A stretch of 64,000 nt of DNA from the NCBI GenBank assembly GCA_003242085.1, contig QBML01000002.1, positions 124,001-188,000 of the forward strand. The letters run 5' to 3'. The stretch is from Pseudanabaena frigida. Its GTDB lineage: Bacteria; Cyanobacteriota; Cyanobacteriia; Pseudanabaenales; Pseudanabaenaceae. Below are positions 1-64,000 of this stretch, one piece after another; the stretch's first letter is position 1; each line of letters begins with the position of its first letter. Under the pieces are notes generated by a model. The model searched no databases. It was not told the origin of the DNA and was given only the letters and a program-made list of their open reading frames with translations. The position numbers were made by a program, and so were the translations under genes.

Positions 1-2
1 TT

Positions 3-509
3 ATTTTATTTACCTATTACAATCCGATCTTAAATATCGGAGTAGAAAATTTTTTACAGAAGATCTATGCCGCTGGAGTACGTGGATTAGTAGTTCCCGA
101 CTTGCCTCTCGAAGAATCTCATGTCTTGCTAGAACCTGCTCAAAAAGCTGGTATTGAGGTTATTTTGTTGATTGCGCCGACTAGCCCACCCGATCGAGTT
201 GCCGCGATCGCCGCCAAGTCTCAGGGTTTTATTTATGTGGTCAGTGCCACTGGTGTAACAGGTGTGCGGACTGAAGTGGCTAAGGGTGTAAAAACGATGA
301 TTGAACAACTGCGAATCATCACGGATAAACCGATCGCGGTTGGTTTTGGCATCTCGCAGCCCGAACATGCCAAACAGGTAATTGATTGGAACGCTGATGG
401 CGCGATCGTCGGTAGTGCCATGGTCAGAAAGCTAGCCGAGCCAGATGGTGGATTGCACGCGATCGGTGAACTTTGCAAAACTCTCAAACAATCTATTCGT
501 AGGGACTAG
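3..509 (+). CDS. trpA: Tryptophan synthase alpha chain, 3' part (cut by window edge)
   Basis: The reading frame is open from the first bases of the window, so the start lies outside. The visible 168 residues are about the last 60 percent of a usual 265-residue TrpA. They contain the [10 protein letters not shown] segment, which carries the family's catalytic aspartate, and [10 protein letters not shown], the mobile active-site loop. The C-terminal GFGISQPEH and GAIVGSAMV segments bind the substrate phosphate in the TIM barrel. TrpA cleaves indole-3-glycerol phosphate and passes indole to TrpB in the last step of tryptophan synthesis. A TTG codon at 102 could look like a start, but the homologous sequence continues upstream of it. 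The next gene on the same strand follows after 19 bases. Confidence 0.95.
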
Positions 510-528
510 AACTTAGGAATTAAGGCTC

Positions 529-1713
529 ATGAATATTTTGATTGGTGTGGGTATTGCGATCGCAGTTTTTGGTGGATTAGTTTTGCTGCTGTGGCTGCTG
601 TTTGAGTGGCAGTACAAAACTAGACAAGGCAATTTACTTGAATTTGATAGTGGCATTTGGCAATTTCTTACCTACGAGCCTAATCACTATCGTTTGGAAC
701 TAATCCTGACGGCTACTAACAAAACTCGTAATCTTGACGTTTTCCTAGTAGAAGTCAATCCTGTAATATCCTTACTGTCTAGTGACAGCCTTGAAGGAAT
801 CAATTGCCAAACTCAGTTGCGATCGCGTCATGCAAACACCTCCAGTCGCAATGACAACTATTGGGAATCCTATATTGTTACACCCAATCACAGCACTGGA
901 GTGGAGATTCAGATTGACCTCAGTGGTAAGAATCTTGAAGAATTAAGAACTGCATGGGTTCGCGTTCACTACACAATTTATGGGCCAGCAGGACGTGAAG
1001 AAAAAATCAAACATTGTATTATTCCCTTACAATTTCCCGATGCTAATCAAAGGGAACGTTGGCGACCAACCCCTGATGCAGATGTATTACCAATCCGAAC
1101 CCATATCTTGTCGGCAGGGGACAATCCTGTAGAAGTAATGCAACGGTATGTAGTGAGTCATGCTCAAGCAGGCGACATTGTGACGATCGCGGAAACTCCC
1201 ATCGCCATCATGCAAGGTAATTTCTATCATCCTAGCGATATCAAACCTAAGTGGTTAGCAAAGCGTCTGTGCTACTACTTCAAAAGCACTTCTAGTCTTG
1301 CTACTGCCTGCGGTCTGCAATCTTTGATTAATGAGTCAGGCGCATGGCGCGTAGCTTTTGCCTTTATTGTCGGTGCACTTGCCAAAGCAATTCTCCGTAA
1401 GCCAGGGGTGTTTTATATGCTCGCGGGAGAACAAGCAAGATTAATTGATGATGTCACAGGCACTTTGCCTCCCTACGACCAATTTATCGTTCTTGGCCCC
1501 AAAAATCCCCAAGCTGTTGTCGATGAGATTAAGGAAGGCACAGGACTAGAAGCAGCGATCGTGGATGTGAACGATCTACGGCGAGTGAAAGTTTTAGCGG
1601 CTACCTCTGGTGCATCAGAAAAACTACTTAATCAGGCTCTATTAATGAATCCTGCTGGTAATGCTTCAGAGCAAACTCCAATCGTTTTGATTCGTCCTAA
1701 TCACACCAATTAA
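529..1713 (+). CDS. Membrane-anchored F420-0:gamma-glutamyl ligase-like protein
   Basis: The protein has 394 residues with one N-terminal membrane helix (about residues 3-25). A beta-rich middle domain (about 40-180) has no assigned function. The C-terminal half starts near IRTHILSAGDNPVEV and resembles the F420_ligase (CofE-like) fold; conserved-looking pieces are VTIAETPIAIMQG, ACGLQSLI, GVFYMLAGEQ, and YDQFIVLGPKNP. CofE adds glutamate to coenzyme F420, but most cyanobacteria are not known to make F420 the way methanogens do, so the true substrate is uncertain. It starts 19 bases after trpA and is probably co-transcribed with it. A strong hairpin follows at 1721. Domain assignment is from recall of cyanobacterial homologues; catalytic activity is inference. 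Confidence 0.7.
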   Translation: MNILIGVGIAIAVFGGLVLLLWLLFEWQYKTRQGNLLEFDSGIWQFLTYEPNHYRLELILTATNKTRNLDVFLVEVNPVISLLSSDSLEGINCQTQLRSRHANTSSRNDNYWESYIVTPNHSTGVEIQIDLSGKNLEELRTAWVRVHYTIYGPAGREEKIKHCIIPLQFPDANQRERWRPTPDADVLPIRTHILSAGDNPVEVMQRYVVSHAQAGDIVTIAETPIAIMQGNFYHPSDIKPKWLAKRLCYYFKSTSSLATACGLQSLINESGAWRVAFAFIVGALAKAILRKPGVFYMLAGEQARLIDDVTGTLPPYDQFIVLGPKNPQAVVDEIKEGTGLEAAIVDVNDLRRVKVLAATSGASEKLLNQALLMNPAGNASEQTPIVLIRPNHTN

Positions 1714-1720
1714 TTCAATT

Positions 1721-1765
1721 ACAAAACAAGAGAGAGAATGCGATGCATTCTCTCTCTTGTTTTGT
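1721..1765. terminator. Perfect 21-bp hairpin after trpA and the F420-ligase-like gene
   Basis: Arms 1721-1741 and 1745-1765 are exact reverse complements with a 3-base loop. The arms start with ACAAAACAAG and end with TTGTTTTGT, so T-rich flanks exist on both strands. Its place eight bases after the stop codon fits an intrinsic terminator, possibly bidirectional. Confidence 0.7.
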
Positions 1766-1810
1766 AAATTTTGCTGACGACGTACAGCAATTACCCCAAT
1801 CAAATAAACC

Positions 1811-1889
1811 ATAAGAAAAGCCTTGAAGTCTTTGCCTTGCAAAGACTTCAAGGCTTTTCTTGGTTTGGGTTTGAGCGCAAAGCTCTGTA
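1811..1889 (+). repeat. Dispersed hairpin repeat, copy 1
   Basis: A perfect 21-bp hairpin (1814-1834 and 1840-1860) is followed by TTGGTTTGGGTTTGAG and then GCGCAAAGCTCTGTA. The same right-hand flank with a different stem occurs at 13560-13664 (reverse), 32375-32435, 52311-52424, 53353-53457 and 57408-57512. It lies between the end of the trpA operon and the convergent end of the surface-protein operon. Confidence 0.65.
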
Positions 1890-1913
1890 AAATCCAGTAG
1901 CGGATTGACGCGC

Positions 1914-4013
1914 TTAGTTGGATTCTAGTTGTAAGTCTGTTTCTTGTTTCTCAAAGCGGATTTCGACATCGCGGACATCAGCAAATTGAATTTCTACCCG
2001 TCGATCGCGCGCATAGTCAGCAATTTGATTACCCTGTGACGCTAATTGAGTTTCACCTAGCGATCGCACGGTCATGCGTTCGGAAGCAATACCCTGTCGC
2101 AATAGGTAATTGCGGACTGCTCGCGATCGCCTAAATCCCAACTCAAGGTTATAGGCATCACTGGCTCTAGGATCTGTATGTCCTTCGAGAGTAATGATAA
2201 TTGTGGGGTATTGATTTAAAACCGCCGCAATTCGATCCAAAACTTTAGCACTGGCAGGACTGATTTCATCGCGATCGAGGGCAAAGTGGATCTGGCGTGG
2301 AACCGATAGAACAATCGGATCTGGCGGTGGTGGAGTTTGGGCAATTTGAGGTGGTGTAGTACAAGCAGGAGTTGACTGCACATTAGCCCCTTGCACATTT
2401 GTCGATATGGGAACCGAAAGATCGGGATTAACTATCCTTGCATTTAAGGCTGGCTCAGATGTTCCATATTGCGGATCGGTGGCGATCGCGCTGATCGTGT
2501 CACCAATATTGAGGTTCTTTAAAGACGCACCAAATTTGCCATTGGCATCGGTTTTGATCGTAGTCAGATATTCGCTGAGAGGTCCATAGGGAAGATTGGG
2601 ATCGATTTTGCCAGTAACGCGATATAGATCGATAATAGTATCAGGATCGGCAGTTCCATCAATATTAACTTGATTAGCATTAAACATCGGAAAAGCACTA
2701 GCAAGAAACGTTGGCGCGTTAATCGCTCCATTCGCTGTGTCAACTCGACGAAAATACGAATCGCGCTGTCGATTTATGCCATCGCCTGTAATAAAATCGC
2801 GCTCAGTCACATTGCGTTGAGAGTTCAAGTCAATACTTAATCCCTTGAGCGCCGTGAAATTATTGTTACGAATCAAATTGCGATCGCTTTTAGGAAAAGA
2901 GGTAATTGCCACACCTGCGCCGCGTTGGTTACGGATTTCGTTATTAGTAACTTGATGATCGTTGCCCATCAGATAAATCGCGGCATAGTTAGTACTGCGA
3001 TCGTTAAACAAAATGCGATTATCCTCAATCACAATCGCACCTGTGGGTTTAAACAAATACACCCCACTACCATCATTAGCGCAGAGCGTATTTCCCTTGA
3101 TTCGTAAATTTGCAATTTCACCTTCAAGATAAATACCGTGAGGTATGCCATCAAAACCATTACTGGTAATCGCATTTTCGAGAATCTGAGTTCCTGTTGC
3201 TCTTACTGATGTGACGATGCCACTACCTTCGTGATTAGCGATCCGATTACGACGAACAATTGCATCATTGCTATTAAATAGATAAATCCCAAAACTAGAA
3301 GGCTGCTTTGGTAGCTTGCCAGTGGGGGGAATACCAAGCCAGTTAGCTTCGATGATTACGCCTTGAGGTGGACGATTACTGTAATATAAAGCAGCAGGCT
3401 GTTTCTGATCTGTAATGTCGGGTGGTGGCGACTGGTGAGAAATAAAAATATCTGCGGATGGAGTTGATGTCGGTAGGCTGCCGATCGCATTAAATCCATA
3501 AAGACTCAAGCCTCTAACAGTCACGCCATCAGCAACAATAGTTAAACCTCGAAAAATCTCAACGCCATCAGCAGGAGCGATCGCTACAACTGGCTGCGGA
3601 ATCGATACCTCTTTGGCAAAGGAACTTTGAGAGTCATATCCTGATTGGGTTGTACCATCAACGATCAGATTTTGACTGCTGATGTCAGGTAAAGCTTTAC
3701 GTAATTTGATTGTGGTGCGCTCACTAGGCAAATTGAATTGAATCTGTGAGCCTTTAGCATTAGGAAGAGACTTAACCTGAGCGCGTTCAGCATCAGTTAG
3801 CCGATCGATCTTAAGGCTACCATTCGCGATCTCAATTGCTTCGCGTAATGTCAATTCGCGATCGGGTTGAACATCGCTGTCAAGATCGCTATTAACCGTA
3901 ATTTGGTAACTAATGGGAGCGGTTTGGGCGATCGCCTTACTGCAAGTTACACCAACAAGTCCGATGAGAACGATAGATATAGCTGTTGCTTTTTTACTGT
4001 TTACTTTTCGCAT
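1914..4013 (-). CDS. Exported beta-helix protein with C-terminal OmpA domain
   Basis: The protein has 699 residues with an N-terminal signal peptide (hydrophobic stretch ending near CSKAIAQ). Around residue 55 it has LTLREAIEIAN, the CSLREA-type motif common at the start of exported right-handed beta-helix domains. Residues of about 140-410 hold repeated G-V-x-I-x-x-N units with NRI, NAI, NEI and NNF turns, typical of parallel beta-helix rungs. After a spacer with an Ig-like segment and a Pro-rich linker, residues of about 570-690 form an OmpA peptidoglycan-binding domain with intact LEGHTDPRAS and LGFRRSRAVRNYL motifs. It is the last gene of a three-gene operon; its ATG lies five bases after the stop of the gene upstream. 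The likely role is a periplasmic or surface protein tethered to peptidoglycan. The ligand of the helix is unknown. Confidence 0.8.
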   Translation of the reverse strand: MRKVNSKKATAISIVLIGLVGVTCSKAIAQTAPISYQITVNSDLDSDVQPDRELTLREAIEIANGSLKIDRLTDAERAQVKSLPNAKGSQIQFNLPSERTTIKLRKALPDISSQNLIVDGTTQSGYDSQSSFAKEVSIPQPVVAIAPADGVEIFRGLTIVADGVTVRGLSLYGFNAIGSLPTSTPSADIFISHQSPPPDITDQKQPAALYYSNRPPQGVIIEANWLGIPPTGKLPKQPSSFGIYLFNSNDAIVRRNRIANHEGSGIVTSVRATGTQILENAITSNGFDGIPHGIYLEGEIANLRIKGNTLCANDGSGVYLFKPTGAIVIEDNRILFNDRSTNYAAIYLMGNDHQVTNNEIRNQRGAGVAITSFPKSDRNLIRNNNFTALKGLSIDLNSQRNVTERDFITGDGINRQRDSYFRRVDTANGAINAPTFLASAFPMFNANQVNIDGTADPDTIIDLYRVTGKIDPNLPYGPLSEYLTTIKTDANGKFGASLKNLNIGDTISAIATDPQYGTSEPALNARIVNPDLSVPISTNVQGANVQSTPACTTPPQIAQTPPPPDPIVLSVPRQIHFALDRDEISPASAKVLDRIAAVLNQYPTIIITLEGHTDPRASDAYNLELGFRRSRAVRNYLLRQGIASERMTVRSLGETQLASQGNQIADYARDRRVEIQFADVRDVEIRFEKQETDLQLESN

Positions 4014-4018
4014 AGCCT

Positions 4019-7000
4019 CTAGTTTTTTAGGTTTGAGAGTCGATCGGGGTCAATCGTAAAGCCGTTTCTTTCGCTAGCACTAATTCCCATCGCTTGCAGA
4101 AATGCAGTGACAGTATCACCCTGATTAGGTAGCAAGAAGTTAAAAGCAGTGGCGAGGCGACGGTTAGCTCTATCTATAGAATCCGTTGCCAGTGGTACGG
4201 GAATAGTGGTGGCAATTGTTTGGGAAGTTGTCGATGATGTTGCCGTAATTCCGTCAATGCTTGGATTTGAGCTAACAAGCGTAGCATTAGCTTGGATATT
4301 TGATGCAGCATTGGGGAAGATACTTTGTGAATATTGCGTCGTAGGGGAATTAGACGACATTGTTTGTAATCGTGTGGCGATCGCATTAAAGATATCAGCC
4401 TTACCATTCAGCGCAAAGCTAATTGGAAGAGTATTAGCAACAATTTTATCTGGTGTGGTTTCAGCTTGACTTGCATTAGCCTTTGCGCCACCAAGAGATT
4501 GCAAGGTCATCTGACTACTAGCAACACCTCGATTAAGTAAGTATTTTCTGACTACCATCATGCGATTAACAGCCAGATTCTGTCCCGAGTTTATCTCCGC
4601 GAGCGAGCCAATATACCCTTGAATATTCACCGAGAGGCTGCGATATTCTTTCAAAACGGAAACTAAATTTTCTAGAACTGCAATATCGGCAATGTCCAGT
4701 TGGGTACTATTTGAGGTAGAACCTTGGTTACCATTCTTAGGAGTTTTAAAGGAGAGCGATCTCGCAACGTTAAGACTAATAATCTGAGGCGTAACGGCTG
4801 GAGGTAAATCCGCCACCGCTCTGGTTGCTGCTGGTTGCTGTGCTACAGGAGCTTGAGGTTCGATCGGCTCTTGCTGTTGGCGAGGTGGTATTTTTTGTAA
4901 GCCAAAGCCATCAAACAATTCGTTCAGCTTGACTGTAATTCCTGCATAGAGTCCACCCGCCGATCTCGTACCGCTAAAGTCGCGATCGGCATTGACAGAA
5001 CCAGAGCTATAACCCGCCGCTAATCGTAAATTAGGCGTGAGATAATAGCCAACTTCACCAACTAATCCCAGCTCGCTATAGCCCGCTGTCGGTTGATTGA
5101 GAAGGCGAGTTTCGCCAACTAGTTCGACGTTATAACCCGCACGATAGGTAACTCGAAATTGTGACAAGTTGGTACTCGATACACCCGTAAAATCTTTGGA
5201 GATCGTTGTAGTACTGTTCCGTAAAGCTAACTTCCCATAAAATTCCCATTGCCAGTTAGGAGCATAAATCCCTTCTAAAGCTAAGGTGTAATCGTTATAA
5301 CCAGTACCGCTGCCAATCAATAGGGAATCAGGAACAATACTAGGGTTTTGGCGATATTCATAGCGTAGGAGAAGGTTGAATTTATCATCTTCAGGATCGC
5401 GATAGGCAAGCCCGACTTTAACCGAAGAGAACGTTCCTAAGCCAGATAGTAATTGATTAGCAGCGCTAGATTGCTGATAGTTAAATAGCATTGTAAAAGC
5501 AGGAGAGAGCTTGCCTAAAGCAGAAGCTGTCAAAACTGTAGTGCTACTAGTGTCATTGCTACGATTTTCAAATCTTCCACTCGCTTTAAAATCAGGATTA
5601 TCAGTATATTCAAATCCGACAATATAACTATCTCCATTCTGGAAAGTCAGAGTTCTAGAAGACTGACCGACAGCGAATGGTTGTAAGAACGATGTCCCTG
5701 TAGCAGTAGTGGTCGCAAAACTACCAAATACACGTTCGTAACCAAAGTTTAAACGTAGCCCTGGCAATACTTGCCAACGTTGGTTGAGTCCTAATGCTCC
5801 TTGGGTAGAAGTGGCATCAGCTCCACCAATGACAGAGTATCGTCCAGTCAAACTGGTATCACTGCCTAGCTTATAATCTCCGAGCAAGTCAGCGCTGGTA
5901 ATTGAATTACCCGACAATGGACCTGAGTGAAACCATTGCTGACCTAACCTTGCTGTCAGCCCTTCTACAATTGTCCAATCAAGTGCTAACACGGTGCGAT
6001 CGGGAATTACTGTATCGGAACTTGATGACAGACTAACTTCATTTTGAGCAGTGACTTTGAGATTATCTGCGATTGGAACGCTCAAACGCGATCGTAGTTG
6101 AGTGGAACTACTGGATAAGAAGTTAGGAGATTGACGGTCTTGGCGATCGCGATATAGCACATCCAGATTGAGAAGAACATCTCCCAAACTTTGCTGCAAT
6201 CCCACACTAATTGTGCGTAAGGAATTATCAACAACAGAACCAGGCAAAGCTTCTTGTCGGGGATTAAGGAGATCTGTAAGAGTTGTCAATGGACGTGGTG
6301 CAACACCAAGGTTATCTTCTTGGTCATACTGGAGTTGCAGAAGAGTACTATTGCTTAGCTTAGCGTTTAACAATGCGCCATATTTGGTTTGTCCGGGCAC
6401 AAAACTTATGGTGGCATTATTCGCAAAGCCATTTTCAGCTTTGCTGTAATAGAGCTTACCGAAAAGACCTAGAGCAATCTCACTGTTGAGCTCAAAGCGC
6501 ATTGCCGTACCGCTTACATATCCCAACAATTCCGAAACATTTTGCGATCGCGCATATTCAGCTATTAGTTGAGTCTTTTCACTAATGGATACAAGAGCAT
6601 TTGCACCATAAAGGATAAAGTTACGAACACCCTGATTCTCCTTGAAGTAGTTCGCACTTAACCAAATTGGTTGACTTTGACTGCGGTTGAAATAATAGCG
6701 CAGTTGCCCGCCGTAGATATTACTATCACCATTAGCATCTTCATTTTGATAGGTAACGACGATTTGACGACGTAAGAGTTGACCATTGTTGCCTAGTTCT
6801 GTCTGCAATAATGGCTGCCGAAGTAGTATCGAACCATTGTCGTAGTTGATATCATAATCCCTGCCACGAACTAGTTCTTTGCGCGAAACTACTGTACCAG
6901 CACTAAAGAAGTCGATCAGCTCTACAAATACATTTTCACTGCCCAGAACTAGAAGGCGACGGGAGAAAAAGTAAGTTCCACTTGTACCATTAGGAGCGAT

Positions 7001-8437
7001 CGTATCGCGTTGAAATGATTTGCCAACATTACTGTAAAATCCAGTAATTTGCAGATCGCCCAGATTAAAGTTGCCCTTAAAACCTTGAAGTTGGCGCGAA
7101 ATGGCACTAAATTGCTGCGATCGCCCTGTAAATTCTTCGGTGTTATAGTTACCCCACATAAAATAGTCAGTACCAGCACCCTGAACTGGAGAGTTCCGTT
7201 CAAAGCGCAAATAAAGACTGTCATAGGATGGAGTGGTTCTTGTTGAAGTGGAACTATCTCCATAAACAGGATATTGGGAATCGCAATATTTCTCTGAGCC
7301 AAATAAGCTGCTGTTGCCAGCGCAGTCTTGATTGAGCGTTCGACTATTATTAAATGCACCTGTAAATAGCCATTCACCAACTCGACCTGTCCCAAAAACT
7401 GCGCCATATACGTCAACTTGGGTGCGATTGTTGAGATCGGCAGGCAAAAATTCACGCAAGCTACGATAAAAGTCAGTTCCTCTAGCACCAACTCGCAGGT
7501 CAATCACTCCTGTCACGATCGAAGGACGTAAATCCGTTGTAAGTCGAACTTGCGTAAAGGCTTCAGTTTTAGCGCTCCGCGCGCGAATCGTAACCATTCC
7601 CGCCTTCAACCCCGCCTTGAGCTGAGCTGTAAACTTACCTTGCTTAGCCAGAACCTGAAAGCCTGGTTGTTCTGGAGAAGCATCAGCACCGATAAACTCG
7701 CCATCGCTAGCTTCCAATGTAACCAATGCATCCCAATTAGATTGGTTACCATTTTCATCGACTAGTTGTCCATCGATTGTGGCATAGGAACGACCATCCG
7801 CAGGAACACTCGCCTCTAGCGTACTAAAGACTAACTTAGTTGGAGTTCCCCTAACCTTTAGATTGACAGAACTAGCGATCGCCTCTGCCCCTGAACCGAT
7901 CTCCCTTACAGTAATCGTGTTGTCTCCCTCTTTAACAGGAACGCCATACCACGTTTGAGTAACAGTCTTATTAGTTTCATCTAGTTCTGAACGACCAATC
8001 AAGCTAGCATCGATCGCCTTCCCATTCACCAAAAGTTCGATCTTGGTATTGACAGGAATCTGGATAACCACGGTTGCTACTGGAGTATCTAGAACAGATC
8101 CAGATGTGGGAGAAAGAATAATGATGCGTGATGATGGGATATTGGAGGCATTTAGCTGATTAGAGATTTTGGAATCATTAGAGATTTGCAGTGAGTTCGT
8201 GGTTTTCCCTGCATTATCTAAAGATAGAACTACATTCTTAAGAACATCAATCTTAGTTGCTTTAACCTCAGCCTGATTAGCTATAGATTCCTGTTGCTTA
8301 ACCTCCTCAGCAACTTTTACATCTGTAATTATGTCCGCCCTAGCGGTTGAGGCTAAGAACAACAACAAGATCTGAGGGAATGCAAAAACTCCTAACCTAA
8401 AAACATTCAAAAGTAGAAAGACAGAAATTTTTTCCAT
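4019..8437 (-). CDS. Large outer-membrane beta-barrel protein with Ig-like domain and OmpA-like tail
   Basis: The protein has 1472 residues and a signal peptide ending near LASTARA. Residues of about 100-200 look like an Ig-type domain, and about 205-300 like an invasin/Big_1 domain (SVPADGRSYATIDGQLVDENG). From about 310 to 1170 comes a very long run of alternating amphipathic strands with YPVYGDSS, DSLYLRFER and DYFMWGNY, the style of an outer-membrane barrel. The last part (about 1200-1320) resembles an OmpA C-terminal domain (NIQGYIGSLAE, NRMMVVRKYLLNRG), but the usual aspartate of the GHTD motif is missing, so peptidoglycan binding may be weak or lost. The start overlaps the upstream stop by one base (TAATG). 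Role in export or anchoring of its operon partners is inference. Confidence 0.75.
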   Translation of the reverse strand: MEKISVFLLLNVFRLGVFAFPQILLLFLASTARADIITDVKVAEEVKQQESIANQAEVKATKIDVLKNVVLSLDNAGKTTNSLQISNDSKISNQLNASNIPSSRIIILSPTSGSVLDTPVATVVIQIPVNTKIELLVNGKAIDASLIGRSELDETNKTVTQTWYGVPVKEGDNTITVREIGSGAEAIASSVNLKVRGTPTKLVFSTLEASVPADGRSYATIDGQLVDENGNQSNWDALVTLEASDGEFIGADASPEQPGFQVLAKQGKFTAQLKAGLKAGMVTIRARSAKTEAFTQVRLTTDLRPSIVTGVIDLRVGARGTDFYRSLREFLPADLNNRTQVDVYGAVFGTGRVGEWLFTGAFNNSRTLNQDCAGNSSLFGSEKYCDSQYPVYGDSSTSTRTTPSYDSLYLRFERNSPVQGAGTDYFMWGNYNTEEFTGRSQQFSAISRQLQGFKGNFNLGDLQITGFYSNVGKSFQRDTIAPNGTSGTYFFSRRLLVLGSENVFVELIDFFSAGTVVSRKELVRGRDYDINYDNGSILLRQPLLQTELGNNGQLLRRQIVVTYQNEDANGDSNIYGGQLRYYFNRSQSQPIWLSANYFKENQGVRNFILYGANALVSISEKTQLIAEYARSQNVSELLGYVSGTAMRFELNSEIALGLFGKLYYSKAENGFANNATISFVPGQTKYGALLNAKLSNSTLLQLQYDQEDNLGVAPRPLTTLTDLLNPRQEALPGSVVDNSLRTISVGLQQSLGDVLLNLDVLYRDRQDRQSPNFLSSSSTQLRSRLSVPIADNLKVTAQNEVSLSSSSDTVIPDRTVLALDWTIVEGLTARLGQQWFHSGPLSGNSITSADLLGDYKLGSDTSLTGRYSVIGGADATSTQGALGLNQRWQVLPGLRLNFGYERVFGSFATTTATGTSFLQPFAVGQSSRTLTFQNGDSYIVGFEYTDNPDFKASGRFENRSNDTSSTTVLTASALGKLSPAFTMLFNYQQSSAANQLLSGLGTFSSVKVGLAYRDPEDDKFNLLLRYEYRQNPSIVPDSLLIGSGTGYNDYTLALEGIYAPNWQWEFYGKLALRNSTTTISKDFTGVSSTNLSQFRVTYRAGYNVELVGETRLLNQPTAGYSELGLVGEVGYYLTPNLRLAAGYSSGSVNADRDFSGTRSAGGLYAGITVKLNELFDGFGLQKIPPRQQQEPIEPQAPVAQQPAATRAVADLPPAVTPQIISLNVARSLSFKTPKNGNQGSTSNSTQLDIADIAVLENLVSVLKEYRSLSVNIQGYIGSLAEINSGQNLAVNRMMVVRKYLLNRGVASSQMTLQSLGGAKANASQAETTPDKIVANTLPISFALNGKADIFNAIATRLQTMSSNSPTTQYSQSIFPNAASNIQANATLVSSNPSIDGITATSSTTSQTIATTIPVPLATDSIDRANRRLATAFNFLLPNQGDTVTAFLQAMGISASERNGFTIDPDRLSNLKN

Positions 8438-11424
8438 TACTTTGAATCTCCCTGTTGAGTGTTGTTAATACCACGAGCGGCAGGTGTCAAAGCAAAATTA
8501 ACACGCCCTAATCCACCGGGAGCAAGTCTTACCAGTCGAGATTGACTGTTTCGCTCGATAAAATACAAATTTGGAGCGATGGTATAACCTGGGACAGAAG
8601 TCAAGTCAATCACCATAGTTCTACTACCAGAAAGTACGCTACCAAGCGAATAAAGACCATTTGCATCAGTCAAAATACGAGTACCATCATCCATATAAAT
8701 CACCGCATTCGGTACACCAGGTTCGCCAGGTTGCTGCTCTCCATCAAAGTTTTTATCGATAAATACTCTTCCCAAAAGGGTTCCGCAATCCGACAAAATT
8801 CCCGGTCTAATCCTGAGCTGGTATGTTACAGGTCCATCTCGAACCACCTGTTGATTATTGGCTCGAACTCCTGAGACACTTGCCTGATTAATCCCATTAC
8901 CTCGGATAGCATCGTTGGTTACTTCTGCGGCGTAAACAATGTTGAGAGAAAGATTACTAGATGCTACTGGGAGAGTCACATTTGGTCGAAAGGTTAGATT
9001 TCTGCCACTGCGCTCTACAGCCACAGCAACTGACGCGCCATTTAGTTCTGCCTTGAGTGAATTACTAACAAATTGAAATCCAAGCGGTAAATTATCGGTA
9101 ATTACAGGCTGATTGATCGGCGTACTGGAAAGATTACGAATGGCTAAGCGATAGACTACAATGTCTCCCGGTTCCGCTGCAGCGCGATCGCCCGTTTTCA
9201 AAATCTGAATTGCCTGTGTATCACAGATATTAATTGCAAGGCTAAATACCGCTAGACTAACTGACGAGGAATTAGTAATGACGATTGTTCCATTAACTGA
9301 AGTGGCTGAATTACTTGCTGAGATGGGATTGCCATCTAGCGAAGTGGCAGTATAGGTTACAGAATTACCAATCCGAGAGTTGATAGTAATTTTAATCTGC
9401 CGTCCACTCAATGTTGAATTAGATGGAGTTTTTATCGCTAAAACAAATTCTCGCCCAGGATCGACTTGACCTCGACTGGGATCGAGGAGGAAATTATATT
9501 TACCTTGATCGCTATTAGTAAAGAAAAAAGGATTTGCATTATAAGAGTTAGGGGATACACCAACAACTTTGTTAGACAAAGTTTGGTCTGAAGGTGTCGT
9601 GGAAGTTAGAGAAAGCGCGGAACCAATACCACCCGTAGAGTTGAGCAATTCATACAAGCCAACACTGAAGCCAGAGTAATCTGGTAGCAAAACGCCATCA
9701 CATGACGTCAGAGTTCCAGACGGACTTGGAGCAGGCGCAGGCAAAGAACAAATTGCTCCTGAACTAGCTCCAGGTATAGTATCAAGAGGAATTGGAATTG
9801 TCGATCCCTCGCCAGCTAAAGCCGCATTACTTGGATCTGCGCCACCATTTCCTGTTATACCTGCGGCTCCTCCCTGTCGGTTAATGGTTACACCAGCACT
9901 AGCAACCACCACACCGCCGCCACCACCACCGCCGGGACCATGAGGAGCGGCAAATATAGCATCACCACCCTTACCGCCTCTAACGTTGACAGTGAGTCCA
10001 GCTAGGTTATTACTCAGCGCAGACACTAGTACGCTACCACCAGCACCACCACCGCCGCCGCCGTCATTGAGCACATTAATAGCGCTTGAGCCATTAGCGT
10101 TGATTGTTCCCGTCCCACTAACAGTATTAGTACGTAACATTACCAATCCTCCTCCCGATGCGCCACTACTAGATAAGCCAGCAAGAGCACCAGTTGCGTT
10201 GTTGGTTGTTCCCGCACCACCACCACCACCTAGCACAAGAAGATTTGATGCGGCAGGAAATGGCTTACCACCAAATCCACCTGTAGGTAAGTTAGAGTTC
10301 CATGCTCTGCCACCAATGCCACCAAAACCGCCGTTACTTCCGCCACCCCCGCCAGAATTTTGATCGTTATTCGGAGGATTACCGTCAGTACTTCCACCTC
10401 CTGCATTACCAGGAGAACCACGACCATAGCTGCCGTTTGGATATCCTTCATTTAAAATTCCATTGTCAATTAAAGCCAATGTAGCCTGATCTATTAGAAA
10501 CCTAGGTGTTCCTGCTATTCCTTCAGCCTTAGAGCCATTAGTCGAAACTGTTGCAAGGGTTCTATAATCAGTATTTAACCCAACACCACCATTAAGTTGC
10601 CGACCGCCGCCGCCTCGAAACCCTCTGCCATCAACATTAACCGATCCAGTCAGGTCTAGATTTCCAGCTACATCGAAGACAACAATACCGCCAGTATTGC
10701 CATTCCAATATGGTGAAGTAGCAGAACCTAAGGTAGAAGTCGAATATTGAGGTACGCGAACAACTTGGTAAGTCTGTTTGCCTTGGGCTGCTGTCGCGGC
10801 AGCACTAGAATAGGTATTGATAAGCCCTAAAGCATTAGTCCCTCTAATCGGGACTGAGCCTGCACTTACAGGACCATTAGCAACAACATATTCGTACCTG
10901 CCAGCCGTACCGCTAGTAAAACCGCTAGCTCCATTAGTTGGCTGTGTTCCCCCAACCGCTAATGCTGGTACATCTCCCCCAACACCATCACCATAAGCAT
11001 CAGTATTAGTAGAGTCGATCACAGCATCCTGCATCTGAATAATCAATAACAGATCGCCTGCACTAATGTCAGTAGCAGCGCCACTAGGATCTTTAGCGCC
11101 AACAGGAATTGAGGTAGAGCCTGCCGCTACTGTTGCAGTGCCTGGATAATAGGTGTTAACAACTCCAGCAGGAGCACCAACACCATCTTTACCAGGGGTA
11201 GCACACAATGCTGCCGTCTGAGCATTAACTGGACTTATTAATGATGTCGGCAAATTGTTATTAGAAGAGGTAGAAAAAAATATTTTAGGAAAAGGGATAG
11301 GAAAGAGGGAGAGAAACAGAAACAAACAAGCTAGGCTTATCGGCAGCCATCTGCGGCGACAACTGAAAATTATTTTTTTTATGTGCTTTTGTAGATTTAT
11401 AGGTAGCTTAGATCGTGAACTCAT
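8437..11424 (-). CDS. Gly-rich exported protein with DUF11 and SdrD-B-like domains
   Basis: ATG at 11424 is preferred over an in-frame TTG at 11439; no strong ribosome site is visible before either. The product has about 995 residues. A basic N-terminus and hydrophobic segment (ISLACLFLFLSLF) form a long signal, with a likely cleavage after SPVNAQTA. Residues of about 60-560 are rich in Gly, Ala, Ser and Asn with clusters such as GGGGGAGG and GGGGGGGVV, resembling repeat-rich adhesin-like domains. Around 770-890 is a DUF11-type domain (GDIVVYRLAIRNLSS, ITDNLPLGFQFV). The last 100 residues resemble SdrD B (GRVFIDKNFDGEQQPGEPG). It is the first gene of the operon and overlaps the next start by one base. 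Likely a secreted or cell-surface structural protein. Substrate or partner is unknown. Confidence 0.75.
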   Translation of the reverse strand: MSSRSKLPINLQKHIKKIIFSCRRRWLPISLACLFLFLSLFPIPFPKIFFSTSSNNNLPTSLISPVNAQTAALCATPGKDGVGAPAGVVNTYYPGTATVAAGSTSIPVGAKDPSGAATDISAGDLLLIIQMQDAVIDSTNTDAYGDGVGGDVPALAVGGTQPTNGASGFTSGTAGRYEYVVANGPVSAGSVPIRGTNALGLINTYSSAAATAAQGKQTYQVVRVPQYSTSTLGSATSPYWNGNTGGIVVFDVAGNLDLTGSVNVDGRGFRGGGGRQLNGGVGLNTDYRTLATVSTNGSKAEGIAGTPRFLIDQATLALIDNGILNEGYPNGSYGRGSPGNAGGGSTDGNPPNNDQNSGGGGGSNGGFGGIGGRAWNSNLPTGGFGGKPFPAASNLLVLGGGGGAGTTNNATGALAGLSSSGASGGGLVMLRTNTVSGTGTINANGSSAINVLNDGGGGGGAGGSVLVSALSNNLAGLTVNVRGGKGGDAIFAAPHGPGGGGGGGVVVASAGVTINRQGGAAGITGNGGADPSNAALAGEGSTIPIPLDTIPGASSGAICSLPAPAPSPSGTLTSCDGVLLPDYSGFSVGLYELLNSTGGIGSALSLTSTTPSDQTLSNKVVGVSPNSYNANPFFFTNSDQGKYNFLLDPSRGQVDPGREFVLAIKTPSNSTLSGRQIKITINSRIGNSVTYTATSLDGNPISASNSATSVNGTIVITNSSSVSLAVFSLAINICDTQAIQILKTGDRAAAEPGDIVVYRLAIRNLSSTPINQPVITDNLPLGFQFVSNSLKAELNGASVAVAVERSGRNLTFRPNVTLPVASSNLSLNIVYAAEVTNDAIRGNGINQASVSGVRANNQQVVRDGPVTYQLRIRPGILSDCGTLLGRVFIDKNFDGEQQPGEPGVPNAVIYMDDGTRILTDANGLYSLGSVLSGSRTMVIDLTSVPGYTIAPNLYFIERNSQSRLVRLAPGGLGRVNFALTPAARGINNTQQGDSK

Positions 11425-12414
11425 TTTAATAATTTTCAATTCTTATGGGATATATGCGTATATGAATAAACTTTAGCTGCTCGATTTATTTCGCATTACC
11501 GAGAGCATTGCCAAAACTTAGACATAAAGAGATTGCTAGGATAGATTCGATAGAAACAACTAGCATTTTGCCTGCGAATCTTCTTGTTTTTTAAAAAATA
11601 ATTTCAAGCATAGAATCAAGTCAAATGAACAAAAACTGGAATATTTAAGAAGAATAAACCAACGTTTCAAAAATAATATGTTTGATAGTTAGTAAGGAAA
11701 TTCTGTGGCTACGAGAAGATATTTAAAAGCTTAAATACAAACTACCTTTTGACATCTTCATCGCCAAACATATTCATTAAAAAACTAGCTATCTAAGACT
11801 TTAACAATATAAACTATAAAAGTTGATGTTGGATTAATGCCGCTATTCTCTTAAAGATTCGGCAGTCATGACACAAGAAAACCAATTTTCAATAACCATA
11901 AGCAGCACCAGATGTAAATTAAGCCACAATCGAAATTCAACTAAAAACTATGTTTTTAACTGACCCATAAGATTTTTTATAAATTTAAAAACAATATGTA
12001 AATTCACTTGATTCAGAATTTTTATATTGTTGTTTTTATGTGTAAACACATTTGAGAAATACTTACACAAAAACTCTAGAAAGATCTAAATCAAATTAAA
12101 TTTCGGTCGCATACGTTGAAATCTAATCTTTAATTACAGCACTTTGCTTGCACGTTTAGCATAATATAATTTCCTAAAACCATTACTAGCAAAGAAATTT
12201 AGTTTGAATTATGACTAAATGTTACACAATATTCGCTGTAATTTATTTAGAGCCTAACTCAAGCACAGCTAATGCTATACCATTGCAATACGATAGTCAA
12301 TGAATCTTTTAAGTTTAAAGAAAATGTGTTTATCATAAATTTAATATAAAAAGATACTAAAAATGATTGATATCTTTCTTAGTATCATCAACTTAGTAAT
12401 AAAGTAATTGCAAT
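11425..12414. other. Long AT-rich non-coding region
   Basis: About 990 bases hold no gene that I can support. The DNA is strikingly AT-rich and lacks the HIP1 octamer that is frequent in the rest of the window. It lies upstream of the surface-protein operon (minus strand) and downstream of nothing on that strand except menB, which ends at 12415. It therefore must contain the promoter of the operon. An ORF of 31 codons at 11869 has no ribosome site and was not called. Confidence 0.5.
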
Positions 12415-13245
12415 CTATGGAAGCTTAGGATATTGGCGAAAATTTGGTTTGCGCTTTTCCAAAAATGCTTGTTTACCCTCTTGAGCTTCTTGAGTCATGT
12501 AAAACAATAATGTGGCATTACCTGCTAACTCTTGAATACCTGCCTGTCCGTCACAATCAGCATTAAAGGCTGATTTGAGGCAACGAATTGCTAAAGGACT
12601 CTTGTCCAAAATTTCCTGAGCCCATTGAATGCCTTCGGTTTCTAGTTGTTCTACTGGGACAACTTTATTCACCAAACCCATTTCCATAGCTTCTTGGGCA
12701 TCGTACTGACGACAGAGATACCAAATTTCTCGCGCTTTTTTTTGTCCTACTAATCTTGCCAAATAAGAAGCTCCAAAACCGCCATCAAAACTGCCTACCA
12801 TTGGGCCGGTCTGTCCAAAAATGGCATTGTCAGCAGCGATCGTCAGATCGCAGACTACATGCAATACATGACCACCACCGATCGCATAACCAGCGACTAA
12901 AGCAATTACCGGCTGAGGCATTGTGCGAATTAGACGCTGCAAGTCAAGCACGTTTAAACGCGGTACGCCTGACTCTGAGATATAGCCTCCATCACCACGA
13001 ACCTTCTGATCTCCTCCTGCACAAAAAGCATATTTACCATCAGGGGCTGGGCCCGCGCCTGTGAGCAAGACAACACCTATCTCGATATCTTCTCGCGCAT
13101 CAGCAAAGGCGGCGATCATCTCTGTAATTGTTTTTGGGCGAAATGCATTGCGAACATGGGGGCGATTAATCGTAATTTTTGCCATTCCATCCGCTTTGTG
13201 ATAGAGAATATCTTCAAATTCAGCGGCGATTTGCCAATCTGTCAT
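12415..13245 (-). CDS. menB: 1,4-dihydroxy-2-naphthoyl-CoA synthase
   Basis: The protein has 276 residues, the usual MenB length, and is a member of the crotonase fold. Typical segments are [14 protein letters not shown] near residue 25, [13 protein letters not shown] near 70 (oxyanion hole and MenB-specific Gly-Asp region), [15 protein letters not shown] near 115, and [14 protein letters not shown] near 145. It closes the second ring of the naphthoquinone from O-succinylbenzoyl-CoA; in cyanobacteria this leads to phylloquinone of photosystem I. It stands alone here, with no other men genes in the window. The ATG at 13245 gives a standard N-terminus. Confidence 0.95.
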
Positions 13246-13394
13246 TTTTTTTGGATGAGAGAAGTACAGGGACTCATCTTATCAAAAGTAGGACTTACGG
13301 ATTAACCATGATCTGTAGGGGCAATTCATGAATTACTCCTACGCTAAAATAAGGCTTCTAATCAATTTTACGTAAGTCTCTAAAAGCTAAAAGT

Positions 13395-13455
13395 TTCAAA
13401 ACCCAAATAAAGAGAGGCAGCGCGAAGCGCCACCTCTCTTTATTTGGGTTTTGAA
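13395..13455. terminator. 23-bp hairpin with AAACCC flank
   Basis: Arms 13395-13417 and 13433-13455 pair perfectly and enclose a smaller CGCGAAGCG stem. The arms contain AAAACCCAAATAAAG and its complement, a start seen in several other hairpins of the window. It lies 150 bases upstream of menB in the minus direction and before the small plus-strand genes, so its role may be as repeat or terminator. Confidence 0.5.
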
Positions 13456-13559
13456 TTGCTATAAGTAGCTAGGCATAATTAAAAACCAGCGTCAAAACCT
13501 GTGGCGCACGCTGTACATGTACCACAGGTTTTGGGGTTTTATATTTAATTGCGCCCAGT

Positions 13560-13664
13560 TACAGCGCTTTGCGCTTTCTCGAAACCCAAGAAATTTTTGG
13601 AAAGTGTTGCTTTGCAGCACTTTTCAAAAATTTCTTGTATTACATAAAGCCTAAACAGGCTGTA
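13560..13664 (-). repeat. Dispersed hairpin repeat, copy 2 (reverse orientation)
   Basis: Read on the minus strand it shows CAGCCTGTTTAGGC, a variable hairpin with GTGCTGCAAAGCAACAC at the tip, then TTGGGTTTCGAG and AAAGCGCAAAGCGCTGTA. This is the same layout as the full copy at 52311-52424. The hairpin arms have a few mismatches. Confidence 0.7.
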
Positions 13665-13884
13665 CTTAGAGTGAAATAAGACAACTGAAATAAAAAATGA
13701 TATCTACTTATTTTTTGCTGTGAAATATCTGAAAATAAATTAAATTTAGATGGAACAAATTGCTTGTTTTAATTGTCTATAATTAGTTGTTAAATTTTGT
13801 CAGCAAAAACAAAGACCTTTTAGTTAAGGTACTAAGCTATACATGTAAGGTATGGCTAGGATCTGCATTCAGGAGAAGAGCAAA

Positions 13885-13992
13885 ATGATTATTGTATGGA
13901 ATAGCTTTTTTTTAGGAGTTATTTCGGCTTTTGCCTGCTCTAGCTTAGCGTTGTGGGTAATGGTTACGCTTTCTTTGGGGGAAAACCCTTGA
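13885..13992 (+). CDS. 35-residue single-pass membrane peptide
   Basis: The frame runs from ATG at 13885 to TGA at 13990 and encodes 35 residues. A clear ribosome-binding sequence AGGAG at 13871-13875 lies nine bases before the start. The peptide begins MIIVWNSFFLGVISAF, has one hydrophobic helix (about residues 7-31) and ends LSLGENP. Size and shape are like the small subunits of photosystems, cytochrome b6f or NDH-1, but I cannot match it to PetL, PetN, PsbM, PsbT, PsaM or others. It is followed by a perfect hairpin at 14034. The strong ribosome site and clean helix support a real gene; the function is unknown. Confidence 0.55.
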   Translation: MIIVWNSFFLGVISAFACSSLALWVMVTLSLGENP

Positions 13993-14033
13993 CAAATCAA
14001 ATAATTTGCGGCTATCGAAACGTCTATAAAGCT

Positions 14034-14068
14034 AAAGAAGAGGCATCGCTAAGCGATGCCTCTTCTTT
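14034..14068 (+). terminator. 17-bp hairpin after the small membrane peptide
   Basis: Arms 14034-14050 and 14052-14068 match exactly around GCTAAGC. It starts 41 bases after the stop of the peptide gene, which fits an intrinsic terminator, though only a short T stretch follows. Confidence 0.55.
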
Positions 14069-14131
14069 ATGGGTTTTTGTAATGGCGGTTGCTATAATTA
14101 AGGTCTGAAAATTTTTTAGTAAGGGCAAATA

Positions 14132-14413
14132 ATGGCGACTCCTCATAGGACAAAACAGGTAAATCTTCGTTTTCCTCTGCCTTTATTGAGCCAAATTAAA
14201 TCTCAAGCTGATGCAAAACAACAAGCGATCGCTGATTGGATTTTAGCAGTAGTAAGTCGAGAGTTTACTCCTGAAGCAACGCCAGAAAGTTCAGCAGAGA
14301 CAAGTCAATTCACTTTGCATCCTGACCTATTAGCATATGTAGAGAGTTGCTTAAATCCACTCCAGTCACAAATTGCTGAACTGAGGACACAACTGGGGGA
14401 GTCCAAAGCCTGA
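14132..14413 (+). CDS. Small ribbon-helix-helix-like protein, possibly 5' half of a frameshifted gene
   Basis: The 93 residues open with a short beta segment (QVNLRFP, residues 9-15) followed by two helices (LLSQIKSQADAKQQ and IADWILAVVSREF), the pattern of a ribbon-helix-helix DNA-binding unit. The rest is acidic and helical. The stop at 14411 is close to a run of five G (14395-14399); a -1 shift anywhere in 14380-14410 would join it to the next frame, which is open from 14380 and has no good start of its own. It may therefore be a short protein, or the first part of a protein of about 360 residues. I do not recognise the family. Confidence 0.55.
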   Translation: MATPHRTKQVNLRFPLPLLSQIKSQADAKQQAIADWILAVVSREFTPEATPESSAETSQFTLHPDLLAYVESCLNPLQSQIAELRTQLGESKA

Positions 14414-14523
14414 TTGACAATGGGAAATCTAGTCAGGCAAATGAATCTGCCCCAAAAAATGATAGCCACCACTTCGCTACAAATATTCCAGATGGGATCT
14501 GGTCTTCACCAAAATCTAAGCCG

Positions 14524-15216
14524 TTGTTGAGGTCTTTAGCTGGGTTTGCTCTGGAAATAGGAGATCGCCTTTTAATTAACGGCGAAGAGGTTACTTTTAA
14601 AGGATGGGTCGATCAGTCGCTCACCGCAATTGAAGTGAAGGCGATCGCTGACGATACCTCACCCGTTAAGCAAATTCGGGCTAAAGAGATTGTTAGTCTG
14701 GCTCGATTACAGGATAGTGTTCGGACTACAAATGCATCTATAAATGACAGTGATGCTGAGAAAAGTTCGAGCCATAATTCAGAGCAAACATCTGACCAAC
14801 CAATTGGGCAAACAGCTAGCAATCGCGATAATAGCGATCGAAAATCATCCAATCAATCAGAAGATTTTGAGGTGTCGTCTGAACCAAAATCTGAAGAAAC
14901 ACCTGAAGCTAACAAAGAACCAGAATACAATGCATGGGAAGTATGGACGTATTTAGAACGACAGCGGGTTAAAACGTTGAAATTGCTGAATACCTTTCAA
15001 GCGGAATGGGAAGCCAATCGATTTGTCCGTGAAGCCGAACGCAGCACACCAGCTAACCTGAGAGTACATTACGAAATTCGCCCAATTTTATTAGATGAAT
15101 CAGTCATCAAGGAGTCCGCTCAAAGTGAGTATGCTTCTCATAGTTCCAAGCAAAGTAAGACCGATCGCGTTGAAGAAGAATATGCTGATGCGATCGACGT
15201 CGAGATAATTGATTAA
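14524..15216 (+). CDS. Uncharacterised acidic protein, possibly 3' part of the preceding gene
   Basis: The frame is open from 14380. The first usable starts are TTG codons at 14524 and 14527, with no ribosome-binding sequence before them. As called it has 230 residues. The N-terminal 65 residues look folded (GFALEIGDRLLINGEEVTFK, then KQIRAKEIVSLARL). Residues of about 70-145 are a low-complexity Ser/Glu/Asn linker. A conserved-looking helical segment (AWEVWTYLERQRVKTLK) follows. Without a convincing start, a translational frameshift, a sequence error or a decaying gene are all possible. Function unknown. Confidence 0.5.
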   Translation: MLRSLAGFALEIGDRLLINGEEVTFKGWVDQSLTAIEVKAIADDTSPVKQIRAKEIVSLARLQDSVRTTNASINDSDAEKSSSHNSEQTSDQPIGQTASNRDNSDRKSSNQSEDFEVSSEPKSEETPEANKEPEYNAWEVWTYLERQRVKTLKLLNTFQAEWEANRFVREAERSTPANLRVHYEIRPILLDESVIKESAQSEYASHSSKQSKTDRVEEEYADAIDVEIID

Positions 15217-15257
15217 ATCAATTTATAGTTGTCATCACTTGTTAGGTCAAAATCCAT

Positions 15258-15300
15258 CAAGAACAGAATGGCAGCACGAAGCGCTGGCATTCTGTTCTTG
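15258..15300. repeat. 18-bp imperfect hairpin
   Basis: Arms 15258-15275 and 15283-15300 pair with one mismatch; the tip is CACGAAGCG-like. It follows the acidic-protein gene by about 40 bases and may terminate it. Confidence 0.45.
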
Positions 15301-15332
15301 GATACTAATACACTCGACGATAGCTTTATCTC

Positions 15333-15392
15333 GACAATACCTATAAAACCCCAAAGAGCGGCGCGTCTCTTTAGGGTTTTATAGGTATTGTC
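15333..15392. repeat. Long imperfect hairpin with AAAACCC arms
   Basis: Arms of about 29 bases (15333-15361 and 15364-15392) share GACAATACCTATAAAACC and its complement with few mismatches around GCGGCGCG. It sits 75 bases before petM and could shape the petM leader or end upstream transcription. Confidence 0.45.
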
Positions 15393-15466
15393 AAGTGTGG
15401 CATATCTTTTACTGTAAAATTCCTAAAGCATTATTAAGCAATATTATTTATTTTAAAGAGAAAATT

Positions 15467-15577
15467 ATGGGAGAAATGGTTGACGCAATGGTTTTGTGTA
15501 TGGTGCTGATTCCTGTCGGTATCGCCTTCGGATATTTCTTATTAAAGCTACAGGGCGAAGAAAAAGAAGAAGCATAA
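15467..15577 (+). CDS. petM: Cytochrome b6f complex subunit VII
   Basis: The ATG at 15467 gives 36 residues beginning MGEMVDAMVLCMVLI. There is one membrane helix and a C-terminal YFLLKLQGEEKEE. The K-(L/I)-Q-G-E-E ending after a single helix is typical of PetM. A longer in-frame start at 15395 would add 24 residues without homology and is rejected. AAAGAGA lies about seven bases before the ATG. PetM is a small peripheral-helix subunit of the b6f dimer in the thylakoid membrane. The gene is separate from petC-petA (40 kb) and ends in a compact terminator. Confidence 0.85.
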   Translation: MGEMVDAMVLCMVLIPVGIAFGYFLLKLQGEEKEEA

Positions 15578-15597
15578 ATATCAAAAAGATTACGTTT

Positions 15598-15620
15598 AGC
15601 TCCCACAAGGGAGCTTTTTA
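15598..15620 (+). terminator. Intrinsic terminator of petM
   Basis: AGCTCCC (15598-15604) pairs with GGGAGCT (15609-15615) over an ACAA loop, followed by TTTTA. It starts 20 bases after the petM stop and also touches the end of the convergent plsY. Confidence 0.8.
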
Positions 15621-15621
15621 T

Positions 15622-16266
15622 TTACGATTGTGAGTCAGCTTTAAAACTAAATTCTGTACCGTTGAGTATGCGCTCGATATTAGAGCGATGTAGCCAAATT
15701 ACAAATATGCATCCGACCGTTACAAAGCTTGAATAAATTACATTTCCCTGCAAAGCCCACATCAAAATTGGAGCAGCAGTAGCCGCGGAAATTGAGCTAA
15801 TTGAGACGGTTCGCCAAATTGCCATTGTCGCTAACCAAACACTAAAAGCAGCGATCGCCACAGTCCAATTCAACATAAACAAAATTCCTACGCCCGTCGC
15901 CACAGATTTACCACCTTTAAATCCCAGCCAAACTGGGCGACTATGACCAATTAGCGCCAACATGCCTGCACCAATCACAAATAGTGATAAATTTTCGATC
16001 GCACTATTTGCCGATGTTAAGCTCAAATTCTTTTGTAACCAGTTGGCTTGCTGCATTAAATAAATAGCCGCAGCCCCTTTGGAAAAGTCGATCGCAAATA
16101 CACTAATTCCTGCAACCCTACCAACATTTCTCCATACATTTGTTGCTCCTGTTGAGCCCGAACCATGCTCTCGAATATCGATGCCAGCCATTCGTCCAAC
16201 GAGATAACCTGTTGGGAAAGATCCTAACAAATAGGCGATCACAAGCAAGAGATAGGGAAACCACAT
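15622..16266 (-). CDS. plsY: Glycerol-3-phosphate acyltransferase (acyl-phosphate dependent)
   Basis: The 214 residues contain the PlsY signature blocks: LLGSFPTGYLVGR near residue 15, GSGSTGATNVWRNVG near 40, and GHSRPVWLGFKGGKSVATG near 105. Five or so membrane helices are predicted by eye. PlsY transfers an acyl chain from acyl-phosphate to glycerol-3-phosphate at the inner membrane, the first step of phospholipid and galactolipid synthesis. Length is standard. It is convergent with petM and not in an obvious operon. Confidence 0.95.
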   Translation of the reverse strand: MWFPYLLLVIAYLLGSFPTGYLVGRMAGIDIREHGSGSTGATNVWRNVGRVAGISVFAIDFSKGAAAIYLMQQANWLQKNLSLTSANSAIENLSLFVIGAGMLALIGHSRPVWLGFKGGKSVATGVGILFMLNWTVAIAAFSVWLATMAIWRTVSISSISAATAAPILMWALQGNVIYSSFVTVGCIFVIWLHRSNIERILNGTEFSFKADSQS

Positions 16267-16629
16267 AAGCCGTATTTAAAAGCATGAAATATCATAATAA
16301 CCCAGAAAGTAGAGGCGATATAGAGTCCTAAATCACTTATAAATTGAATAGGACTTCGACACTTCGGCAAGCGCAGTGTATCGCTACGCTCGACCAGCAA
16401 TAGCGATCGTTAGCCAAGCGTGGTCAAAGTCTCTCACATCTCCTCATTTAGGATTGATGTATATGAAGTCATGTATCCACAACTTTGATGTGGAAATTAC
16501 CGCAAACAATCAGCTGCCTAAACTATCATAAAATTTAGGACTGCCAGATTGCCTTTAAAAACTTTAATCCAGCTTATAAGTTTTAGGATCTAAATCAACT
16601 TTCCGATTGACTTTATAGATAGTTGACGA
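16267..16629. other. Intergenic region between plsY and cobA
   Basis: About 360 bases separate the divergent genes. At 16343-16437 lies a patch of GACTTCGAC...GTCAAAGTC with internal CGCTACGCTCGACC, resembling the CTTCGACT-type dispersed repeat seen again at 33666-33755. The rest should hold the two promoters; I could not fix their -10 and -35 elements. Confidence 0.4.
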
Positions 16630-17418
16630 ATGACAAATATAGATACAGATAGAAATATAAACACAAATTCGCAGACAGGTCTTCAGAAACCAGTTTTAGG
16701 GAAGGTTTATTTAGTTGGTGCAGGACCTGGAGATCCAGGATTAATGACTCTCAAGGGTAAGGCATTATTAGAGACATGCGATGTAGTGCTTTACGATGCA
16801 CTGGTCAGTGATGAAATTTTGGCAATGATCAATCCGATCGCGGAGAAAATCCATGCAGGAAAGCGGCGTGGCAATCACTCATTACTACAGGAGGAAACCA
16901 CTCTGCTATTGATTGAAAAAGCTCAAGAACATGCAATTGTTGTGCGTTTAAAGGGGGGAGATCCATTTATTTTTGGTCGTGGTGGTGAAGAGTTAGCAGA
17001 TTTACAGGCCGCAGGAATTACCGTTGAGGTTGTCCCAGGGATTACATCAGGCATTGCTGCGCCTGCCTATGCAGGGATTCCCCTCACCCATCGTGATTTT
17101 AGTTCGTCAATAATTTTTGTCACTGGTCATGAGTCTTCAGGTAAATATCGTCCTCAGATCAATTGGACAGCGATCGCGCAAGGAGCCGAGACGATTGTTG
17201 TATATATGGGATTACACAATTTAAGTGAAATCGTTACTAAATTAACGTTAGCTGGATTACCTGAATCTACACCTGTAGCTTTAATTCGGCAGGGAACAAG
17301 ATCCGATCAGTCAGAATTAATTGGTTGTTTGGGTAACATCGTCAATTTAGTACAAGACAATGAATTTAAGCCACCAGCGATCGCCGTTATTGGCAATATC
17401 GTTAATTTTCGCAAATAA
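16630..17418 (+). CDS. cobA: Uroporphyrinogen-III C-methyltransferase
   Basis: The 262 residues fit a single-domain SUMT. After an unusual Asn/Thr-rich lead of about 22 residues comes GKVYLVGAGPGDPGL (SAM-binding), then VVLYDALVS, LKGGDPFIFGRGGEE near 110, and VPGITSGIAAPAYAGIPLTHRD near 140. It uses two S-adenosylmethionines to make precorrin-2, the branch point to sirohaem and cobalamin. cobD and cobQ lie 38 kb away in this window. No cobalamin riboswitch is seen upstream. The true start may be a few codons in, because the lead is low-complexity. Confidence 0.93.
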   Translation: MTNIDTDRNINTNSQTGLQKPVLGKVYLVGAGPGDPGLMTLKGKALLETCDVVLYDALVSDEILAMINPIAEKIHAGKRRGNHSLLQEETTLLLIEKAQEHAIVVRLKGGDPFIFGRGGEELADLQAAGITVEVVPGITSGIAAPAYAGIPLTHRDFSSSIIFVTGHESSGKYRPQINWTAIAQGAETIVVYMGLHNLSEIVTKLTLAGLPESTPVALIRQGTRSDQSELIGCLGNIVNLVQDNEFKPPAIAVIGNIVNFRK

Positions 17419-17528
17419 ATAATGTAAATATTACGATGACAGCTTACCTCTCATCATATTTATCTGGGAAACAGATTATAAACACTTGTAACTGAATGTT
17501 AAACTAGACTTTTTGAGGGCAAAAGCTA

Positions 17529-17909
17529 ATGGGAAAAGATGAAATGAGTATTCCTGCCCAAATAGAAAATAATAACCATCGTCTTGAAGTACAAATACAG
17601 GACATCTTAGAAGCGATCGCAGCAGCGGAGTCGTTTGTAGAGGGAATAGATTTTTTAGAGTTTAGTCGCGATCAAAAGACTATTTTTGCGATCGAACGAG
17701 CAATTGGATTGATTGGCGCAACTGCAAAAAGATTACCTATAAGTTTTATGGATCAATATCCACAAATTAACTGGCGACGTTTAACAGGTGTGGGAGATAG
17801 CCTGATGTTTGGTTATTTAGAAGTTGATCTCAATACTTTGTGGGATTTGACGCAGCAAGATGTGCCTTTTATCAAGGATTTAATGAGAAAAGCGATCGCA
17901 AATTTATAA
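17529..17909 (+). CDS. HepT-like (DUF86) protein without the catalytic R and H
   Basis: The 126 residues fit the four-helix HEPN/DUF86 fold: DILEAIAAAESFVEG, AIERAIGLIGATAKRL, and INWRRLTGVGDSLMFGYLEVDL. In HepT toxins the last block reads W-R-x-I-x-G-(M/F)-R-N-x-x-x-H-x-Y-x-x-V-D. Here the arginine position is Gly89 and the histidine position is Phe94, while Tyr96, Val99 and Asp100 remain. So the RX4HXY motif needed for RNase activity, or its tyrosine modification context, is broken. There is no MntA-type nucleotidyltransferase antitoxin next to it; cobA lies 110 bases upstream and a DUF429 gene converges from the other side. It may be an inactivated toxin kept for another role or a relic. 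Confidence 0.75.
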   Translation: MGKDEMSIPAQIENNNHRLEVQIQDILEAIAAAESFVEGIDFLEFSRDQKTIFAIERAIGLIGATAKRLPISFMDQYPQINWRRLTGVGDSLMFGYLEVDLNTLWDLTQQDVPFIKDLMRKAIANL

Positions 17910-17939
17910 AAGATCAGGATCGCTAAGCTATTCTTTGTT

Positions 17940-18749
17940 TTATAAATTGCAAATCCATCCCTCAAGGCAATCGCAGTTTTCGGGTATTCCGTAATTCGAT
18001 TGTCGAGATGCAGATGCAGTTTGAATTGTGGCGAGTATTGCATCTAAAGTGTCACCAGAAGGATCGCGATCGCCTTCTTCGGCAATAAGATTATCGATTT
18101 CTATCGCAAAGCCATATTTTTCTCCTGATATAGGCGATCGCACTTTACTAATAATGTCTTTGCGTAGAAGTTGCATTTCCTGAGTCTGCTTGCGCTTTTC
18201 ATCAGATTTATAGCTTTGCCTACCAATTAAATTTCGGGCAATTAGTGCAGGATAAACTTCGATCGCGATGCGCGGATCGGATGTTGGATGACATGGCAAG
18301 ATACTAAATCCAGCTTTGAGCAATCTCGGTGCACCTTCAAAAAACATTTTGCCAACTGGTACGCCATACACTTTCATCGGGCTGATCGCGCCTGCAATCC
18401 GATCCGTCTGGCGTAAATGTTCGCGATCGCCATTGGCACGGCCTTGACGATATTGATTTAAAGTTTCGACAAATTCCTGCTTAGTCATTTGTCCCACTAA
18501 GTTTACATATTCTGCCCAAGTTTTTCCCCATTGCAAATTCTCGATCAGTTTACGAGGCTGCCCAAGTGGAAAATCTACTCCCGCAATCCAAGATGGCGAT
18601 CTCTGAAGGAAGTCCATAAATGATGGAAAGCTTACAAATTGATGTAACTTCTCAATATTGAGAACATCTGCTTCAAGCCACGCCTCTACACAGGCGATAG
18701 GCTTAGCTCTACTAGGTGCACTCGTAAAATCAATTCCATATACTTTCAT
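17940..18749 (-). CDS. DUF429-like protein
   Basis: Starting at ATG 18749 the product begins MKVYGIDFTSAPS and has 269 residues; a longer start at 18773 would overlap the upstream gene by 23 bases. The opening GIDFT and later AGVDFPLGQPRKL resemble the two acidic nuclease-like strands of DUF429 (RNase H-like fold). Near the end, DPSGDTLDAILATIQTA looks like a conserved acidic DAxxAA block of that family. The ATG comes one base after the stop of the LCP gene (TGAGATG), so translation is probably coupled. Biochemical function is unknown. Confidence 0.7.
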   Translation of the reverse strand: MKVYGIDFTSAPSRAKPIACVEAWLEADVLNIEKLHQFVSFPSFMDFLQRSPSWIAGVDFPLGQPRKLIENLQWGKTWAEYVNLVGQMTKQEFVETLNQYRQGRANGDREHLRQTDRIAGAISPMKVYGVPVGKMFFEGAPRLLKAGFSILPCHPTSDPRIAIEVYPALIARNLIGRQSYKSDEKRKQTQEMQLLRKDIISKVRSPISGEKYGFAIEIDNLIAEEGDRDPSGDTLDAILATIQTASASRQSNYGIPENCDCLEGWICNL

Positions 18750-18750
18750 C

Positions 18751-20145
18751 TCAATTAGCGGCATCTTTGCCAATTACAATCGTGACATCCGATGTAATAT
18801 CGCCAGTTGCAGAAACTTGAACCTGTCCTATCCCTAGTTCATGTTGTACAACTTGAGCAATTTCAGGATTACCTTGTTCTGCGATTACCTGAGTGGTTAG
18901 TAGATCCTCAGTACTCATATTTATATCGCGATCGCTTAGATAAGTGCCATGAAATCCGAGATTTTGAAGTTGACTAATCATTCTGTTAGCGATCGCTAAT
19001 TGTTGGGAATTAGTAACAACTGCAATACGAATCTGACTGCGATTGCTAACTAATCCTTCAAGATTACTTTTACGATCGGCATTGCTTGCTGCTGCTGAAT
19101 CTAATGTCGCGACATCAAAGAACTTACTCAGAATAGCACCAGTAGCATCGGCATCTTCAATCCAATAGCTCAGTGGATATTCAGCAGTGCGGCTAAATCT
19201 TCCAGGCAACATAAACATATGAATGCTTTGGCGCTTAACCTCTGTCAGTAAGTTATAAATTGCCAGCATTTCACCAATTGATAAGTCTGTATCCACATTT
19301 TTTTGGGCGACCTCCAAAATCTTAGGAGCTTTACCAATATTTTCAGGTTGAATGAGTGTGGCAAAGATAGCTTTTAATGCTGATTGCTGTCTCTGTACGC
19401 GACCAATATCACCTAACTCATCGTGCCGAAATCTGACGTATTCTTGTAAGTGCTGACCGTTGAGTTTTTGCTTACCAGATGAGAAATGGATTTGTAATTT
19501 TTGCGATCGATCTACATAATCCATTTGCTTCGGAACGTTAACTTCTATACCTCCCAATGCATCTACCAGTTGAATAAAGCCTTGGGTATCAAGCCTTACA
19601 TAGCGATCGATCTGAATATTATTCAGCAATTGACTGACAGATTCCGCAGCTAAGGCTGTTCCTCCTTGGACGTTAGCATCATTAATTTTATCGATACCTA
19701 TTCCTTTTAAATTAACCAACGTGTCCCTTGGAATTGAAAGAACATTCACCTCATGGGTGTTAGGTAGTAAGCGAACTAAAAGCATTGTGTCAGTATTGCC
19801 TGCCAATGCCGCTTCGCGGTTAATCATATTATTAGGATTAGCACTACCTGAGTTGTCAGTCCCCAATACTAAAATGTTTACAGGTCGATCTAGTTTCGCA
19901 GGGATTATACCCGTAATAGCATCAGTACTATGGGCGAGAGAAGTATGACTGAGAGGCTTACTAGCTAGAATTTTTGCGATCGCTGCCCCAGACAATACAG
20001 AAACGGCAGCAATTGTAATTAAACTGAAAGCTATTTTGACCGATCTATTTAATTGAAGTGATTTAGGAGGAAAATTTACATCATTTGGAATATTTACATT
20101 GCATTCATTTCTTCGATGTTTCTTTTCCACGCTATACCTCCACAC
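18751..20145 (-). CDS. LytR-CpsA-Psr (LCP) family cell-wall polymer transferase
   Basis: The 464 residues have a cytoplasmic lead of about 33 residues, one membrane helix (IAFSLITIAAVSVLSGAAIA), and an external LCP domain with NILVLGTDNSG, TDTMLLVRLLP, NVLSIPRDTLVNL and GIDKINDANVQGG. Later segments include LGGIEVNVPKQMDY and RFRHDELGDIGRVQRQQ. These are the family's pyrophosphate- and lipid-binding residues (Arg and Asp rich). Residues of about 370-460 form a LytR_C domain. LCP enzymes move glycopolymers from undecaprenyl-phosphate to the wall. The divergent neighbour is uppP, also in the undecaprenyl cycle. TM and LytR_C domain are seen; the polymer is not known. Confidence 0.9.
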   Translation of the reverse strand: MWRYSVEKKHRRNECNVNIPNDVNFPPKSLQLNRSVKIAFSLITIAAVSVLSGAAIAKILASKPLSHTSLAHSTDAITGIIPAKLDRPVNILVLGTDNSGSANPNNMINREAALAGNTDTMLLVRLLPNTHEVNVLSIPRDTLVNLKGIGIDKINDANVQGGTALAAESVSQLLNNIQIDRYVRLDTQGFIQLVDALGGIEVNVPKQMDYVDRSQKLQIHFSSGKQKLNGQHLQEYVRFRHDELGDIGRVQRQQSALKAIFATLIQPENIGKAPKILEVAQKNVDTDLSIGEMLAIYNLLTEVKRQSIHMFMLPGRFSRTAEYPLSYWIEDADATGAILSKFFDVATLDSAAASNADRKSNLEGLVSNRSQIRIAVVTNSQQLAIANRMISQLQNLGFHGTYLSDRDINMSTEDLLTTQVIAEQGNPEIAQVVQHELGIGQVQVSATGDITSDVTIVIGKDAAN

Positions 20146-20311
20146 CGTAAGCTACTATCTAGCAACAAGTTAATACTTGATTTTTCTTGTCAAATCTATT
20201 GTGTAACTACTGATGATTGCAAGTCAAGCACAGGAGAACTTTATAATACCCGACACAGTAATTAGCAGGTCTTTAACAAATAGACCTACTAATTAACAAG
20301 CGATCTCAGTA

Positions 20312-21298
20312 ATGTTTTTGACTTTGTATTTCGCTGTAGTCGAAATACGAGATGCTCTATATTTTGTCTCCTACGTGAGAATTCCTATATTTTTTATGTT
20401 TCACTCTTTTTTGATTGGTGCGTCTTTTTGCTCTGATAATGGCGCAATTAACCTTGATTTTGTAAATATTGACTGGATTGGCATTATTTTGCTCGGTATT
20501 GTTCAAGGTATCACTGAATTATTACCTATAAGCAGCACTGCACATTTACGAATAGTCCCTAGTTTTCTGGGCTTGCCAGATCCGGGATCGGCTTTTTCGG
20601 CAGCAATGCAATTGGCAAGCTTAACTGCAGTTTTAACTTATTTTTGGCAGGATATTACCCAATTATTAGGAAATTCCTATAGGGCGATCGCTAGGCGTGA
20701 CTATATGTCAAAATCCTTTCGTCTACTTTTAGGCTTAATTGTTGGGACAGTTCCCATAGCGATCGCAGGCATTTTATTGAAGAAAACCCTTGATACTTGT
20801 AACTCCCCTTTACGAACTTTAGTAACTATTGGAATCGCTTCAATCGGTATGTCATTACTACTAGCGATCGCTGAGAAATGGGGACAGAGAAAACGCGATT
20901 TTGAGAAGTTGACTTTAATCGATGGTGTTTTAGTCGGTATTGCCCAAGTCTTTGCTCTTGTTCCAGGGGTATCTCGTTCGGGTTCAACGATTACAGCAGC
21001 CCTCTTTTTACAAATGGAGCGAGAAACTGCGGCAAAATTCTCTTTTCTATTGGGATTACCAACAATTATTCTTGCAGGAGCAGTGGAAATTGCTACCCTT
21101 TTAAAAGCAGGTTTAGATCTCCATGGTTGGCTAATTCTCTTGCTAGGGCTGACATCCGCTAGTATTTCTGCATTTTTAGCAATTTTTGGGCTTTTGCGAT
21201 ACCTAGAGAAGCATAGTACATGGCTTTTTGTTTGGTATCGTTTAGCAATGGGACTATTTCTGTTGATAGGTGTAGGTGTAGGTTGGCTAAAGAACTAG
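20312..21298 (+). CDS. uppP: Undecaprenyl-diphosphatase
   Basis: The conserved region starts near residue 50 with LGIVQGITELLPISSTAHL, and PGVSRSGSTI follows near residue 218. These two blocks carry the UppP/BacA catalytic Glu, His, Ser and Arg. There are about seven further membrane helices. UppP dephosphorylates undecaprenyl diphosphate, recycling the lipid carrier for peptidoglycan and polysaccharides. The 328-residue frame is longer than usual (about 270-300); the first 28 residues are unusual and ATG at 20396 is an alternative start. The start is therefore uncertain. Confidence 0.9.
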   Translation: MFLTLYFAVVEIRDALYFVSYVRIPIFFMFHSFLIGASFCSDNGAINLDFVNIDWIGIILLGIVQGITELLPISSTAHLRIVPSFLGLPDPGSAFSAAMQLASLTAVLTYFWQDITQLLGNSYRAIARRDYMSKSFRLLLGLIVGTVPIAIAGILLKKTLDTCNSPLRTLVTIGIASIGMSLLLAIAEKWGQRKRDFEKLTLIDGVLVGIAQVFALVPGVSRSGSTITAALFLQMERETAAKFSFLLGLPTIILAGAVEIATLLKAGLDLHGWLILLLGLTSASISAFLAIFGLLRYLEKHSTWLFVWYRLAMGLFLLIGVGVGWLKN

Positions 21299-21311
21299 TT
21301 CAGAAAGTAAC

Positions 21312-22055
21312 TTAAAAGAAGATTTCATAAATTCCGATCCCAATCAAAAGCAACCCAGAAATTTGCTGCGAAAGAGTTCCTATTAGTTTATTGAAGTACT
21401 TTCTCGATAAGTTCTGCCCAAGGGAAATAGTTACATAACTGAACACTCCAATTGCGATAGAAGTTAGAGTTGCATTGCACCCAGATAAACTTGCGCCCAG
21501 CCCTCAAGCGATCGCATTAAGAGAAAGAGAAATCCCTAATAAAATTGTCTCTCGGAATTGCACGGGATAACAAGTCGTTAAATAGGACTCAATTTTAGGA
21601 GCAATATTATTTTCAAAATTACTACTCTCGAAATGTCCTATAACTGTCTTTCGTTGAGTTAGATTTTTCTTTCTAATCAAATAGGATAGCGGAAACCACA
21701 AGGATGGGCTTGGCTAACTTTTAAGAATATACTTATTCTCTTTTTTAGATTTCTGGAAAGACTTACATATAACTAGGAAGATTGGGGAAATAATTGACTC
21801 CCAACATACCCAGATCCCAACGCCAATAATCAGGAAAACACCCACATCATTTGCCAATCGAGCAGATAACACTTTTTCTAGCCATTTAAATAGCATTGCA
21901 CAAAGGGTTTAGCTCCCAGAAATTAAGGCAATAGTTAGATTAGAGACAATAGATATATAGCGCCCTCTCAATCCATAGGCAATACCCACGCCGAGATTAT
22001 CCAAATTTGCCGCGATCGCGAGCAAGATGATAATCGTAAACTTTTCCAAAAACAT
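21312..22055 (-). pseudogene. YtaF/MntP-like membrane transporter, inactivated by three in-frame stops
   Basis: Read from ATG at 22055 to TAA at 21312 the frame is 248 codons with no length change. It holds TAA (21909-21911), TAG (21714-21716) and TGA (21504-21506) inside. The pieces together give a complete MntP/YtaF-like protein: LAIAANLDNLGVGIAYGLRG at the start, ANDVGVFLIIGVGIWV in the middle, SLSLNAIA-stop-GLGASLSG, and GLLLIGIGIYEIFF at the end. The paired Asn/Asp-containing repeats are typical of these cation efflux proteins. The TGA falls where a Gly codon (GGA) is expected. The absence of indels suggests recent decay by point mutation. Fragments of 60-65 codons in this region are parts of the same gene. 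Confidence 0.75.
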
Positions 22056-22143
22056 ATGGTCAAGATCGAAAAATTTGCACTTATTGTCTACTTTACCTCC
22101 AAACTTCTTTTGCCATAGCTGTAGACGCTCTATATTAGGACAT

Positions 22144-22193
22144 AAAACCTAAGAAGCGAGCGGCGGTGCACCGCCGCTCGCTTCTTAGGTTTT
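22144..22193. terminator. Perfect 25-bp palindromic hairpin
   Basis: The 50 bases from 22144 to 22193 are a complete palindrome, starting AAAACCTAAGAAG and centred on GGTGCACC. It lies between the pseudogene's start and the end of the minus-strand kinase gene, 128 bases after the kinase stop in the opposite sense. It may end transcription from both sides. Confidence 0.55.
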
Positions 22194-22321
22194 CTATAAA
22201 TACAGCCATATCTCATTACCCTGACATAAGTACCTTAGAGTAATTCAAAAATAGAACGAAACCCCTGTCAATCTTAGTGATGGCAGATGTAGTTTTTTTA
22301 GGTTTACTTATGCTTAGTAAC

Positions 22322-24046
22322 TTATTTATTTCTAACTTTAATTTCTATTGGAGGAGGCGCTGGTTGCGTAGGCGTGGCAACTGGTGATGGAGTTGGCGGA
22401 GTTGGAGAAGTTAAGCCAGTTGTGGGAGTAGCAGTTCCTGATGGAGCAGGCGAAGGAGTCACAGTTGGCTGCGCGATCGCCGCATCTTTCAGACCGAGCT
22501 TTAATTGATAAGGAACTTCCGCAGCACCCGCAATCCCCCTGATCTGAACTATATATGCACCGTCTAATGCAATTTGCACATCGGCGATCGCCACATTTGT
22601 TGCTTCTGGCAAAGCGATACCTTGAGCATTCAGTACCGTTATCGCTAGTCCATTACCTGTAATCGCTGCACTCAGTAATTGCCCAGACTTAGCCTGAATC
22701 GTATAGTTATGCACAGCGTTGCCCGACATTTTACTGGGAATAGTCAAGGCTTCCTTATTAGCTTCCAGATTGACAGTCTGATTCACTGGTTCACTAGGTA
22801 ATGTCGTGGGATTGGAAGTAGCTTCAGTTGTCGGTTTTGATAGCGAAATTGGTTGATTACTGACAATAACCGTCGGTTGCTTGCTTCGCATCATTGCAGG
22901 TAGAGCAAAAGCAGCTATTACCGCCACTACTGCTAGTAGTCCGCCAAACAAGAATAGAACTCCTGAATTGGAACTAGCCGATGAAGAACTAGAAACCGAT
23001 CTGCGAGTTGATGAGATATCAGATTGGATTGCCGTAGGTTTAGAAGAAGCCGCTAAACGACCAGACTCAGTTAAAATTGTTGACCTGACAATTTTGCTCG
23101 TAGTTGCTTGGCGTTCCACTTCAGTCATAGTTGCAAACGTAGCAATTCCTTGATTAACTTCACGTACTGACTGGTATCTCTGCGTATAGTGATAGCGAAC
23201 CATGCGCGTCAATACCATTGCTAAGCCATTGCTGACCTTAGCTTTGTCGCGCCAAACTGTTTCTCCCGTAGCAGGATCGGTTGGTAAATCTGTAGGACTA
23301 TAACCAGTAAGAGCCTTGATTGCTACCATCCCCAATGCGTAGATATCGCTACTATAAGTCGGTCTTCCCGCACATTGTTCGCTGGGCATATAACCAGGAG
23401 TACCAATGGTAACGGTAAATCGAGATTCCCCCTTTTCATTGGCGGTCAGTTGCGTATTTGTATCTTGCATTGCTCTAACCGCCCCAAAGTCAATCAGCAC
23501 AATCTTTTGATCTTTTTTGCGGCGAATTAAGTTATCTGGTTTAATATCGCGGTGAATCACCCCCTCAAAATGCACGAATTCTAGAACTTCAAGGACATCT
23601 TTCAAAATCTTGATTACTTCAACTTCAGGAAGTTGTTTGTCTCTGGGTATCGCATCAATATTTTGGAGTTCTTCAAGAATACGATCTTGAGGCTCGCTAT
23701 CTAAATTAGACGTTTCAGGCAAAGGCGCTTTCAGTTCATCATGAAGCGATCGCCCTTCGATAAATTCTTGCACCAAAAAAAACTGCTTGTCTTCCTCAAA
23801 ATATGCCAGAAGTTGGGGAATCTGATCGTGTTTTCCCAGCTTTTCTAAAGTTTCTGCCTCTGTATTAAACAGTCGCCTTGCCTCGCGAATAAAATTTGGA
23901 TCGTCACTAGCAGGTTTAAGTTGTTTGACTACACAGGGTGGAGCACCAGGACGACGCATATCCCTAGCAATAAATGTATGCCCAAAACCTCCCGCACCAA
24001 TCTGCTTGATTAGTTTGTAGCGTCCGTCTAATACTTTAGCTGGCAT
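22322..24046 (-). CDS. Membrane-bound Ser/Thr protein kinase
   Basis: The 574 residues open with a kinase domain: YKLIKQIGAGGFGHTF (glycine loop), CVVKQL (catalytic Lys), HRDIKPDNLI (catalytic loop), IDFGAVRAM (DFG) and GTPGYMPSEQ (activation segment). After a Ser-rich linker comes one membrane helix (about 368-390, GVLFLFGGLLAVVAVIAAFA). Outside are about 130 residues of a beta-type domain (YTIQAKSGQLLSAAITG) and a Pro/Thr-rich tail. This is the layout of cyanobacterial SpkB-like or PknA-like receptor kinases. All catalytic motifs are intact. Signal and substrate are not known. Confidence 0.9.
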   Translation of the reverse strand: MPAKVLDGRYKLIKQIGAGGFGHTFIARDMRRPGAPPCVVKQLKPASDDPNFIREARRLFNTEAETLEKLGKHDQIPQLLAYFEEDKQFFLVQEFIEGRSLHDELKAPLPETSNLDSEPQDRILEELQNIDAIPRDKQLPEVEVIKILKDVLEVLEFVHFEGVIHRDIKPDNLIRRKKDQKIVLIDFGAVRAMQDTNTQLTANEKGESRFTVTIGTPGYMPSEQCAGRPTYSSDIYALGMVAIKALTGYSPTDLPTDPATGETVWRDKAKVSNGLAMVLTRMVRYHYTQRYQSVREVNQGIATFATMTEVERQATTSKIVRSTILTESGRLAASSKPTAIQSDISSTRRSVSSSSSASSNSGVLFLFGGLLAVVAVIAAFALPAMMRSKQPTVIVSNQPISLSKPTTEATSNPTTLPSEPVNQTVNLEANKEALTIPSKMSGNAVHNYTIQAKSGQLLSAAITGNGLAITVLNAQGIALPEATNVAIADVQIALDGAYIVQIRGIAGAAEVPYQLKLGLKDAAIAQPTVTPSPAPSGTATPTTGLTSPTPPTPSPVATPTQPAPPPIEIKVRNK

Positions 24047-24180
24047 GGCGATCGCCTCTCTAGTGATTTATACGCAACATTAATTTGGGTCGTTAGGGAT
24101 TGGGTCATTAAGGATTTACAGTCTCCACACCCAAGCGCATCGTCTGGCACCTCACAGTTCCATGTTAATTCTATAGCAAT

Positions 24181-24234
24181 AAAACCCAGAAAGTAGAGAC
24201 AGTGCAAAGTGTCATCCCTACTTTCTAGGTTTTA
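24181..24234. repeat. Imperfect hairpin with AAAACCCAGAAAGTAG arm
   Basis: AAAACCCAGAAAGTAG at 24181 pairs with CTACTTTCTAGGTTTT ending at 24233, around an AGTGCAAAGTGTC tip. It lies between two divergent genes. Confidence 0.45.
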
Positions 24235-24304
24235 AAATGTGAAAACCGCAATATTAAGTCGTATCATAGATAACTAGAAAAAATATTCTCCTGTTCCAAA
24301 GTGA

Positions 24305-24706
24305 ATGAATTTGACCGCTGAAACGAACCTGCTTGCTCAACAGATCCATAACATTGATGATGAACTATCTAAGAGGTCGCTAGCTCTCGATCCTAGCGGT
24401 TACTTTATTATTTATGTTGACCGTCAGCAAAATCTAATTTGTGCCAAATACTATAGCAATATCATTAATGACAAAGGCTTAGCAGTCGATCCTGAAACTG
24501 GCAAACCAATACCTGCTAGAGGCAAAGTCAATCGCCAAGCAGAACAATTATTTACAGGTAGAACGGCTAAGGAGCTTTGCGTGCAAATCCTTGAAAAAAC
24601 ACAGCCTTGTCCTGTTACACTATTTGACCATGCAGCGTACTTAGGCCGCGAAGCGCAACGAGCAGAATCAGCAATGTTGCAGCAAAAAGAGTATATCCAA
24701 GACTAA
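24305..24706 (+). CDS. DUF4346 protein
   Basis: The 133 residues contain DPSGYFIIYVDRQQN, ICAKYYSNIINDKGLAVDPETGKPI and GRTAKELCVQILE, the characteristic blocks of DUF4346, a small family common in cyanobacteria. The C-terminal HAAYLGREAQRAE is also typical. It is mostly soluble. The prmA gene follows 37 bases later on the same strand, so the two may be co-transcribed. The function of DUF4346 is not established. Confidence 0.7.
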   Translation: MNLTAETNLLAQQIHNIDDELSKRSLALDPSGYFIIYVDRQQNLICAKYYSNIINDKGLAVDPETGKPIPARGKVNRQAEQLFTGRTAKELCVQILEKTQPCPVTLFDHAAYLGREAQRAESAMLQQKEYIQD

Positions 24707-24743
24707 AGCATTTATAAAAAATATCCATAGTCATAAGCGCCAG

Positions 24744-25667
24744 ATGTCAACTTCGAGCATCAACTCAAATAACAATTGGTGGGAAATCCAAGTTCTAGCC
24801 GAGCAATCTTTGGAAGAACAAATTTTTTGGCGATTGCAAGACTTTGGCTGCCAAGGAATGGCAACTAAAAAAAAAGATGGACAGATTTCTGTAAATAGCT
24901 ACCTGCCTGTCGAGAAAGGTAATGTTTTGGATCTAGCTGCTCTAGCGATACTACTAAAACAAGATGCGATCGCTGTTAATTACGAAGCACCAATTACGCA
25001 GTGGACAGTAATTAATGATGAGGACTGGTCATCTAGCTGGAAACAGCATTGGAGTCCTCAGGAGATTGGCGATATGCTGGTCATTTATCCTGCTTGGATC
25101 GATCCACCGACCGATGGCGATCGCAAAATCCTACGCCTCGATCCTGGTAGCGCCTTTGGTACTGGCGCACATGCTACTACACAGCTTTGTTTAGAAGCAT
25201 TGGAAATGCGTCTATGGGGTGTAAAGCCTGAAGATAATATCGTCGTGGCTGATGTTGGCTGTGGTTCGGGAATTCTCAGTATCGGCGCACTGCTAATTGG
25301 TGCGACTCAAACTTACGCGATCGACAATGACATTTTGGCAATTAAAGCCACAAATCACAATCGCCAACTCAATAACATTGCTGAAGATAAAATCTGGGTG
25401 CAAGAGGGCAGTATCGAAGATTTAATTAATCATATGCCTGCACCCGCCAATGGATTTACCTGCAACATTCTTGCCGATATTATTGTGGATATGGTTCCCC
25501 ATTTTGACAAACTCGTGGATGAGAATGGCTGGGGAATTTTGAGTGGGATTTTAGTCGAGCAAGTACCAAAGGTTGCCGATGCCCTTGATGCTCATAAATG
25601 GGTAGTTGCTACTTTTTGGAAGCGTCAAGAATGGGCTTGTTTAACGATCAGGCGATCAGAATATTAG
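24744..25667 (+). CDS. prmA: Ribosomal protein L11 methyltransferase
   Basis: The 307 residues have an N-terminal L11-binding domain and a Rossmann methyltransferase domain. Key blocks are GSAFGTGAHATTQLCLEAL near 134, VADVGCGSGILSIGALLIGA near 165 (SAM-binding), and CNILADIIV near 230 (NxxA catalytic-type motif). PrmA trimethylates L11 of the large ribosomal subunit. The start is normal (MSTSSINSNNNWWEIQVLAEQ region). It ends inside a hairpin terminator. Confidence 0.93.
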   Translation: MSTSSINSNNNWWEIQVLAEQSLEEQIFWRLQDFGCQGMATKKKDGQISVNSYLPVEKGNVLDLAALAILLKQDAIAVNYEAPITQWTVINDEDWSSSWKQHWSPQEIGDMLVIYPAWIDPPTDGDRKILRLDPGSAFGTGAHATTQLCLEALEMRLWGVKPEDNIVVADVGCGSGILSIGALLIGATQTYAIDNDILAIKATNHNRQLNNIAEDKIWVQEGSIEDLINHMPAPANGFTCNILADIIVDMVPHFDKLVDENGWGILSGILVEQVPKVADALDAHKWVVATFWKRQEWACLTIRRSEY

Positions 25668-25700
25668 CAACCGACTTGTTTGTTACAAGTCGGTTGCTAA
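25664..25700 (+). terminator. Terminator of prmA
   Basis: Arms 25664-25679 and 25685-25700 are complementary over 16 bases with a 5-base loop. The prmA stop codon (25665-25667) is inside the left arm. Confidence 0.65.
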
Positions 25701-25721
25701 TTAGTAAGAAGTTGTTGGAAT

Positions 25722-25807
25722 TAAATTTAGGATAGGTTAGCGACAGCGTAACCCATGATTTTTGCCTAGTTGATGCGTTACGTTGCACTAACGCATCCTA
25801 CATTTAA
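25722..25807. repeat. Small MITE-like inverted repeat
   Basis: About 85 bases with imperfect inverted ends: AGGATAGGTTAGCGACAGCGTAAC on one side, and GTTACGTTGCACTAACGCATCCT on the other, separated by about 25 bases. Elements with TGCGTTACG...CTAACGCATCCTAC ends are widely scattered in cyanobacterial genomes. It is too short to code for anything. Confidence 0.6.
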
Positions 25808-25817
25808 TTAAGCCTTC

Positions 25818-26783
25818 CTACTTAGGTCGTACAACCATAATGCCGATTGCACGATCTACTCGTTCGACATAGCGTTGCAAATCGGGAGCAACCTTCACTT
25901 TACCCGACGGTGAGGCATGAATAAAACCAATGCCATTGGAAGTTGGATAAACAAATCCTGTATGCGTGGTGTCAAGTCCTTTAATATCAGTAGCTACGGC
26001 AATAATATCTCCAGCTTTTAATAAGGGATAGATTGATTTAATCTTAGCTGTCGGAATGTACCGTAATTGCTCAGACTGCATTTCTAGTTCGATCTTTTTC
26101 TCCATTGCTAGAATGCATTGATAATTAGCTTCGCTATTCTTCAGCCTTGAATATTTACGCCAATTGCTACTCATAAAGTTTAATGTCTTATTCAGTGGCA
26201 ATCCACCTAATTCATCGGTAACATCTTTCACAATATTCCGTTTCTCGTTATCGCGTATCCATTCTGAGAAGTAATGCAAACGACTACAATAGCCATCTAG
26301 CTTGCCATTTGCATATCGCACTGCTTCTACATTTTGGACAAAGTTCTCATAGGTGGGATTAGGAGAGTGCAGGTTACGAGAGAAGGCAAGAACTGTTTCG
26401 ACGAATAGCACGCAGTCAAACTCTGTGAGTGATACAAATAGTTTTTCCGTTGCGCCTCGATCTAGCAATCCTTCGCGATAGGTTGCACCGATGAACTTAG
26501 TAGAAACTATTTGCAGAACTTCATCTATAGGTATTGAAGAGAATTGGCGATCGCCTAGTGACTGCATCAATCGCTGATATTCTGACTTAGTTGCAGAAGT
26601 ATCTAAAATAGATAGTTTTTGAGAAGAACTTTGGGATAAATCTTGAGGTGTAGATGGGTTGCTTTTAGCAGTGACAAGAATTCGATCTCTCTGGTCAATA
26701 TCTTTAATATTAGGAATAAAGTAATCGCTAAAAGATATGCCTAGCAAAGCAAATAGCAAAAATGGTTTGATAAATTGGGGCAT
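25818..26783 (-). CDS. DUF1460 amidase-like (NlpC/P60-related) exported protein
   Basis: The 321 residues begin with a signal or anchor helix (FIKPFLLFALLGISFS). The rest matches DUF1460, an N-acetylmuramoyl-L-alanine amidase-like family: DCVLFVETVLAFSRN near 135 carries the likely catalytic Cys, DTTHTGFVYPTSNG near 280 the His, and FIHASPSGKVKV is nearby. LNKTLNFMSSNWRKYSRL is also a typical segment. It probably trims cell-wall peptides in the periplasm. The ndhO/ycf34 pair lies on the other side. The small Ycf34 gene is 25 bases upstream on the same strand. Confidence 0.8.
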   Translation of the reverse strand: MPQFIKPFLLFALLGISFSDYFIPNIKDIDQRDRILVTAKSNPSTPQDLSQSSSQKLSILDTSATKSEYQRLMQSLGDRQFSSIPIDEVLQIVSTKFIGATYREGLLDRGATEKLFVSLTEFDCVLFVETVLAFSRNLHSPNPTYENFVQNVEAVRYANGKLDGYCSRLHYFSEWIRDNEKRNIVKDVTDELGGLPLNKTLNFMSSNWRKYSRLKNSEANYQCILAMEKKIELEMQSEQLRYIPTAKIKSIYPLLKAGDIIAVATDIKGLDTTHTGFVYPTSNGIGFIHASPSGKVKVAPDLQRYVERVDRAIGIMVVRPK

Positions 26784-26808
26784 GAATTCCTAATTTGTTG
26801 CTTAGCGT

Positions 26809-27057
26809 TTAAGTAGGAACTAATTCGCCAGGGCGCAATTTTATCCATTTCCCTATCTCTGGGGAAAAGCTCTCACAGCCGACGACATCCCATTCCATTT
26901 GAATATCTTCAGGTGCTGTTCGGATATTGACATTAATTGTCGGTGAATTTGCCTCAAAGTCTGGGCTATCGGTTAGATGCGGTTGTAGATGTTGCGCTTC
27001 GACAGCGTGATATGTGATACAGCGATCGACGTAGGTGCAATTAATGCAGATACACAT
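26809..27057 (-). CDS. ycf34: Ycf34-like iron-sulfur protein
   Basis: The start at 27057 gives MCICINCTYVDRC, with four Cys in the first 13 residues (C2, C4, C7, C13) as in Ycf34. The rest has LQPHLTDSPDFEANSP, DIQMEWDVVGCESFSP and GKWIKLRPGE, also Ycf34-like. Length is 82 residues. An in-frame start five codons upstream is possible, but Ycf34 proteins begin at MCIC. The family binds an Fe-S cluster and supports photosynthetic electron transport in Synechocystis. ndhO is divergent, 171 bases away. Confidence 0.85.
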   Translation of the reverse strand: MCICINCTYVDRCITYHAVEAQHLQPHLTDSPDFEANSPTINVNIRTAPEDIQMEWDVVGCESFSPEIGKWIKLRPGELVPT

Positions 27058-27227
27058 AGCGTTTATCCCCAATTGATGTAGTTATTCTAGCCGATCGAAA
27101 CAGGGAGGATGGGCAAAACTTGCCCTTCCTATTTTATGGGTTTTAATTTGTCGCAAGCATTATAGTGATTGATATACAATACCTACTAGCAGTTTTAAAT
27201 CCTTAATAATTTGTTGCACTAAAAACT

Positions 27228-27446
27228 ATGGCACTGAAGAAAGGCACACTCGTTCGAGCAATTCGCGAAAAGCTAGAAAATAGCCCTGAAGCAACCGCAA
27301 ATGATACTCGCTGGTCGTCTTATCTGTTTGAGACTTGGGGCGAAGTGTTAGAGTTTCGTGGTGATTATGTCCAGATTAAATTTGGTAAAGTGCCAACCCC
27401 TGTAATTTGGCTTCATAAAGATCAATTAGAAGAGCAAGCAGCTTAA
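27228..27446 (+). CDS. ndhO: NAD(P)H-quinone oxidoreductase subunit O
   Basis: The 72-residue protein begins [19 protein letters not shown] and has [18 protein letters not shown] and [18 protein letters not shown], the standard NdhO pattern. It is a soluble peripheral subunit of cyanobacterial/chloroplast NDH-1, acting in cyclic electron flow. A terminator follows and surE begins within 60 bases. Confidence 0.95.
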
Positions 27447-27455
27447 TTACTTATA

Positions 27456-27484
27456 AGAAGCGCATCCGACGGGTGCGCTTCTTG
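27456..27484 (+). terminator. Terminator of ndhO
   Basis: Arms 27456-27469 and 27471-27484 pair with one mismatch (AAGAAGCGCATCCG and CGGGTGCGCTTCTT). It lies between ndhO and surE and overlaps the stretch before the surE start. Confidence 0.65.
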
Positions 27485-27505
27485 AGATTATATTCAAAAA
27501 AATTC

Positions 27506-28204
27506 ATGACAATTATCTTGACCAATGACGATGGTATCGATGCGGAGGGAATTTGGTCTTTACAACAGGCGACTGAAATAGCATTTGGGGTAAAAGGGGC
27601 GATCGCTGCACCATTACGTCAGTATTCGGGATGCGGACATCAAGTAACTACCCATGCGCCGATCGCAATTTCTAAACGTGATGAGCATACCTACGCGATC
27701 GATGGCTCACCTGCGGACTGCGTGCGGGTGGCGATCGCGCATTTGTATAGCGATGTGAAATTAGTACTATCGGGCATAAATCATGGCGGCAATATGGGCG
27801 TGGACGTCTATATGTCGGGGACAGTGGCGGCAGTGCGTGAGGCTGCCTTTCACAATATTCCCGCGATCGCTATTTCCCATTATCAAGATCGACGCAAAGC
27901 TTTTAATTGGCAATGGGCGGCAAGGACAACGGCTTCTGTAATACAGCAACTCATGCAAATTCAGCTCGCACCCCAATCCTACTGGAATGTCAACCTGCCA
28001 CATTTAGAAGCTGATGAGCTTAATGCGAACATTCCTGAGATTGTGTTTTGTGAAAAGGCAAGTCAGCCATTACCATTAGAGTTTGAGGCGGATGGCGATC
28101 GCGTTACTTATACGGGTCGTTACAATCTACGCGATCGCGAACCTAATACCGATGTTGATGTTTGTTTTTCTGGCAAAATTGCGGTTACTCAGATGAGTAT
28201 TTGA
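27506..28204 (+). CDS. surE: 5'/3'-nucleotidase SurE
   Basis: ATG at 27506 starts MTIILTNDDGIDAEG, the standard SurE opening with its metal-binding Asp pair; a longer frame from 27473 adds 11 residues without homology. Other motifs are AAPLRQYSGCGHQVT, DGSPADCVRVA, VLSGINHGGNMGVDVYMSGT and SGTVAAVREAAF. The 232 residues are a usual length. SurE dephosphorylates nucleoside monophosphates and short polyphosphates. It is immediately followed by the end of the Pnkp gene, which converges from the other strand. Confidence 0.93.
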   Translation: MTIILTNDDGIDAEGIWSLQQATEIAFGVKGAIAAPLRQYSGCGHQVTTHAPIAISKRDEHTYAIDGSPADCVRVAIAHLYSDVKLVLSGINHGGNMGVDVYMSGTVAAVREAAFHNIPAIAISHYQDRRKAFNWQWAARTTASVIQQLMQIQLAPQSYWNVNLPHLEADELNANIPEIVFCEKASQPLPLEFEADGDRVTYTGRYNLRDREPNTDVDVCFSGKIAVTQMSI

Positions 28205-28210
28205 TTCTAG

Positions 28211-28342
28211 CGGTTCGCGATCATCGAGTGGTCTAACCCTTTGAGTTGGGATATAGCCATCCAGAAAACAGTTTGGTCATACGCAGAAGTCGCGGCAGCT
28301 TTGGCTAGTTTAACTGGATGGCTTAATGAGCCGACTCCTTAA
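28211..28342 (+). other. Open stretch that looks like a gene fragment
   Basis: Forty-three codons follow a TAG at 28208 and end at TAA 28340. They read like real protein (EWSNPLSWDIAIQKTVWSYAE) but have no start codon. It may be a degraded end of some lost gene between surE and pnkp. Family not recognised; support is weak. Confidence 0.25.
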
Positions 28343-28345
28343 GCT

Positions 28346-30946
28346 CTACAACCTTGGATCGACAGGTTCGCTTTCTAATGCTAATACTCCAAACACACAT
28401 TCATGAACTTGGCGCAAGGTCGCTTTGGCAACAAACCGTTCCAATCCTTCAATACCTAGGGCAAATTCTCGTAAGGCTAGCGATCGCTTAACCGACAATC
28501 CTCTTTGGCGGAGGCGGTCTAGGTTTTGTGGTAGGGAATATTCTGCTCCATAGATGATGCGGAGATATTCTTGTCCACGACATTTCACCGCAGGCTGAAT
28601 CAATCCTTTCTTAGTTTCATTGATAAACTCCAATGGCTTGACCACCATTCCTTCACCACCTTTAGTAGTTAACTCTTGCCACCATTGGATTCCTTCTAAC
28701 TGGCTAGCAGCATCGTTAAGATTGACCAGCCGATACTCAGTAGCAAGTAGTAGGTTGCGATCAGCCTGACAAACTTGGGCAATCTGCTGCATATGCCATT
28801 CATGATTCCGATCGATGTGAACTTTGCCCTCTGTTGCCAAAATATGAAAGGGAGCCAGTTTTAGATCCTCAATGGAATCGACATTCCAGCAATAACGTCG
28901 ATAGGCAGCGACATATTGACCCGCTAATTGATGGCGTTGTTGGTATTGATCGAGCAGAGAACTTACATCGAGCCCGCGTTCTGTGGCTTGTTGCAAACTT
29001 GCGATCGCCTGACTCAGAGATTGATTAGCCGCCACACCTACCGATGCATATTGTTGTCGCAGTAAAGCTTGAGCTTTAACCGACCAAGGCATGAGTTCGC
29101 AGTCAAGACATACCCAATCAGTTTGAAATTGTTCCCAAAATCCGCTTTGAGCTAGGACTGACTGTACTCGCAATAGGAGTTCCATTTCTAAGGTAGGATT
29201 ATCAAAAAAGCGGCGACCTGTGCGGGTGTAGCAGATGCCAATCCCTTCATCGGTAATCCCAAAACGACTACTGGCAGCGGCTTCATCCTTGCAGATAATC
29301 GTCACTGTGCGCGAACCCATGTGTTTTTCTTCGCAAACAACTCGATCAATTCCAGCTTGCTTGTAATAAGCAAAGGCTTCTGTGGGATATTCGAGAAAGC
29401 CTAGCTCGGTAGAAGTTGCCACAGGCGACATGGTGGGCGGTAAATAGATCAGCCATTTGGGATTAGCCGCAAATCGACTCATGACTTCTAGAGCCGCGAT
29501 CGCATTTTCTTCTTTGATTGTGATATTGCGCTGAAGCCGCGTAGAAACTAGCATCTTTCCTAGAACATCGGCAATATTGAGAACATCATCATGTTGTTGT
29601 TGGGCAGTGAGTGGTGAATCAATTGGAACTTCAGGAATTAATGGCTTTACAGGTTCACAGTAAACTCGACTAGCCTGCACGCTCACCAGTTCTCTTTCAG
29701 GATAGCGCAAAGCACTCAGCTTGCCACCAAACACGCAGCCAGTATCAATATCAATGGTGTTATTCAGCCATTCTGCTTCTGGAACGGGTGTATGTCCGTA
29801 GACCACCATCGCTTGTCCGCGATATTCCGCTGCCCAGTTATAGCGTACAGGTAAGCCAAATTTATCAATTTCGCCTGTAGTTTCGCCAAAGAGAGCAAAG
29901 TCGCGCACCCTCCCTGAGCCTCGCCCTTGGAGTTCCGCTTTCATGCCAGCATGGGCTACAACTAATTTGCCACTATCCAAAACATAGTGACTGATGAGAG
30001 AATCAAGGAACTGACACATTTCTTGAATAGCTTCATCCCGTAATTCAGCCGACAATCCTTCAATTTCCGCTAAGGTTTGTTCTAAGCCATGATTGATTTT
30101 GACATTTTTACCGTTTAGTTTCCGTAACAATTTGATATCGTGATTTCCGGGAACGCAAAGTCCTGTTTCGGCTACCACCATATTTCTAACCAGTTTGACC
30201 GTATCTAAAATGCGATCGCCGCGATCGACTAAATCACCTAAAAAAACTGCCTTGCGTCCTTCTGGATGACTGTAAGTTGGGAATTCCCAAAATGGTGAAT
30301 TTGTTGGCGAGTTAGCTTTTGCCTCCAGTATTTGATATCCCAGCGATCGCAATAATTCCTCTAATTCATCACAGCAGCCATGCACATCACCGATGATGTC
30401 AAAGGGGCCATGATCCTGTTTGCGATTATTCCAAAGTGGTTGACGTTCGATTTCCACATTCTCGATTTCCTCTAAGGAAGAGAGAATGAATACATGACGA
30501 AATCCTTCTCTTTCTAAACCACGTAAAGATTTTCGTAAATTCTGGACATGTCGCCGCACTACATGCTCACCAAACTGGCGATCGGGACGCTGTTGATTGC
30601 GATCGTGGCATACTTTCTCTGGCAAGTTCAGGACGATCGCTACAGGAATGCAGTGATATTGCCGCGCCAAATCAATGTATTGCTTGCGGTCTTGCGTCTG
30701 TACATTAGTAGCATCAATGACGGTGAGTTTTCCTGCGGCTAATCTTTTTGCAGCAATGTAATGCAGTACGTCAAAGGCATCTTTACTGGCGGCTTGATTA
30801 TTTTCATCGTCAGAAACTAAACCGCGACAGAAATCAGAGGATATGACTTCGGTGGAGCGAAAATGCGTGTGAGCAAAGGTAGATTTACCAGAGCCAGAAG
30901 CTCCGACCATTGCAACTAAGGCGAGTTCGGGAATTTTAATTTTCAT
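28346..30946 (-). CDS. pnkp: Polynucleotide kinase-phosphatase-ligase of the bacterial RNA repair system
   Basis: The 866 residues carry the three bacterial Pnkp modules in order. The N-terminal 5'-kinase has VGASGSGKSTF (residues 14-24) and IDATNVQTQDRK. The central metallophosphatase has DIIGDVHGCCDELEELL near 183, FLGDLVDRGDR, CVPGNHDIKL and VVYGHTPVPE. The C-terminal adenylyltransferase has VCEEKHMGSRTV, with the K of its KxxG nucleotide-binding motif near 540, and later GEGMVVKPLEF. Pnkp heals and seals RNA ends after ribotoxin cuts. Its ATG overlaps the Hen1 stop as ATGA, so the two are co-translated. All motifs appear intact. Confidence 0.93.
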   Translation of the reverse strand: MKIKIPELALVAMVGASGSGKSTFAHTHFRSTEVISSDFCRGLVSDDENNQAASKDAFDVLHYIAAKRLAAGKLTVIDATNVQTQDRKQYIDLARQYHCIPVAIVLNLPEKVCHDRNQQRPDRQFGEHVVRRHVQNLRKSLRGLEREGFRHVFILSSLEEIENVEIERQPLWNNRKQDHGPFDIIGDVHGCCDELEELLRSLGYQILEAKANSPTNSPFWEFPTYSHPEGRKAVFLGDLVDRGDRILDTVKLVRNMVVAETGLCVPGNHDIKLLRKLNGKNVKINHGLEQTLAEIEGLSAELRDEAIQEMCQFLDSLISHYVLDSGKLVVAHAGMKAELQGRGSGRVRDFALFGETTGEIDKFGLPVRYNWAAEYRGQAMVVYGHTPVPEAEWLNNTIDIDTGCVFGGKLSALRYPERELVSVQASRVYCEPVKPLIPEVPIDSPLTAQQQHDDVLNIADVLGKMLVSTRLQRNITIKEENAIAALEVMSRFAANPKWLIYLPPTMSPVATSTELGFLEYPTEAFAYYKQAGIDRVVCEEKHMGSRTVTIICKDEAAASSRFGITDEGIGICYTRTGRRFFDNPTLEMELLLRVQSVLAQSGFWEQFQTDWVCLDCELMPWSVKAQALLRQQYASVGVAANQSLSQAIASLQQATERGLDVSSLLDQYQQRHQLAGQYVAAYRRYCWNVDSIEDLKLAPFHILATEGKVHIDRNHEWHMQQIAQVCQADRNLLLATEYRLVNLNDAASQLEGIQWWQELTTKGGEGMVVKPLEFINETKKGLIQPAVKCRGQEYLRIIYGAEYSLPQNLDRLRQRGLSVKRSLALREFALGIEGLERFVAKATLRQVHECVFGVLALESEPVDPRL

Positions 30947-32340
30947 CGTCTAAATATTCCCATTTGCGTAGGATAGCCTAATTCTAAATCTTCAGTACCA
31001 ATACCATGAAATTCCACAGCATAACCAAACTGCTCGGCAACTTGATTAGCCCAAGATTGGAATTCGGCTCTCGTCCATTCAAAACGATGATCGCGGTGGC
31101 GCAGTTTCCCATTCGGTAAATTCTCAAAGCGAACATTATATTCGATGTTCGGAGTCGTAATAATTACACTTTTCGGACGTGCAAATTCAAACACGACCCG
31201 CTCCATTGCCGCCAGTCGATTAAGATCGAGATGTTCAATTACCTCAATCAAAGTTGCTGCATCATAGTCATTCAAGCGATCATCTCGATAGGTGAGAGAA
31301 CCCTGAATCAATTGCAGGCTATCCTGTTGCCTTGCTGATAAATAATCTCGATTCAATCTCTCCTTCGCAATTTCGAGCGCGCGATAGGACACATCAACAC
31401 CTGCGATCTGCTCGAAGCAATTTTCTCTGAGCAGCGATCGCACTAATTTCCCTTCTCCACAACCCAAATCCACCACTCGCTTTGCACCAAGTTGTTTCAG
31501 CTTCGCCACTACTGTTTCTATCCGTTGCTGATTGAGACTTATCCTCTGCTCGATCGCTTCCTCTTCTTGAGCCTGAATGACATCTTTTTCCTCCAGATCG
31601 ACTTCATCCTCAGCGATTAATTGCTCCAAAGCCATGCGTGTAAGGCGGCGTTGTCGTTTCAGATAACGATTTGTAATCCGCTCCCGTTCGGGATGATTGC
31701 CGAGCCAGCCTTCTCCATGTCGTAGTAATTTCTCTACTTCGTCATCGCCAACCCAATAGTGCTTATCATCATCTAGCACGGGCATCAATACATAGAGATG
31801 ACTCAACAAATCCGACAGGCGAATTGTATTTTGCAAACTCACGACGAAATAAAGGCTATTGCCCCAATCAGGAAATTGTTCATCGAGAGGTAAAGATTGA
31901 GCAGTGATTTGGTATCCCAATGGCTCAAACAGTTGTCTCAAAAAAGTTTCGCCTCCACGACAGGGTAACACAGGCAGACTCACGGTTAAGGGAATTGCCA
32001 TATTGACCAGTTCGGGCAAATTGTGGCAATGTCCAGAAAGCGCTGTACTAAAAACATTGGCGATCGCTACACTCAGAAATGACGATGCAACATAGGGGCG
32101 ATCGTTCACATACTGTTCTAAAGTTCTTTCACTGCTCGATTTTGATTTACCCCGCACGAGGCTGACGGGATCGATATCCAGTAGTAATGCAGCTGTACAG
32201 CGATCGCGATTTGCCTCTGGATAAAATACCGATGCTTTGCCAAAGGTGGTGGAAAATGTCTGACAGCGATCGGGGTGCTTATGCAGTAGGTAGCCGAGAT
32301 CGGTTGCAGGTTGGTGCGTTGTGGTGATGTTTAACAGCAA
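30943..32340 (-). CDS. hen1: 3'-terminal RNA ribose 2'-O-methyltransferase Hen1
   Basis: The 465 residues begin MLLNITTTHQPATDLGYLLHK, typical of the bacterial Hen1 N-terminal domain that stimulates Pnkp ligation. The methyltransferase half has RVVDLGCGEGKLVRSLL near 285 (SAM-binding), ATLIEVIEHLDLNRL (ExxEH metal-binding motif), and HRDHRFEWTR (metal-binding His). Bacterial Hen1 methylates the 2'-hydroxyl at the cut site before Pnkp seals it, so the repaired RNA cannot be cut again. The gene comes first in the operon, 3' end overlapping pnkp by four bases. Confidence 0.93.
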   Translation of the reverse strand: MLLNITTTHQPATDLGYLLHKHPDRCQTFSTTFGKASVFYPEANRDRCTAALLLDIDPVSLVRGKSKSSSERTLEQYVNDRPYVASSFLSVAIANVFSTALSGHCHNLPELVNMAIPLTVSLPVLPCRGGETFLRQLFEPLGYQITAQSLPLDEQFPDWGNSLYFVVSLQNTIRLSDLLSHLYVLMPVLDDDKHYWVGDDEVEKLLRHGEGWLGNHPERERITNRYLKRQRRLTRMALEQLIAEDEVDLEEKDVIQAQEEEAIEQRISLNQQRIETVVAKLKQLGAKRVVDLGCGEGKLVRSLLRENCFEQIAGVDVSYRALEIAKERLNRDYLSARQQDSLQLIQGSLTYRDDRLNDYDAATLIEVIEHLDLNRLAAMERVVFEFARPKSVIITTPNIEYNVRFENLPNGKLRHRDHRFEWTRAEFQSWANQVAEQFGYAVEFHGIGTEDLELGYPTQMGIFRR

Positions 32341-32374
32341 AGACTTAGCCTGTGTAACGGTTGATTTGAAGTTA

Positions 32375-32435
32375 TACAGTCTGTTTAGACATTATGTATT
32401 ACAAGAAATTTTTTGAGAAAGCGCAAAGCTCTGTA
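32375..32435 (+). repeat. Dispersed hairpin repeat, short copy 3
   Basis: CAGTCTGTTTAGACATTATGTA and GAGAAAGCGCAAAGCTCTGTA are joined directly through AAGAAATTTTTTGAG; the variable hairpin stem seen in the other copies is missing. It lies just upstream of hen1. The collapse of the stem suggests a deletion between the arms. Confidence 0.6.
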
Positions 32436-32571
32436 AGTTACTTTAGATCGAATAAAACTATTTCTGTTGCGTTAGCTCTAATGCTGAATCATACTGCGAT
32501 CGCCTAATAATTATTGATGTTTGACAACGGGTGCTCGCTTAAGCGAACTATAAATATTACCCGAATGGATT

Positions 32572-33618
32572 TTACAGAAGCGATCGCATTGTTTTTGCAA
32601 CTACATCAGGATATTCGGCTTTCATTAGAGCGCGAACTACAGCGACTCGTTTTGCACCTGCGGCGATCGCCTCGTCTAGATTATTGTCGTCGATGCCGCC
32701 GATCGCAAACCAAGGAATATCAACATGCTCGGCAGCATAGCTCACATATTCATAACCCGATGCTGCCTTGTTGGGTTTAGTTGGTGTGGCATGGACGGGG
32801 CCAACACCGACATAATCCACTCGATTATTCAGCGCGATTTCTAATTCTTGAGGGCTAGTAGTTGACTGTCCGATGATGTACTGAGAAGCATCGCCGCCAT
32901 TAGCATTGAGAATTTGGCGCACTGCCGAGACAGGTAAATCCGTTTGCCCCACATGGACACCATCAGCTCCCACGGCGATCGCGATATCTACGCGATCGTT
33001 AACTAAAAATAAAGCATCGTATTTATGGCAAATATCACAAAGCTGCTGGGCGATCTCAAAATGCTCTCTATCTTCCCCATCTTTTTTACGATACTGCACA
33101 ATTTGCACGCCGCCTTTCAATGCTGACTCCACAACGGAGGTGATGTTATCTACTGGCATTGTGACCAGATACAAACTCGCCGATCGCAACTTTTGGCGGC
33201 GGATTTGTCCAACATTAGTCATCTCATGGGCTAACAACTGACTCTCAAGCGTATAGACCTGATAGCGCATTTGTTTCATTGCCTCGCCCAAATTAGGATC
33301 GGTAACTTTGCCATATTCTTCTAAAACCCTAAGAGCCTCTTGTAAGCGTCCCATATTGGCTCTGAGGACTGCCTGCACATCAGTCCGTCTAACTTCATTG
33401 GCATGACTCAAACCAGTGGCTGGATCATCTGGAGTATTACGGGCAAGGCGAAATTCTTCTTTGTGCCATTGAGCAAGTTCTTGGCGCATCTGTTTGCAGC
33501 GATCGCACAACGCTACATCTTCTAAACCAAAGCGACACCATTCTTCGATAGTGCGGAGGGCTTCACGGGCGCGATCGAGGTTGGCATCAAGGATGCGATA
33601 AACAATTTGTTGAGACAT
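32572..33618 (-). CDS. thiE: Thiamine-phosphate synthase, long cyanobacterial form
   Basis: The 348 residues have two parts. The N-terminal 130 residues (YRILDANLDRAREALRTIEE) form the helical domain common to long cyanobacterial ThiE. The C-terminal TIM barrel has YLVTMP, VQIVQYRKKDG, FLVNDRVDIAIAVGADGVHVG, IIGQSTTSPQELEIA, VDYVGVGPVHATPTKP and WFAIGGIDDNN. These bind the pyrimidine diphosphate and thiazole phosphate that are joined to give thiamine phosphate. No TPP riboswitch is apparent upstream. It stands alone. Confidence 0.93.
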   Translation of the reverse strand: MSQQIVYRILDANLDRAREALRTIEEWCRFGLEDVALCDRCKQMRQELAQWHKEEFRLARNTPDDPATGLSHANEVRRTDVQAVLRANMGRLQEALRVLEEYGKVTDPNLGEAMKQMRYQVYTLESQLLAHEMTNVGQIRRQKLRSASLYLVTMPVDNITSVVESALKGGVQIVQYRKKDGEDREHFEIAQQLCDICHKYDALFLVNDRVDIAIAVGADGVHVGQTDLPVSAVRQILNANGGDASQYIIGQSTTSPQELEIALNNRVDYVGVGPVHATPTKPNKAASGYEYVSYAAEHVDIPWFAIGGIDDNNLDEAIAAGAKRVAVVRALMKAEYPDVVAKTMRSLL

Positions 33619-33665
33619 ATTGGAGCTGTAGTTTGATGCGGCTTACTTTTATCAAAAACAATTGG

Positions 33666-33755
33666 GCTTCGACTCCGCTCAGCCACCAAGAAGCAAATTA
33701 ACGTTAGCTAAGCGAAGCCGAAGCTAAAACTACGGTAGCTGAGCGAAGTCGAAGC
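33666..33755. repeat. CTTCGACT-type inverted repeat upstream of thiE
   Basis: GCTTCGACTCCGCTCAGC at 33666 and GCTGAGCGAAGTCGAAGC ending at 33755 pair with one mismatch; a second partial copy (AGCTAAGCGAAGCCGAAGC) lies between. Such GGCTTCGACTCCGCTCAGCC elements are common dispersed repeats in cyanobacteria. The last bases touch the stop of the next minus-strand gene. Confidence 0.55.
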
Positions 33756-35440
33756 TAAAAATCAAAATCAAAAGCTGGCTCAGCACGCAGTTTACCTAAA
33801 CCCAATTCTTTATCATCGATCAGCTTGATTTCGTAATAGCCCAAAATATGTTGTGGAGCAGGATTACCCCGCGAAGCTCCAGTAATACCCATCGCAACGA
33901 TCACGCAGATATTACCTTTAGTGTTTTTACTTCGTTGTTTCCAACGCTTGTGATGTTCGCTATTCAGGGCTTTTTTATCAAATTCGCCAAATAAATGCAA
34001 GTCATCATTACCCATCACCATCAATCCGAGCTGACAGGCATTGCCAAGTATATCTTCGGCAGGATTGAAGCACAAAGACTTGATGCCATCAAAACTATTA
34101 ATGCTTTCGATCAGTTCCAAAGCTTTGGGGCGGGAAGTCTGAATCATCAAACCTGGCAAACCATCACCTTTTCTAGCCTCAAGGAGCGTAGGAATTCGCT
34201 CGGAATACTGGACGTGAATTTTAGAATTGCGTAAAAACTCTACCTGAGACCAAGGCAAGGTCATCATATGGATTAGGGCATTTTCTGGCCATAGATCCTC
34301 ACTGATTAGTGGTGCATCATCATCAGGTTCTTCCTCTTCTTCGACCAATTGATGCAACTCGTCGGCAAGTTCAGGCATAGTCTTAACGACTACCTTGATT
34401 GTTTCTTCGATATCACTATCGAGACTAGGTGCATAAATTGTGTAAGTACCTGATAAATTTCCAAAATTTGACTTTAAACGATTGCTATATTGCTCCCAAA
34501 ATTTATTCAGAGCTTCAAGTGCCACAGTCAATGCGATCGCTTCTTCGTCATATAAGTATGGTCTGCCACCTTCAAGGGGATGTAAAGCTCCATAAATTGG
34601 CTTCATTTGCGTAGGTGCTGTAGGCAAAGCTCGCAACTTACCGCGAAATGGAAACGAAGAAAAATCATCTTCCATTTCCAGCTCAGGTGTTTCAAAAAGA
34701 TTAAATAAGCAATCTTGGTGCAAAAATGTTTCTTCAATTTCATCGTCGGAGTTGCCTGAAACAATCCGATGCCGAAATTTGACGAGCGACTCTTCGGTAC
34801 GATAAAAAATTACGCCCTGCTCTAAGCCCATCTTGCCCATAACGATCGCATAAAGTGTGTCCAGATCCCAGCGATCGAGCTTAATCGAAATAACTTGATG
34901 ATCCCAAAGTGCATTCCAAGGCGCATTTTGCCATAGTTGTTCTGACTGTTTGTGCAAAGCTGCCACATATCGATCTGGCACTATTGGCGGATTAGCAGAA
35001 AAGCTCTCCAAAATATGTGAAAAAATCTCATCAATTAATGGCAAGTGCTCGACATATTCGACTGACACACCTAAATCTTGGAGCACGCCCCGCAAATAAA
35101 ACTGGAGTTCGCGATCGCAGACTAAAATCTTTTGGGGCAAGGATGGCTGCGCTGGACTTTGAGGATGCTCGATCGCTTGTAATAAAGCACGTACAAAGGC
35201 TTCCTGTCCTACAGCTGAATCAACTACATCCATGGAACGCACCATGCCCATCGAACCATCCACCCATAAAATACAGTGTGGCTTAGACTCTTCACTGTTA
35301 GGATGAAGCGGAATAATATTTGAAGAGTCTTGCGGCTGACGAATTTTTGCTGGCAAAGCACGACGATCGCCTTCCCAAACTGCATTAGACTGCTTGAGTT
35401 TTTGAAGGCGACGAAGAGTAGATCGGTTTAGCGTGGTCAT
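33755..35440 (-). CDS. Conserved cyanobacterial protein (DUF6930-like)
   Basis: The 561-residue protein begins MTTLNRSTLRRLQKLKQSN, followed by VWEGDRRALPAKIRQ. Around 55-180 is a domain with CILWVDGSMGMVRSMDVVD, KILVCDRELQFYLRGVLQDLGV and YVEHLPLIDEI that I associate with a cyanobacterial family of unknown function (DUF6930-like, from memory). Around 370 an acidic run (VEEEEEPDDDAPL) separates a C-terminal domain. No signal peptide or membrane helix. Function not established. Confidence 0.6.
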   Translation of the reverse strand: MTTLNRSTLRRLQKLKQSNAVWEGDRRALPAKIRQPQDSSNIIPLHPNSEESKPHCILWVDGSMGMVRSMDVVDSAVGQEAFVRALLQAIEHPQSPAQPSLPQKILVCDRELQFYLRGVLQDLGVSVEYVEHLPLIDEIFSHILESFSANPPIVPDRYVAALHKQSEQLWQNAPWNALWDHQVISIKLDRWDLDTLYAIVMGKMGLEQGVIFYRTEESLVKFRHRIVSGNSDDEIEETFLHQDCLFNLFETPELEMEDDFSSFPFRGKLRALPTAPTQMKPIYGALHPLEGGRPYLYDEEAIALTVALEALNKFWEQYSNRLKSNFGNLSGTYTIYAPSLDSDIEETIKVVVKTMPELADELHQLVEEEEEPDDDAPLISEDLWPENALIHMMTLPWSQVEFLRNSKIHVQYSERIPTLLEARKGDGLPGLMIQTSRPKALELIESINSFDGIKSLCFNPAEDILGNACQLGLMVMGNDDLHLFGEFDKKALNSEHHKRWKQRSKNTKGNICVIVAMGITGASRGNPAPQHILGYYEIKLIDDKELGLGKLRAEPAFDFDF

Positions 35441-35884
35441 CGAAAATATTCTCTAGATTAGCCACTCTCAGGAAATTTATAAGAGTGCATTGATCGATTT
35501 AACTATGTTATGGCTAGAAATTGCTATATGAAACAAGAAATTATCGCAATTGTCATCATAAATCAGAACTAGATTCAAATTAAACTCTACGCATTAACTC
35601 TCTAAGCCAAATATTGCAAGGCGATCGCATCAACATTTTCCTCATGTATTCTATTTGTTATAGCAATTGATTGAGACTCTCAACTTGTCATATATCAAGT
35701 TGCATAAATTAATAGCAGTGCGTTGTACCGCTATTTCAAATAGTCAAAATATTGAGACGCAGCCATCTTGTTAAGACAAATCAGGGAGAAGTAAGGAAGC
35801 CTTAGAGTCACCCTAGGGTTATACCTGTATGTTTAAAAATCTTCTTTAGATATAACGAGTACAACGAATCAAAATGAGGCAGGC
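35441..35884. other. Intergenic region before the pentapeptide-repeat genes
   Basis: About 440 bases between divergent genes. I see an imperfect hairpin around AATAGCAGTGCG...TACCGCTATT (about 35711-35735), but no clear promoter boxes. It should contain both leaders. Confidence 0.35.
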
Positions 35885-37087
35885 GTGAACTTTACAGACT
35901 TTACTAAAGCAAATCTTACCAAATCAAGCCTAGAAGGAATTAATCTCAAGGGAGCAGATCTTAAGCGCGTCAATCTTAGTAATGCCAAGCTGGCGGACGC
36001 GGTGCTTTCTAACGCTAACCTAAAAGGGGCATTTCTCCATGGTGCAGATCTCAGCCGCGTCGATCTTGTCGAAGCAAATCTATCCGAAGCAAATCTTACT
36101 TCCGCATTTTTAATTAAGGCTAACCTGCAACGAGCTTGCCTTGACGAAGCTTACTTAGTTGCCACTAATTTCAATTCTGCTAATCTAACTAGTGCCTCTT
36201 TAGTTAAAGCCGATCTCAGTCTGGCAACCTTAACTGGAGCCTGTCTTAACGGCGCAAATCTCAGTCAAGCAAAGCTGAATGGGACATTTTTTATCGAATC
36301 CAACTTACTTGGTGCCGATCTCAGTGGCTCTGACTTCACGGGTGCGCTAATGATTAAAGCAAATCTCAGTGGTGCAAATCTCAGTCAAGCCTGTCTGATG
36401 AATGTCGATCTGACAGAAGCTAATCTCACAGGAGCGGAGTTGCATGGTGTCGATCTCTGTGGTGCAATTCTGAACGAAGCCAATCTTAATGCTGTAGACC
36501 TTGTCAATGCCAATTTGAGTGGTGGTTCTCTTAGTCGTGCCAATTTGGGATGGGCAAATTTACTTGGCACTAATTTGGAGAAAGCTAATTTAGTTGGTTC
36601 CGATCTGAGTTGGGCAAATTTGAACGAAGCCAACCTGATCGAAGCCGATTTGAGTTGGACAAATCTCACGGGTGCATTCTTGATGAAGGCAAACCTAAGC
36701 GGGGCAAACCTAAATGGCGTAAATCTATCCAATGCGAATCTCAGTGGCGCAAATTTAAGCGGTGCAAATTTGATGGGTGCAAACTTAAGTGGAGCTGATT
36801 TGAGTAATGTCGATCTTCGTGGCGCTTTCTTGATCCGTACTAATTTACATAACGCAATTTTGAATGAAGCTAATTTGACAGGCGCAAATCTAGACGAAGC
36901 CGTCTTAAATGGAGCTAGTTTGAATCGAGCTAATCTCAATCGTGCCAATTTGAATAAGGCAAGTCTGACAGGTGCAAATCTGAAGGGAGCTTTTATGTTG
37001 TGGACGAACTTAAAGGGAGCTTTTATGTTGTGGACAAATTTGGACGGGGCAAATATGACGGGTGCGATTTTGCCAACTGATAAATAG
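35885..37087 (+). CDS. Pentapeptide-repeat protein 1
   Basis: From GTG at 35885, preceded by GAGG about seven bases upstream, the 400 residues are almost all A(D/N)LXX pentapeptides: NLTKSSLEGINLKGADL and so on to the end. The predicted fold is a right-handed quadrilateral beta-helix. There is no signal peptide, leader domain or catalytic motif. Near the C-terminus a unit is duplicated (LKGAFMLWTNL twice). Some family members mimic DNA and protect gyrase, but most in cyanobacteria have unknown roles. The large antisense frame over it is a by-product of the repeat. Confidence 0.9.
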   Translation: MNFTDFTKANLTKSSLEGINLKGADLKRVNLSNAKLADAVLSNANLKGAFLHGADLSRVDLVEANLSEANLTSAFLIKANLQRACLDEAYLVATNFNSANLTSASLVKADLSLATLTGACLNGANLSQAKLNGTFFIESNLLGADLSGSDFTGALMIKANLSGANLSQACLMNVDLTEANLTGAELHGVDLCGAILNEANLNAVDLVNANLSGGSLSRANLGWANLLGTNLEKANLVGSDLSWANLNEANLIEADLSWTNLTGAFLMKANLSGANLNGVNLSNANLSGANLSGANLMGANLSGADLSNVDLRGAFLIRTNLHNAILNEANLTGANLDEAVLNGASLNRANLNRANLNKASLTGANLKGAFMLWTNLKGAFMLWTNLDGANMTGAILPTDK

Positions 37088-37179
37088 AAACAAATAAAAA
37101 CTTTTTCCAATTTTTTAGAGATGCGATCTACTCGTTTCTAAAAGATATCTAGTTAACAAAAATATGGTGTTGAAGAGTG

Positions 37180-38076
37180 ATGAAAGCTGGAGAACTCGTT
37201 GAACGTTATAACAAAGGCTTTCGAGATTTTAGTGAAATCGATCTAAATCGTGAAAATCTCAGTGGTGCTAGCTTGACAGCGATCGATCTGGCACATGCCG
37301 ATCTGAGCGAAGCAAACCTATCTTGTACTACTTTAAACGAAGCAAATTTGTACTGTGCAAAGCTGAACACAGCTGTTCTATATCGAGCAAGTTTAAGCGA
37401 AGCAAATCTCTGTGAGGCAGATCTAAATGGTGCTAGTCTGATTAAGGCTGATTTGCATGGAGCTAGGTTGGAACGAGCAAATCTGCGGGATGCTGACCTA
37501 ACTGGCGCTAATCTCAATACTGTAAGTCTTGCAAATTCCGACCTAACGGGAGCCAATTTAAGTTGTGTATCTCTGGTCGGAGCCAACCTAGAAGGTGCAA
37601 ATCTAAAGGAAGCATTTTTGAAAGGAGCAAACTTAGATGGGGCAAAATTAAATGGAGCAAATCTTGAGAATGCAAATCTAAGTGGGGCGAGCTTTAGTGA
37701 TGCAAATCTTAGTCATGCAAATCTTAGCGGTGCCGATCTTTCCCGAGCTAATTTGTATGGAGCTAATCTTAGCGATTCTTTATTAACAAAAGCCGATCTA
37801 AGTGGAGCGAATCTAAGTAATGCAAATCTAAATGATGCCGATCTAAAGGAAGCCGATCTTAATGGTGCATTTCTTGTTGATGCTCAATTATGTAGAGCAC
37901 GTCTGGATGCTGCAAATCTTAGTAAAACAAATTGTTATAAGGCTAGTTTTAGAAATGCATTTTTATTAAGAACTAATTTAAATGCCGCAAACTTAAATTG
38001 TACAGACCTTTCAAATGCTTCTCTACATCCAGTCGATCGTGACGCTGACCTCAATGTAGAGTACGCAACGGAATGA
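37180..38076 (+). CDS. Pentapeptide-repeat protein 2
   Basis: Starting at ATG 37180 (a GTG lies three bases before), the protein has 298 residues. The first 25 residues (MKAGELVERYNKGFRDFSEI) are a short non-repeat cap typical of many cyanobacterial pentapeptide proteins, and the rest are A(D/N)LXX units. It lies 92 bases after the first pentapeptide gene, on the same strand, and is likely a paralogue. No enzymatic motif. Role unknown. Confidence 0.9.
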   Translation: MKAGELVERYNKGFRDFSEIDLNRENLSGASLTAIDLAHADLSEANLSCTTLNEANLYCAKLNTAVLYRASLSEANLCEADLNGASLIKADLHGARLERANLRDADLTGANLNTVSLANSDLTGANLSCVSLVGANLEGANLKEAFLKGANLDGAKLNGANLENANLSGASFSDANLSHANLSGADLSRANLYGANLSDSLLTKADLSGANLSNANLNDADLKEADLNGAFLVDAQLCRARLDAANLSKTNCYKASFRNAFLLRTNLNAANLNCTDLSNASLHPVDRDADLNVEYATE

Positions 38077-38216
38077 CGTCAGCAAGTTACGCCATTTGCC
38101 GTAGAAACTCCAACGGTATGTAGATACGTCTTAGCTAGAAAGAGACAGAGATAAAAGGCGATCGCTTAGATAAATCGCTCTTAAAACGCGCTGAAAATAA
38201 TTAGTAGGAATGAAAC

Positions 38217-38978
38217 ATGGACGCAGCTATGACAACTAAGCATGAAAACCCAAAATACAAACGCATTTTATTAAAACTCAGTGGCGAAGCACTCATGGGC
38301 GATCGCAGCTTTGGTATCGATCCTGAAGTTGTCCAAGATATTGCTTTGCAAGTCGCTGAAATTGTCAAAGATGGTATTGAAGTAGCGATCGTGGTTGGGG
38401 GCGGTAATATCTTTCGGGGTATTAATGGTGCTGACAAAGGGATGGATCGCGCTACGGCTGACTATATTGGCATGATCGCTACAGTAATGAATGCACTAAC
38501 TTTACAAGATGCTTTTGAACATTTGGACGATCCAATACCCACAAGAGTGATGTCGGCGATCGCCATGCAAGAGATCGCTGAGCCATATATTCGCCGCCGT
38601 GCCATTCGCCACCTTGAAAACAATCGGGTGGTTATTTTTGGGGCTGGTTCGGGTAATCCCTATTTCACAACCGATACCACAGCAGCATTACGAGGAGCTG
38701 AAATTAATGCCGATGTAATTCTGAAAGCAACTAAAGTTGATGGCATTTATAACAGCGATCCTAAGAAAAATCCTGATGCAAAACGTTTTCAAACCGTTAG
38801 CTTTGACCATGCTTTGATCAATGATTTGCGGGTGATGGATGCTACAGCCTTTGCATTATGTAAAGAAAACGGCATCCCAATTATTGTGTTCGATCTCGGT
38901 GTTACGGGTAACATTCGTCGCGTCGTCATGGGAGAATCGATCGGTACTTATGTTGGAGGTTCCTGTGAAGTTAACTGA
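38217..38978 (+). CDS. pyrH: UMP kinase
   Basis: The 253 residues have [14 protein letters not shown] at the start, [54 protein letters not shown] and [16 protein letters not shown]. These are the standard amino-acid-kinase-fold blocks of bacterial PyrH. It phosphorylates UMP to UDP. AGGAA lies seven bases before the ATG at 38217. The 3' end overlaps frr by 14 bases. Confidence 0.95.
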
Positions 38979-39513
38979 TGTTGAGGCGCGAATGCAGAAA
39001 GCTGTAGAAGCGACCCAGCACAATTTTAATAGTGTGCGAACGGGGCGTGCTAATGCTTCGCTGTTGGATCGGATTACCGTGGAATATTATGGGGCGGAAA
39101 CGCATCTTAAGTCTCTAGCAAATATCTCATCCCCCGATGCAACAACTTTAATGATTCAGCCTTTCGATCGCTCAACGATGCGAGCAATTGAAAAAGCTAT
39201 TTCCGAGTCGGATATTGGTCTTACCCCAAATAATGACGGTAGTAGCATTCGTCTAAATATTCCGCCGTTAACGACCGATCGCCGTAAAGAGTTAGTAAAA
39301 ATGGTTTCCAAACTCGCCGAAGAAGGCAAAGTTGCGATTCGTAATGTGCGTCGTGATGCGATCGATTCACTTCGTAAACTTGAGAAGGCAAAAGAAATTT
39401 CTGAAGATGATTCAAAAAGCAAACAAGAGCAAGTAGATAAGTTAACGGAAAAGTTCGTTAAAAATATCGATAAGGTCACTGCCGAAAAAGAAAAAGAAAT
39501 TTCCACAATCTAA
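38965..39513 (+). CDS. frr: Ribosome recycling factor
   Basis: A GTG at 38965 gives [20 protein letters not shown], the usual RRF N-terminus, with a strong GGAGGT (38955-38960) four bases upstream. The longer frame from 38839 is only overlap with pyrH and is rejected. The 182 residues are standard length. Blocks include [32 protein letters not shown] and [28 protein letters not shown] splits post-termination ribosomes with EF-G. A perfect terminator follows directly. Confidence 0.95.
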
Positions 39514-39514
39514 A

Positions 39515-39551
39515 CAAACAAAAAGCGGCGCAATGCGCCGCTTTTTGTTTG
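39515..39551. terminator. Bidirectional terminator between frr and petA
   Basis: Arms 39515-39532 and 39534-39551 are exact complements (CAAACAAAAAGCGGCGC and its partner) over a one-base loop, with T-rich ends for both strands. frr ends two bases before and petA ends 42 bases after. Confidence 0.85.
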
Positions 39552-39592
39552 ATATAAGAAAGGTCTTAAAACCTTTTCTTAACAACTAAATT

Positions 39593-40576
39593 TTAGAAGT
39601 TCATTTCGGCAGCTTGGACTTTTTCGACTTGCTTCTTCTTCAGTACCAACAAAATTTGGGTAACGATTACGGAAGCAAAGAATGCTAGTAGCCATTGAAT
39701 ACGACGAGGATCTTGAAGAACAATTTCGCCGTCATGCTGACCAAAACCACCAACATTAGGATTGGTAGTTAGAGGAGAACCAACCTTAACATCACTACCA
39801 GGTTCTACAACTAGTTCAGCACCGGCAGGAACTTTCTCAACAGCAATGCTGCCATCAGTGGTTTGGATCGAGATTTCATAACCACCGTAGATACCTTCGT
39901 CTTCGTTTGGAGTAATGGGACTAATTTGAGTAACTAGACCAGAAACAGAAGAGTTGTACTCATTGTTATTGCTTTTTTCCCCAGTTGGATAAACTTGGCC
40001 GCGACCACGGTTACCACCAGCATGAACAGCATATTTCAAGAAGTGAATGTTTTTATCTTTCGCAGGGTCAGGAGAGAGTACGGGGAAAACAATTTCCGAA
40101 TACTCATCACCAGATATAGGGCCAACTAAGACGATGTTTTCTTGGGTATCGCTGTAGGGTTGGTAGTAAATATCTTTGGTCTTTTCCTTTAGCTCTTCCG
40201 ACAAACGCTCTTCAGGAGCAATCTTGAAGCCTTCAGGCAATACTAGAACAGCTCCCACATTCAAACCTGTTTTACTTCCATCAGCAGATACTTGCTGTAG
40301 CGTGTGGTCGTAAGGAAGTTTGACGACGGCTTCAAATACTGAGTCAGGCTGAACTGCTTGAGGTAGTTCTAATTCGATACCTTTTTGGGCAAGGTGACAG
40401 TTAGCGCAAACAATTTTTCCAGTAGCTTCGCGAGGATTTTTGTATGCTTCTTGGGCAAAGTAAGGATAGGCAAAAACGGGCTGATTGTTAAACCCAAATA
40501 ATAAGGTCAAACTTGTGAGGACACATAGACTAATTCCGACAAGAAGGCGGTTAGCACGGGATAAAGCTTTTTTCAT
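39593..40576 (-). CDS. petA: Cytochrome f
   Basis: ATG at 40576 gives [20 protein letters not shown] as the signal; an upstream ATG adds 12 residues and is unlikely. The mature start is YPYFAQEAY, whose Tyr amine ligates the haem. The haem site CANCH follows. The large soluble domain has [18 protein letters not shown], and the C-terminal helix is [21 protein letters not shown]. 327 residues is standard. Cytochrome f passes electrons to plastocyanin or cytochrome c6. It lies 53 bases downstream of petC in the classic petC-petA operon. Confidence 0.97.
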
Positions 40577-40629
40577 GTATGAGTTCAAATGTGAATTAAA
40601 GACCAATTGCAAAAGATGCTAATAAAATA

Positions 40630-41169
40630 CTAAGACCACCAAGGTGCTTCATTAGTGCGGAAGTCAGTTTCTGTCCATGTGCTAAATTGCACAACATCAT
40701 CAGCAACTGTGGCATGGGCAAGAGCAAGTGATAATGGTGCGGGGCCGCGTACAACTTTACCTTCAGCGTTGTACTGAGAGCCATGGCAAGGACAAATAAA
40801 CTTGTTTTCAGCAGCATTCCAAGGAACAACACAGCCGAGGTGCGTACAAACTGCGTTCAGTCCGTAGGATGCAATTTCTTTATTTTCGGTGACAACAATA
40901 TATGTAGGATCGCCTTTGAGTCCTTGAGCGAGTTCGCGATCGCCTGACTGATGACTTGCCAAGAACGCGGAAGCAATTACATCTTTACCAAGTGCATCTT
41001 TAGCAGCAACACCACCACCAGCACCGCCGCGAGATGGTGGTACAAAATAGGCAGCAAAGGGCAAAGCAGCCCCGAGGGTGGTTACGGCAGCAGAACCTCC
41101 TAATATTAGGTTCATAAATTGGCGACGACCCATGCTAGGGACTTCGGCGGATGTAGAAGCTTGACTCAT
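40630..41169 (-). CDS. petC: Rieske iron-sulfur protein of cytochrome b6f
   Basis: The 179 residues have a Tat-like lead ([17 protein letters not shown]) and one membrane helix, then the cluster motifs [11 protein letters not shown] and [12 protein letters not shown]. These hold the 2Fe-2S cluster through two Cys and two His. The last block [12 protein letters not shown] is typical. Length is standard. It is the first gene of the petC-petA operon, and the divergent kinase gene starts 331 bases away. Confidence 0.97.
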
Positions 41170-41500
41170 AAATTTGACTAACGATTTAGCTGAGAAATAT
41201 TACGTTTTATATATCACTGCTTACCATGATATCGACAATCTTTGGACTTCTCTCTAGTTGTTTTGCAACGAAATGTTAAGCAGAACGTTCAGTATGTTGC
41301 TTAAGTGAAAAAAGTAGCACGGCAGATAAAGCTCAACCTTCTACTTTTTATGGTTTGACGATGGCTATGCCATGATTTCAGTAAGTATTGTTAAAGTTAG
41401 CATGAGTTCTGGTTAAGCTGTTTTAAATGAGTAGAGCATCTACGGTGTTAAACCCCTCTTCTTATCTAGTTTTAAAGTTTTGAGACTTGATTTTGCCAGT
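41170..41500. promoter_or_regulatory. Divergent leader region of petC-petA and the kinase gene
   Basis: About 330 bases with no ORF of interest. It must hold the promoters of petCA (minus) and of the kinase gene (plus). No specific box could be fixed by eye. Confidence 0.4.
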
Positions 41501-43243
41501 ATGAATGAAAAAGATACCTCACAGTTCTCTAAATATCGGATCTTGGGCTTGGTCGGCAGAGGACAATTTGGCAAAGTTTTGTGTGCGCGTATTCGAGATA
41601 CAGGAAAGTTAGTTGCTCTCAAAGAGCTAGAGCACAAACGATTTCCTACTAGCAAATTATTGAGGGAACTGCGGTTTTTACTGACATTACAGCATAAAAA
41701 TATTGTGGCTTGTTCGGCACTCGTGCATCACCAAAATTATCGTTATTTGGTAATGGACTACTGTGAAGGGGGGACATTACGCGATCTAATGAACTATACA
41801 AAGATGCTGTCAGTGCATCAATGCTTTAACTTGATCGATGATATCTTGCAAGGTTTAGAACATGCTCACGCAGCGAACGTAATTCACTGCGATATCAAGC
41901 CTGAGAACGTATTACTAAAGATTACTGCGAAAGGTTGGCTTGCAAAAATTTCTGACTTTGGCATTGCTCGACTCAGCCAAGAAATTGACTCTGATGGAAG
42001 TAATACAGGTTCACCTGGTTATATGGCTCCCGAACGCTTTTATGGCCAGTTTTCGGTAGGGTCGGATATTTATGCGGTCGGAATTATTTTGTACGAGCTT
42101 TTGGTCGGCAAGAGACCTTTCTCAGGGATGCCGACAGAGTTGATGAATGCTCATCTAAATCAGAGGATCGTCATTCCTGAAACGATACCTCGATCGCTAC
42201 AGGCAATTATTTTAAAATCGTTAGAAAAATTACCGAAGCGCAGATACACATCAGCTCAAGAGATGCGTCTAGATTTATTAAAAACAATTAGGTCTGAAGA
42301 CTTTAGCCAAATCAAAATTGGCACGGATGCTGAAAGTTGCGAGACAATTCTCTTTTACCAAAAAGCCGAACATTTTGCCCAAAAGCACGAATCCGAAAAA
42401 ATTGTCGGGCTAGTTGGTGCAGAAAAATCCCGTTTTTACAGTACATCTGGATTACATTTACAATGGCATAGCCTGACGCTCGACCAAGGAGAACAAATTG
42501 CTAAATCTGAATGCCAGATTGAGACGATCGCCTTTGCGCGGAAAACCCTATTTGCTCTGACCAATCGATCAATTTATCAGTTTGTCCAAGGAAAGCCAAA
42601 GTCTTTATATCAATCAAATCAACCATTTCAATGGGCAATCTCTCCACAAGGCGACTGGTTTGCCGTATCAACTGGCAAGCAACTAGAAATTCGGAATCTG
42701 CTATATGGCAGAGCGATGCGCTTGGAGTTTGCAACTAGAGCATTGAGTTGCATCATCGCGTTCGATCGCCATCATTTGGTAGCGATCGCCAATAAACCGG
42801 ACACAAATGAAAGTCGGGCAATTGTTATTTCTCGACGCTGCAATATTATGTATCGTTTTGCATTACCCATACCGATAGATTATGGGATTGCTACATTTAC
42901 CAGCGATCGAGTTCTTTTGCGAGAAGCAAGTAATCATAAAAATATTTTTTTTCTCGATCTTAAACCCTATCGACTTGCAAGGATTTCCTTGCAATATGAG
43001 GTTTTAATCATGGTGGCAACACCTTGGGGATATGCAATTACAGCTTATTACAATGCCTATCAGACTATTTTAATTTTGCTGGATTTGCGTGGCAATAATG
43101 TTAGTAATCTAATTATTGATGGTGAAGTCACGGCGATCGCTCCAATTGATATTAATTTATTAGCGATCGCAACTTCTGAGATATCGGGTTATAAACTTTA
43201 CGCAATCAATCTCAAAAAGCTCAACATCGATATAGTTTTCTAA
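41501..43243 (+). CDS. Ser/Thr protein kinase with a beta-propeller-like C-terminal half
   Basis: ATG at 41501 gives 580 residues; a TTG 21 bases upstream is possible but weak. The kinase domain has YRILGLVGRGQFGKV, LVALKELE (catalytic Lys), VIHCDIKPENVLL, KISDFGIARLS and GSPGYMAPERF. The catalytic loop has HCD instead of HRD, so it is a non-RD kinase. From about residue 290 the sequence has repeats of about 45 residues with W, Q and buried beta blocks, resembling a WD40-like propeller. No membrane helix is clear. The stop codon lies inside a perfect hairpin shared with the end of the convergent RNase gene. Confidence 0.85.
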   Translation: MNEKDTSQFSKYRILGLVGRGQFGKVLCARIRDTGKLVALKELEHKRFPTSKLLRELRFLLTLQHKNIVACSALVHHQNYRYLVMDYCEGGTLRDLMNYTKMLSVHQCFNLIDDILQGLEHAHAANVIHCDIKPENVLLKITAKGWLAKISDFGIARLSQEIDSDGSNTGSPGYMAPERFYGQFSVGSDIYAVGIILYELLVGKRPFSGMPTELMNAHLNQRIVIPETIPRSLQAIILKSLEKLPKRRYTSAQEMRLDLLKTIRSEDFSQIKIGTDAESCETILFYQKAEHFAQKHESEKIVGLVGAEKSRFYSTSGLHLQWHSLTLDQGEQIAKSECQIETIAFARKTLFALTNRSIYQFVQGKPKSLYQSNQPFQWAISPQGDWFAVSTGKQLEIRNLLYGRAMRLEFATRALSCIIAFDRHHLVAIANKPDTNESRAIVISRRCNIMYRFALPIPIDYGIATFTSDRVLLREASNHKNIFFLDLKPYRLARISLQYEVLIMVATPWGYAITAYYNAYQTILILLDLRGNNVSNLIIDGEVTAIAPIDINLLAIATSEISGYKLYAINLKKLNIDIVF

Positions 43244-43289
43244 GAAGTTAGGATGGGCGGCGCTACGCGCCGCCCATCCTAACTTCTTA
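43241..43289. terminator. Perfect 23-bp hairpin between kinase gene and rne
   Basis: Arms 43241-43263 and 43267-43289 are exact complements with a 3-base loop; they start TAAGAAGTTAGGATGGGC and the kinase stop TAA is the first three bases. Both convergent genes end here, so it probably terminates both. Confidence 0.75.
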
Positions 43290-43324
43290 CATTTAAAGGT
43301 AGCGCTTTGCGCTACCTTTAAATG
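43290..43324. terminator. Second hairpin, 16 bp, next to the first
   Basis: Arms 43290-43305 and 43309-43324 are exact complements (CATTTAAAGGTAGCGC and partner) with a TTT loop. It touches the first hairpin and lies seven bases from the rne stop, giving a double-terminator block. Confidence 0.7.
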
Positions 43325-43331
43325 TTTTAGA

Positions 43332-45563
43332 TTAAGCTTGCGAAGCTGAAGATCGCTTACGACGTGATGCTTCAGGAGATTGAATCGGGACAAACTCTTT
43401 AGAAGTTTCTAATAGATCTGATTTTGCCTCTAAATTTTTATCCGCATCAACGGTTTCAATTGGTTGGGCACGATTTACCTTCAAAATTACTCCGTTAGAA
43501 GAACCATTAATTACAGCAGGGCTATGTGTCTGGCTAGCAGTTACAACTTCAGGGTTTATCTCAGGAGTTAATTCATCGAAGACTTCCGCCTCAATAGCTT
43601 CTGACTGGGCAGGTTCTAGCTCAGTTAAGCTATCTTCAAAGGTACTTTCTTTCTCAGCATAGTAAGCATTTGTCATAACTCCCACATTAGCAACCTTTGG
43701 AGCTTGCCCTGGTAGCGCAACAGTCACGATCACATTACGCGGATCTTTAACTTCTCGATCGACCAAGACCAACGGAGAGATACCGATTAGTGAGTAAACA
43801 TCTTGCTCTTCCTCTGTCATCTCAACCACAATTACTTCTGGTGGTTCGATTACCTTGGTACGGATTTCACGTTTATTGGGACGCTCTGGTACATTTTCTG
43901 TCGCCACAACAGGGACAGTATCAACAACCTCAACAAATTCCTCATCTGGCTCAGCACTTAGTTTAGTCGGTAAAATGCTGGGCGTAACGCTTGGCAAAGA
44001 TAGCTTAGCTGGAACAGCACGGTCGATAAGATCGCGCTCAACTCGAGGCTCAATCCGAGGCTCAAAACGTGGCTCAATTCGCGATCGCACATCTACAGGC
44101 GTAACTTTTTCTGGCTCACGAGACTCTCTCGAATCTTTCAGTAATGTCCGTTTACCACGTCTCCGCAAATTGCCGCGTTCTTGGTAGCTAGGATGATTGA
44201 CCAAATTTGGCTCCAGTCCACCCCCTAACTCAGAATCTCCATCTTCATACTCAGAAGTAAAATCAAGTTGATTCGATTGCTTCGCTTCCCAAGTCCGTGA
44301 TGTCGAGTCAACTGGTTGGCCTGCCGCTTCACCAGGTAAATGCATCAAATGTCCTAGACCACCGCAAGCAGAACAAGGACGACCAAATAATTCATAAATA
44401 CTCTGACCTTGGCGCTTGCGAGTTAACTCGACTAGTCCAAGTTCAGTGAGTTGAGCAATTTGAGGGCGAGACTTATCCGACCTTAGAGCTTTATTAAAAT
44501 GTTCGAGTAACTGCAACTGATCGCGGCGAGTATCCATATCGATGAAATCCACCACGATTACGCCTGCAATATTACGCAACCTCACTTGACGGGCAATCTC
44601 TACAGCCGCTTCGCAATTTGTCCACAATACAGTTTCGCGAGAGGTCTGAGACTTTGTAAATGAGCCAGAGTTAACGTCAATTACGGTCAGAGCTTCTGTC
44701 GGCTCAATGATGATATACCCACCGCTAGGCAGGTCAACTCTAGGCTTAAGCGCTTCACGGATACCAGCATTTACTCGAAAATATTCCAAGATCGGTGTAC
44801 GCTCGCGATGATGATCGAGCATCAACCCACTGGGAATTTTGCCATCACTCCAACCGAGCAAGTGCTGCTTAATGCGTCGTAACCCATCGCTTGTATCTGT
44901 AACAATTCGATTGACTTCATCGCTATATAAGTCGCGCAACACTCGTTGCACAAAGTCACGTTCGCGATCGAGCAAAGTCGGCTGACGTGTAGTTGCCACA
45001 TCCTGTTGGATGCCTTCCCACTGACGCTGCAAATTATCGAGATCCTCAATAATTTGCTCTTCGGGCATTCCATCAGCTTCAGTCCGCACTAAAATGCCCA
45101 TTCCCGCAGGTTTTACCAAAATCGCGAGAGCACGGAGACGATTGCGCTCAGCCTCACTGCGAATTCGGCGTGATAGATTGACCCCACGACCAAAGGGCAA
45201 TAGGACAACATAGCGCCCCGGCAAAGAGATATTTCCAGTCAGTCGGGGACCTTTGTTACCCGTTGGTTCTTTCATAACCTGAACCAACACTCGTTGTTGC
45301 GGCACGACTAGATCGCTAATCGATCCAGACGATCGCCTCATTTTTAAAGGACCAAGGTCAGTAATATGAATGAAGCCATTGCGATCGCCATCACCAATAT
45401 TTACAAACGCCGCATCAATACTGGTTAAAACATTTTCAACAACGCCCAAGTAGACATCCCCAACTTGGTGAGTTCCTGCGGCAACAACAATTTCTTCAAT
45501 TTGATCTTCGCTAAAAACAGCAGCAATTCGATACTGCTCGGCAATAATTATTTGCTTTGGCAT
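43332..45563 (-). CDS. rne: Ribonuclease E/G
   Basis: The 743 residues start MPKQIIIAEQYRIAAVFSED, with an S1 domain at about 35-120 (VGDVYLGVVENVLTSIDAAF). The RNase H-like and DNase-like catalytic region has VIDVNSGSF and VVDFIDMD with the metal-binding Asp. The zinc link is RPCSACGGLGH near 405. After it, 330 residues of acidic, low-complexity sequence (EPR repeats) end in a basic tail RRKRSSASQA, the shape of the cyanobacterial RNase E tail. RNase E/G starts mRNA decay and processing. A long leader precedes the gene. Confidence 0.93.
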   Translation of the reverse strand: MPKQIIIAEQYRIAAVFSEDQIEEIVVAAGTHQVGDVYLGVVENVLTSIDAAFVNIGDGDRNGFIHITDLGPLKMRRSSGSISDLVVPQQRVLVQVMKEPTGNKGPRLTGNISLPGRYVVLLPFGRGVNLSRRIRSEAERNRLRALAILVKPAGMGILVRTEADGMPEEQIIEDLDNLQRQWEGIQQDVATTRQPTLLDRERDFVQRVLRDLYSDEVNRIVTDTSDGLRRIKQHLLGWSDGKIPSGLMLDHHRERTPILEYFRVNAGIREALKPRVDLPSGGYIIIEPTEALTVIDVNSGSFTKSQTSRETVLWTNCEAAVEIARQVRLRNIAGVIVVDFIDMDTRRDQLQLLEHFNKALRSDKSRPQIAQLTELGLVELTRKRQGQSIYELFGRPCSACGGLGHLMHLPGEAAGQPVDSTSRTWEAKQSNQLDFTSEYEDGDSELGGGLEPNLVNHPSYQERGNLRRRGKRTLLKDSRESREPEKVTPVDVRSRIEPRFEPRIEPRVERDLIDRAVPAKLSLPSVTPSILPTKLSAEPDEEFVEVVDTVPVVATENVPERPNKREIRTKVIEPPEVIVVEMTEEEQDVYSLIGISPLVLVDREVKDPRNVIVTVALPGQAPKVANVGVMTNAYYAEKESTFEDSLTELEPAQSEAIEAEVFDELTPEINPEVVTASQTHSPAVINGSSNGVILKVNRAQPIETVDADKNLEAKSDLLETSKEFVPIQSPEASRRKRSSASQA

Positions 45564-46324
45564 TCAATTTCCTCAGAATTTCTTCGATTCAAAAGAGCCA
45601 GCCTAAGAACCTATCTACAAATATTTTTTCTAAACTTCGTGTAGAAAAAATATTTGTAGACCCTTAATAAACAAGCTCAAAGAGCTGTAGCAGGTGGCTT
45701 CAAAACAGAACATACCAAATAACGAAAATAAGAAAAAAATTTCGATTACAAATTGCCCGTATCGTCAGTCAGTTATTTAGCTATGTACCGAGCTAGTAAC
45801 CAACTTCTGCGCCTGCTCTGACAGCACGATAACCAGACATATTGCTTTGTTCGGAATGGTTTAAATACCAAAAACTATCTCGCTCCTAGCATTTAGCAAA
45901 AATAAACAGCTTTTGCTATTTGTTTTTGCTAAACACTAAATTCTAAAAATCTTGCAGGTAGATGAATATAAGCGTCGCTTATGACCAAAAACCTGAGAGA
46001 GCACTACTCACTACGGTGCAGTATGAGTATAGTTGATTGGCGATTGCTGGGGTTTCGTTAAAAGAATTAAGTTATTTCTTAGACTGGCATTTATTAGACT
46101 ATCTATAAGGTGCTTACACCATTTGCCTACAGCATGCAGCCTGTAAGTAAAACAGCGTACTTGATGATTCAAGTTTATGGTTATGGTAAGTAAGCTTGGT
46201 TGCTTAATCAGCCGCTAGATGCGTTTAGCTAGAGGCTGCGTTAAGCCTATCGTAGTATTATAGCGCAGCATCGGGCGTTACAATTTCTTAATAGTGTTTT
46301 AATATTGATAGTTGTATTGAGGAG
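45564..46324 (-). promoter_or_regulatory. Long leader of rne
   Basis: The 761 bases between divergent rne and the phosphatase gene hold no ORF of note. Near the rne start are AU-rich stretches and a 17-bp hairpin (45614-45660). Cyanobacterial rne genes, including that of Synechocystis, are known to have long 5' leaders through which RNase E controls its own level. The same is inferred here. Further up, ATAAGCGTCGCTTAT (about 45969-45985) is another small hairpin. Confidence 0.5.
45614..45660 (-). other. AU-rich hairpin in the rne leader
   Basis: Arms 45614-45630 and 45644-45660 are exact complements (TCTACAAATATTTTTTC type) around a 13-base loop. On the rne sense strand it gives a stem with U/A-rich sides, a possible RNase E landing or blocking site. 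It starts 50 bases before the rne start. Confidence 0.5.
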
Positions 46325-47716
46325 ATGTCTGTGCCATCTCCCAAACTTTATAAAGATGAGGGCAAGGTTCTGAGTACGCGAGTAGTTATAGTCCGTCACG
46401 GCGAAACTAATTTTAATATCCTAAGCAAAATCCAAGGACGTGGTAATTACGATCGCCCAGAATTACAGTCGATTCTGACAGACAAAGGTAAACAGCAAGC
46501 AAAGCTCGTTGGCAAAGCTCTGGCAAATCTGACTATTGATGTTGCCTACGCTAGTCCTTTAGTTCGCGCTCAGCATACTGCCAAAATAATTCTTGCTGAG
46601 AATTTTAATCCACCTGAATTAGGTACAACTGAGAGCCTATTGGAAATCGATCTCAGCGAGTGGGAATCAATGATTGCCCGTGAAGTTAAAGAGCAATTTC
46701 CTGATAAATACGATCGTTGGCAAAATGAGCCTGACAAATTTCAACTAGGCGATCGCTACCCGATCCTCGACCTATTCGCACAAGCTAAAGCTCTTTGGGC
46801 AGAAATTTTGGTCAAATATCGAGGTAAAACAATCTTACTAATCGGTCATAGCGGTATCAATCGCGCGCTCATTTGTTCGGCGGTTGGCATTCCCGTTAAC
46901 CTTTATCACAATATTCAGCAAGTCAATTGCGCCATTAGTGTCCTCAATTTCCAAGGTACAAGCATTGCCGACGGTGTACAGCTAGAATCTTTAAATTTGG
47001 CAAGCCATCTTGAAGACACTTCAGGGTCGCCATTACCGCCCACTAAAAAGAATCACAATGGGCCGCGTCTATTATTAGTGCGTCATGGTGAAACCGAGTG
47101 GAACCGCCAGAAGCGATTTCAAGGTCAAATTGATGTTCCCTTAAATAATAATGGCCACGCTCAAGCTAGGCGTGCCAGCGAGTTTTTAGCCAAAATCAAA
47201 ATTGATAAAGCCATTAGCAGCCCAATGTTGCGCCCTAAAGACACAGCTTTAGAAATTTTAAATAAGCATCCTAATATCAAGCTTGAGTTATTTGATGAAC
47301 TCAAAGAAATTTCTCATGGCTTATGGGAAGGAAAATTTGAGCATGAAATCGAAGCTGAATTTCCAGGACAATTAGCTCTATGGCAGTCCCATCCAGAAAC
47401 CGTACAAATGCCTGAAGGAGAAAATCTCCAACAGGTTTGGGATCGTGTTGCCATAGTTTGGCAAAAAATTGTCGATTCAGTGCCAGCAGGTGAAACCGCC
47501 CTTGTAGTCGCTCATGATGCTGTCAATAAAGCGATTCTTTGTCTATTGTTTGGCTTTACGCCCGAGCAATTTTGGGTGTTTAAGCAAGGGAACGGCGGCG
47601 TAAGCGTAATTGACTATCCTCAAGGCTCTCATGGTCGCCCAATTTTACAGTCTTGTAATATCACGACTCACCTATCTGAAGGCATTCTCGATCGCACTGC
47701 TGCAGGTGCTCTGTAA
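46325..47716 (+). CDS. Tandem histidine phosphatase (phosphoglycerate-mutase fold)
   Basis: The 463 residues contain two histidine-phosphatase domains in tandem. The first has VIVRHGETNFN (residues near 20), and the second LLVRHGETEWN near 243; each carries the catalytic His in RHG. Each also has its later LIGHSGINRA or VVAHDAVNKA block with the second His. Both catalytic centres look intact. Family members include phosphoserine phosphatases and alpha-ribazole phosphatases, so the true substrate is open. The gene is divergent from rne. GTG/ATG choice: ATG at 46325 follows GAGGAG, a good ribosome site. Confidence 0.85.
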   Translation: MSVPSPKLYKDEGKVLSTRVVIVRHGETNFNILSKIQGRGNYDRPELQSILTDKGKQQAKLVGKALANLTIDVAYASPLVRAQHTAKIILAENFNPPELGTTESLLEIDLSEWESMIAREVKEQFPDKYDRWQNEPDKFQLGDRYPILDLFAQAKALWAEILVKYRGKTILLIGHSGINRALICSAVGIPVNLYHNIQQVNCAISVLNFQGTSIADGVQLESLNLASHLEDTSGSPLPPTKKNHNGPRLLLVRHGETEWNRQKRFQGQIDVPLNNNGHAQARRASEFLAKIKIDKAISSPMLRPKDTALEILNKHPNIKLELFDELKEISHGLWEGKFEHEIEAEFPGQLALWQSHPETVQMPEGENLQQVWDRVAIVWQKIVDSVPAGETALVVAHDAVNKAILCLLFGFTPEQFWVFKQGNGGVSVIDYPQGSHGRPILQSCNITTHLSEGILDRTAAGAL

Positions 47717-47841
47717 TACACAGTGACACAAATCGCGCTTGAGCACGATTTGTGTCACACCTTGAGAGAGACGCATTTTCTGCTAATTTGGTGTAAAGGA
47801 TTTGTTTTACCATTTTGTTTTAGTACTCGGAGTTTAAAAAA

Positions 47842-48030
47842 GTGACTATTCTATTTCAACTTTTATTGGCAGCTTTTGTACTGTTTTCATTCGTTTTGGT
47901 GATTGGTGTGCCTGTTGCTTATGCATCTCCCAGCTCTTGGAACCAAACAAAGCCTCTCTTATTTCTTGGCTCTTTAATCTGGTTGGCATTTGTAATTGTT
48001 ATCGGCATTTTAAATGCTTTTGTAGCTTAA
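47842..48030 (+). CDS. psbZ: Photosystem II protein Z
   Basis: From GTG at 47842 (CGGAG about 15 bases upstream), 62 residues begin [20 protein letters not shown]. They include [12 protein letters not shown] and a second helix [15 protein letters not shown]. Two membrane helices joined by a short loop with ASPS is typical PsbZ. It is a peripheral photosystem II core subunit affecting antenna and Psb30 binding. A strong hairpin overlaps the last bases of the gene. Confidence 0.95.
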
Positions 48031-48080
48031 AACCCAGAAAGGAACGGCGGCGCTTTGCGCCGCCGTTCCTTTCTGGGTTT
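48030..48080 (+). terminator. Terminator of psbZ
   Basis: Arms 48030-48053 and 48057-48080 are exact complements (AAACCCAGAAAGGAACGG type) with a TTT loop and GCGC tip. It starts right at the stop codon of psbZ and is one of the AAACCC-armed hairpins of the window. Confidence 0.8.
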
Positions 48081-48155
48081 ATGGATTGCATCGCTGTCCA
48101 TAGCTGTCCATAAATAATTAAAAAATTACTTCGTTTGGGAATCTAGATTAACTCT

Positions 48156-48644
48156 ATGACCGTTTTTGAAGGTAGCTTTACCAATACAGATAGTTTGCGC
48201 TTTGCGATCGTGGTAGCTCGTTTTAATGACCTGATCGTCGGTAAGCTCCTCCAAGGCTGTCAAGATTCGTTGTTGAGACATGGCGTTGATGTTTCTGAAA
48301 ATGGCAGCCAAGTCGATTATGCGTGGGTTCCTGGTAGCCTTGAAATCTCAATGGTGGCAAAGGAATTGGCTACTTCAGGACGCTATGACGCAATTATTTG
48401 CTTAGGAGCGGTAATTCGTGGTGACACCCCTCATTTTGACTATGTGGCTAATGAAGTTTCTAAAGGTGTGGCGGCAGCTTCTTATCAGACAGGTGTGCCG
48501 ATTATTTTTGGCGTATTGACTACAGATACGATGCAACAAGCTTTAGAGCGTGCTGGTGTCAAGAGCAATAAAGGTTGGGAGTTTGGTATGGGTGCGATCG
48601 AAATGGCTAACCTCATGCGCCAAATTCGCTCTAAATCTGTCTAA
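48156..48644 (+). CDS. ribH: 6,7-dimethyl-8-ribityllumazine synthase
   Basis: The 162 residues have [19 protein letters not shown] at the start, [35 protein letters not shown] (with catalytic His) and [17 protein letters not shown]. These are the standard lumazine synthase blocks. It makes the direct riboflavin precursor. No FMN riboswitch is visible before it. Length and start are normal. It is convergent with the Rrf2 gene. Confidence 0.95.
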
Positions 48645-48674
48645 ATAAAACGAGCGAAGCTCGTTTATTTAGAC
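48639..48674. terminator. Hairpin between ribH and the Rrf2 gene
   Basis: GTCTAAATAAAACGAGC and GCTCGTTTATTTAGAC pair with one bulged base around GAA. The ribH stop lies in the left arm and the Rrf2 stop close to the right arm, so it may serve both. Confidence 0.65.
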
Positions 48675-49112
48675 TATAAATCCTGAACTTTGTCCTTGGG
48701 ATGCCTGCCAACTGCGAGCATCGTAGTACAAATCCTCTAGACAAATGCTGTAAAGCGCATCTTTGAGTTTGCGATCGAGTCTTTGCCAGAGGGCAAAAGT
48801 TACCCAATCTGAGGCTAATTTTTCCTGTGGCTTGAGTCTGGGCAATGGGTAGGTATCTTCACCAACTGCCGATAAAATTTCGCCTAGGGAAATATCTTTT
48901 GGCGATCGCTTCAATCTATATCCCCCCTGTACACCGCGAACTGACTCCACCAAATCTGCTTGCCGCAGGGCAATTAAAATTTTTTCTAAATATGGGGCAG
49001 GGATTGCTTGGCGATCGCTAATTTCGCGTACTGAAGCAGGCTTACGCTTAGCCCAAACCACCAGATCGAGCATTGCTTTAACACTGTAATGTCCTTTTCT
49101 GGTTAGTTTCAT
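48669..49112 (-). CDS. Rrf2-family transcription regulator
   Basis: ATG at 49112 gives MKLTRKGHYSVKAMLDLV, the usual Rrf2 opening; the longer frame from 49226 is not homologous. The winged helix-turn-helix has VREISDRQAIPAPYLEKIL and VESVRGVQGGYRLKRSP. The 147 residues contain only one Cys (SICLED), so it lacks the three-Cys cluster of IscR and does not look like an Fe-S protein. The small membrane-protein gene upstream is probably in the same transcript. Target genes unknown. Confidence 0.9.
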   Translation of the reverse strand: MKLTRKGHYSVKAMLDLVVWAKRKPASVREISDRQAIPAPYLEKILIALRQADLVESVRGVQGGYRLKRSPKDISLGEILSAVGEDTYPLPRLKPQEKLASDWVTFALWQRLDRKLKDALYSICLEDLYYDARSWQASQGQSSGFIV

Positions 49113-49158
49113 AGGCTTTCTTTGCCAAATATCCTGCTTTGCAGAATATTGGGATTTT

Positions 49159-49320
49159 TTATGTTTGCAAAAATTCTTGAATAGCTGAAGACAAGTCAAC
49201 TGGGGCAGGTAACATCTCACCACCACGCCAATCTAGCACTTGTACCAAAACCAAATAACCCAAACCCAAAATCACGGCGACAACGCCTGTTAAAACCGAT
49301 ATCCATTGCGATCGCTGCAT
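49159..49320 (-). CDS. 53-residue membrane protein upstream of Rrf2
   Basis: The frame from ATG 49320 to TAA 49159 encodes MQRSQWISVLTGVVAVILGL and continues with GYLVLVQVLDWRG, one membrane helix (about residues 7-28) and a soluble tail (PAPVDLSSAIQEFLQ). It ends 46 bases before the Rrf2 start on the same strand, which suggests an operon. It resembles conserved small cyanobacterial membrane proteins, but I cannot name it. Confidence 0.6.
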   Translation of the reverse strand: MQRSQWISVLTGVVAVILGLGYLVLVQVLDWRGGEMLPAPVDLSSAIQEFLQT

Positions 49321-49589
49321 AAGTAAATTTAAGTAAAAAAATCAGGTAAAAAATCTAAGAAAATCGATGAATTGGCAAAAACATACAAACTAACTGCTAT
49401 TATCCCTCTTGAAATATCTTTCATCTTGAATATCTAGGCAAAACCTAGATCAAGTAAAGCTCTATTTTGGTAGGAACAAACCTTTTAATTCTCCGTCCTG
49501 AAACTTGAGCGTAAAACACAGACTATTCAATTAACTATTAGCTCTTGTGTATTTACTGCAAATTCAAGTCCAGTAGGAGCGATTGATAG

Positions 49590-50249
49590 ATGAGTTATAG
49601 CCTATCTTGGTCAACCAGCATCGGAGGGTACGCGCCCTCCAACTCCGTGTCCGTTGATAAGCTCCCCATCGTTGAATTGGTGCAAATGTGCCAAACTGAA
49701 GCGCAACCTAGTCGGTCTGCGTTTACAGAACTTATGCGACGTAATCAGTCTTATGTCGATCAAGTTTTGTATAAGCTCGCTCCAGACTGGCAAGATCGCG
49801 CTGACCTCGCTCAAGAAGTATGGTTGCGTGTTTATCGTAATATCAAACGCTTACAAGAGCCTGAAAAATTTCGTGGTTGGCTGAGTCGGATTGCTACCAA
49901 CTTGTTTTACGACGAGCTTCGCAAACGCAAACGGGTCGGTAACTCGGTTTCTTTAGATGCGCCATTCATGTCTAGTGATGGCGATGAAATGTCTTGGGAC
50001 TTACCAAGTGCAGATCCTAGCCCGATTGAAAATATGTCAACACAGGAGTTTTACGAACAACTCCGCAGAGCCATTCAAGATTTACCTTCTAGCTTTCGGG
50101 AAACGATTGTGTTAAGAGAAATACAAGGTTTATCATATGAAGAAATTTCTGAATTAACAGGTGTATCGCTTGGTACAGTAAAATCACGTATTGCTAGAGC
50201 AAGATTGAAGCTACAAGCGCAATTACAACCCTATTTGTCCAATATGTAA
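49590..50249 (+). CDS. sigG: ECF-type RNA polymerase sigma factor (SigG-like)
   Basis: The 219 residues have region 2 (VDQVLYKLAPDWQDRADLAQEVWLRVY, RGWLSRIATNLFYDELRKRKR) and region 4 (LPSSFRETIVLREIQGLSYEEISE, GVSLGTVKSRIARAR), with no region 3, as in ECF sigma factors. The first 35 residues are an unusual lead. The cyanobacterial SigG group has this size and has an anti-sigma gene next to it, as here (19 bases downstream). HtrA follows, so envelope or protein-folding stress is a likely signal. Confidence 0.88.
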   Translation: MSYSLSWSTSIGGYAPSNSVSVDKLPIVELVQMCQTEAQPSRSAFTELMRRNQSYVDQVLYKLAPDWQDRADLAQEVWLRVYRNIKRLQEPEKFRGWLSRIATNLFYDELRKRKRVGNSVSLDAPFMSSDGDEMSWDLPSADPSPIENMSTQEFYEQLRRAIQDLPSSFRETIVLREIQGLSYEEISELTGVSLGTVKSRIARARLKLQAQLQPYLSNM

Positions 50250-50268
50250 CAAGGGGTGTATTTAAGTT

Positions 50269-50757
50269 ATGAGTGCTAAACAAATTTTTGATAATTCTAT
50301 GATTACTCCACAGGAGCGCTTTGAGTTACTCAGCGCTTATATAGACGGCGAAGTAACTGATGCTGAAGAGCAACTCGTCGAGCAATGGTTGTCTGATGAT
50401 GTTGATTTTCGTCGGCTCTATCAGCAGCAACTTAAGTTGCGTCAATTACTAATTGAGCTACCAGTGCCTGTGGTGGCAAATTCATCTGTGAAAGCAGAAA
50501 CAAATGTGATGATCGATCGCGTCTTTGCGGAAATTGATAAGCGATCGCAACGACGTAAATGGAAATTGGCTGGTATCGGTATATCAGTGGCGGCAGTGGT
50601 GGGTATATTTGGCTCGATGTTTACTTTCAACTCATCTCCACAATTTAGTCCCGTTGCCAATAGCATCAAAACCCCATCGCCAGTTGCCGAAGAACCAGTT
50701 TTAATTGCCATGGAAGAGCCGCTTGTGCCTTTACCTAAGTCGATGAATACTAAGTAA
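50269..50757 (+). CDS. Anti-sigma factor of the SigG-like sigma
   Basis: The 162 residues start with an acidic helical part (FELLSAYIDGEVTDAEEQLVEQWL), the ASD-type anti-sigma signature found in many ECF partners, then a linker and a single membrane helix (about residues 100-120, LAGIGISVAAVVGIFGSMF). The outside portion of about 40 residues is Pro/Ser-rich. There is no zinc HxxxCxxC motif. The gene is 19 bases after the sigma gene. This layout suggests a membrane anti-sigma factor released by proteolysis; this is inference. Confidence 0.8.
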   Translation: MSAKQIFDNSMITPQERFELLSAYIDGEVTDAEEQLVEQWLSDDVDFRRLYQQQLKLRQLLIELPVPVVANSSVKAETNVMIDRVFAEIDKRSQRRKWKLAGIGISVAAVVGIFGSMFTFNSSPQFSPVANSIKTPSPVAEEPVLIAMEEPLVPLPKSMNTK

Positions 50758-50766
50758 AATAATTAA

Positions 50767-50789
50767 TAAAGCGTGCTGAGCACGCTTTA
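50767..50789 (+). terminator. Terminator of the sigma/anti-sigma pair
   Basis: TAAAGCGTGCT and AGCACGCTTTA pair perfectly around one base, followed by TTTGTTT. It lies 10 bases after the stop of the anti-sigma gene and before htrA. Confidence 0.8.
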
Positions 50790-50884
50790 TTTGTTTAGGA
50801 AGACGGTTTTCCCTCTCCTAGGAAAGCTAAACATTATAAAAAAAATTTTGTAGAATCTAGATATTATTGGTCGCGGAAATAGCT

Positions 50885-52117
50885 ATGAGAGACTCAAATA
50901 AAAAATCTCGTTACAAGCAACCTTTGATTTATGCTTCGATGCTCCTGCTAGGAGTAATTTTAGGAGCCTGGGCAGTTGTGTCAGGAGTGCGATCGCCAAA
51001 TATTAATGCGATTACGCCCTTGCCTCAAGTTGCATCTATATCGCCAGCGATCGCCCAAGATAGCGACAAGGCTAAATCGATCGCGGTTCCTCGGAATTAT
51101 GTCGTAGATGCAGTTAACCGCACGGGACCTGCGGTGGTTAGAATCAACGCATCACGCACTGTCGCTAACAATCAGCAAATTCCCGATGCATTTCTAGAAG
51201 ATCCGATGTTTCGCCAGTTCTTTGGCGATCAATTGCGCCGTATGCCCAAGGAAAGGGTTGAAAGGGGTACAGGCTCAGGTTTTATCATTAACAAAGAGGG
51301 CGATATCATTACCAACGCTCATGTTGTTAGTGGCGCTGATAAAGTAACGGTAATTCTCAAGGATGGCCGCCAAATTGAGGGCAAAGTAATTGGCAGTGAT
51401 GAACTGACTGATATTGCTGTCGTCCAAGTTAAACCCGATAACCTTCCTGTTGTAAGTCTTGGCAGTTCTCAGAATTTGCAACCAGGCGACTGGGCGATCG
51501 CGATCGGTAATCCACTTGGGTTAGACAATACCGTTACGGCAGGTATAATCAGCGCGATCGGTCGTAATAGTGGACAAATCGGCGTAGATAAGCGGGTTAG
51601 CTTCATTCAAACTGATGCGGCAATTAATCCCGGTAACTCAGGTGGTCCTTTACTTAACCAAAACGGTGAAGTAATTGGTGTCAATACTGCAATCATTCAA
51701 GGTGCACAAGGCTTAGGATTTGCGATTCCCATTGAAACTGCACAGCGCATTGCCAAACAAATTATTCAGAATGGTAAAGTTAGCCGTGCCTATCTCGGTA
51801 TCCAAATGGTGACAGTAGATCCAAGCGTGAAGACTCAAGTAAATCAAGATGCTGAATTCGGTATCAAAATTTCTGAAGATAAAGGTGTATTGATTACCAG
51901 AGTCGTTGATGACTCTCCTGCGGCGAAGGCTGGAGCTAAGCGAGGTGATGTGATTGTCAAATTTGATGATAAGGAGATTTTGACTGCCGATCAAGTGACC
52001 CAATTGGTCGAAGATCGTGCTGTTGGTGACAAAATTCGGGTGGAAGTTAAACGTAATGGTCAGTCAGTGGCGTTAAACGTCGAGACAGCCCAGTTTCCAC
52101 AAAAATTTCCTAACTAG
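50885..52117 (+). CDS. HtrA/DegP-type serine protease
   Basis: ATG at 50885 starts MRDSNKKSRYKQPLIYASML, with a membrane anchor at 15-40; a TTG 18 bases before is less likely. The protease domain has GTGSGFIINKEGDIITNAHVVSGA (His), LTDIAVVQV (Asp), and GNSGGPLLNQNGEVIGVNTAI (Ser). One PDZ domain follows (GVLITRVVDDSPAAKAGAKRGD). This is the layout of cyanobacterial HhoA/HhoB/HtrA. It degrades or refolds damaged periplasmic proteins. Together with the sigma pair it suggests an envelope-stress unit. All three catalytic residues are in place. Confidence 0.93.
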   Translation: MRDSNKKSRYKQPLIYASMLLLGVILGAWAVVSGVRSPNINAITPLPQVASISPAIAQDSDKAKSIAVPRNYVVDAVNRTGPAVVRINASRTVANNQQIPDAFLEDPMFRQFFGDQLRRMPKERVERGTGSGFIINKEGDIITNAHVVSGADKVTVILKDGRQIEGKVIGSDELTDIAVVQVKPDNLPVVSLGSSQNLQPGDWAIAIGNPLGLDNTVTAGIISAIGRNSGQIGVDKRVSFIQTDAAINPGNSGGPLLNQNGEVIGVNTAIIQGAQGLGFAIPIETAQRIAKQIIQNGKVSRAYLGIQMVTVDPSVKTQVNQDAEFGIKISEDKGVLITRVVDDSPAAKAGAKRGDVIVKFDDKEILTADQVTQLVEDRAVGDKIRVEVKRNGQSVALNVETAQFPQKFPN

Positions 52118-52123
52118 ATTCCC

Positions 52124-52158
52124 AAAATAGAGGGCGCGCTAAGCGCGCCCTCTATTTT
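52124..52158 (+). terminator. Terminator of htrA
   Basis: Arms 52124-52140 and 52142-52158 are exact complements around GCTAAGC and end in TTTTTT. It lies six bases after the htrA stop. Confidence 0.8.
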
Positions 52159-52186
52159 TTCTAACCAGCAATTCTCATTGTGAAAC

Positions 52187-52233
52187 CAATTTTGTTATTT
52201 TCAGCGCCTGCGGCGCTGAAAATAACAAAATTG
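52187..52233. terminator. Second hairpin downstream of htrA
   Basis: Arms 52187-52208 and 52212-52233 are exact complements (CAATTTTGTTATTTTCAGCGCC type) around TGC. It lies 30 bases after the first terminator. Confidence 0.6.
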
Positions 52234-52310
52234 TTTTTTTGGAACTCCCCCTTAGGCTGGCTTTCAAAAAATCGATTTTTATAATGAAAATTGCTCTACT
52301 AGATAAATGT

Positions 52311-52424
52311 TGTACTACATAAAGCCTAAACAGGCTTTATGTAGTACAAGAAAACTTTTAAAAGTGTTGCTTCGCAACACTTTTAAAAGTTTTCTTGGGT
52401 TTCGAGAAAGCGCAAAGCGCTGTA
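52311..52424 (+). repeat. Dispersed hairpin repeat, fullest copy
   Basis: It has two nested parts. A 17-bp hairpin (52311-52327 and 52332-52348, TGTACTACATAAAGCCT type) is followed by a 23-bp hairpin (52348-52370 and 52374-52396) with GTGTTGC at the tip. The right flank is TTGGGTTTCGAG and AAAGCGCAAAGCGCTGTA. All family copies share the right flank; the outer stem varies. Confidence 0.75.
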
Positions 52425-52462
52425 TTGCTAGCAAAGTCCTGTAAAAAGCGGAGATGATCCTC

Positions 52463-53230
52463 ATGGGTAAGTTCATTAGTTGGCTAAGTGCATTGCTACT
52501 GATCTTCTTAGCAGGATTTGGGCTAACTCAATGGTTAAACTTGCCCTTCGGTAATTTTATTGATTGGGTAATTGGCGCAAGCATTTTTGTATGGTTGATC
52601 GTTATTGTTACTGTCCCTTGGAATGTTTACTTTCAGTCTAAGTCAGTCCTGAATCAAGCCACGCTTTCTCAAGAAAGAGGAATCGTTATTGATGAACAGC
52701 AATTACCCTATGTCCGATCGCTTGTACAGCGATCGCTTGCTTTAGCACTTGGGTTACATTTAATATCGGCGATCGCCTTGTATGTTTTAGCCTCTAGTGG
52801 CGTTGGTACTATTGGTTATGTCGGGGCGATCGCCGCCCTGTTACTGACGATATTGCGTCCTGCGATTAGTGCTTATGAGTATATATCTCAACGCTTACGG
52901 GCAATATCACAACAGATCGATTATCCTCGTGAAGATGTAATGGAGTTGCGCCAAAGGTTTGCCAATTTAGAAGAATCAGTACGACAACTCAACAGTCAAC
53001 TCAGCAATGAAAATCCCTATTCATGGGTCTCGAAATACGAACAGTTTTCTGAAGAAACGCGCAAAGATTTATCGCGCATCAGTGCAAATATTGAAGATTT
53101 AAGAGCTACTAACGAACGCGATCACGATCGCTTGTCGCGAGAATCTCGGCAGGCGATCGCCCAACTTAGCACCGACAGCCAATTTTTAGAACATGTTCGC
53201 GAAATTATTCGGTTCTTTAAAAGTGCTTAA
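52463..53230 (+). CDS. Membrane protein with C-terminal coiled coil
   Basis: ATG at 52463 is preferred over ATG 52454 because GGAG then sits nine bases upstream. The 255 residues have four membrane helices (FISWLSALLLIFLAGFG, WVIGASIFVWLIVIVTVP, LALALGLHLISAIALYVL, GYVGAIAALLLTIL) in the first 130. After about residue 150 comes a long helical part with heptads (VMELRQRFANLEESVRQLN, RKDLSRISANIEDLRATN). No enzymatic motif. Unknown cyanobacterial family. Confidence 0.65.
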   Translation: MGKFISWLSALLLIFLAGFGLTQWLNLPFGNFIDWVIGASIFVWLIVIVTVPWNVYFQSKSVLNQATLSQERGIVIDEQQLPYVRSLVQRSLALALGLHLISAIALYVLASSGVGTIGYVGAIAALLLTILRPAISAYEYISQRLRAISQQIDYPREDVMELRQRFANLEESVRQLNSQLSNENPYSWVSKYEQFSEETRKDLSRISANIEDLRATNERDHDRLSRESRQAIAQLSTDSQFLEHVREIIRFFKSA

Positions 53231-53580
53231 TTATGCTCAGCTACTTAATGCTAAACAAAGTTGTGAAATCAAGATTGACTACAACTTTACTCAGAAAGCT
53301 ATCTCCGCTTGACTATCAAATTCACAGCCCCTTAAAATTTATTGCTAATAATTACAGTCTCTTGAGGTTTCATATACTATAAGAAATTTTTTAAAAGGCT
53401 GACTTTGTAAGCCTTTTAAAAAATTTCTTGGGTTTTAAAAAAGTGCAAGGTGCAGTAATATCAGCAGAATAGCGCATTACTTTACCTTGCAAGTTTGAAG
53501 TGGGTAGATTAGTTTTAAACAATGTCATAATCTTATAAATTCGTTAAGGTTACGACTATTAGCATTCTTTCTAACTAGCA
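53231..53580. other. Intergenic region with repeat copy
   Basis: 350 bases between the coiled-coil membrane protein and the FHA-TPR gene. The middle (53353-53457) is a copy of the dispersed hairpin repeat; I see nothing else that I can name. Confidence 0.45.
53353..53457 (+). repeat. Dispersed hairpin repeat, diverged copy 5
   Basis: CAGTCTCTTGAGG, a variable hairpin AAGAAATTTTTTAAAAGGC and GCCTTTTAAAAAATTTCTT, then TTGGGTTTTAAAAAAGTGCAAGGTGCAGTA. The order is the same as in the other copies but the flank is diverged (GTGCAAGGTGCAGTA instead of GCGCAAAGCGCTGTA). Confidence 0.6.
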
Positions 53581-54732
53581 ATGGTTTGCCCTCCTATGAC
53601 TTATCGACCCATGAATTTACAAGATGCAACCATAGTTGAAGGTAGTCAATTCGATCATTTGCTGATTTTGCAAGATCCCGAAGGTGAACAAAAGATTTTA
53701 TTAGATAGCAAAAGCTATGTGCTAGGGCGAGCTGTAGAAAATGATATTGTCTTGCGATCGCAGTCAGTGTCTCGCGAACATGCAACCCTATCAGGAATTA
53801 CCGTTCCATCACCATTGTTTCAGCTATTTCGGATTAGTGACGGTACGGCTGAAAAAGGGAAAAGTACAAATGGCGTGCTAGTTAATGGTGAAATGCGCGA
53901 TTCTTGGATATTGATGGATGGCGATGAAATTGTATTTAGTAGCAACTCCAAAGCAATCTATCGAGTTTTACCAGAACCTCCATATGCCAATGGCAAAACA
54001 GGGATTTTTTTAGAATGCTTGCAAGATTTAGGCAATAGTAATAGCAAATTAGGAAAATATGCCGAAGCCGAAAAATGCTTCGAACAAATCTTAGCCATCG
54101 CTCAAAAGCAATATGGGGAAACCCATCCCAATGTTGCTAATGTCCTAATTGAATTGGCAATCTTAAATTATTCACAAAATCTTTTTGATAAAACTGAAAA
54201 TTTATTCCTACAAGCAATATCAATCCGCAAAATAGCTCTCGGTGATGAACACCCTGAAGTTGCGATCGCCATGCTGGAACTGGCTGCAATATACAAAACC
54301 CAAGCATTATTTGATAAAGCTGAATCGATGTTTTTACAAGCTTTAGAAATCAAACAGAAGATTTTAGGTAAAGATCATCCAGAAATTGCTGCTAGTTTAG
54401 TGGATTTAGCAGCAATGTACTATTCACAAAAACGCTACCCAGAAGTTAAAAATCTCTACGAGCGATCGCTCAAAATCTATAAACAATCGCTAGACGCTGG
54501 ACACCCAAATATTTTATCAGTCCAGAAAAAACTGGCAAGTCTCCAGAAAAAGCTCAGACCCAAATGGCTATCTTGGAATGTTTTAATTCCCGCTTCTTTT
54601 GTATTGCTTTCGGGAGTGGTTGCATACACATTTTTATCTCCACCAAAGGCGGATATTAATTGTGTCAAGGTATTGCCTGATGGCAGCACGCAATCAATAT
54701 CTGGCGATGAGTGCCGTCAAATTAGTAAATAG
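53581..54732 (+). CDS. FHA-TPR protein with a C-terminal membrane anchor
   Basis: The 383 residues start with an FHA domain (YVLGRAVENDIVLRSQ, VSREHATLSG, STNGVLVNGE), binding phospho-Thr. A set of kinesin-light-chain-like TPR units follows from about 145 (AEAEKCFEQILAIAQKQYG, HPEIAASLVDLAAMYYSQK). Near the end is one membrane helix (VLIPASFVLLSGVVAYTF) and a 25-residue tail with two Cys. No ribosome site is clear and the start could also be ATG at residue 6 or 11. It could read kinase signals at the membrane; this is inference. It is convergent with cobD, with an overlap of 11 bases. Confidence 0.75.
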   Translation: MVCPPMTYRPMNLQDATIVEGSQFDHLLILQDPEGEQKILLDSKSYVLGRAVENDIVLRSQSVSREHATLSGITVPSPLFQLFRISDGTAEKGKSTNGVLVNGEMRDSWILMDGDEIVFSSNSKAIYRVLPEPPYANGKTGIFLECLQDLGNSNSKLGKYAEAEKCFEQILAIAQKQYGETHPNVANVLIELAILNYSQNLFDKTENLFLQAISIRKIALGDEHPEVAIAMLELAAIYKTQALFDKAESMFLQALEIKQKILGKDHPEIAASLVDLAAMYYSQKRYPEVKNLYERSLKIYKQSLDAGHPNILSVQKKLASLQKKLRPKWLSWNVLIPASFVLLSGVVAYTFLSPPKADINCVKVLPDGSTQSISGDECRQISK

Positions 54733-55753
54733 GTGTAAAGCGCTGTACGAAGATCGCTATTGATAAAGTAAGGCTGAGCCAAATTAAAAAGCTAGCTTGA
54801 GTTAGTAGGATAGCTTGTTGAATTTTGGATGGCGCAATCTCATCAATGCGATCGCCTAATAAAGGTTTCTGTTTGACGATGCCCCGATAGTAATTTTCGC
54901 CGCCTAGCTGCACCTGCAAAATCGCTGCATAAACACATTCACTCCATCCTGAATTTGGGCTAGGATCTTTGTGGGCATCACGTTGGCAGAGATTCCAGAC
55001 ATAGATTGGCTTTCCTGAAAGTATTGCCAACGTTATCACCGTCAGACGACATGGTAACCAAGTGAGAATATCGTCAGTTTTGGCACTAAACCAACCCAAA
55101 TCGGTGTATGGAGATTCACGATAGCCCACCATTGAGTCGAGGGTGCTAGCTGCCTTATAGGCGATCGCTAGCGTAACTCCACCATAGGGAAATAATAATG
55201 AGCCAAGCAGAGCATAAAACAACGGAGAGGTGACGGCATCGATCGCATTTTCGGTGACAGTTTCCAGTACGGCACGTAAAATCTCAACTTCCGAGAGATT
55301 ATCTGTATCTCTTCCCACATAACGACTTAACTCTTGTCTAGCATTTTCTATATTGCCAGTCTGTAAGACTGTCAATATAGAAAATGCGGCATCGCGAAGA
55401 CTACGCCCCGCAAAGCAAGCGGCTAGTAAAATGCTAGAAAATGCGATCGCTAAAGCAGGATGAACTTGTGAGGCGGCGATCGCTATTAGCCAGCTTATTA
55501 TTCCACTTCCCAAAATCACGCTGACACCTAAAACAATTCCTAGCATTTTCATTATTAACGGCGAAAAGCGGGGAATGCGAGTATTAACTGGATCTTTAAT
55601 TAGCACTAAATTAGTGAATTGGCTAACTATCCAGCCTATTACCTGTACGGGATGCAGCCAATTTACAGGATCGCCAATTAAGCGATCGATAATTGCTGCT
55701 GAAATCACAATGAGAAAATTGGAATTTAGATAATTTGGAAATAGTTCTAACAC
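54722..55753 (-). CDS. cobD: Adenosylcobinamide-phosphate synthase (CbiB/CobD)
   Basis: The 343 residues show four to five membrane helices and the blocks AAIIDRLIGDPVNWLHPVQVIG, RSLRDAAFSIL, LSRYVGRDTDNLSE, ENAIDAVTSPLFYALLG and VGYRESPYTDLGWFSAK. These are typical of the family that attaches aminopropanol phosphate to cobyric acid. It is divergent to cobQ with only 47 bases between the starts. Its 3' end overlaps the FHA-TPR gene by 11 bases. Confidence 0.93.
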   Translation of the reverse strand: MLELFPNYLNSNFLIVISAAIIDRLIGDPVNWLHPVQVIGWIVSQFTNLVLIKDPVNTRIPRFSPLIMKMLGIVLGVSVILGSGIISWLIAIAASQVHPALAIAFSSILLAACFAGRSLRDAAFSILTVLQTGNIENARQELSRYVGRDTDNLSEVEILRAVLETVTENAIDAVTSPLFYALLGSLLFPYGGVTLAIAYKAASTLDSMVGYRESPYTDLGWFSAKTDDILTWLPCRLTVITLAILSGKPIYVWNLCQRDAHKDPSPNSGWSECVYAAILQVQLGGENYYRGIVKQKPLLGDRIDEIAPSKIQQAILLTQASFLIWLSLTLSIAIFVQRFTPIY

Positions 55754-55757
55754 TGAA

Positions 55758-55798
55758 ATGATAAGTTAATAGGGACAACGCCCCTATTAACTTATCAT
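55758..55798. promoter_or_regulatory. Hairpin filling the cobD-cobQ intergenic gap
   Basis: Arms 55758-55774 and 55782-55798 are exact complements (ATGATAAGTTAATAGGG and partner) with a 7-base loop. They fill almost all of the 47 bases between the two start codons, ending two bases before the cobQ ATG and starting four bases before the cobD ATG. No Shine-Dalgarno sequence is present in either leader; the right place for it would be inside the stem. It may be an operator or a leaderless/structure-controlled start. Confidence 0.6.
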
Positions 55799-55800
55799 CT

Positions 55801-57282
55801 ATGAAAGCAATATCTGTTTTAGGAACTTCATCCAATGCTGGCAAAAGCTGGATGGTTACTGCGTTGGGGGCTTGGCTGAGGCGAAATGGGGTAAAGGTCG
55901 CTCCGTTTAAAGCTCAAAATATGTCAAATAATTCCTATGTGACTCTAGAGGGTGGGGAAATTGGTCGAGCACAGGCAGTACAGGCGATCGCCTGCGGGAT
56001 GCGTCCAATTGTAGAAATGAATCCGATTCTCCTAAAGCCATCGGGCAATGGAACTTCGCAATTAGTCTTGTTAGGAGAAGCGCGTCAACATATTGCGGCA
56101 ATTGATTACTATCAACATATCGAAACCCTTTGGGAGAGTGTACGCGTCACCCTCGAATTTTGGCGCGATCGCTGTGATGTTTTGCTTCTGGAAGGTGCAG
56201 GCAGTCCAGTAGAACTAAATCTCATGCATCGCGATCTCGTAAATTTACGCCCAATCATCCATTTGCAAGGACGTTGGATGCTTGTTGGTGATATTGAGAA
56301 GGGAGGAGTATTTGCTCAGATAATTGGCACAAATCAGCTTCTTCCAGAACCTGCAAAGAATTTAGGATTAGGCTTTATTGTTAACAAATTTCGTGGAGAT
56401 TTAAGGCTATTTAGTGATGCCGAAGCACACTTCCATAAGCACATACCTAATCTTTCCTATTTAGGAGTTCTTCCCTATGCCTCAGATCTACAACCTGAGA
56501 GCGAAGATAGTTTATGTAGCGAAGCAGAAGCTAAAGGACAGGGTGCAAAGATTGCGTGGATTCGATTTCCCCATTTGTCCAATTCCCAAGATAGTCAGCC
56601 TTGGCAATTGGATTTAGGAATCGAAACCGTTTGGGTACAGACAGTTGTCGATCTAGATAATGCGGAGATAATTATTCTTCCTGGCAGTAAAAACACCCTA
56701 AGCGATCTTCTGTGGTTGCGAACTACAGGCTTAGCAGATGCAATTCTCGCAGCACATCAGCGCGGTGTGCCGATAGTTGGAATCTGTGGTGGTTATCAGA
56801 TGTTAGGAAAATTTCTATACGATCGCGAAGGGGTGGCTGGTTCATCAGGGGAAATAGAAGGTTTAGGACTATTACCAATTAGTACAGAATTTATGGCGGC
56901 AAAACAGGTGCGTCAGGTGCAAGCGATTTGGCAAAGGTCACAATCTATTGATAAATGGATGACCTACGAGATCCATATGGGAGTCACTAAATTAACTGAG
57001 GAAAGTGAATCTTCGGAAATTAAATCTTTGCTGAAAGTGCAATGCGATCGCGAATATCGTGATGAAGGAATCCAATGCGATCGGGTATGGGGTAGTTATT
57101 TACACGGTCTGTTTGAATCCGCTCATGTCCGTCAAGCTTTAACTCAATTAGCGAATATTTCCGAACATCAACCTTCTTCGCAGTCTTGGCAAGAGCATCA
57201 ACAAAATCTCTATAACCATATGGCAGATTTAATCGAAGCCCATCTAGACCTCATTCCAATTCGCCGTTATTTAGATATCTAG
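55801..57282 (+). CDS. cobQ: Cobyric acid synthase
   Basis: The 493 residues start MKAISVLGTSSNAGKSWMVT (P-loop-like), then VAPFKAQNMSNNSYVT and GAGSPVELNL. The C-terminal class I amidotransferase has VPIVGICGGYQMLG (Cys) and WGSYLHGLFE (His). CobQ amidates four carboxylates of adenosylcobyrinate diamide using glutamine. Both active sites look intact. It is divergent to cobD and followed by a hairpin. Confidence 0.95.
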   Translation: MKAISVLGTSSNAGKSWMVTALGAWLRRNGVKVAPFKAQNMSNNSYVTLEGGEIGRAQAVQAIACGMRPIVEMNPILLKPSGNGTSQLVLLGEARQHIAAIDYYQHIETLWESVRVTLEFWRDRCDVLLLEGAGSPVELNLMHRDLVNLRPIIHLQGRWMLVGDIEKGGVFAQIIGTNQLLPEPAKNLGLGFIVNKFRGDLRLFSDAEAHFHKHIPNLSYLGVLPYASDLQPESEDSLCSEAEAKGQGAKIAWIRFPHLSNSQDSQPWQLDLGIETVWVQTVVDLDNAEIIILPGSKNTLSDLLWLRTTGLADAILAAHQRGVPIVGICGGYQMLGKFLYDREGVAGSSGEIEGLGLLPISTEFMAAKQVRQVQAIWQRSQSIDKWMTYEIHMGVTKLTEESESSEIKSLLKVQCDREYRDEGIQCDRVWGSYLHGLFESAHVRQALTQLANISEHQPSSQSWQEHQQNLYNHMADLIEAHLDLIPIRRYLDI

Positions 57283-57307
57283 AATGTATTGTGTAACAAC
57301 TAATCAA

Positions 57308-57358
57308 ACACCAAATAAATAGAGGCGGAGCAAAGCTCCGCCTCTATTTATTTGGTGT
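57308..57358 (+). terminator. Hairpin after cobQ
   Basis: Arms 57308-57331 and 57335-57358 are exact complements (ACACCAAATAAATAGAGGC type) with an AAA loop. It lies 26 bases after the cobQ stop. Confidence 0.7.
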
Positions 57359-57407
57359 GTTTATGTTCTAAGTGCTATAAGAGGCTACGATTACGATTGT
57401 GCTCAGC

Positions 57408-57512
57408 TACAGATTGTTTAGGCTTCATATAGTACAAAAAATTTTTTGAAAGTGTTGCTTCGCAACACTTTCAAAAAATTTTTTGGGTTTTGAGAAAGCG
57501 CAAAGCGCTGTA
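57408..57512 (+). repeat. Dispersed hairpin repeat, copy 6
   Basis: TACAGATTGTTTAGGC, a hairpin with GTGTTGC...GCAACAC at the tip (arms AAAAAATTTTTTGAAAGT type), then TTGGGTTTTGAG and AAAGCGCAAAGCGCTGTA. The right flank is identical to that at 52424. Confidence 0.7.
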
Positions 57513-57630
57513 ATGTGAATTGACGGTTGAGCACAATCGAAACCCCAAAATGCAATAGTTAAATTGGTTTCTATGACTTGAAGCATGATATTTTAGCTTG
57601 AGATGCTTACATACTCAGTCCTTAGAAACC

Positions 57631-59370
57631 ATGCTGCTTGAAGTCGAAAACTTGACTGTTCGTTATGGCGACGCAGAGCCTGCGGTCGATCGCGTCACTT
57701 TCCATTTACAAGCAGGTGAAGCGCTTGGGTTAATAGGCGAAAGCGGCTGTGGAAAATCGACGATTGGGCGATCGCTAATCAAGCTATTACCTAAATATGC
57801 CAATATCGAAGGGACGATCTGTGTCGATGGCGAAGCGATCGCCGAGAGAAAAGATGGAACATGGCGCGGCGAGAAAGTAGGCTTAATTTTTCAAGACCCA
57901 ATGACGCGGCTCGATCCATTGATGAGTATCGAAGCACATGGTTTAGAAGTGTTAGCTTCTCATTACCCTAAACTATCGCCCCAGTCTGCAAAACAACGAG
58001 TATATGATGCACTGCGATCGGTTCGCATCGATCCATCACGGGCAAGACAATATCCCCATGAATTTAGTGGCGGAATGCGACAACGTGTGGCGATCGCCCT
58101 TTCGCTACTGCTCAATCCTGTCTTGCTCATAGCCGATGAGCCAACCACTAGCCTCGATATTACCCTTGCTACAGATATTCTCAAAGAGCTAACTGTTCTT
58201 CGTAAAAGCCGCTCGATGGGATTATTGCTAGTCACCCATGACCTCGGTATGGTTGCTGAATATTGCGATCGCATTGCTGTTATGTATAACGGAGCGATCG
58301 TGGAAACTGGCACCGTTGAGGAGATTTTTCATTCCCCACAACATCCCTACACTCAAAGCTTACTAGCTTCTGTTCTCCATTTCAATCCAGAAATATTAAC
58401 CCCTATTGAGGCGCTTCCCGAAGTTCAGAATCCAGAGGCTCAAGAAAACATCTCTGAGAATATGCCAGAGAATATTCAATCAGAGCATCAAGAATCCTCA
58501 GAGCATCAGGAACCTACTGTTGCTGAGCAGGAGAAACTTCCCAAAAAGCCAATGCCAAGAGTCATCCTCTATGTGAGTCAACTCAAAAAACATTATGTCA
58601 CTGGTGGAAATTTACTAACACGATTTGTCGATCCTTCGATTGGATTAGTTAAAGCTGTCGATGGCATTGATTTGGAAATAATTTCAGGTGAAACCTTTGG
58701 CATTATTGGTGAAAGTGGCTCTGGCAAGAGTACAACTGGCAGAGCGATTTTGCAATTAATCAAGCCTGATCGCGGTTCAGTTCGGTTTAATGGTGTAGAG
58801 CTAACTAGACTCAAACAGGAACAGATGCGCCAAATGCGATCGCAAATGCAAATGATTTTTCAGGATCCGCGTGCTTGCTTTAGTCCTTATATGAATGTAT
58901 TTCGTAGCGTTGCCGATCCGCTACTGATTCATAAAATTGTCCCCGATCTAGAATCTGCACGAGACAAAGTATACGCAATTCTCGAAAAGGTCGGACTAAA
59001 TTCGCAACTAGCAGATCGTTATCCTTCAGACTTATCGGGCGGTCAATTACAACGAGTGGCGATCGCTCGCGCTCTGATTACCAATCCTAAATTTATCATT
59101 TGCGATGAGCCAGTAAGTATGCTTGATGCGTCGATTCAGAGTCAAGTTTTACAATTGATGCGCGATCTCAAACAAGAATTTAAACTGACTTACATATTTA
59201 TTACCCATGACTTAGCCGTTGCCCAATTTTTCTGCGATCGCATTGCGGTAATGCGTAGGGGTAAAATTGTAGAGCATGGCAGTACAGAAGCAGTGCTGAC
59301 CAATCCTCAACATGAATATACCAAGGCTTTGATTGCGTCTATTCCACGTATTCCTCACGTCAATAGCTAA
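57631..59370 (+). CDS. Fused double ATPase of a peptide/nickel-type ABC importer
   Basis: ATG at 57631 starts MLLEVENLTVRYGDAEPAVD; a TTG 33 bases upstream is less likely. Two ABC ATPase domains follow. The first has GESGCGKSTIGRSL (Walker A), EFSGGMRQRVAIALSL (signature) and LLIADEPTTSLD (Walker B). The second has GESGSGKSTTGRAIL, DLSGGQLQRVAIARAL and FIICDEPVSMLD. The linker of 60 residues is rich in Glu/Gln/Ser. The layout is that of DppD-DppF fusions of oligopeptide transporters. No permease or binding protein lies nearby, so the substrate is unknown. Confidence 0.92.
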   Translation: MLLEVENLTVRYGDAEPAVDRVTFHLQAGEALGLIGESGCGKSTIGRSLIKLLPKYANIEGTICVDGEAIAERKDGTWRGEKVGLIFQDPMTRLDPLMSIEAHGLEVLASHYPKLSPQSAKQRVYDALRSVRIDPSRARQYPHEFSGGMRQRVAIALSLLLNPVLLIADEPTTSLDITLATDILKELTVLRKSRSMGLLLVTHDLGMVAEYCDRIAVMYNGAIVETGTVEEIFHSPQHPYTQSLLASVLHFNPEILTPIEALPEVQNPEAQENISENMPENIQSEHQESSEHQEPTVAEQEKLPKKPMPRVILYVSQLKKHYVTGGNLLTRFVDPSIGLVKAVDGIDLEIISGETFGIIGESGSGKSTTGRAILQLIKPDRGSVRFNGVELTRLKQEQMRQMRSQMQMIFQDPRACFSPYMNVFRSVADPLLIHKIVPDLESARDKVYAILEKVGLNSQLADRYPSDLSGGQLQRVAIARALITNPKFIICDEPVSMLDASIQSQVLQLMRDLKQEFKLTYIFITHDLAVAQFFCDRIAVMRRGKIVEHGSTEAVLTNPQHEYTKALIASIPRIPHVNS

Positions 59371-59373
59371 AGC

Positions 59374-59424
59374 CCAATAATGATTTGTAAGCTTTGCAGA
59401 GCAAAGCTTACAAATCATTATTGG
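59374..59424. terminator. Perfect 24-bp hairpin between ABC gene and decarboxylase
   Basis: Arms 59374-59397 and 59401-59424 are exact complements (CCAATAATGATTTGTAAGC type) with an AGA loop. It lies four bases after the ABC stop and 28 bases before the decarboxylase start, so it lies in the leader of the decarboxylase as well. Confidence 0.75.
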
Positions 59425-59451
59425 CATATTACTCATTTTAAACCTGCGACA

Positions 59452-60798
59452 ATGCCCGATTTTCACCTAGATTCGCATTTCCTAAATCCCGATCGCTCTA
59501 ACCTCGAAGCTATCCGCAAGTTAGGCTATGCGTTTGTTGACGCAATTGTGGACTCAGTTCTTGATACGCAAAATCAGCCTTTTGTTCAAAATAGCGCTTC
59601 CTTTCAGATCGACATTCCCGAACAGGGAAGTGAGCTTTTGGAATTATTGGCAGAAGTGCGATCGCAGATTTTGCCGAGGACTGTGAATTTTCAGAATCCT
59701 CGTTATATGGGGCATATGGATAGTGTTCCCGCCGCAATTACGATCTGGGCAGATGCATTGATTTCAGCGATTAACAACAACATGCTGAGTTATGAACTAT
59801 CTCCAGTATTTACGCAAATGGAAGTGCAACTAATACAATGGTTCGGCAATCTTTTTGGAATGGGAACAGATTGTTTTGGAACGCTTACCGCAGGCGGCAG
59901 CCTTGCTAATATTTCGGGACTGCTACTAGCTAGAAACTGGAAACAACCTCAGAGCAAAAATTTAGGAAATCATCACAATTTAGTAGCCTTTGTTTCCGAT
60001 GCAGCCCATACTTCGTTTGAGAAAGCAATGAATGTAATTGGTATTGGTAGAGAAAACTTAATTCGTGTACCAACTAACCCTCGAGGTGAAATTATATTAG
60101 ACGAATTAGAATCAGCTATCAAGAACTCAATTAAAAAGGGTAAGCAGCCTTTTTTTGTGGCGGCGATCGCAGGCACGACGGTAACTGGTGCTGTTGATAA
60201 TATTCAGTTGGTGGGTGAAATTGCCAAACGCTACAGTTGTTGGTTTCATATTGATGCTGCCTATGGTGGCGCGGGAATTTTTACACCAAAATTGCAACCT
60301 CTATTTCAAGGCTGTGAACTTGCTGACTCAATGACCTTCAATCCTCAAAAATGGTTATGGGTAGCGCGAACCTGTGCCATGCTCCTCGTCAAAGATAAAA
60401 AGCATCTAGTCGAAGGATTTGATGGAGAGCTTCCTTATATGGACGATCGCACCCTCAACTTTGGCAATCTCAACTTACAAGGAACAAGGCGTACTGATAG
60501 CCTCAAACTATGGATGGCACTGAAAGCGATGGGTATTTCTGGCTGTCGCTACTTAGTAGAGCGATCGCTCGATCTATCCGACAGTCTCAGCCAATGGGTC
60601 GAAGCGTCAACTGAATTAGATCTTGTCTGCGAACCAACCCTAAATATTGTCTGTCTCAAATCCAACGATCCAAAACTCAGTAGTGCAGAATTACGCCAAA
60701 AGTGGATTGATGAAGGCAAGTTGTGGTTGTCCTTGCCGCTCTGGAAAGGCGATCGCATTCTCAAAGCCGTAGTACTACATCCTTACGCAGGTTCATAA
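59452..60798 (+). CDS. Pyridoxal-phosphate-dependent group II decarboxylase
   Basis: ATG at 59452 gives 448 residues; the longer frame from 59380 only reads through the hairpin. The fold-type I domain has PRYMGHMDS, GTLTAGGSLANISGLLLARN (phosphate loop), VSDAAHTSFEKAMNVIG (cofactor-stacking His), WFHIDAAYGGAGIF (Asp binding the pyridine N) and TFNPQKWLW (Schiff-base Lys). Such proteins are glutamate, diaminobutyrate or aromatic-amino-acid decarboxylases. The substrate cannot be fixed from sequence by eye. Confidence 0.88.
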   Translation: MPDFHLDSHFLNPDRSNLEAIRKLGYAFVDAIVDSVLDTQNQPFVQNSASFQIDIPEQGSELLELLAEVRSQILPRTVNFQNPRYMGHMDSVPAAITIWADALISAINNNMLSYELSPVFTQMEVQLIQWFGNLFGMGTDCFGTLTAGGSLANISGLLLARNWKQPQSKNLGNHHNLVAFVSDAAHTSFEKAMNVIGIGRENLIRVPTNPRGEIILDELESAIKNSIKKGKQPFFVAAIAGTTVTGAVDNIQLVGEIAKRYSCWFHIDAAYGGAGIFTPKLQPLFQGCELADSMTFNPQKWLWVARTCAMLLVKDKKHLVEGFDGELPYMDDRTLNFGNLNLQGTRRTDSLKLWMALKAMGISGCRYLVERSLDLSDSLSQWVEASTELDLVCEPTLNIVCLKSNDPKLSSAELRQKWIDEGKLWLSLPLWKGDRILKAVVLHPYAGS

Positions 60799-60891
60799 TA
60801 GAGACAATACTCAGCCCCAATCAAAACCAGATTGATAAAGGCGTTGCGCTTTTCACCATAGTTAGTATTTAGTTGCTCCTATGTCGAAAGC

Positions 60892-60944
60892 TAACCCAAA
60901 TGAATAAAGTCGGCGCTTCGCGCCGACTTTATTCATTTGGGTTA
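60892..60944. terminator. Perfect 25-bp hairpin between decarboxylase and nrdR
   Basis: Arms 60892-60916 and 60920-60944 are exact complements (TAACCCAAATGAATAAAG type) with a TTC loop and a GCGC tip. It lies 90 bases after the decarboxylase. Confidence 0.7.
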
Positions 60945-61100
60945 CATATCCTAAGCTAAACTTACATTGCTATATATAGTGTTCGATCTTTGGCAATGAG
61001 TTAAAAACACTGTTATCGACCACTATAATTTACAGTTAGATCGAGAGAGCAGTTAAAAAACTGCCCGATCTAGAAATCGTCTATAAATTTGAGATATGTC

Positions 61101-61553
61101 ATGCTCTGTCCGTTTTGTCAGCATACCGATAGCCGCGTTTTAGAATCTCGTTCGGCGGAGTCAGGATGTAGTATTAGGCGCAGGCGTGAATGTCTTAGCT
61201 GTCAGCGACGATTTACCACATACGAACGGATCGAATATGTCCCAATTACCGTTTTAAAGCGTGACGGGTTAAGTGAGTCATTCGATCGCTCTAAGCTTTT
61301 GCGCGGGATGATCAGAGCTTGTGAAAAAACTGGAGTAACTCAAGCAAATTTAGATGCAATTATTGACGAAATCGAAGCGCAGTTACAAGTACGCGATCGC
61401 CATCAAGTTACTAGTGTGGAAATAGGCGAAATGGTCTTGCAATATTTGCAAGAGGTGAGTGAAGTCGCCTATGTACGATTTGCCTCAGTATATAGACAAT
61501 TTCGTGGAGTTCGAGATTTTGCTGAAGCATTAAATCACTTCAGCACAAATTAA
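61101..61553 (+). CDS. nrdR: Transcriptional repressor NrdR
   Basis: ATG at 61101 gives [17 protein letters not shown], matching the usual NrdR start; an upstream TTG at 61089 would add four residues. The zinc ribbon has CPFCQ and [12 protein letters not shown], followed by the ATP-cone domain ([34 protein letters not shown]). The 150 residues are standard. NrdR represses ribonucleotide reductase genes in response to dATP/ATP. No nrd gene lies nearby. Confidence 0.95.
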
Positions 61554-61554
61554 T

Positions 61555-61586
61555 TTAATACTTTTTATACCAATAAAAAGTATTAA
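61555..61586 (+). terminator. AT-rich hairpin after nrdR
   Basis: AATACTTTTTAT and ATAAAAAGTATT pair perfectly over a four-base loop, two bases after the nrdR stop. The stem has no G/C core, so it may be a weak terminator. Confidence 0.5.
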
Positions 61587-61682
61587 AATTTGCACATATT
61601 ATTTTAAACTATATGAAAATCTAAGATAGTCTTCAGTACAAACTAACTTAGTAAACCTCTGCAATATTGTTAGGAGTTGTAG

Positions 61683-62222
61683 ATGTCGAATTTTGTCGCA
61701 GTTAATGAAGAAAGTGAAGATGCTTTTTACATTGAGGTGATTCCAGTTGAGAGTAATTCTGGCATTAAAAAAACATCAAAAGCAGATGTCATAGAAAAAC
61801 TTACAACTGAACGCTTTGATAATGCTCTGCGTAAGGCTGTTTTGCCAGCTTGCAATACATTCGTTTCACTTTGGCAAGAGGTAAAGCAGTCAAATTCTTT
61901 GGTTGCTGATAGTGCCGAAGTTGAGTTTAATCTAGGGCTAACTGCTTCAGGTAATATGGCGATCGTCCAGACTTCAGGACAAGCAAGCTTCAAGATTAAA
62001 GTCACTTGGAAATTTAAACCTCCAATAGTTGACAAGAAAGCACTTTACGAGCAAATCAATGATGATATTGACTTGCTTAAGAAAGAGGCTGAAGAGTTAG
62101 AACAATTTCTCAATCAGGCTGAGTCGTCTGACCAAGTTGAGGAGGAACCCAAAATTTCCTATACAAAACATAGAGGTATAATTCCGAATGTGAGGAAATT
62201 AGAAAAATTGTCATCTTTCTAA
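61683..62222 (+). CDS. Trypco1-domain (CU044_2847-type) protein
   Basis: The 179 residues resemble the trypsin-co-occurring domain 1 family. Residues of about 15-20 have YIEVIPVES. The middle SFRFDNALRKAVLPACNTF-like helix follows, and the typical block AEVEFNLGLTASGNMAI followed by ASFKIKVTWKF lies near 80-112. The tail has a coiled coil (LLKKEAEELEQFLNQAES). This domain is known next to or fused with trypsin-like proteases in bacterial conflict-type systems, and a trypsin gene lies just downstream on the other strand. GGAG lies about eight bases before the ATG. The mechanism is not established. Confidence 0.7.
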   Translation: MSNFVAVNEESEDAFYIEVIPVESNSGIKKTSKADVIEKLTTERFDNALRKAVLPACNTFVSLWQEVKQSNSLVADSAEVEFNLGLTASGNMAIVQTSGQASFKIKVTWKFKPPIVDKKALYEQINDDIDLLKKEAEELEQFLNQAESSDQVEEEPKISYTKHRGIIPNVRKLEKLSSF

Positions 62223-62252
62223 TTAGATTAGCTTAATAATGAGATTAGATTA

Positions 62253-62483
62253 ATGGATCGAAATATTAATAAAAAAATATCTTCTTTATTAAAAAGAGTT
62301 TTGAAGATAGAACAAAGTTTAGGTATAGCTTCAGAAGCTTGTAGTTGTTTCGTGTCCCTTAGTAGCACAAATCCTCCTCCTTGTGATCCACGTGAGTGTC
62401 CTCAAATAAAATCTCTTGTAGATTTACTTTCAAAATTGCGTCAACAAATTAATGAATTAGAAATGCAGACAGAGAACAATTAG
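62253..62483 (+). CDS. Small Cys-containing helical protein of the trypsin cluster
   Basis: The 76 residues start with a helical part (KKISSLLKRVLKIEQSLG), then four Cys in EACSC and PPPCDPRECPQ, and end with a coiled coil (LVDLLSKLRQQINELEMQ). The Cys could bind a metal or form disulfides. It lies 30 bases after the Trypco1 gene and is likely in the same transcript. It is not a family I recognise. Confidence 0.5.
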   Translation: MDRNINKKISSLLKRVLKIEQSLGIASEACSCFVSLSSTNPPPCDPRECPQIKSLVDLLSKLRQQINELEMQTENN

Positions 62484-62516
62484 TCTTTATACAAGGTAGA
62501 TATTGTCAAAACCAAA

Positions 62517-64000
62517 CTATAACTTACAATAGTTCACAATCTTTGCTGGCTTATCAAGATTATATGTTTTATAGAATGAGCAAATCATATTTTGGTATTC
62601 ATTTGTTAATCTCAAGTCATTCAAAATATTGCCACTTCTTTTGGAATAATCTATTGAATCAACTAAACTATTTAGATAGAGTTTTCTTCCATCGGGCAAG
62701 AGAGTTTCTTTTAAGACGATCTCAGTATATTTCTTGTAATTGTCATAATATTGTGCTTTTTTAATTTTATTTTCTTGATTTTCGTACCATAAGTTTTCGC
62801 TAATATCTATGAGGATTCTTAAAGATTGCTGATAGTAAGTAAAGCGTTCTGTTTTACTATTTATTTCATTCCATTGAAATCCTTGTTTTTGAATAATTTG
62901 TGCAACGTTATCAAGATAGGATTGAGATTCTTTATAACTTTTAAGCTTCCAATAACTGTAACCAATCTCAAAACCAACTTTTATCTTTAGGTTTTCATCT
63001 AATGTGTCATCATTTTTGATTTTTTGTAGGTACTCAATAGCTTTTTGATAATCTCCCATCTCAATAAGAGTAATCCCTAAGCCATATCTAGCTATTTGAC
63101 TATCTGATTGATTTAATACATCTAAAAATTTGCGTTTTGCATCTTCCAGAAGCGTTTGACTCCTTGGTCTGCTCTGGTTAGCCTTTTCTCGAATAACAAA
63201 TCCTTGAGAAATTAATGGTTCTAAATTATACGGACATTCCTTTACAAACCTGTCAGAAAAATCGCTCGCTTTGCTTAAATCAGTCTTTAGTAATGTGTCA
63301 ATAGATGTACTGAAACTTAAGAGTTTTTCATCTGGACATTTACGCAAAGGCAACCAGAGAATACCAGAGGAAATCAAAGAAATTGCAATAATACCTATAA
63401 TGATTTTGGCAATCTTCCAACGCAAAATATTAGGATTTATTGGGATTAACTGCCTCACAGCATTTGTAATTGGTAAGGCAATACCGCCATTTTCGCCTTC
63501 ACTGGCTACTAGAATACCAACAGCCTGCCATTGCTTTTTTTTAGCGTTATATACACAGACAGCTGCACCACTCTGTCCACCCTTGATCGCTTGTGAGTCA
63601 CCTTCAGTAACTAATCGCAATACACGTTGATTAAGCAAGGTAGAATCTGTGGAAGTAGCTAACCCAACAATTCTGCCTTCAATCGGCGCACCATCTCTAT
63701 ATGTTTCGTTAGAAAATCCAAAACATAAAAAAGTCTGCTCTTCAGGTAAATCTACTAGATATAAAAATATTGGACTTTTGTGATCTATAACTTGCAACAG
63801 CGCTATATCGTCTTGGTTAGGATCACCTTTGTAATGTTGAACAATGCCAACACTACCATTAGCGCTTAACTTTCCAATTCCTCCGGCATCTTCCACAACA
63901 TGAGCGCAGGTTACAAAATGTCCCTCTGCACTGACGGAAAATCCAGTACCAATGATCTCACCTGCACTGTTGCAGATTTTTAATGTAGCCCTTTTAACTG
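62517..64000 (-). CDS. Trypsin-like serine protease with membrane helix and TPR tail (5' part outside window)
   Basis: The frame is open to the window edge at 64000, so a GTG at 63896 that seems a start is rejected; the protein continues upstream through GTGFSVSAEGHFVTCAHVV, giving the catalytic His (TCAHV). Asp is in NQDDIALLQV and Ser in KGGQSGAAVCV. After the protease domain is one membrane helix (IAKIIIGIIAISLISSGIL). The remaining 290 residues are TPR-like helices (QIARYGLGITLIEMGDYQKAIEYL, VGFEIGYSYWKLKSYKESQSYL). The visible part has about 494 residues. It converges with the small gene, with 33 bases between stops. It belongs with the Trypco1 gene in a conflict-type cluster; this is inference from family knowledge. 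Confidence 0.8.
   Translation of the reverse strand, partial: VKRATLKICNSAGEIIGTGFSVSAEGHFVTCAHVVEDAGGIGKLSANGSVGIVQHYKGDPNQDDIALLQVIDHKSPIFLYLVDLPEEQTFLCFGFSNETYRDGAPIEGRIVGLATSTDSTLLNQRVLRLVTEGDSQAIKGGQSGAAVCVYNAKKKQWQAVGILVASEGENGGIALPITNAVRQLIPINPNILRWKIAKIIIGIIAISLISSGILWLPLRKCPDEKLLSFSTSIDTLLKTDLSKASDFSDRFVKECPYNLEPLISQGFVIREKANQSRPRSQTLLEDAKRKFLDVLNQSDSQIARYGLGITLIEMGDYQKAIEYLQKIKNDDTLDENLKIKVGFEIGYSYWKLKSYKESQSYLDNVAQIIQKQGFQWNEINSKTERFTYYQQSLRILIDISENLWYENQENKIKKAQYYDNYKKYTEIVLKETLLPDGRKLYLNSLVDSIDYSKRSGNILNDLRLTNEYQNMICSFYKTYNLDKPAKIVNYCKL

Follow-up and report, generated by a model that had tools for sequence, protein, structure and literature searches.

What becomes of a HepT-like protein once the residues of its RNase motif and its antitoxin partner are gone? 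The question is raised by a gene of Pseudanabaena frigida located in a window of 64,000 nucleotides, the whole stretch of DNA that was analysed. The initial annotation, made from the letters alone, described the product as a HEPN protein in which both catalytic residues of the RX4HXY motif are replaced and next to which no MntA antitoxin is encoded. It offered a domesticated role, an antitoxin-like role or a decaying solitary toxin as interpretations. We consider it probable that the protein is a domesticated, catalytically dead HepT which, having lost its site and its MNT partner, has become a non-catalytic binding or regulatory protein maintained by purifying selection.

The gene and the predicted fold of its product

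The open reading frame (Table 1) is real and encodes a protein of 126 residues, hereafter the pseudo-HEPN, in a genome of 5.39 Mb assembled in 67 contigs (G000). The protein matches the Pfam family HepT-like, PF01934 (E-value 2.2e-17; score 63.3 bits, gathering threshold 23.5), and this is the only Pfam family reported for it. PADLOC and PHROGs returned no family for the protein. A RuvC identity suggested by NCBIfam was dismissed as noise (15.3 bits, where 163 are required). With pI values of 4.25-5.11 the orthologues are acidic, a property that is not conducive to nucleic-acid binding; the canonical domains, however, are about equally acidic (median 4.89).

The structure predicted by AlphaFold2 on an alignment of 28 sequences (pLDDT 88.1, pTM 0.80) was compared with known structures. 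HEPN toxins occupied ranks 1-9 in VIA-align; the first eight had Z-scores of 11.0-12.2 and all later rows 8.7 or less, the best match having a Z-score of 12.2 and an rmsd of 2.6 over 112 residues. According to the tool's own note, Z-scores under about 13 may arise by chance for helical bundles, so that it is the margin, together with the sequence match to PF01934, that carries weight. The first eight PDB rows obtained with Foldseek were HEPN toxin chains, the best of them 7ae8, with E-values of 0.045 and above; nothing was found at E ≤ 0.001, and a sequence-profile search of the PDB gave no match. The predicted model has the HEPN fold, in line with the sequence match, and the fold that the initial annotation took to be kept is kept in the prediction.

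The upstream neighbour, cobA, precedes the gene in 24 of 24 carriers of the same genus, but in other genera it is missing from all six loci, within the roughly 1.5 kb examined, and a DUF429 gene lies within about 1.5 kb at 19 of the 24 same-genus loci. Since the linkage to cobA is confined to the genus, it does not suggest a tetrapyrrole role. Neighbours in other genera include the gene of a PLD-like protein at L024 and an SLH/L,D-transpeptidase gene at L050, each with an apparent homologue in L051. In 10 of the 28 orthologues the element GTTA[A/G]ACT, contained in TGTTAAACTAG in the window, precedes the start by 20-23 bp and may be part of the pseudo-HEPN's own promoter; L013 has it though cobA is about 940 bp away. 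It matches once in the window against 0.04 matches expected, for a pattern picked after being seen. A sigma-70 scan yielded two sites, both on the minus strand and neither of them TGTTAAACTAG, versus 2.3 expected, and a terminator scan yielded none.

Table 1. Features of the pseudo-HEPN locus, in positions of the window
Feature	Position	Strand	Remarks
cobA (uroporphyrinogen-III C-methyltransferase)	16630..17418	+	Upstream neighbour
TGTTAAACTAG, possible -10 element of own promoter	17497..17507	+	Contains GTTA[A/G]ACT
Pseudo-HEPN (HepT-like, PF01934)	17529..17909	+	126 aa; Arg to Gly89, His to Phe94, Glu to Ala64; Tyr96 kept
Region of former RX4HXY motif, residues 88-101, VGDSLMFGYLEVDL	17790..17831	+	Alignment columns and DNA
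DUF429 protein	17940..18773	-	Convergent downstream neighbour; context only

Loss of the catalytic residues

The catalytic columns were read from an alignment of 28 distinct orthologues, which represent 30 of the 31 carrier genomes (all but G035), with 74 canonical HepT-like domains of the host family and the phylum. An HMM whose training sequences all had an intact motif served to collect the canonical rows, of which those below 90 residues or below 70 bits were dropped; given this training, the canonical set could be biased toward motif-bearing rows.

The column of the catalytic Arg contains Gly in all 28 orthologues, versus Arg in 71 and Lys in three of the canonical domains. In the His column, Phe (24) and Tyr (4) stand against His in all 74. 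The two replacements proposed for the window protein are thus borne out by the alignment. A third loss was not mentioned in the initial annotation: the near-universal Glu of the canonical 'IGEA' (Glu in 73, Asp in one) is Ala in 27 orthologues, including that of the window, and Met in one. In PMC3710099, the predicted RNase site of HEPN domains consists of Arg and His, augmented by an acidic residue and by a polar residue after the Arg; we read the 'IGEA' Glu as this acidic residue. The polar residue is retained (Asp in 27 of the 28 orthologues, Glu in one). As had also been stated, the Tyr and the V-D that follows it are kept: Tyr96, invariant in the 74 canonical domains, is found in 26 of 28 orthologues, with Val in its place in L050 and L055, and V99-D100 is present in the window protein.

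An intact Arg/His pair elsewhere in the protein would have overturned this assignment. Among the 28 orthologues no conserved alternative His was found, the best column having His in 15 of 28 sequences, in the N-terminal tail, and an intact or shifted catalytic motif was rejected. The RX4HXY motif of the HepT toxins of MntA-HepT type VII systems is absent from all 28 distinct orthologues. Across these sequences, which come from six genera, 21 columns are invariant; they include the charged residues D48, E56, R57, R68, R83 and D100 as well as Phe73, Gly89 and Leu92.

Distribution, selection and partners

With an identity of at least 50% as the definition, 31 of the 38 host-family genomes, including that of the window, have an orthologue (24 of 26 in the same genus and 7 of 12 in other genera; identity 50-100%). 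No internal stop was found in the 31 orthologues. The Gly/Phe variant is therefore a conserved cyanobacterial clade within one family, and a variant confined to one strain was rejected. The seven family genomes without an orthologue, among them G010, G028 and those of two genera, indicate that the pseudo-HEPN is dispensable in some. Around cobA these seven genomes contain no significant trace of the gene (best E-value 0.65; L168 ends at the contig end). The sole readable empty site is that of G028 (L162, G028:C382), from which the gene is cleanly absent and where about 35 bp separate cobA from DUF429; in G010, a GAF/histidine-kinase gene follows cobA.

Across the phylum, 386 genomes were sampled; of the matches listed from outside the family, the best reached 114 bits and has an intact motif, versus at least 177 bits for the orthologues. 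The matches listed comprise at least 26 loci outside the host family, and R/K-x4-H is intact in 25 of 26, L063 being readable only in its N-terminal part. Plasmid records matched in 92 cases, all below 60% identity, and nine of the ten rows listed are annotated as DUF86. Carriage by phages was rejected, as no phage record matched the pseudo-HEPN and none of 30 viral stretches that matched a search pattern encodes a relative.

Pairwise dN/dS ratios (NG86) were calculated for 22 same-genus sequences, which gave 231 pairs, 186 of them usable. The median was 0.093 and the maximum 0.334. The same script yielded a median of 0.067 for cobA (maximum 0.178) and 0.142 for the DUF429 gene (maximum 0.233), both maxima being exceeded by that of the pseudo-HEPN. 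With a median pS of 0.62 the synonymous sites are strongly diverged and individual values are rough; all of them, however, are well below 1. The pseudo-HEPN is under purifying selection.

These results bear directly on the decaying solitary toxin of the initial annotation. A remnant without present function would be consistent with the loss of the catalytic residues and of the antitoxin and with the dispensability seen in G010, G028 and two genera. Arguing against it are the low dN/dS values, the lack of a stop in any of 31 orthologues, the 21 invariant columns shared by 28 sequences of six genera, and the empty site of G028, which is a clean absence and not a broken gene. Decay is most improbable. 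As most of the family keeps an intact protein despite the lost site and antitoxin, a new job is probable.

The partner was sought at 51 orthologue loci (L009-L059, duplicates included), with about 1.5-4 kb per flank where the contig allows, and no match to an MNT gene was found. The missing MntA neighbour noted for the window is thus a property of all these loci, which lack the adjacent MNT gene of type VII HepT toxins. The state of being unpaired is unremarkable by itself, since toxin genes without a partner are generally common (PMC2701414 and PMC12654330).

Besides the orthologues, the other family genomes contain 74 PF01934 matches, of which 66 are represented in 60 stretches fetched for the canonical HepTs. 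Eight weak or partial matches were left out (G011:C1:4296029, G014:C380, G026:C82, G028:C22, G028:C418, G028:C497, G032:C2 and G037:C178), and the match G024:C2:24010 lies inside the fetched L116 without a hit from the HepT HMM. Applied to the 60 stretches and to seven paralogues of the window genome, this HMM gave 68 matches, 66 of them with [R/K]-x4-H. Of the 68, 66 have a same-strand MNT gene no more than 450 bp away, the exceptions being L131 and one of two matches in L138. Six stretches missed by the HMM (L145, L146, L147, L154, L160 and L161) each contain RNxxxHxY on reading. The two motif-less matches, L117 and L156, are N-terminal pieces of canonical HepT genes broken by stops; they resemble decaying toxins, unlike the pseudo-HEPN.

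In the window genome, the other seven PF01934 genes all have the motif and an adjoining MNT gene. The genome contains eight MNT genes, each beside its own HepT-like gene, which leaves no spare MNT there. The distant mntA that the initial annotation proposed to look for was not found among them, and a hidden MNT acting in trans was rejected for this genome. The eighth MNT gene (L092:1025-1887, G000:C64) is paired with a member of PF20797, HepT-like_2, instead of PF01934. A solitary MNT gene without a HEPN-like neighbour was observed in another carrier, G033 (G033:C1, L169:863-1273), which has the pseudo-HEPN as its sole PF01934 match.

A protein without RX4H might nevertheless inhibit growth, by binding RNA or through a rebuilt active site, and the pseudo-HEPN would then be a lone HEPN that remains toxic or enzymatically active. 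According to PMC3710099, HEPNs that lack the motif came out as toxins in a screen at genome scale, and the six invariant charged residues might serve a new site. This is unlikely in view of the absence of any conserved His, the lack of an MNT match at the orthologue loci and of an unpaired MNT in the window genome, and a near-core distribution unlike that of a toxin module.

The retained Tyr96 invites a further explanation, namely that the protein is controlled by AMPylation of this residue by an MNT enzyme encoded elsewhere in the genome. AMPylation of HepT in S. oneidensis takes place at the equivalent residue, Y104 (PMC7641770), the Tyr is kept in 26 of 28 orthologues, and the single MNT gene of G033 would be a candidate enzyme. 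The Val of L050 and L055 and the pairing of all eight MNT genes of the window genome make such control very unlikely; two carrier genomes have no MNT match at all, but they are just 74% and 77% complete.

The antitoxin-like role of the initial annotation would take the form of a dominant-negative effect, in which the dead HEPN enters mixed dimers and spoils the shared active site of the cell's HEPN toxins. The predicted HEPN-like fold would permit this, and potential targets exist in the seven canonical PF01934 HepTs of the window genome and in other PF01934 matches in 22 of the 31 carriers, the window's genome included. In the remaining nine (G001, G008, G020, G022, G023, G030, G033, G034 and G035), however, five of which are at least 95% complete, the pseudo-HEPN is the sole PF01934 match, which argues against a standing anti-HepT job. 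HEPNs of other families occur in at least five of the nine, with PF05168 beside an MNT gene in four and PF20797 in one, and might be targets instead, but these proteins are only remotely related to the pseudo-HEPN. Moreover, canonical HepTs vary from none to seven per family genome, whereas the pseudo-HEPN is near-core. An antitoxin-like role is thereby weakened and we regard it as unlikely. The interpretation first offered stands as far as the predicted fold, the lost active residues and domestication are concerned.

Proposed history and comparison with known systems

In a maximum-likelihood tree of 102 rows and 105 columns, many forks of which are unresolved, the 28 orthologues form a single clade with support of 100/100. 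This clade joins five canonical HepTs with MNT partners, from other families of cyanobacteria, at a fork with support of 100/95, and the stem amounts to 0.98 changes per column. A single loss of function on the stem is the simplest reading.

It is proposed that the ancestor was a canonical MNT-HEPN (type VII) toxin. The MNT antitoxin and the Glu, Arg and His of the RNase site would have been lost, in the simplest case a single time, prior to the family's diversification; inheritance since then would have been mostly vertical and under purifying selection. With its site gone, the protein would no longer cut RNA. It would be a binding protein of four helices, probably a dimer, with a role in regulation, and its binding face may be built around the clade-invariant Glu56, Arg68, Phe73, Gly89 and Leu92. 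The ligand is perhaps RNA, by HEPN precedent, and a protein or nucleotide partner is equally possible. Only the precedent of inactive HEPNs such as MtlR, for which RNA as ligand is proposed in PMC3710099, favours RNA as the class, and the choice is a guess. The most specific version of this model, in which the toxin turned once into a mostly vertically inherited, non-catalytic RNA- or protein-binding regulator with the old RNase groove and its newly fixed residues (E56, R68, F73, G89, L92) as the binding surface, is put forward tentatively, as one possibility.

If the regulatory reading is correct, the pseudo-HEPNs would constitute a free-standing family of domesticated HEPNs, a kind not found described in the literature searched; no description of the clade was encountered in these mostly non-subscription papers. 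Whether chromosomal toxin relics acquire host functions is often debated. The pseudo-HEPN would provide a clean case of a toxin-antitoxin gene that became a near-core gene after losing the residues of toxicity and the antitoxin, with close intact toxins at hand for comparison. The prediction is specific, in that the protein should have no RNase activity, should still fold and should bind something, and it is testable in culturable Pseudanabaena strains.

Motif-less HEPNs and solitary toxin genes are both already known. Among cyanobacteria, slr7032 of the Synechocystis PCC 6803 plasmid pSYSA (L175:853-1170), given as a stand-alone HEPN (DUF86) in PMC4963859, is likewise a solitary HepT-like gene that lacks the motif. 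Its product lies outside the pseudo-HEPN clade (28% identity, E 3e-4, gapped alignment) and keeps the 'GEA' Glu. At the C-terminus, the region expected to contain the motif does not resemble HepT, and slr7032 is therefore probably a truncated relic. The inactive HEPNs described in PMC3710099, which make up part of the MtlR family or are fused to nucleotidyltransferases, have likewise lost Rx4-6H and were proposed to have a non-catalytic role. By their description they are set apart from the pseudo-HEPN, which is a free-standing PF01934 protein outside any mannitol operon; no mannitol genes are among its neighbours.

With HepT of the MntA-HepT type VII systems (S. oneidensis SO_3166, PDB 5yep; the HEPN of 7ae2/7ae6/7ae8) the pseudo-HEPN shares the family, the predicted fold, W82, Tyr96, W105 and the overall pattern. 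It differs in having no catalytic Glu, Arg and His and no MNT partner that could be found, and in being near-core in one family. Its nearest relatives in the tree are the cyanobacterial HepTs L060, L061, L062, L064 and L065, with which it has D[Q/T][K/R]T...A..RA in common. Unlike the pseudo-HEPN, these five proteins possess an intact RDxxxHxY and the 'GEA' Glu, and all five are encoded next to an MNT gene.
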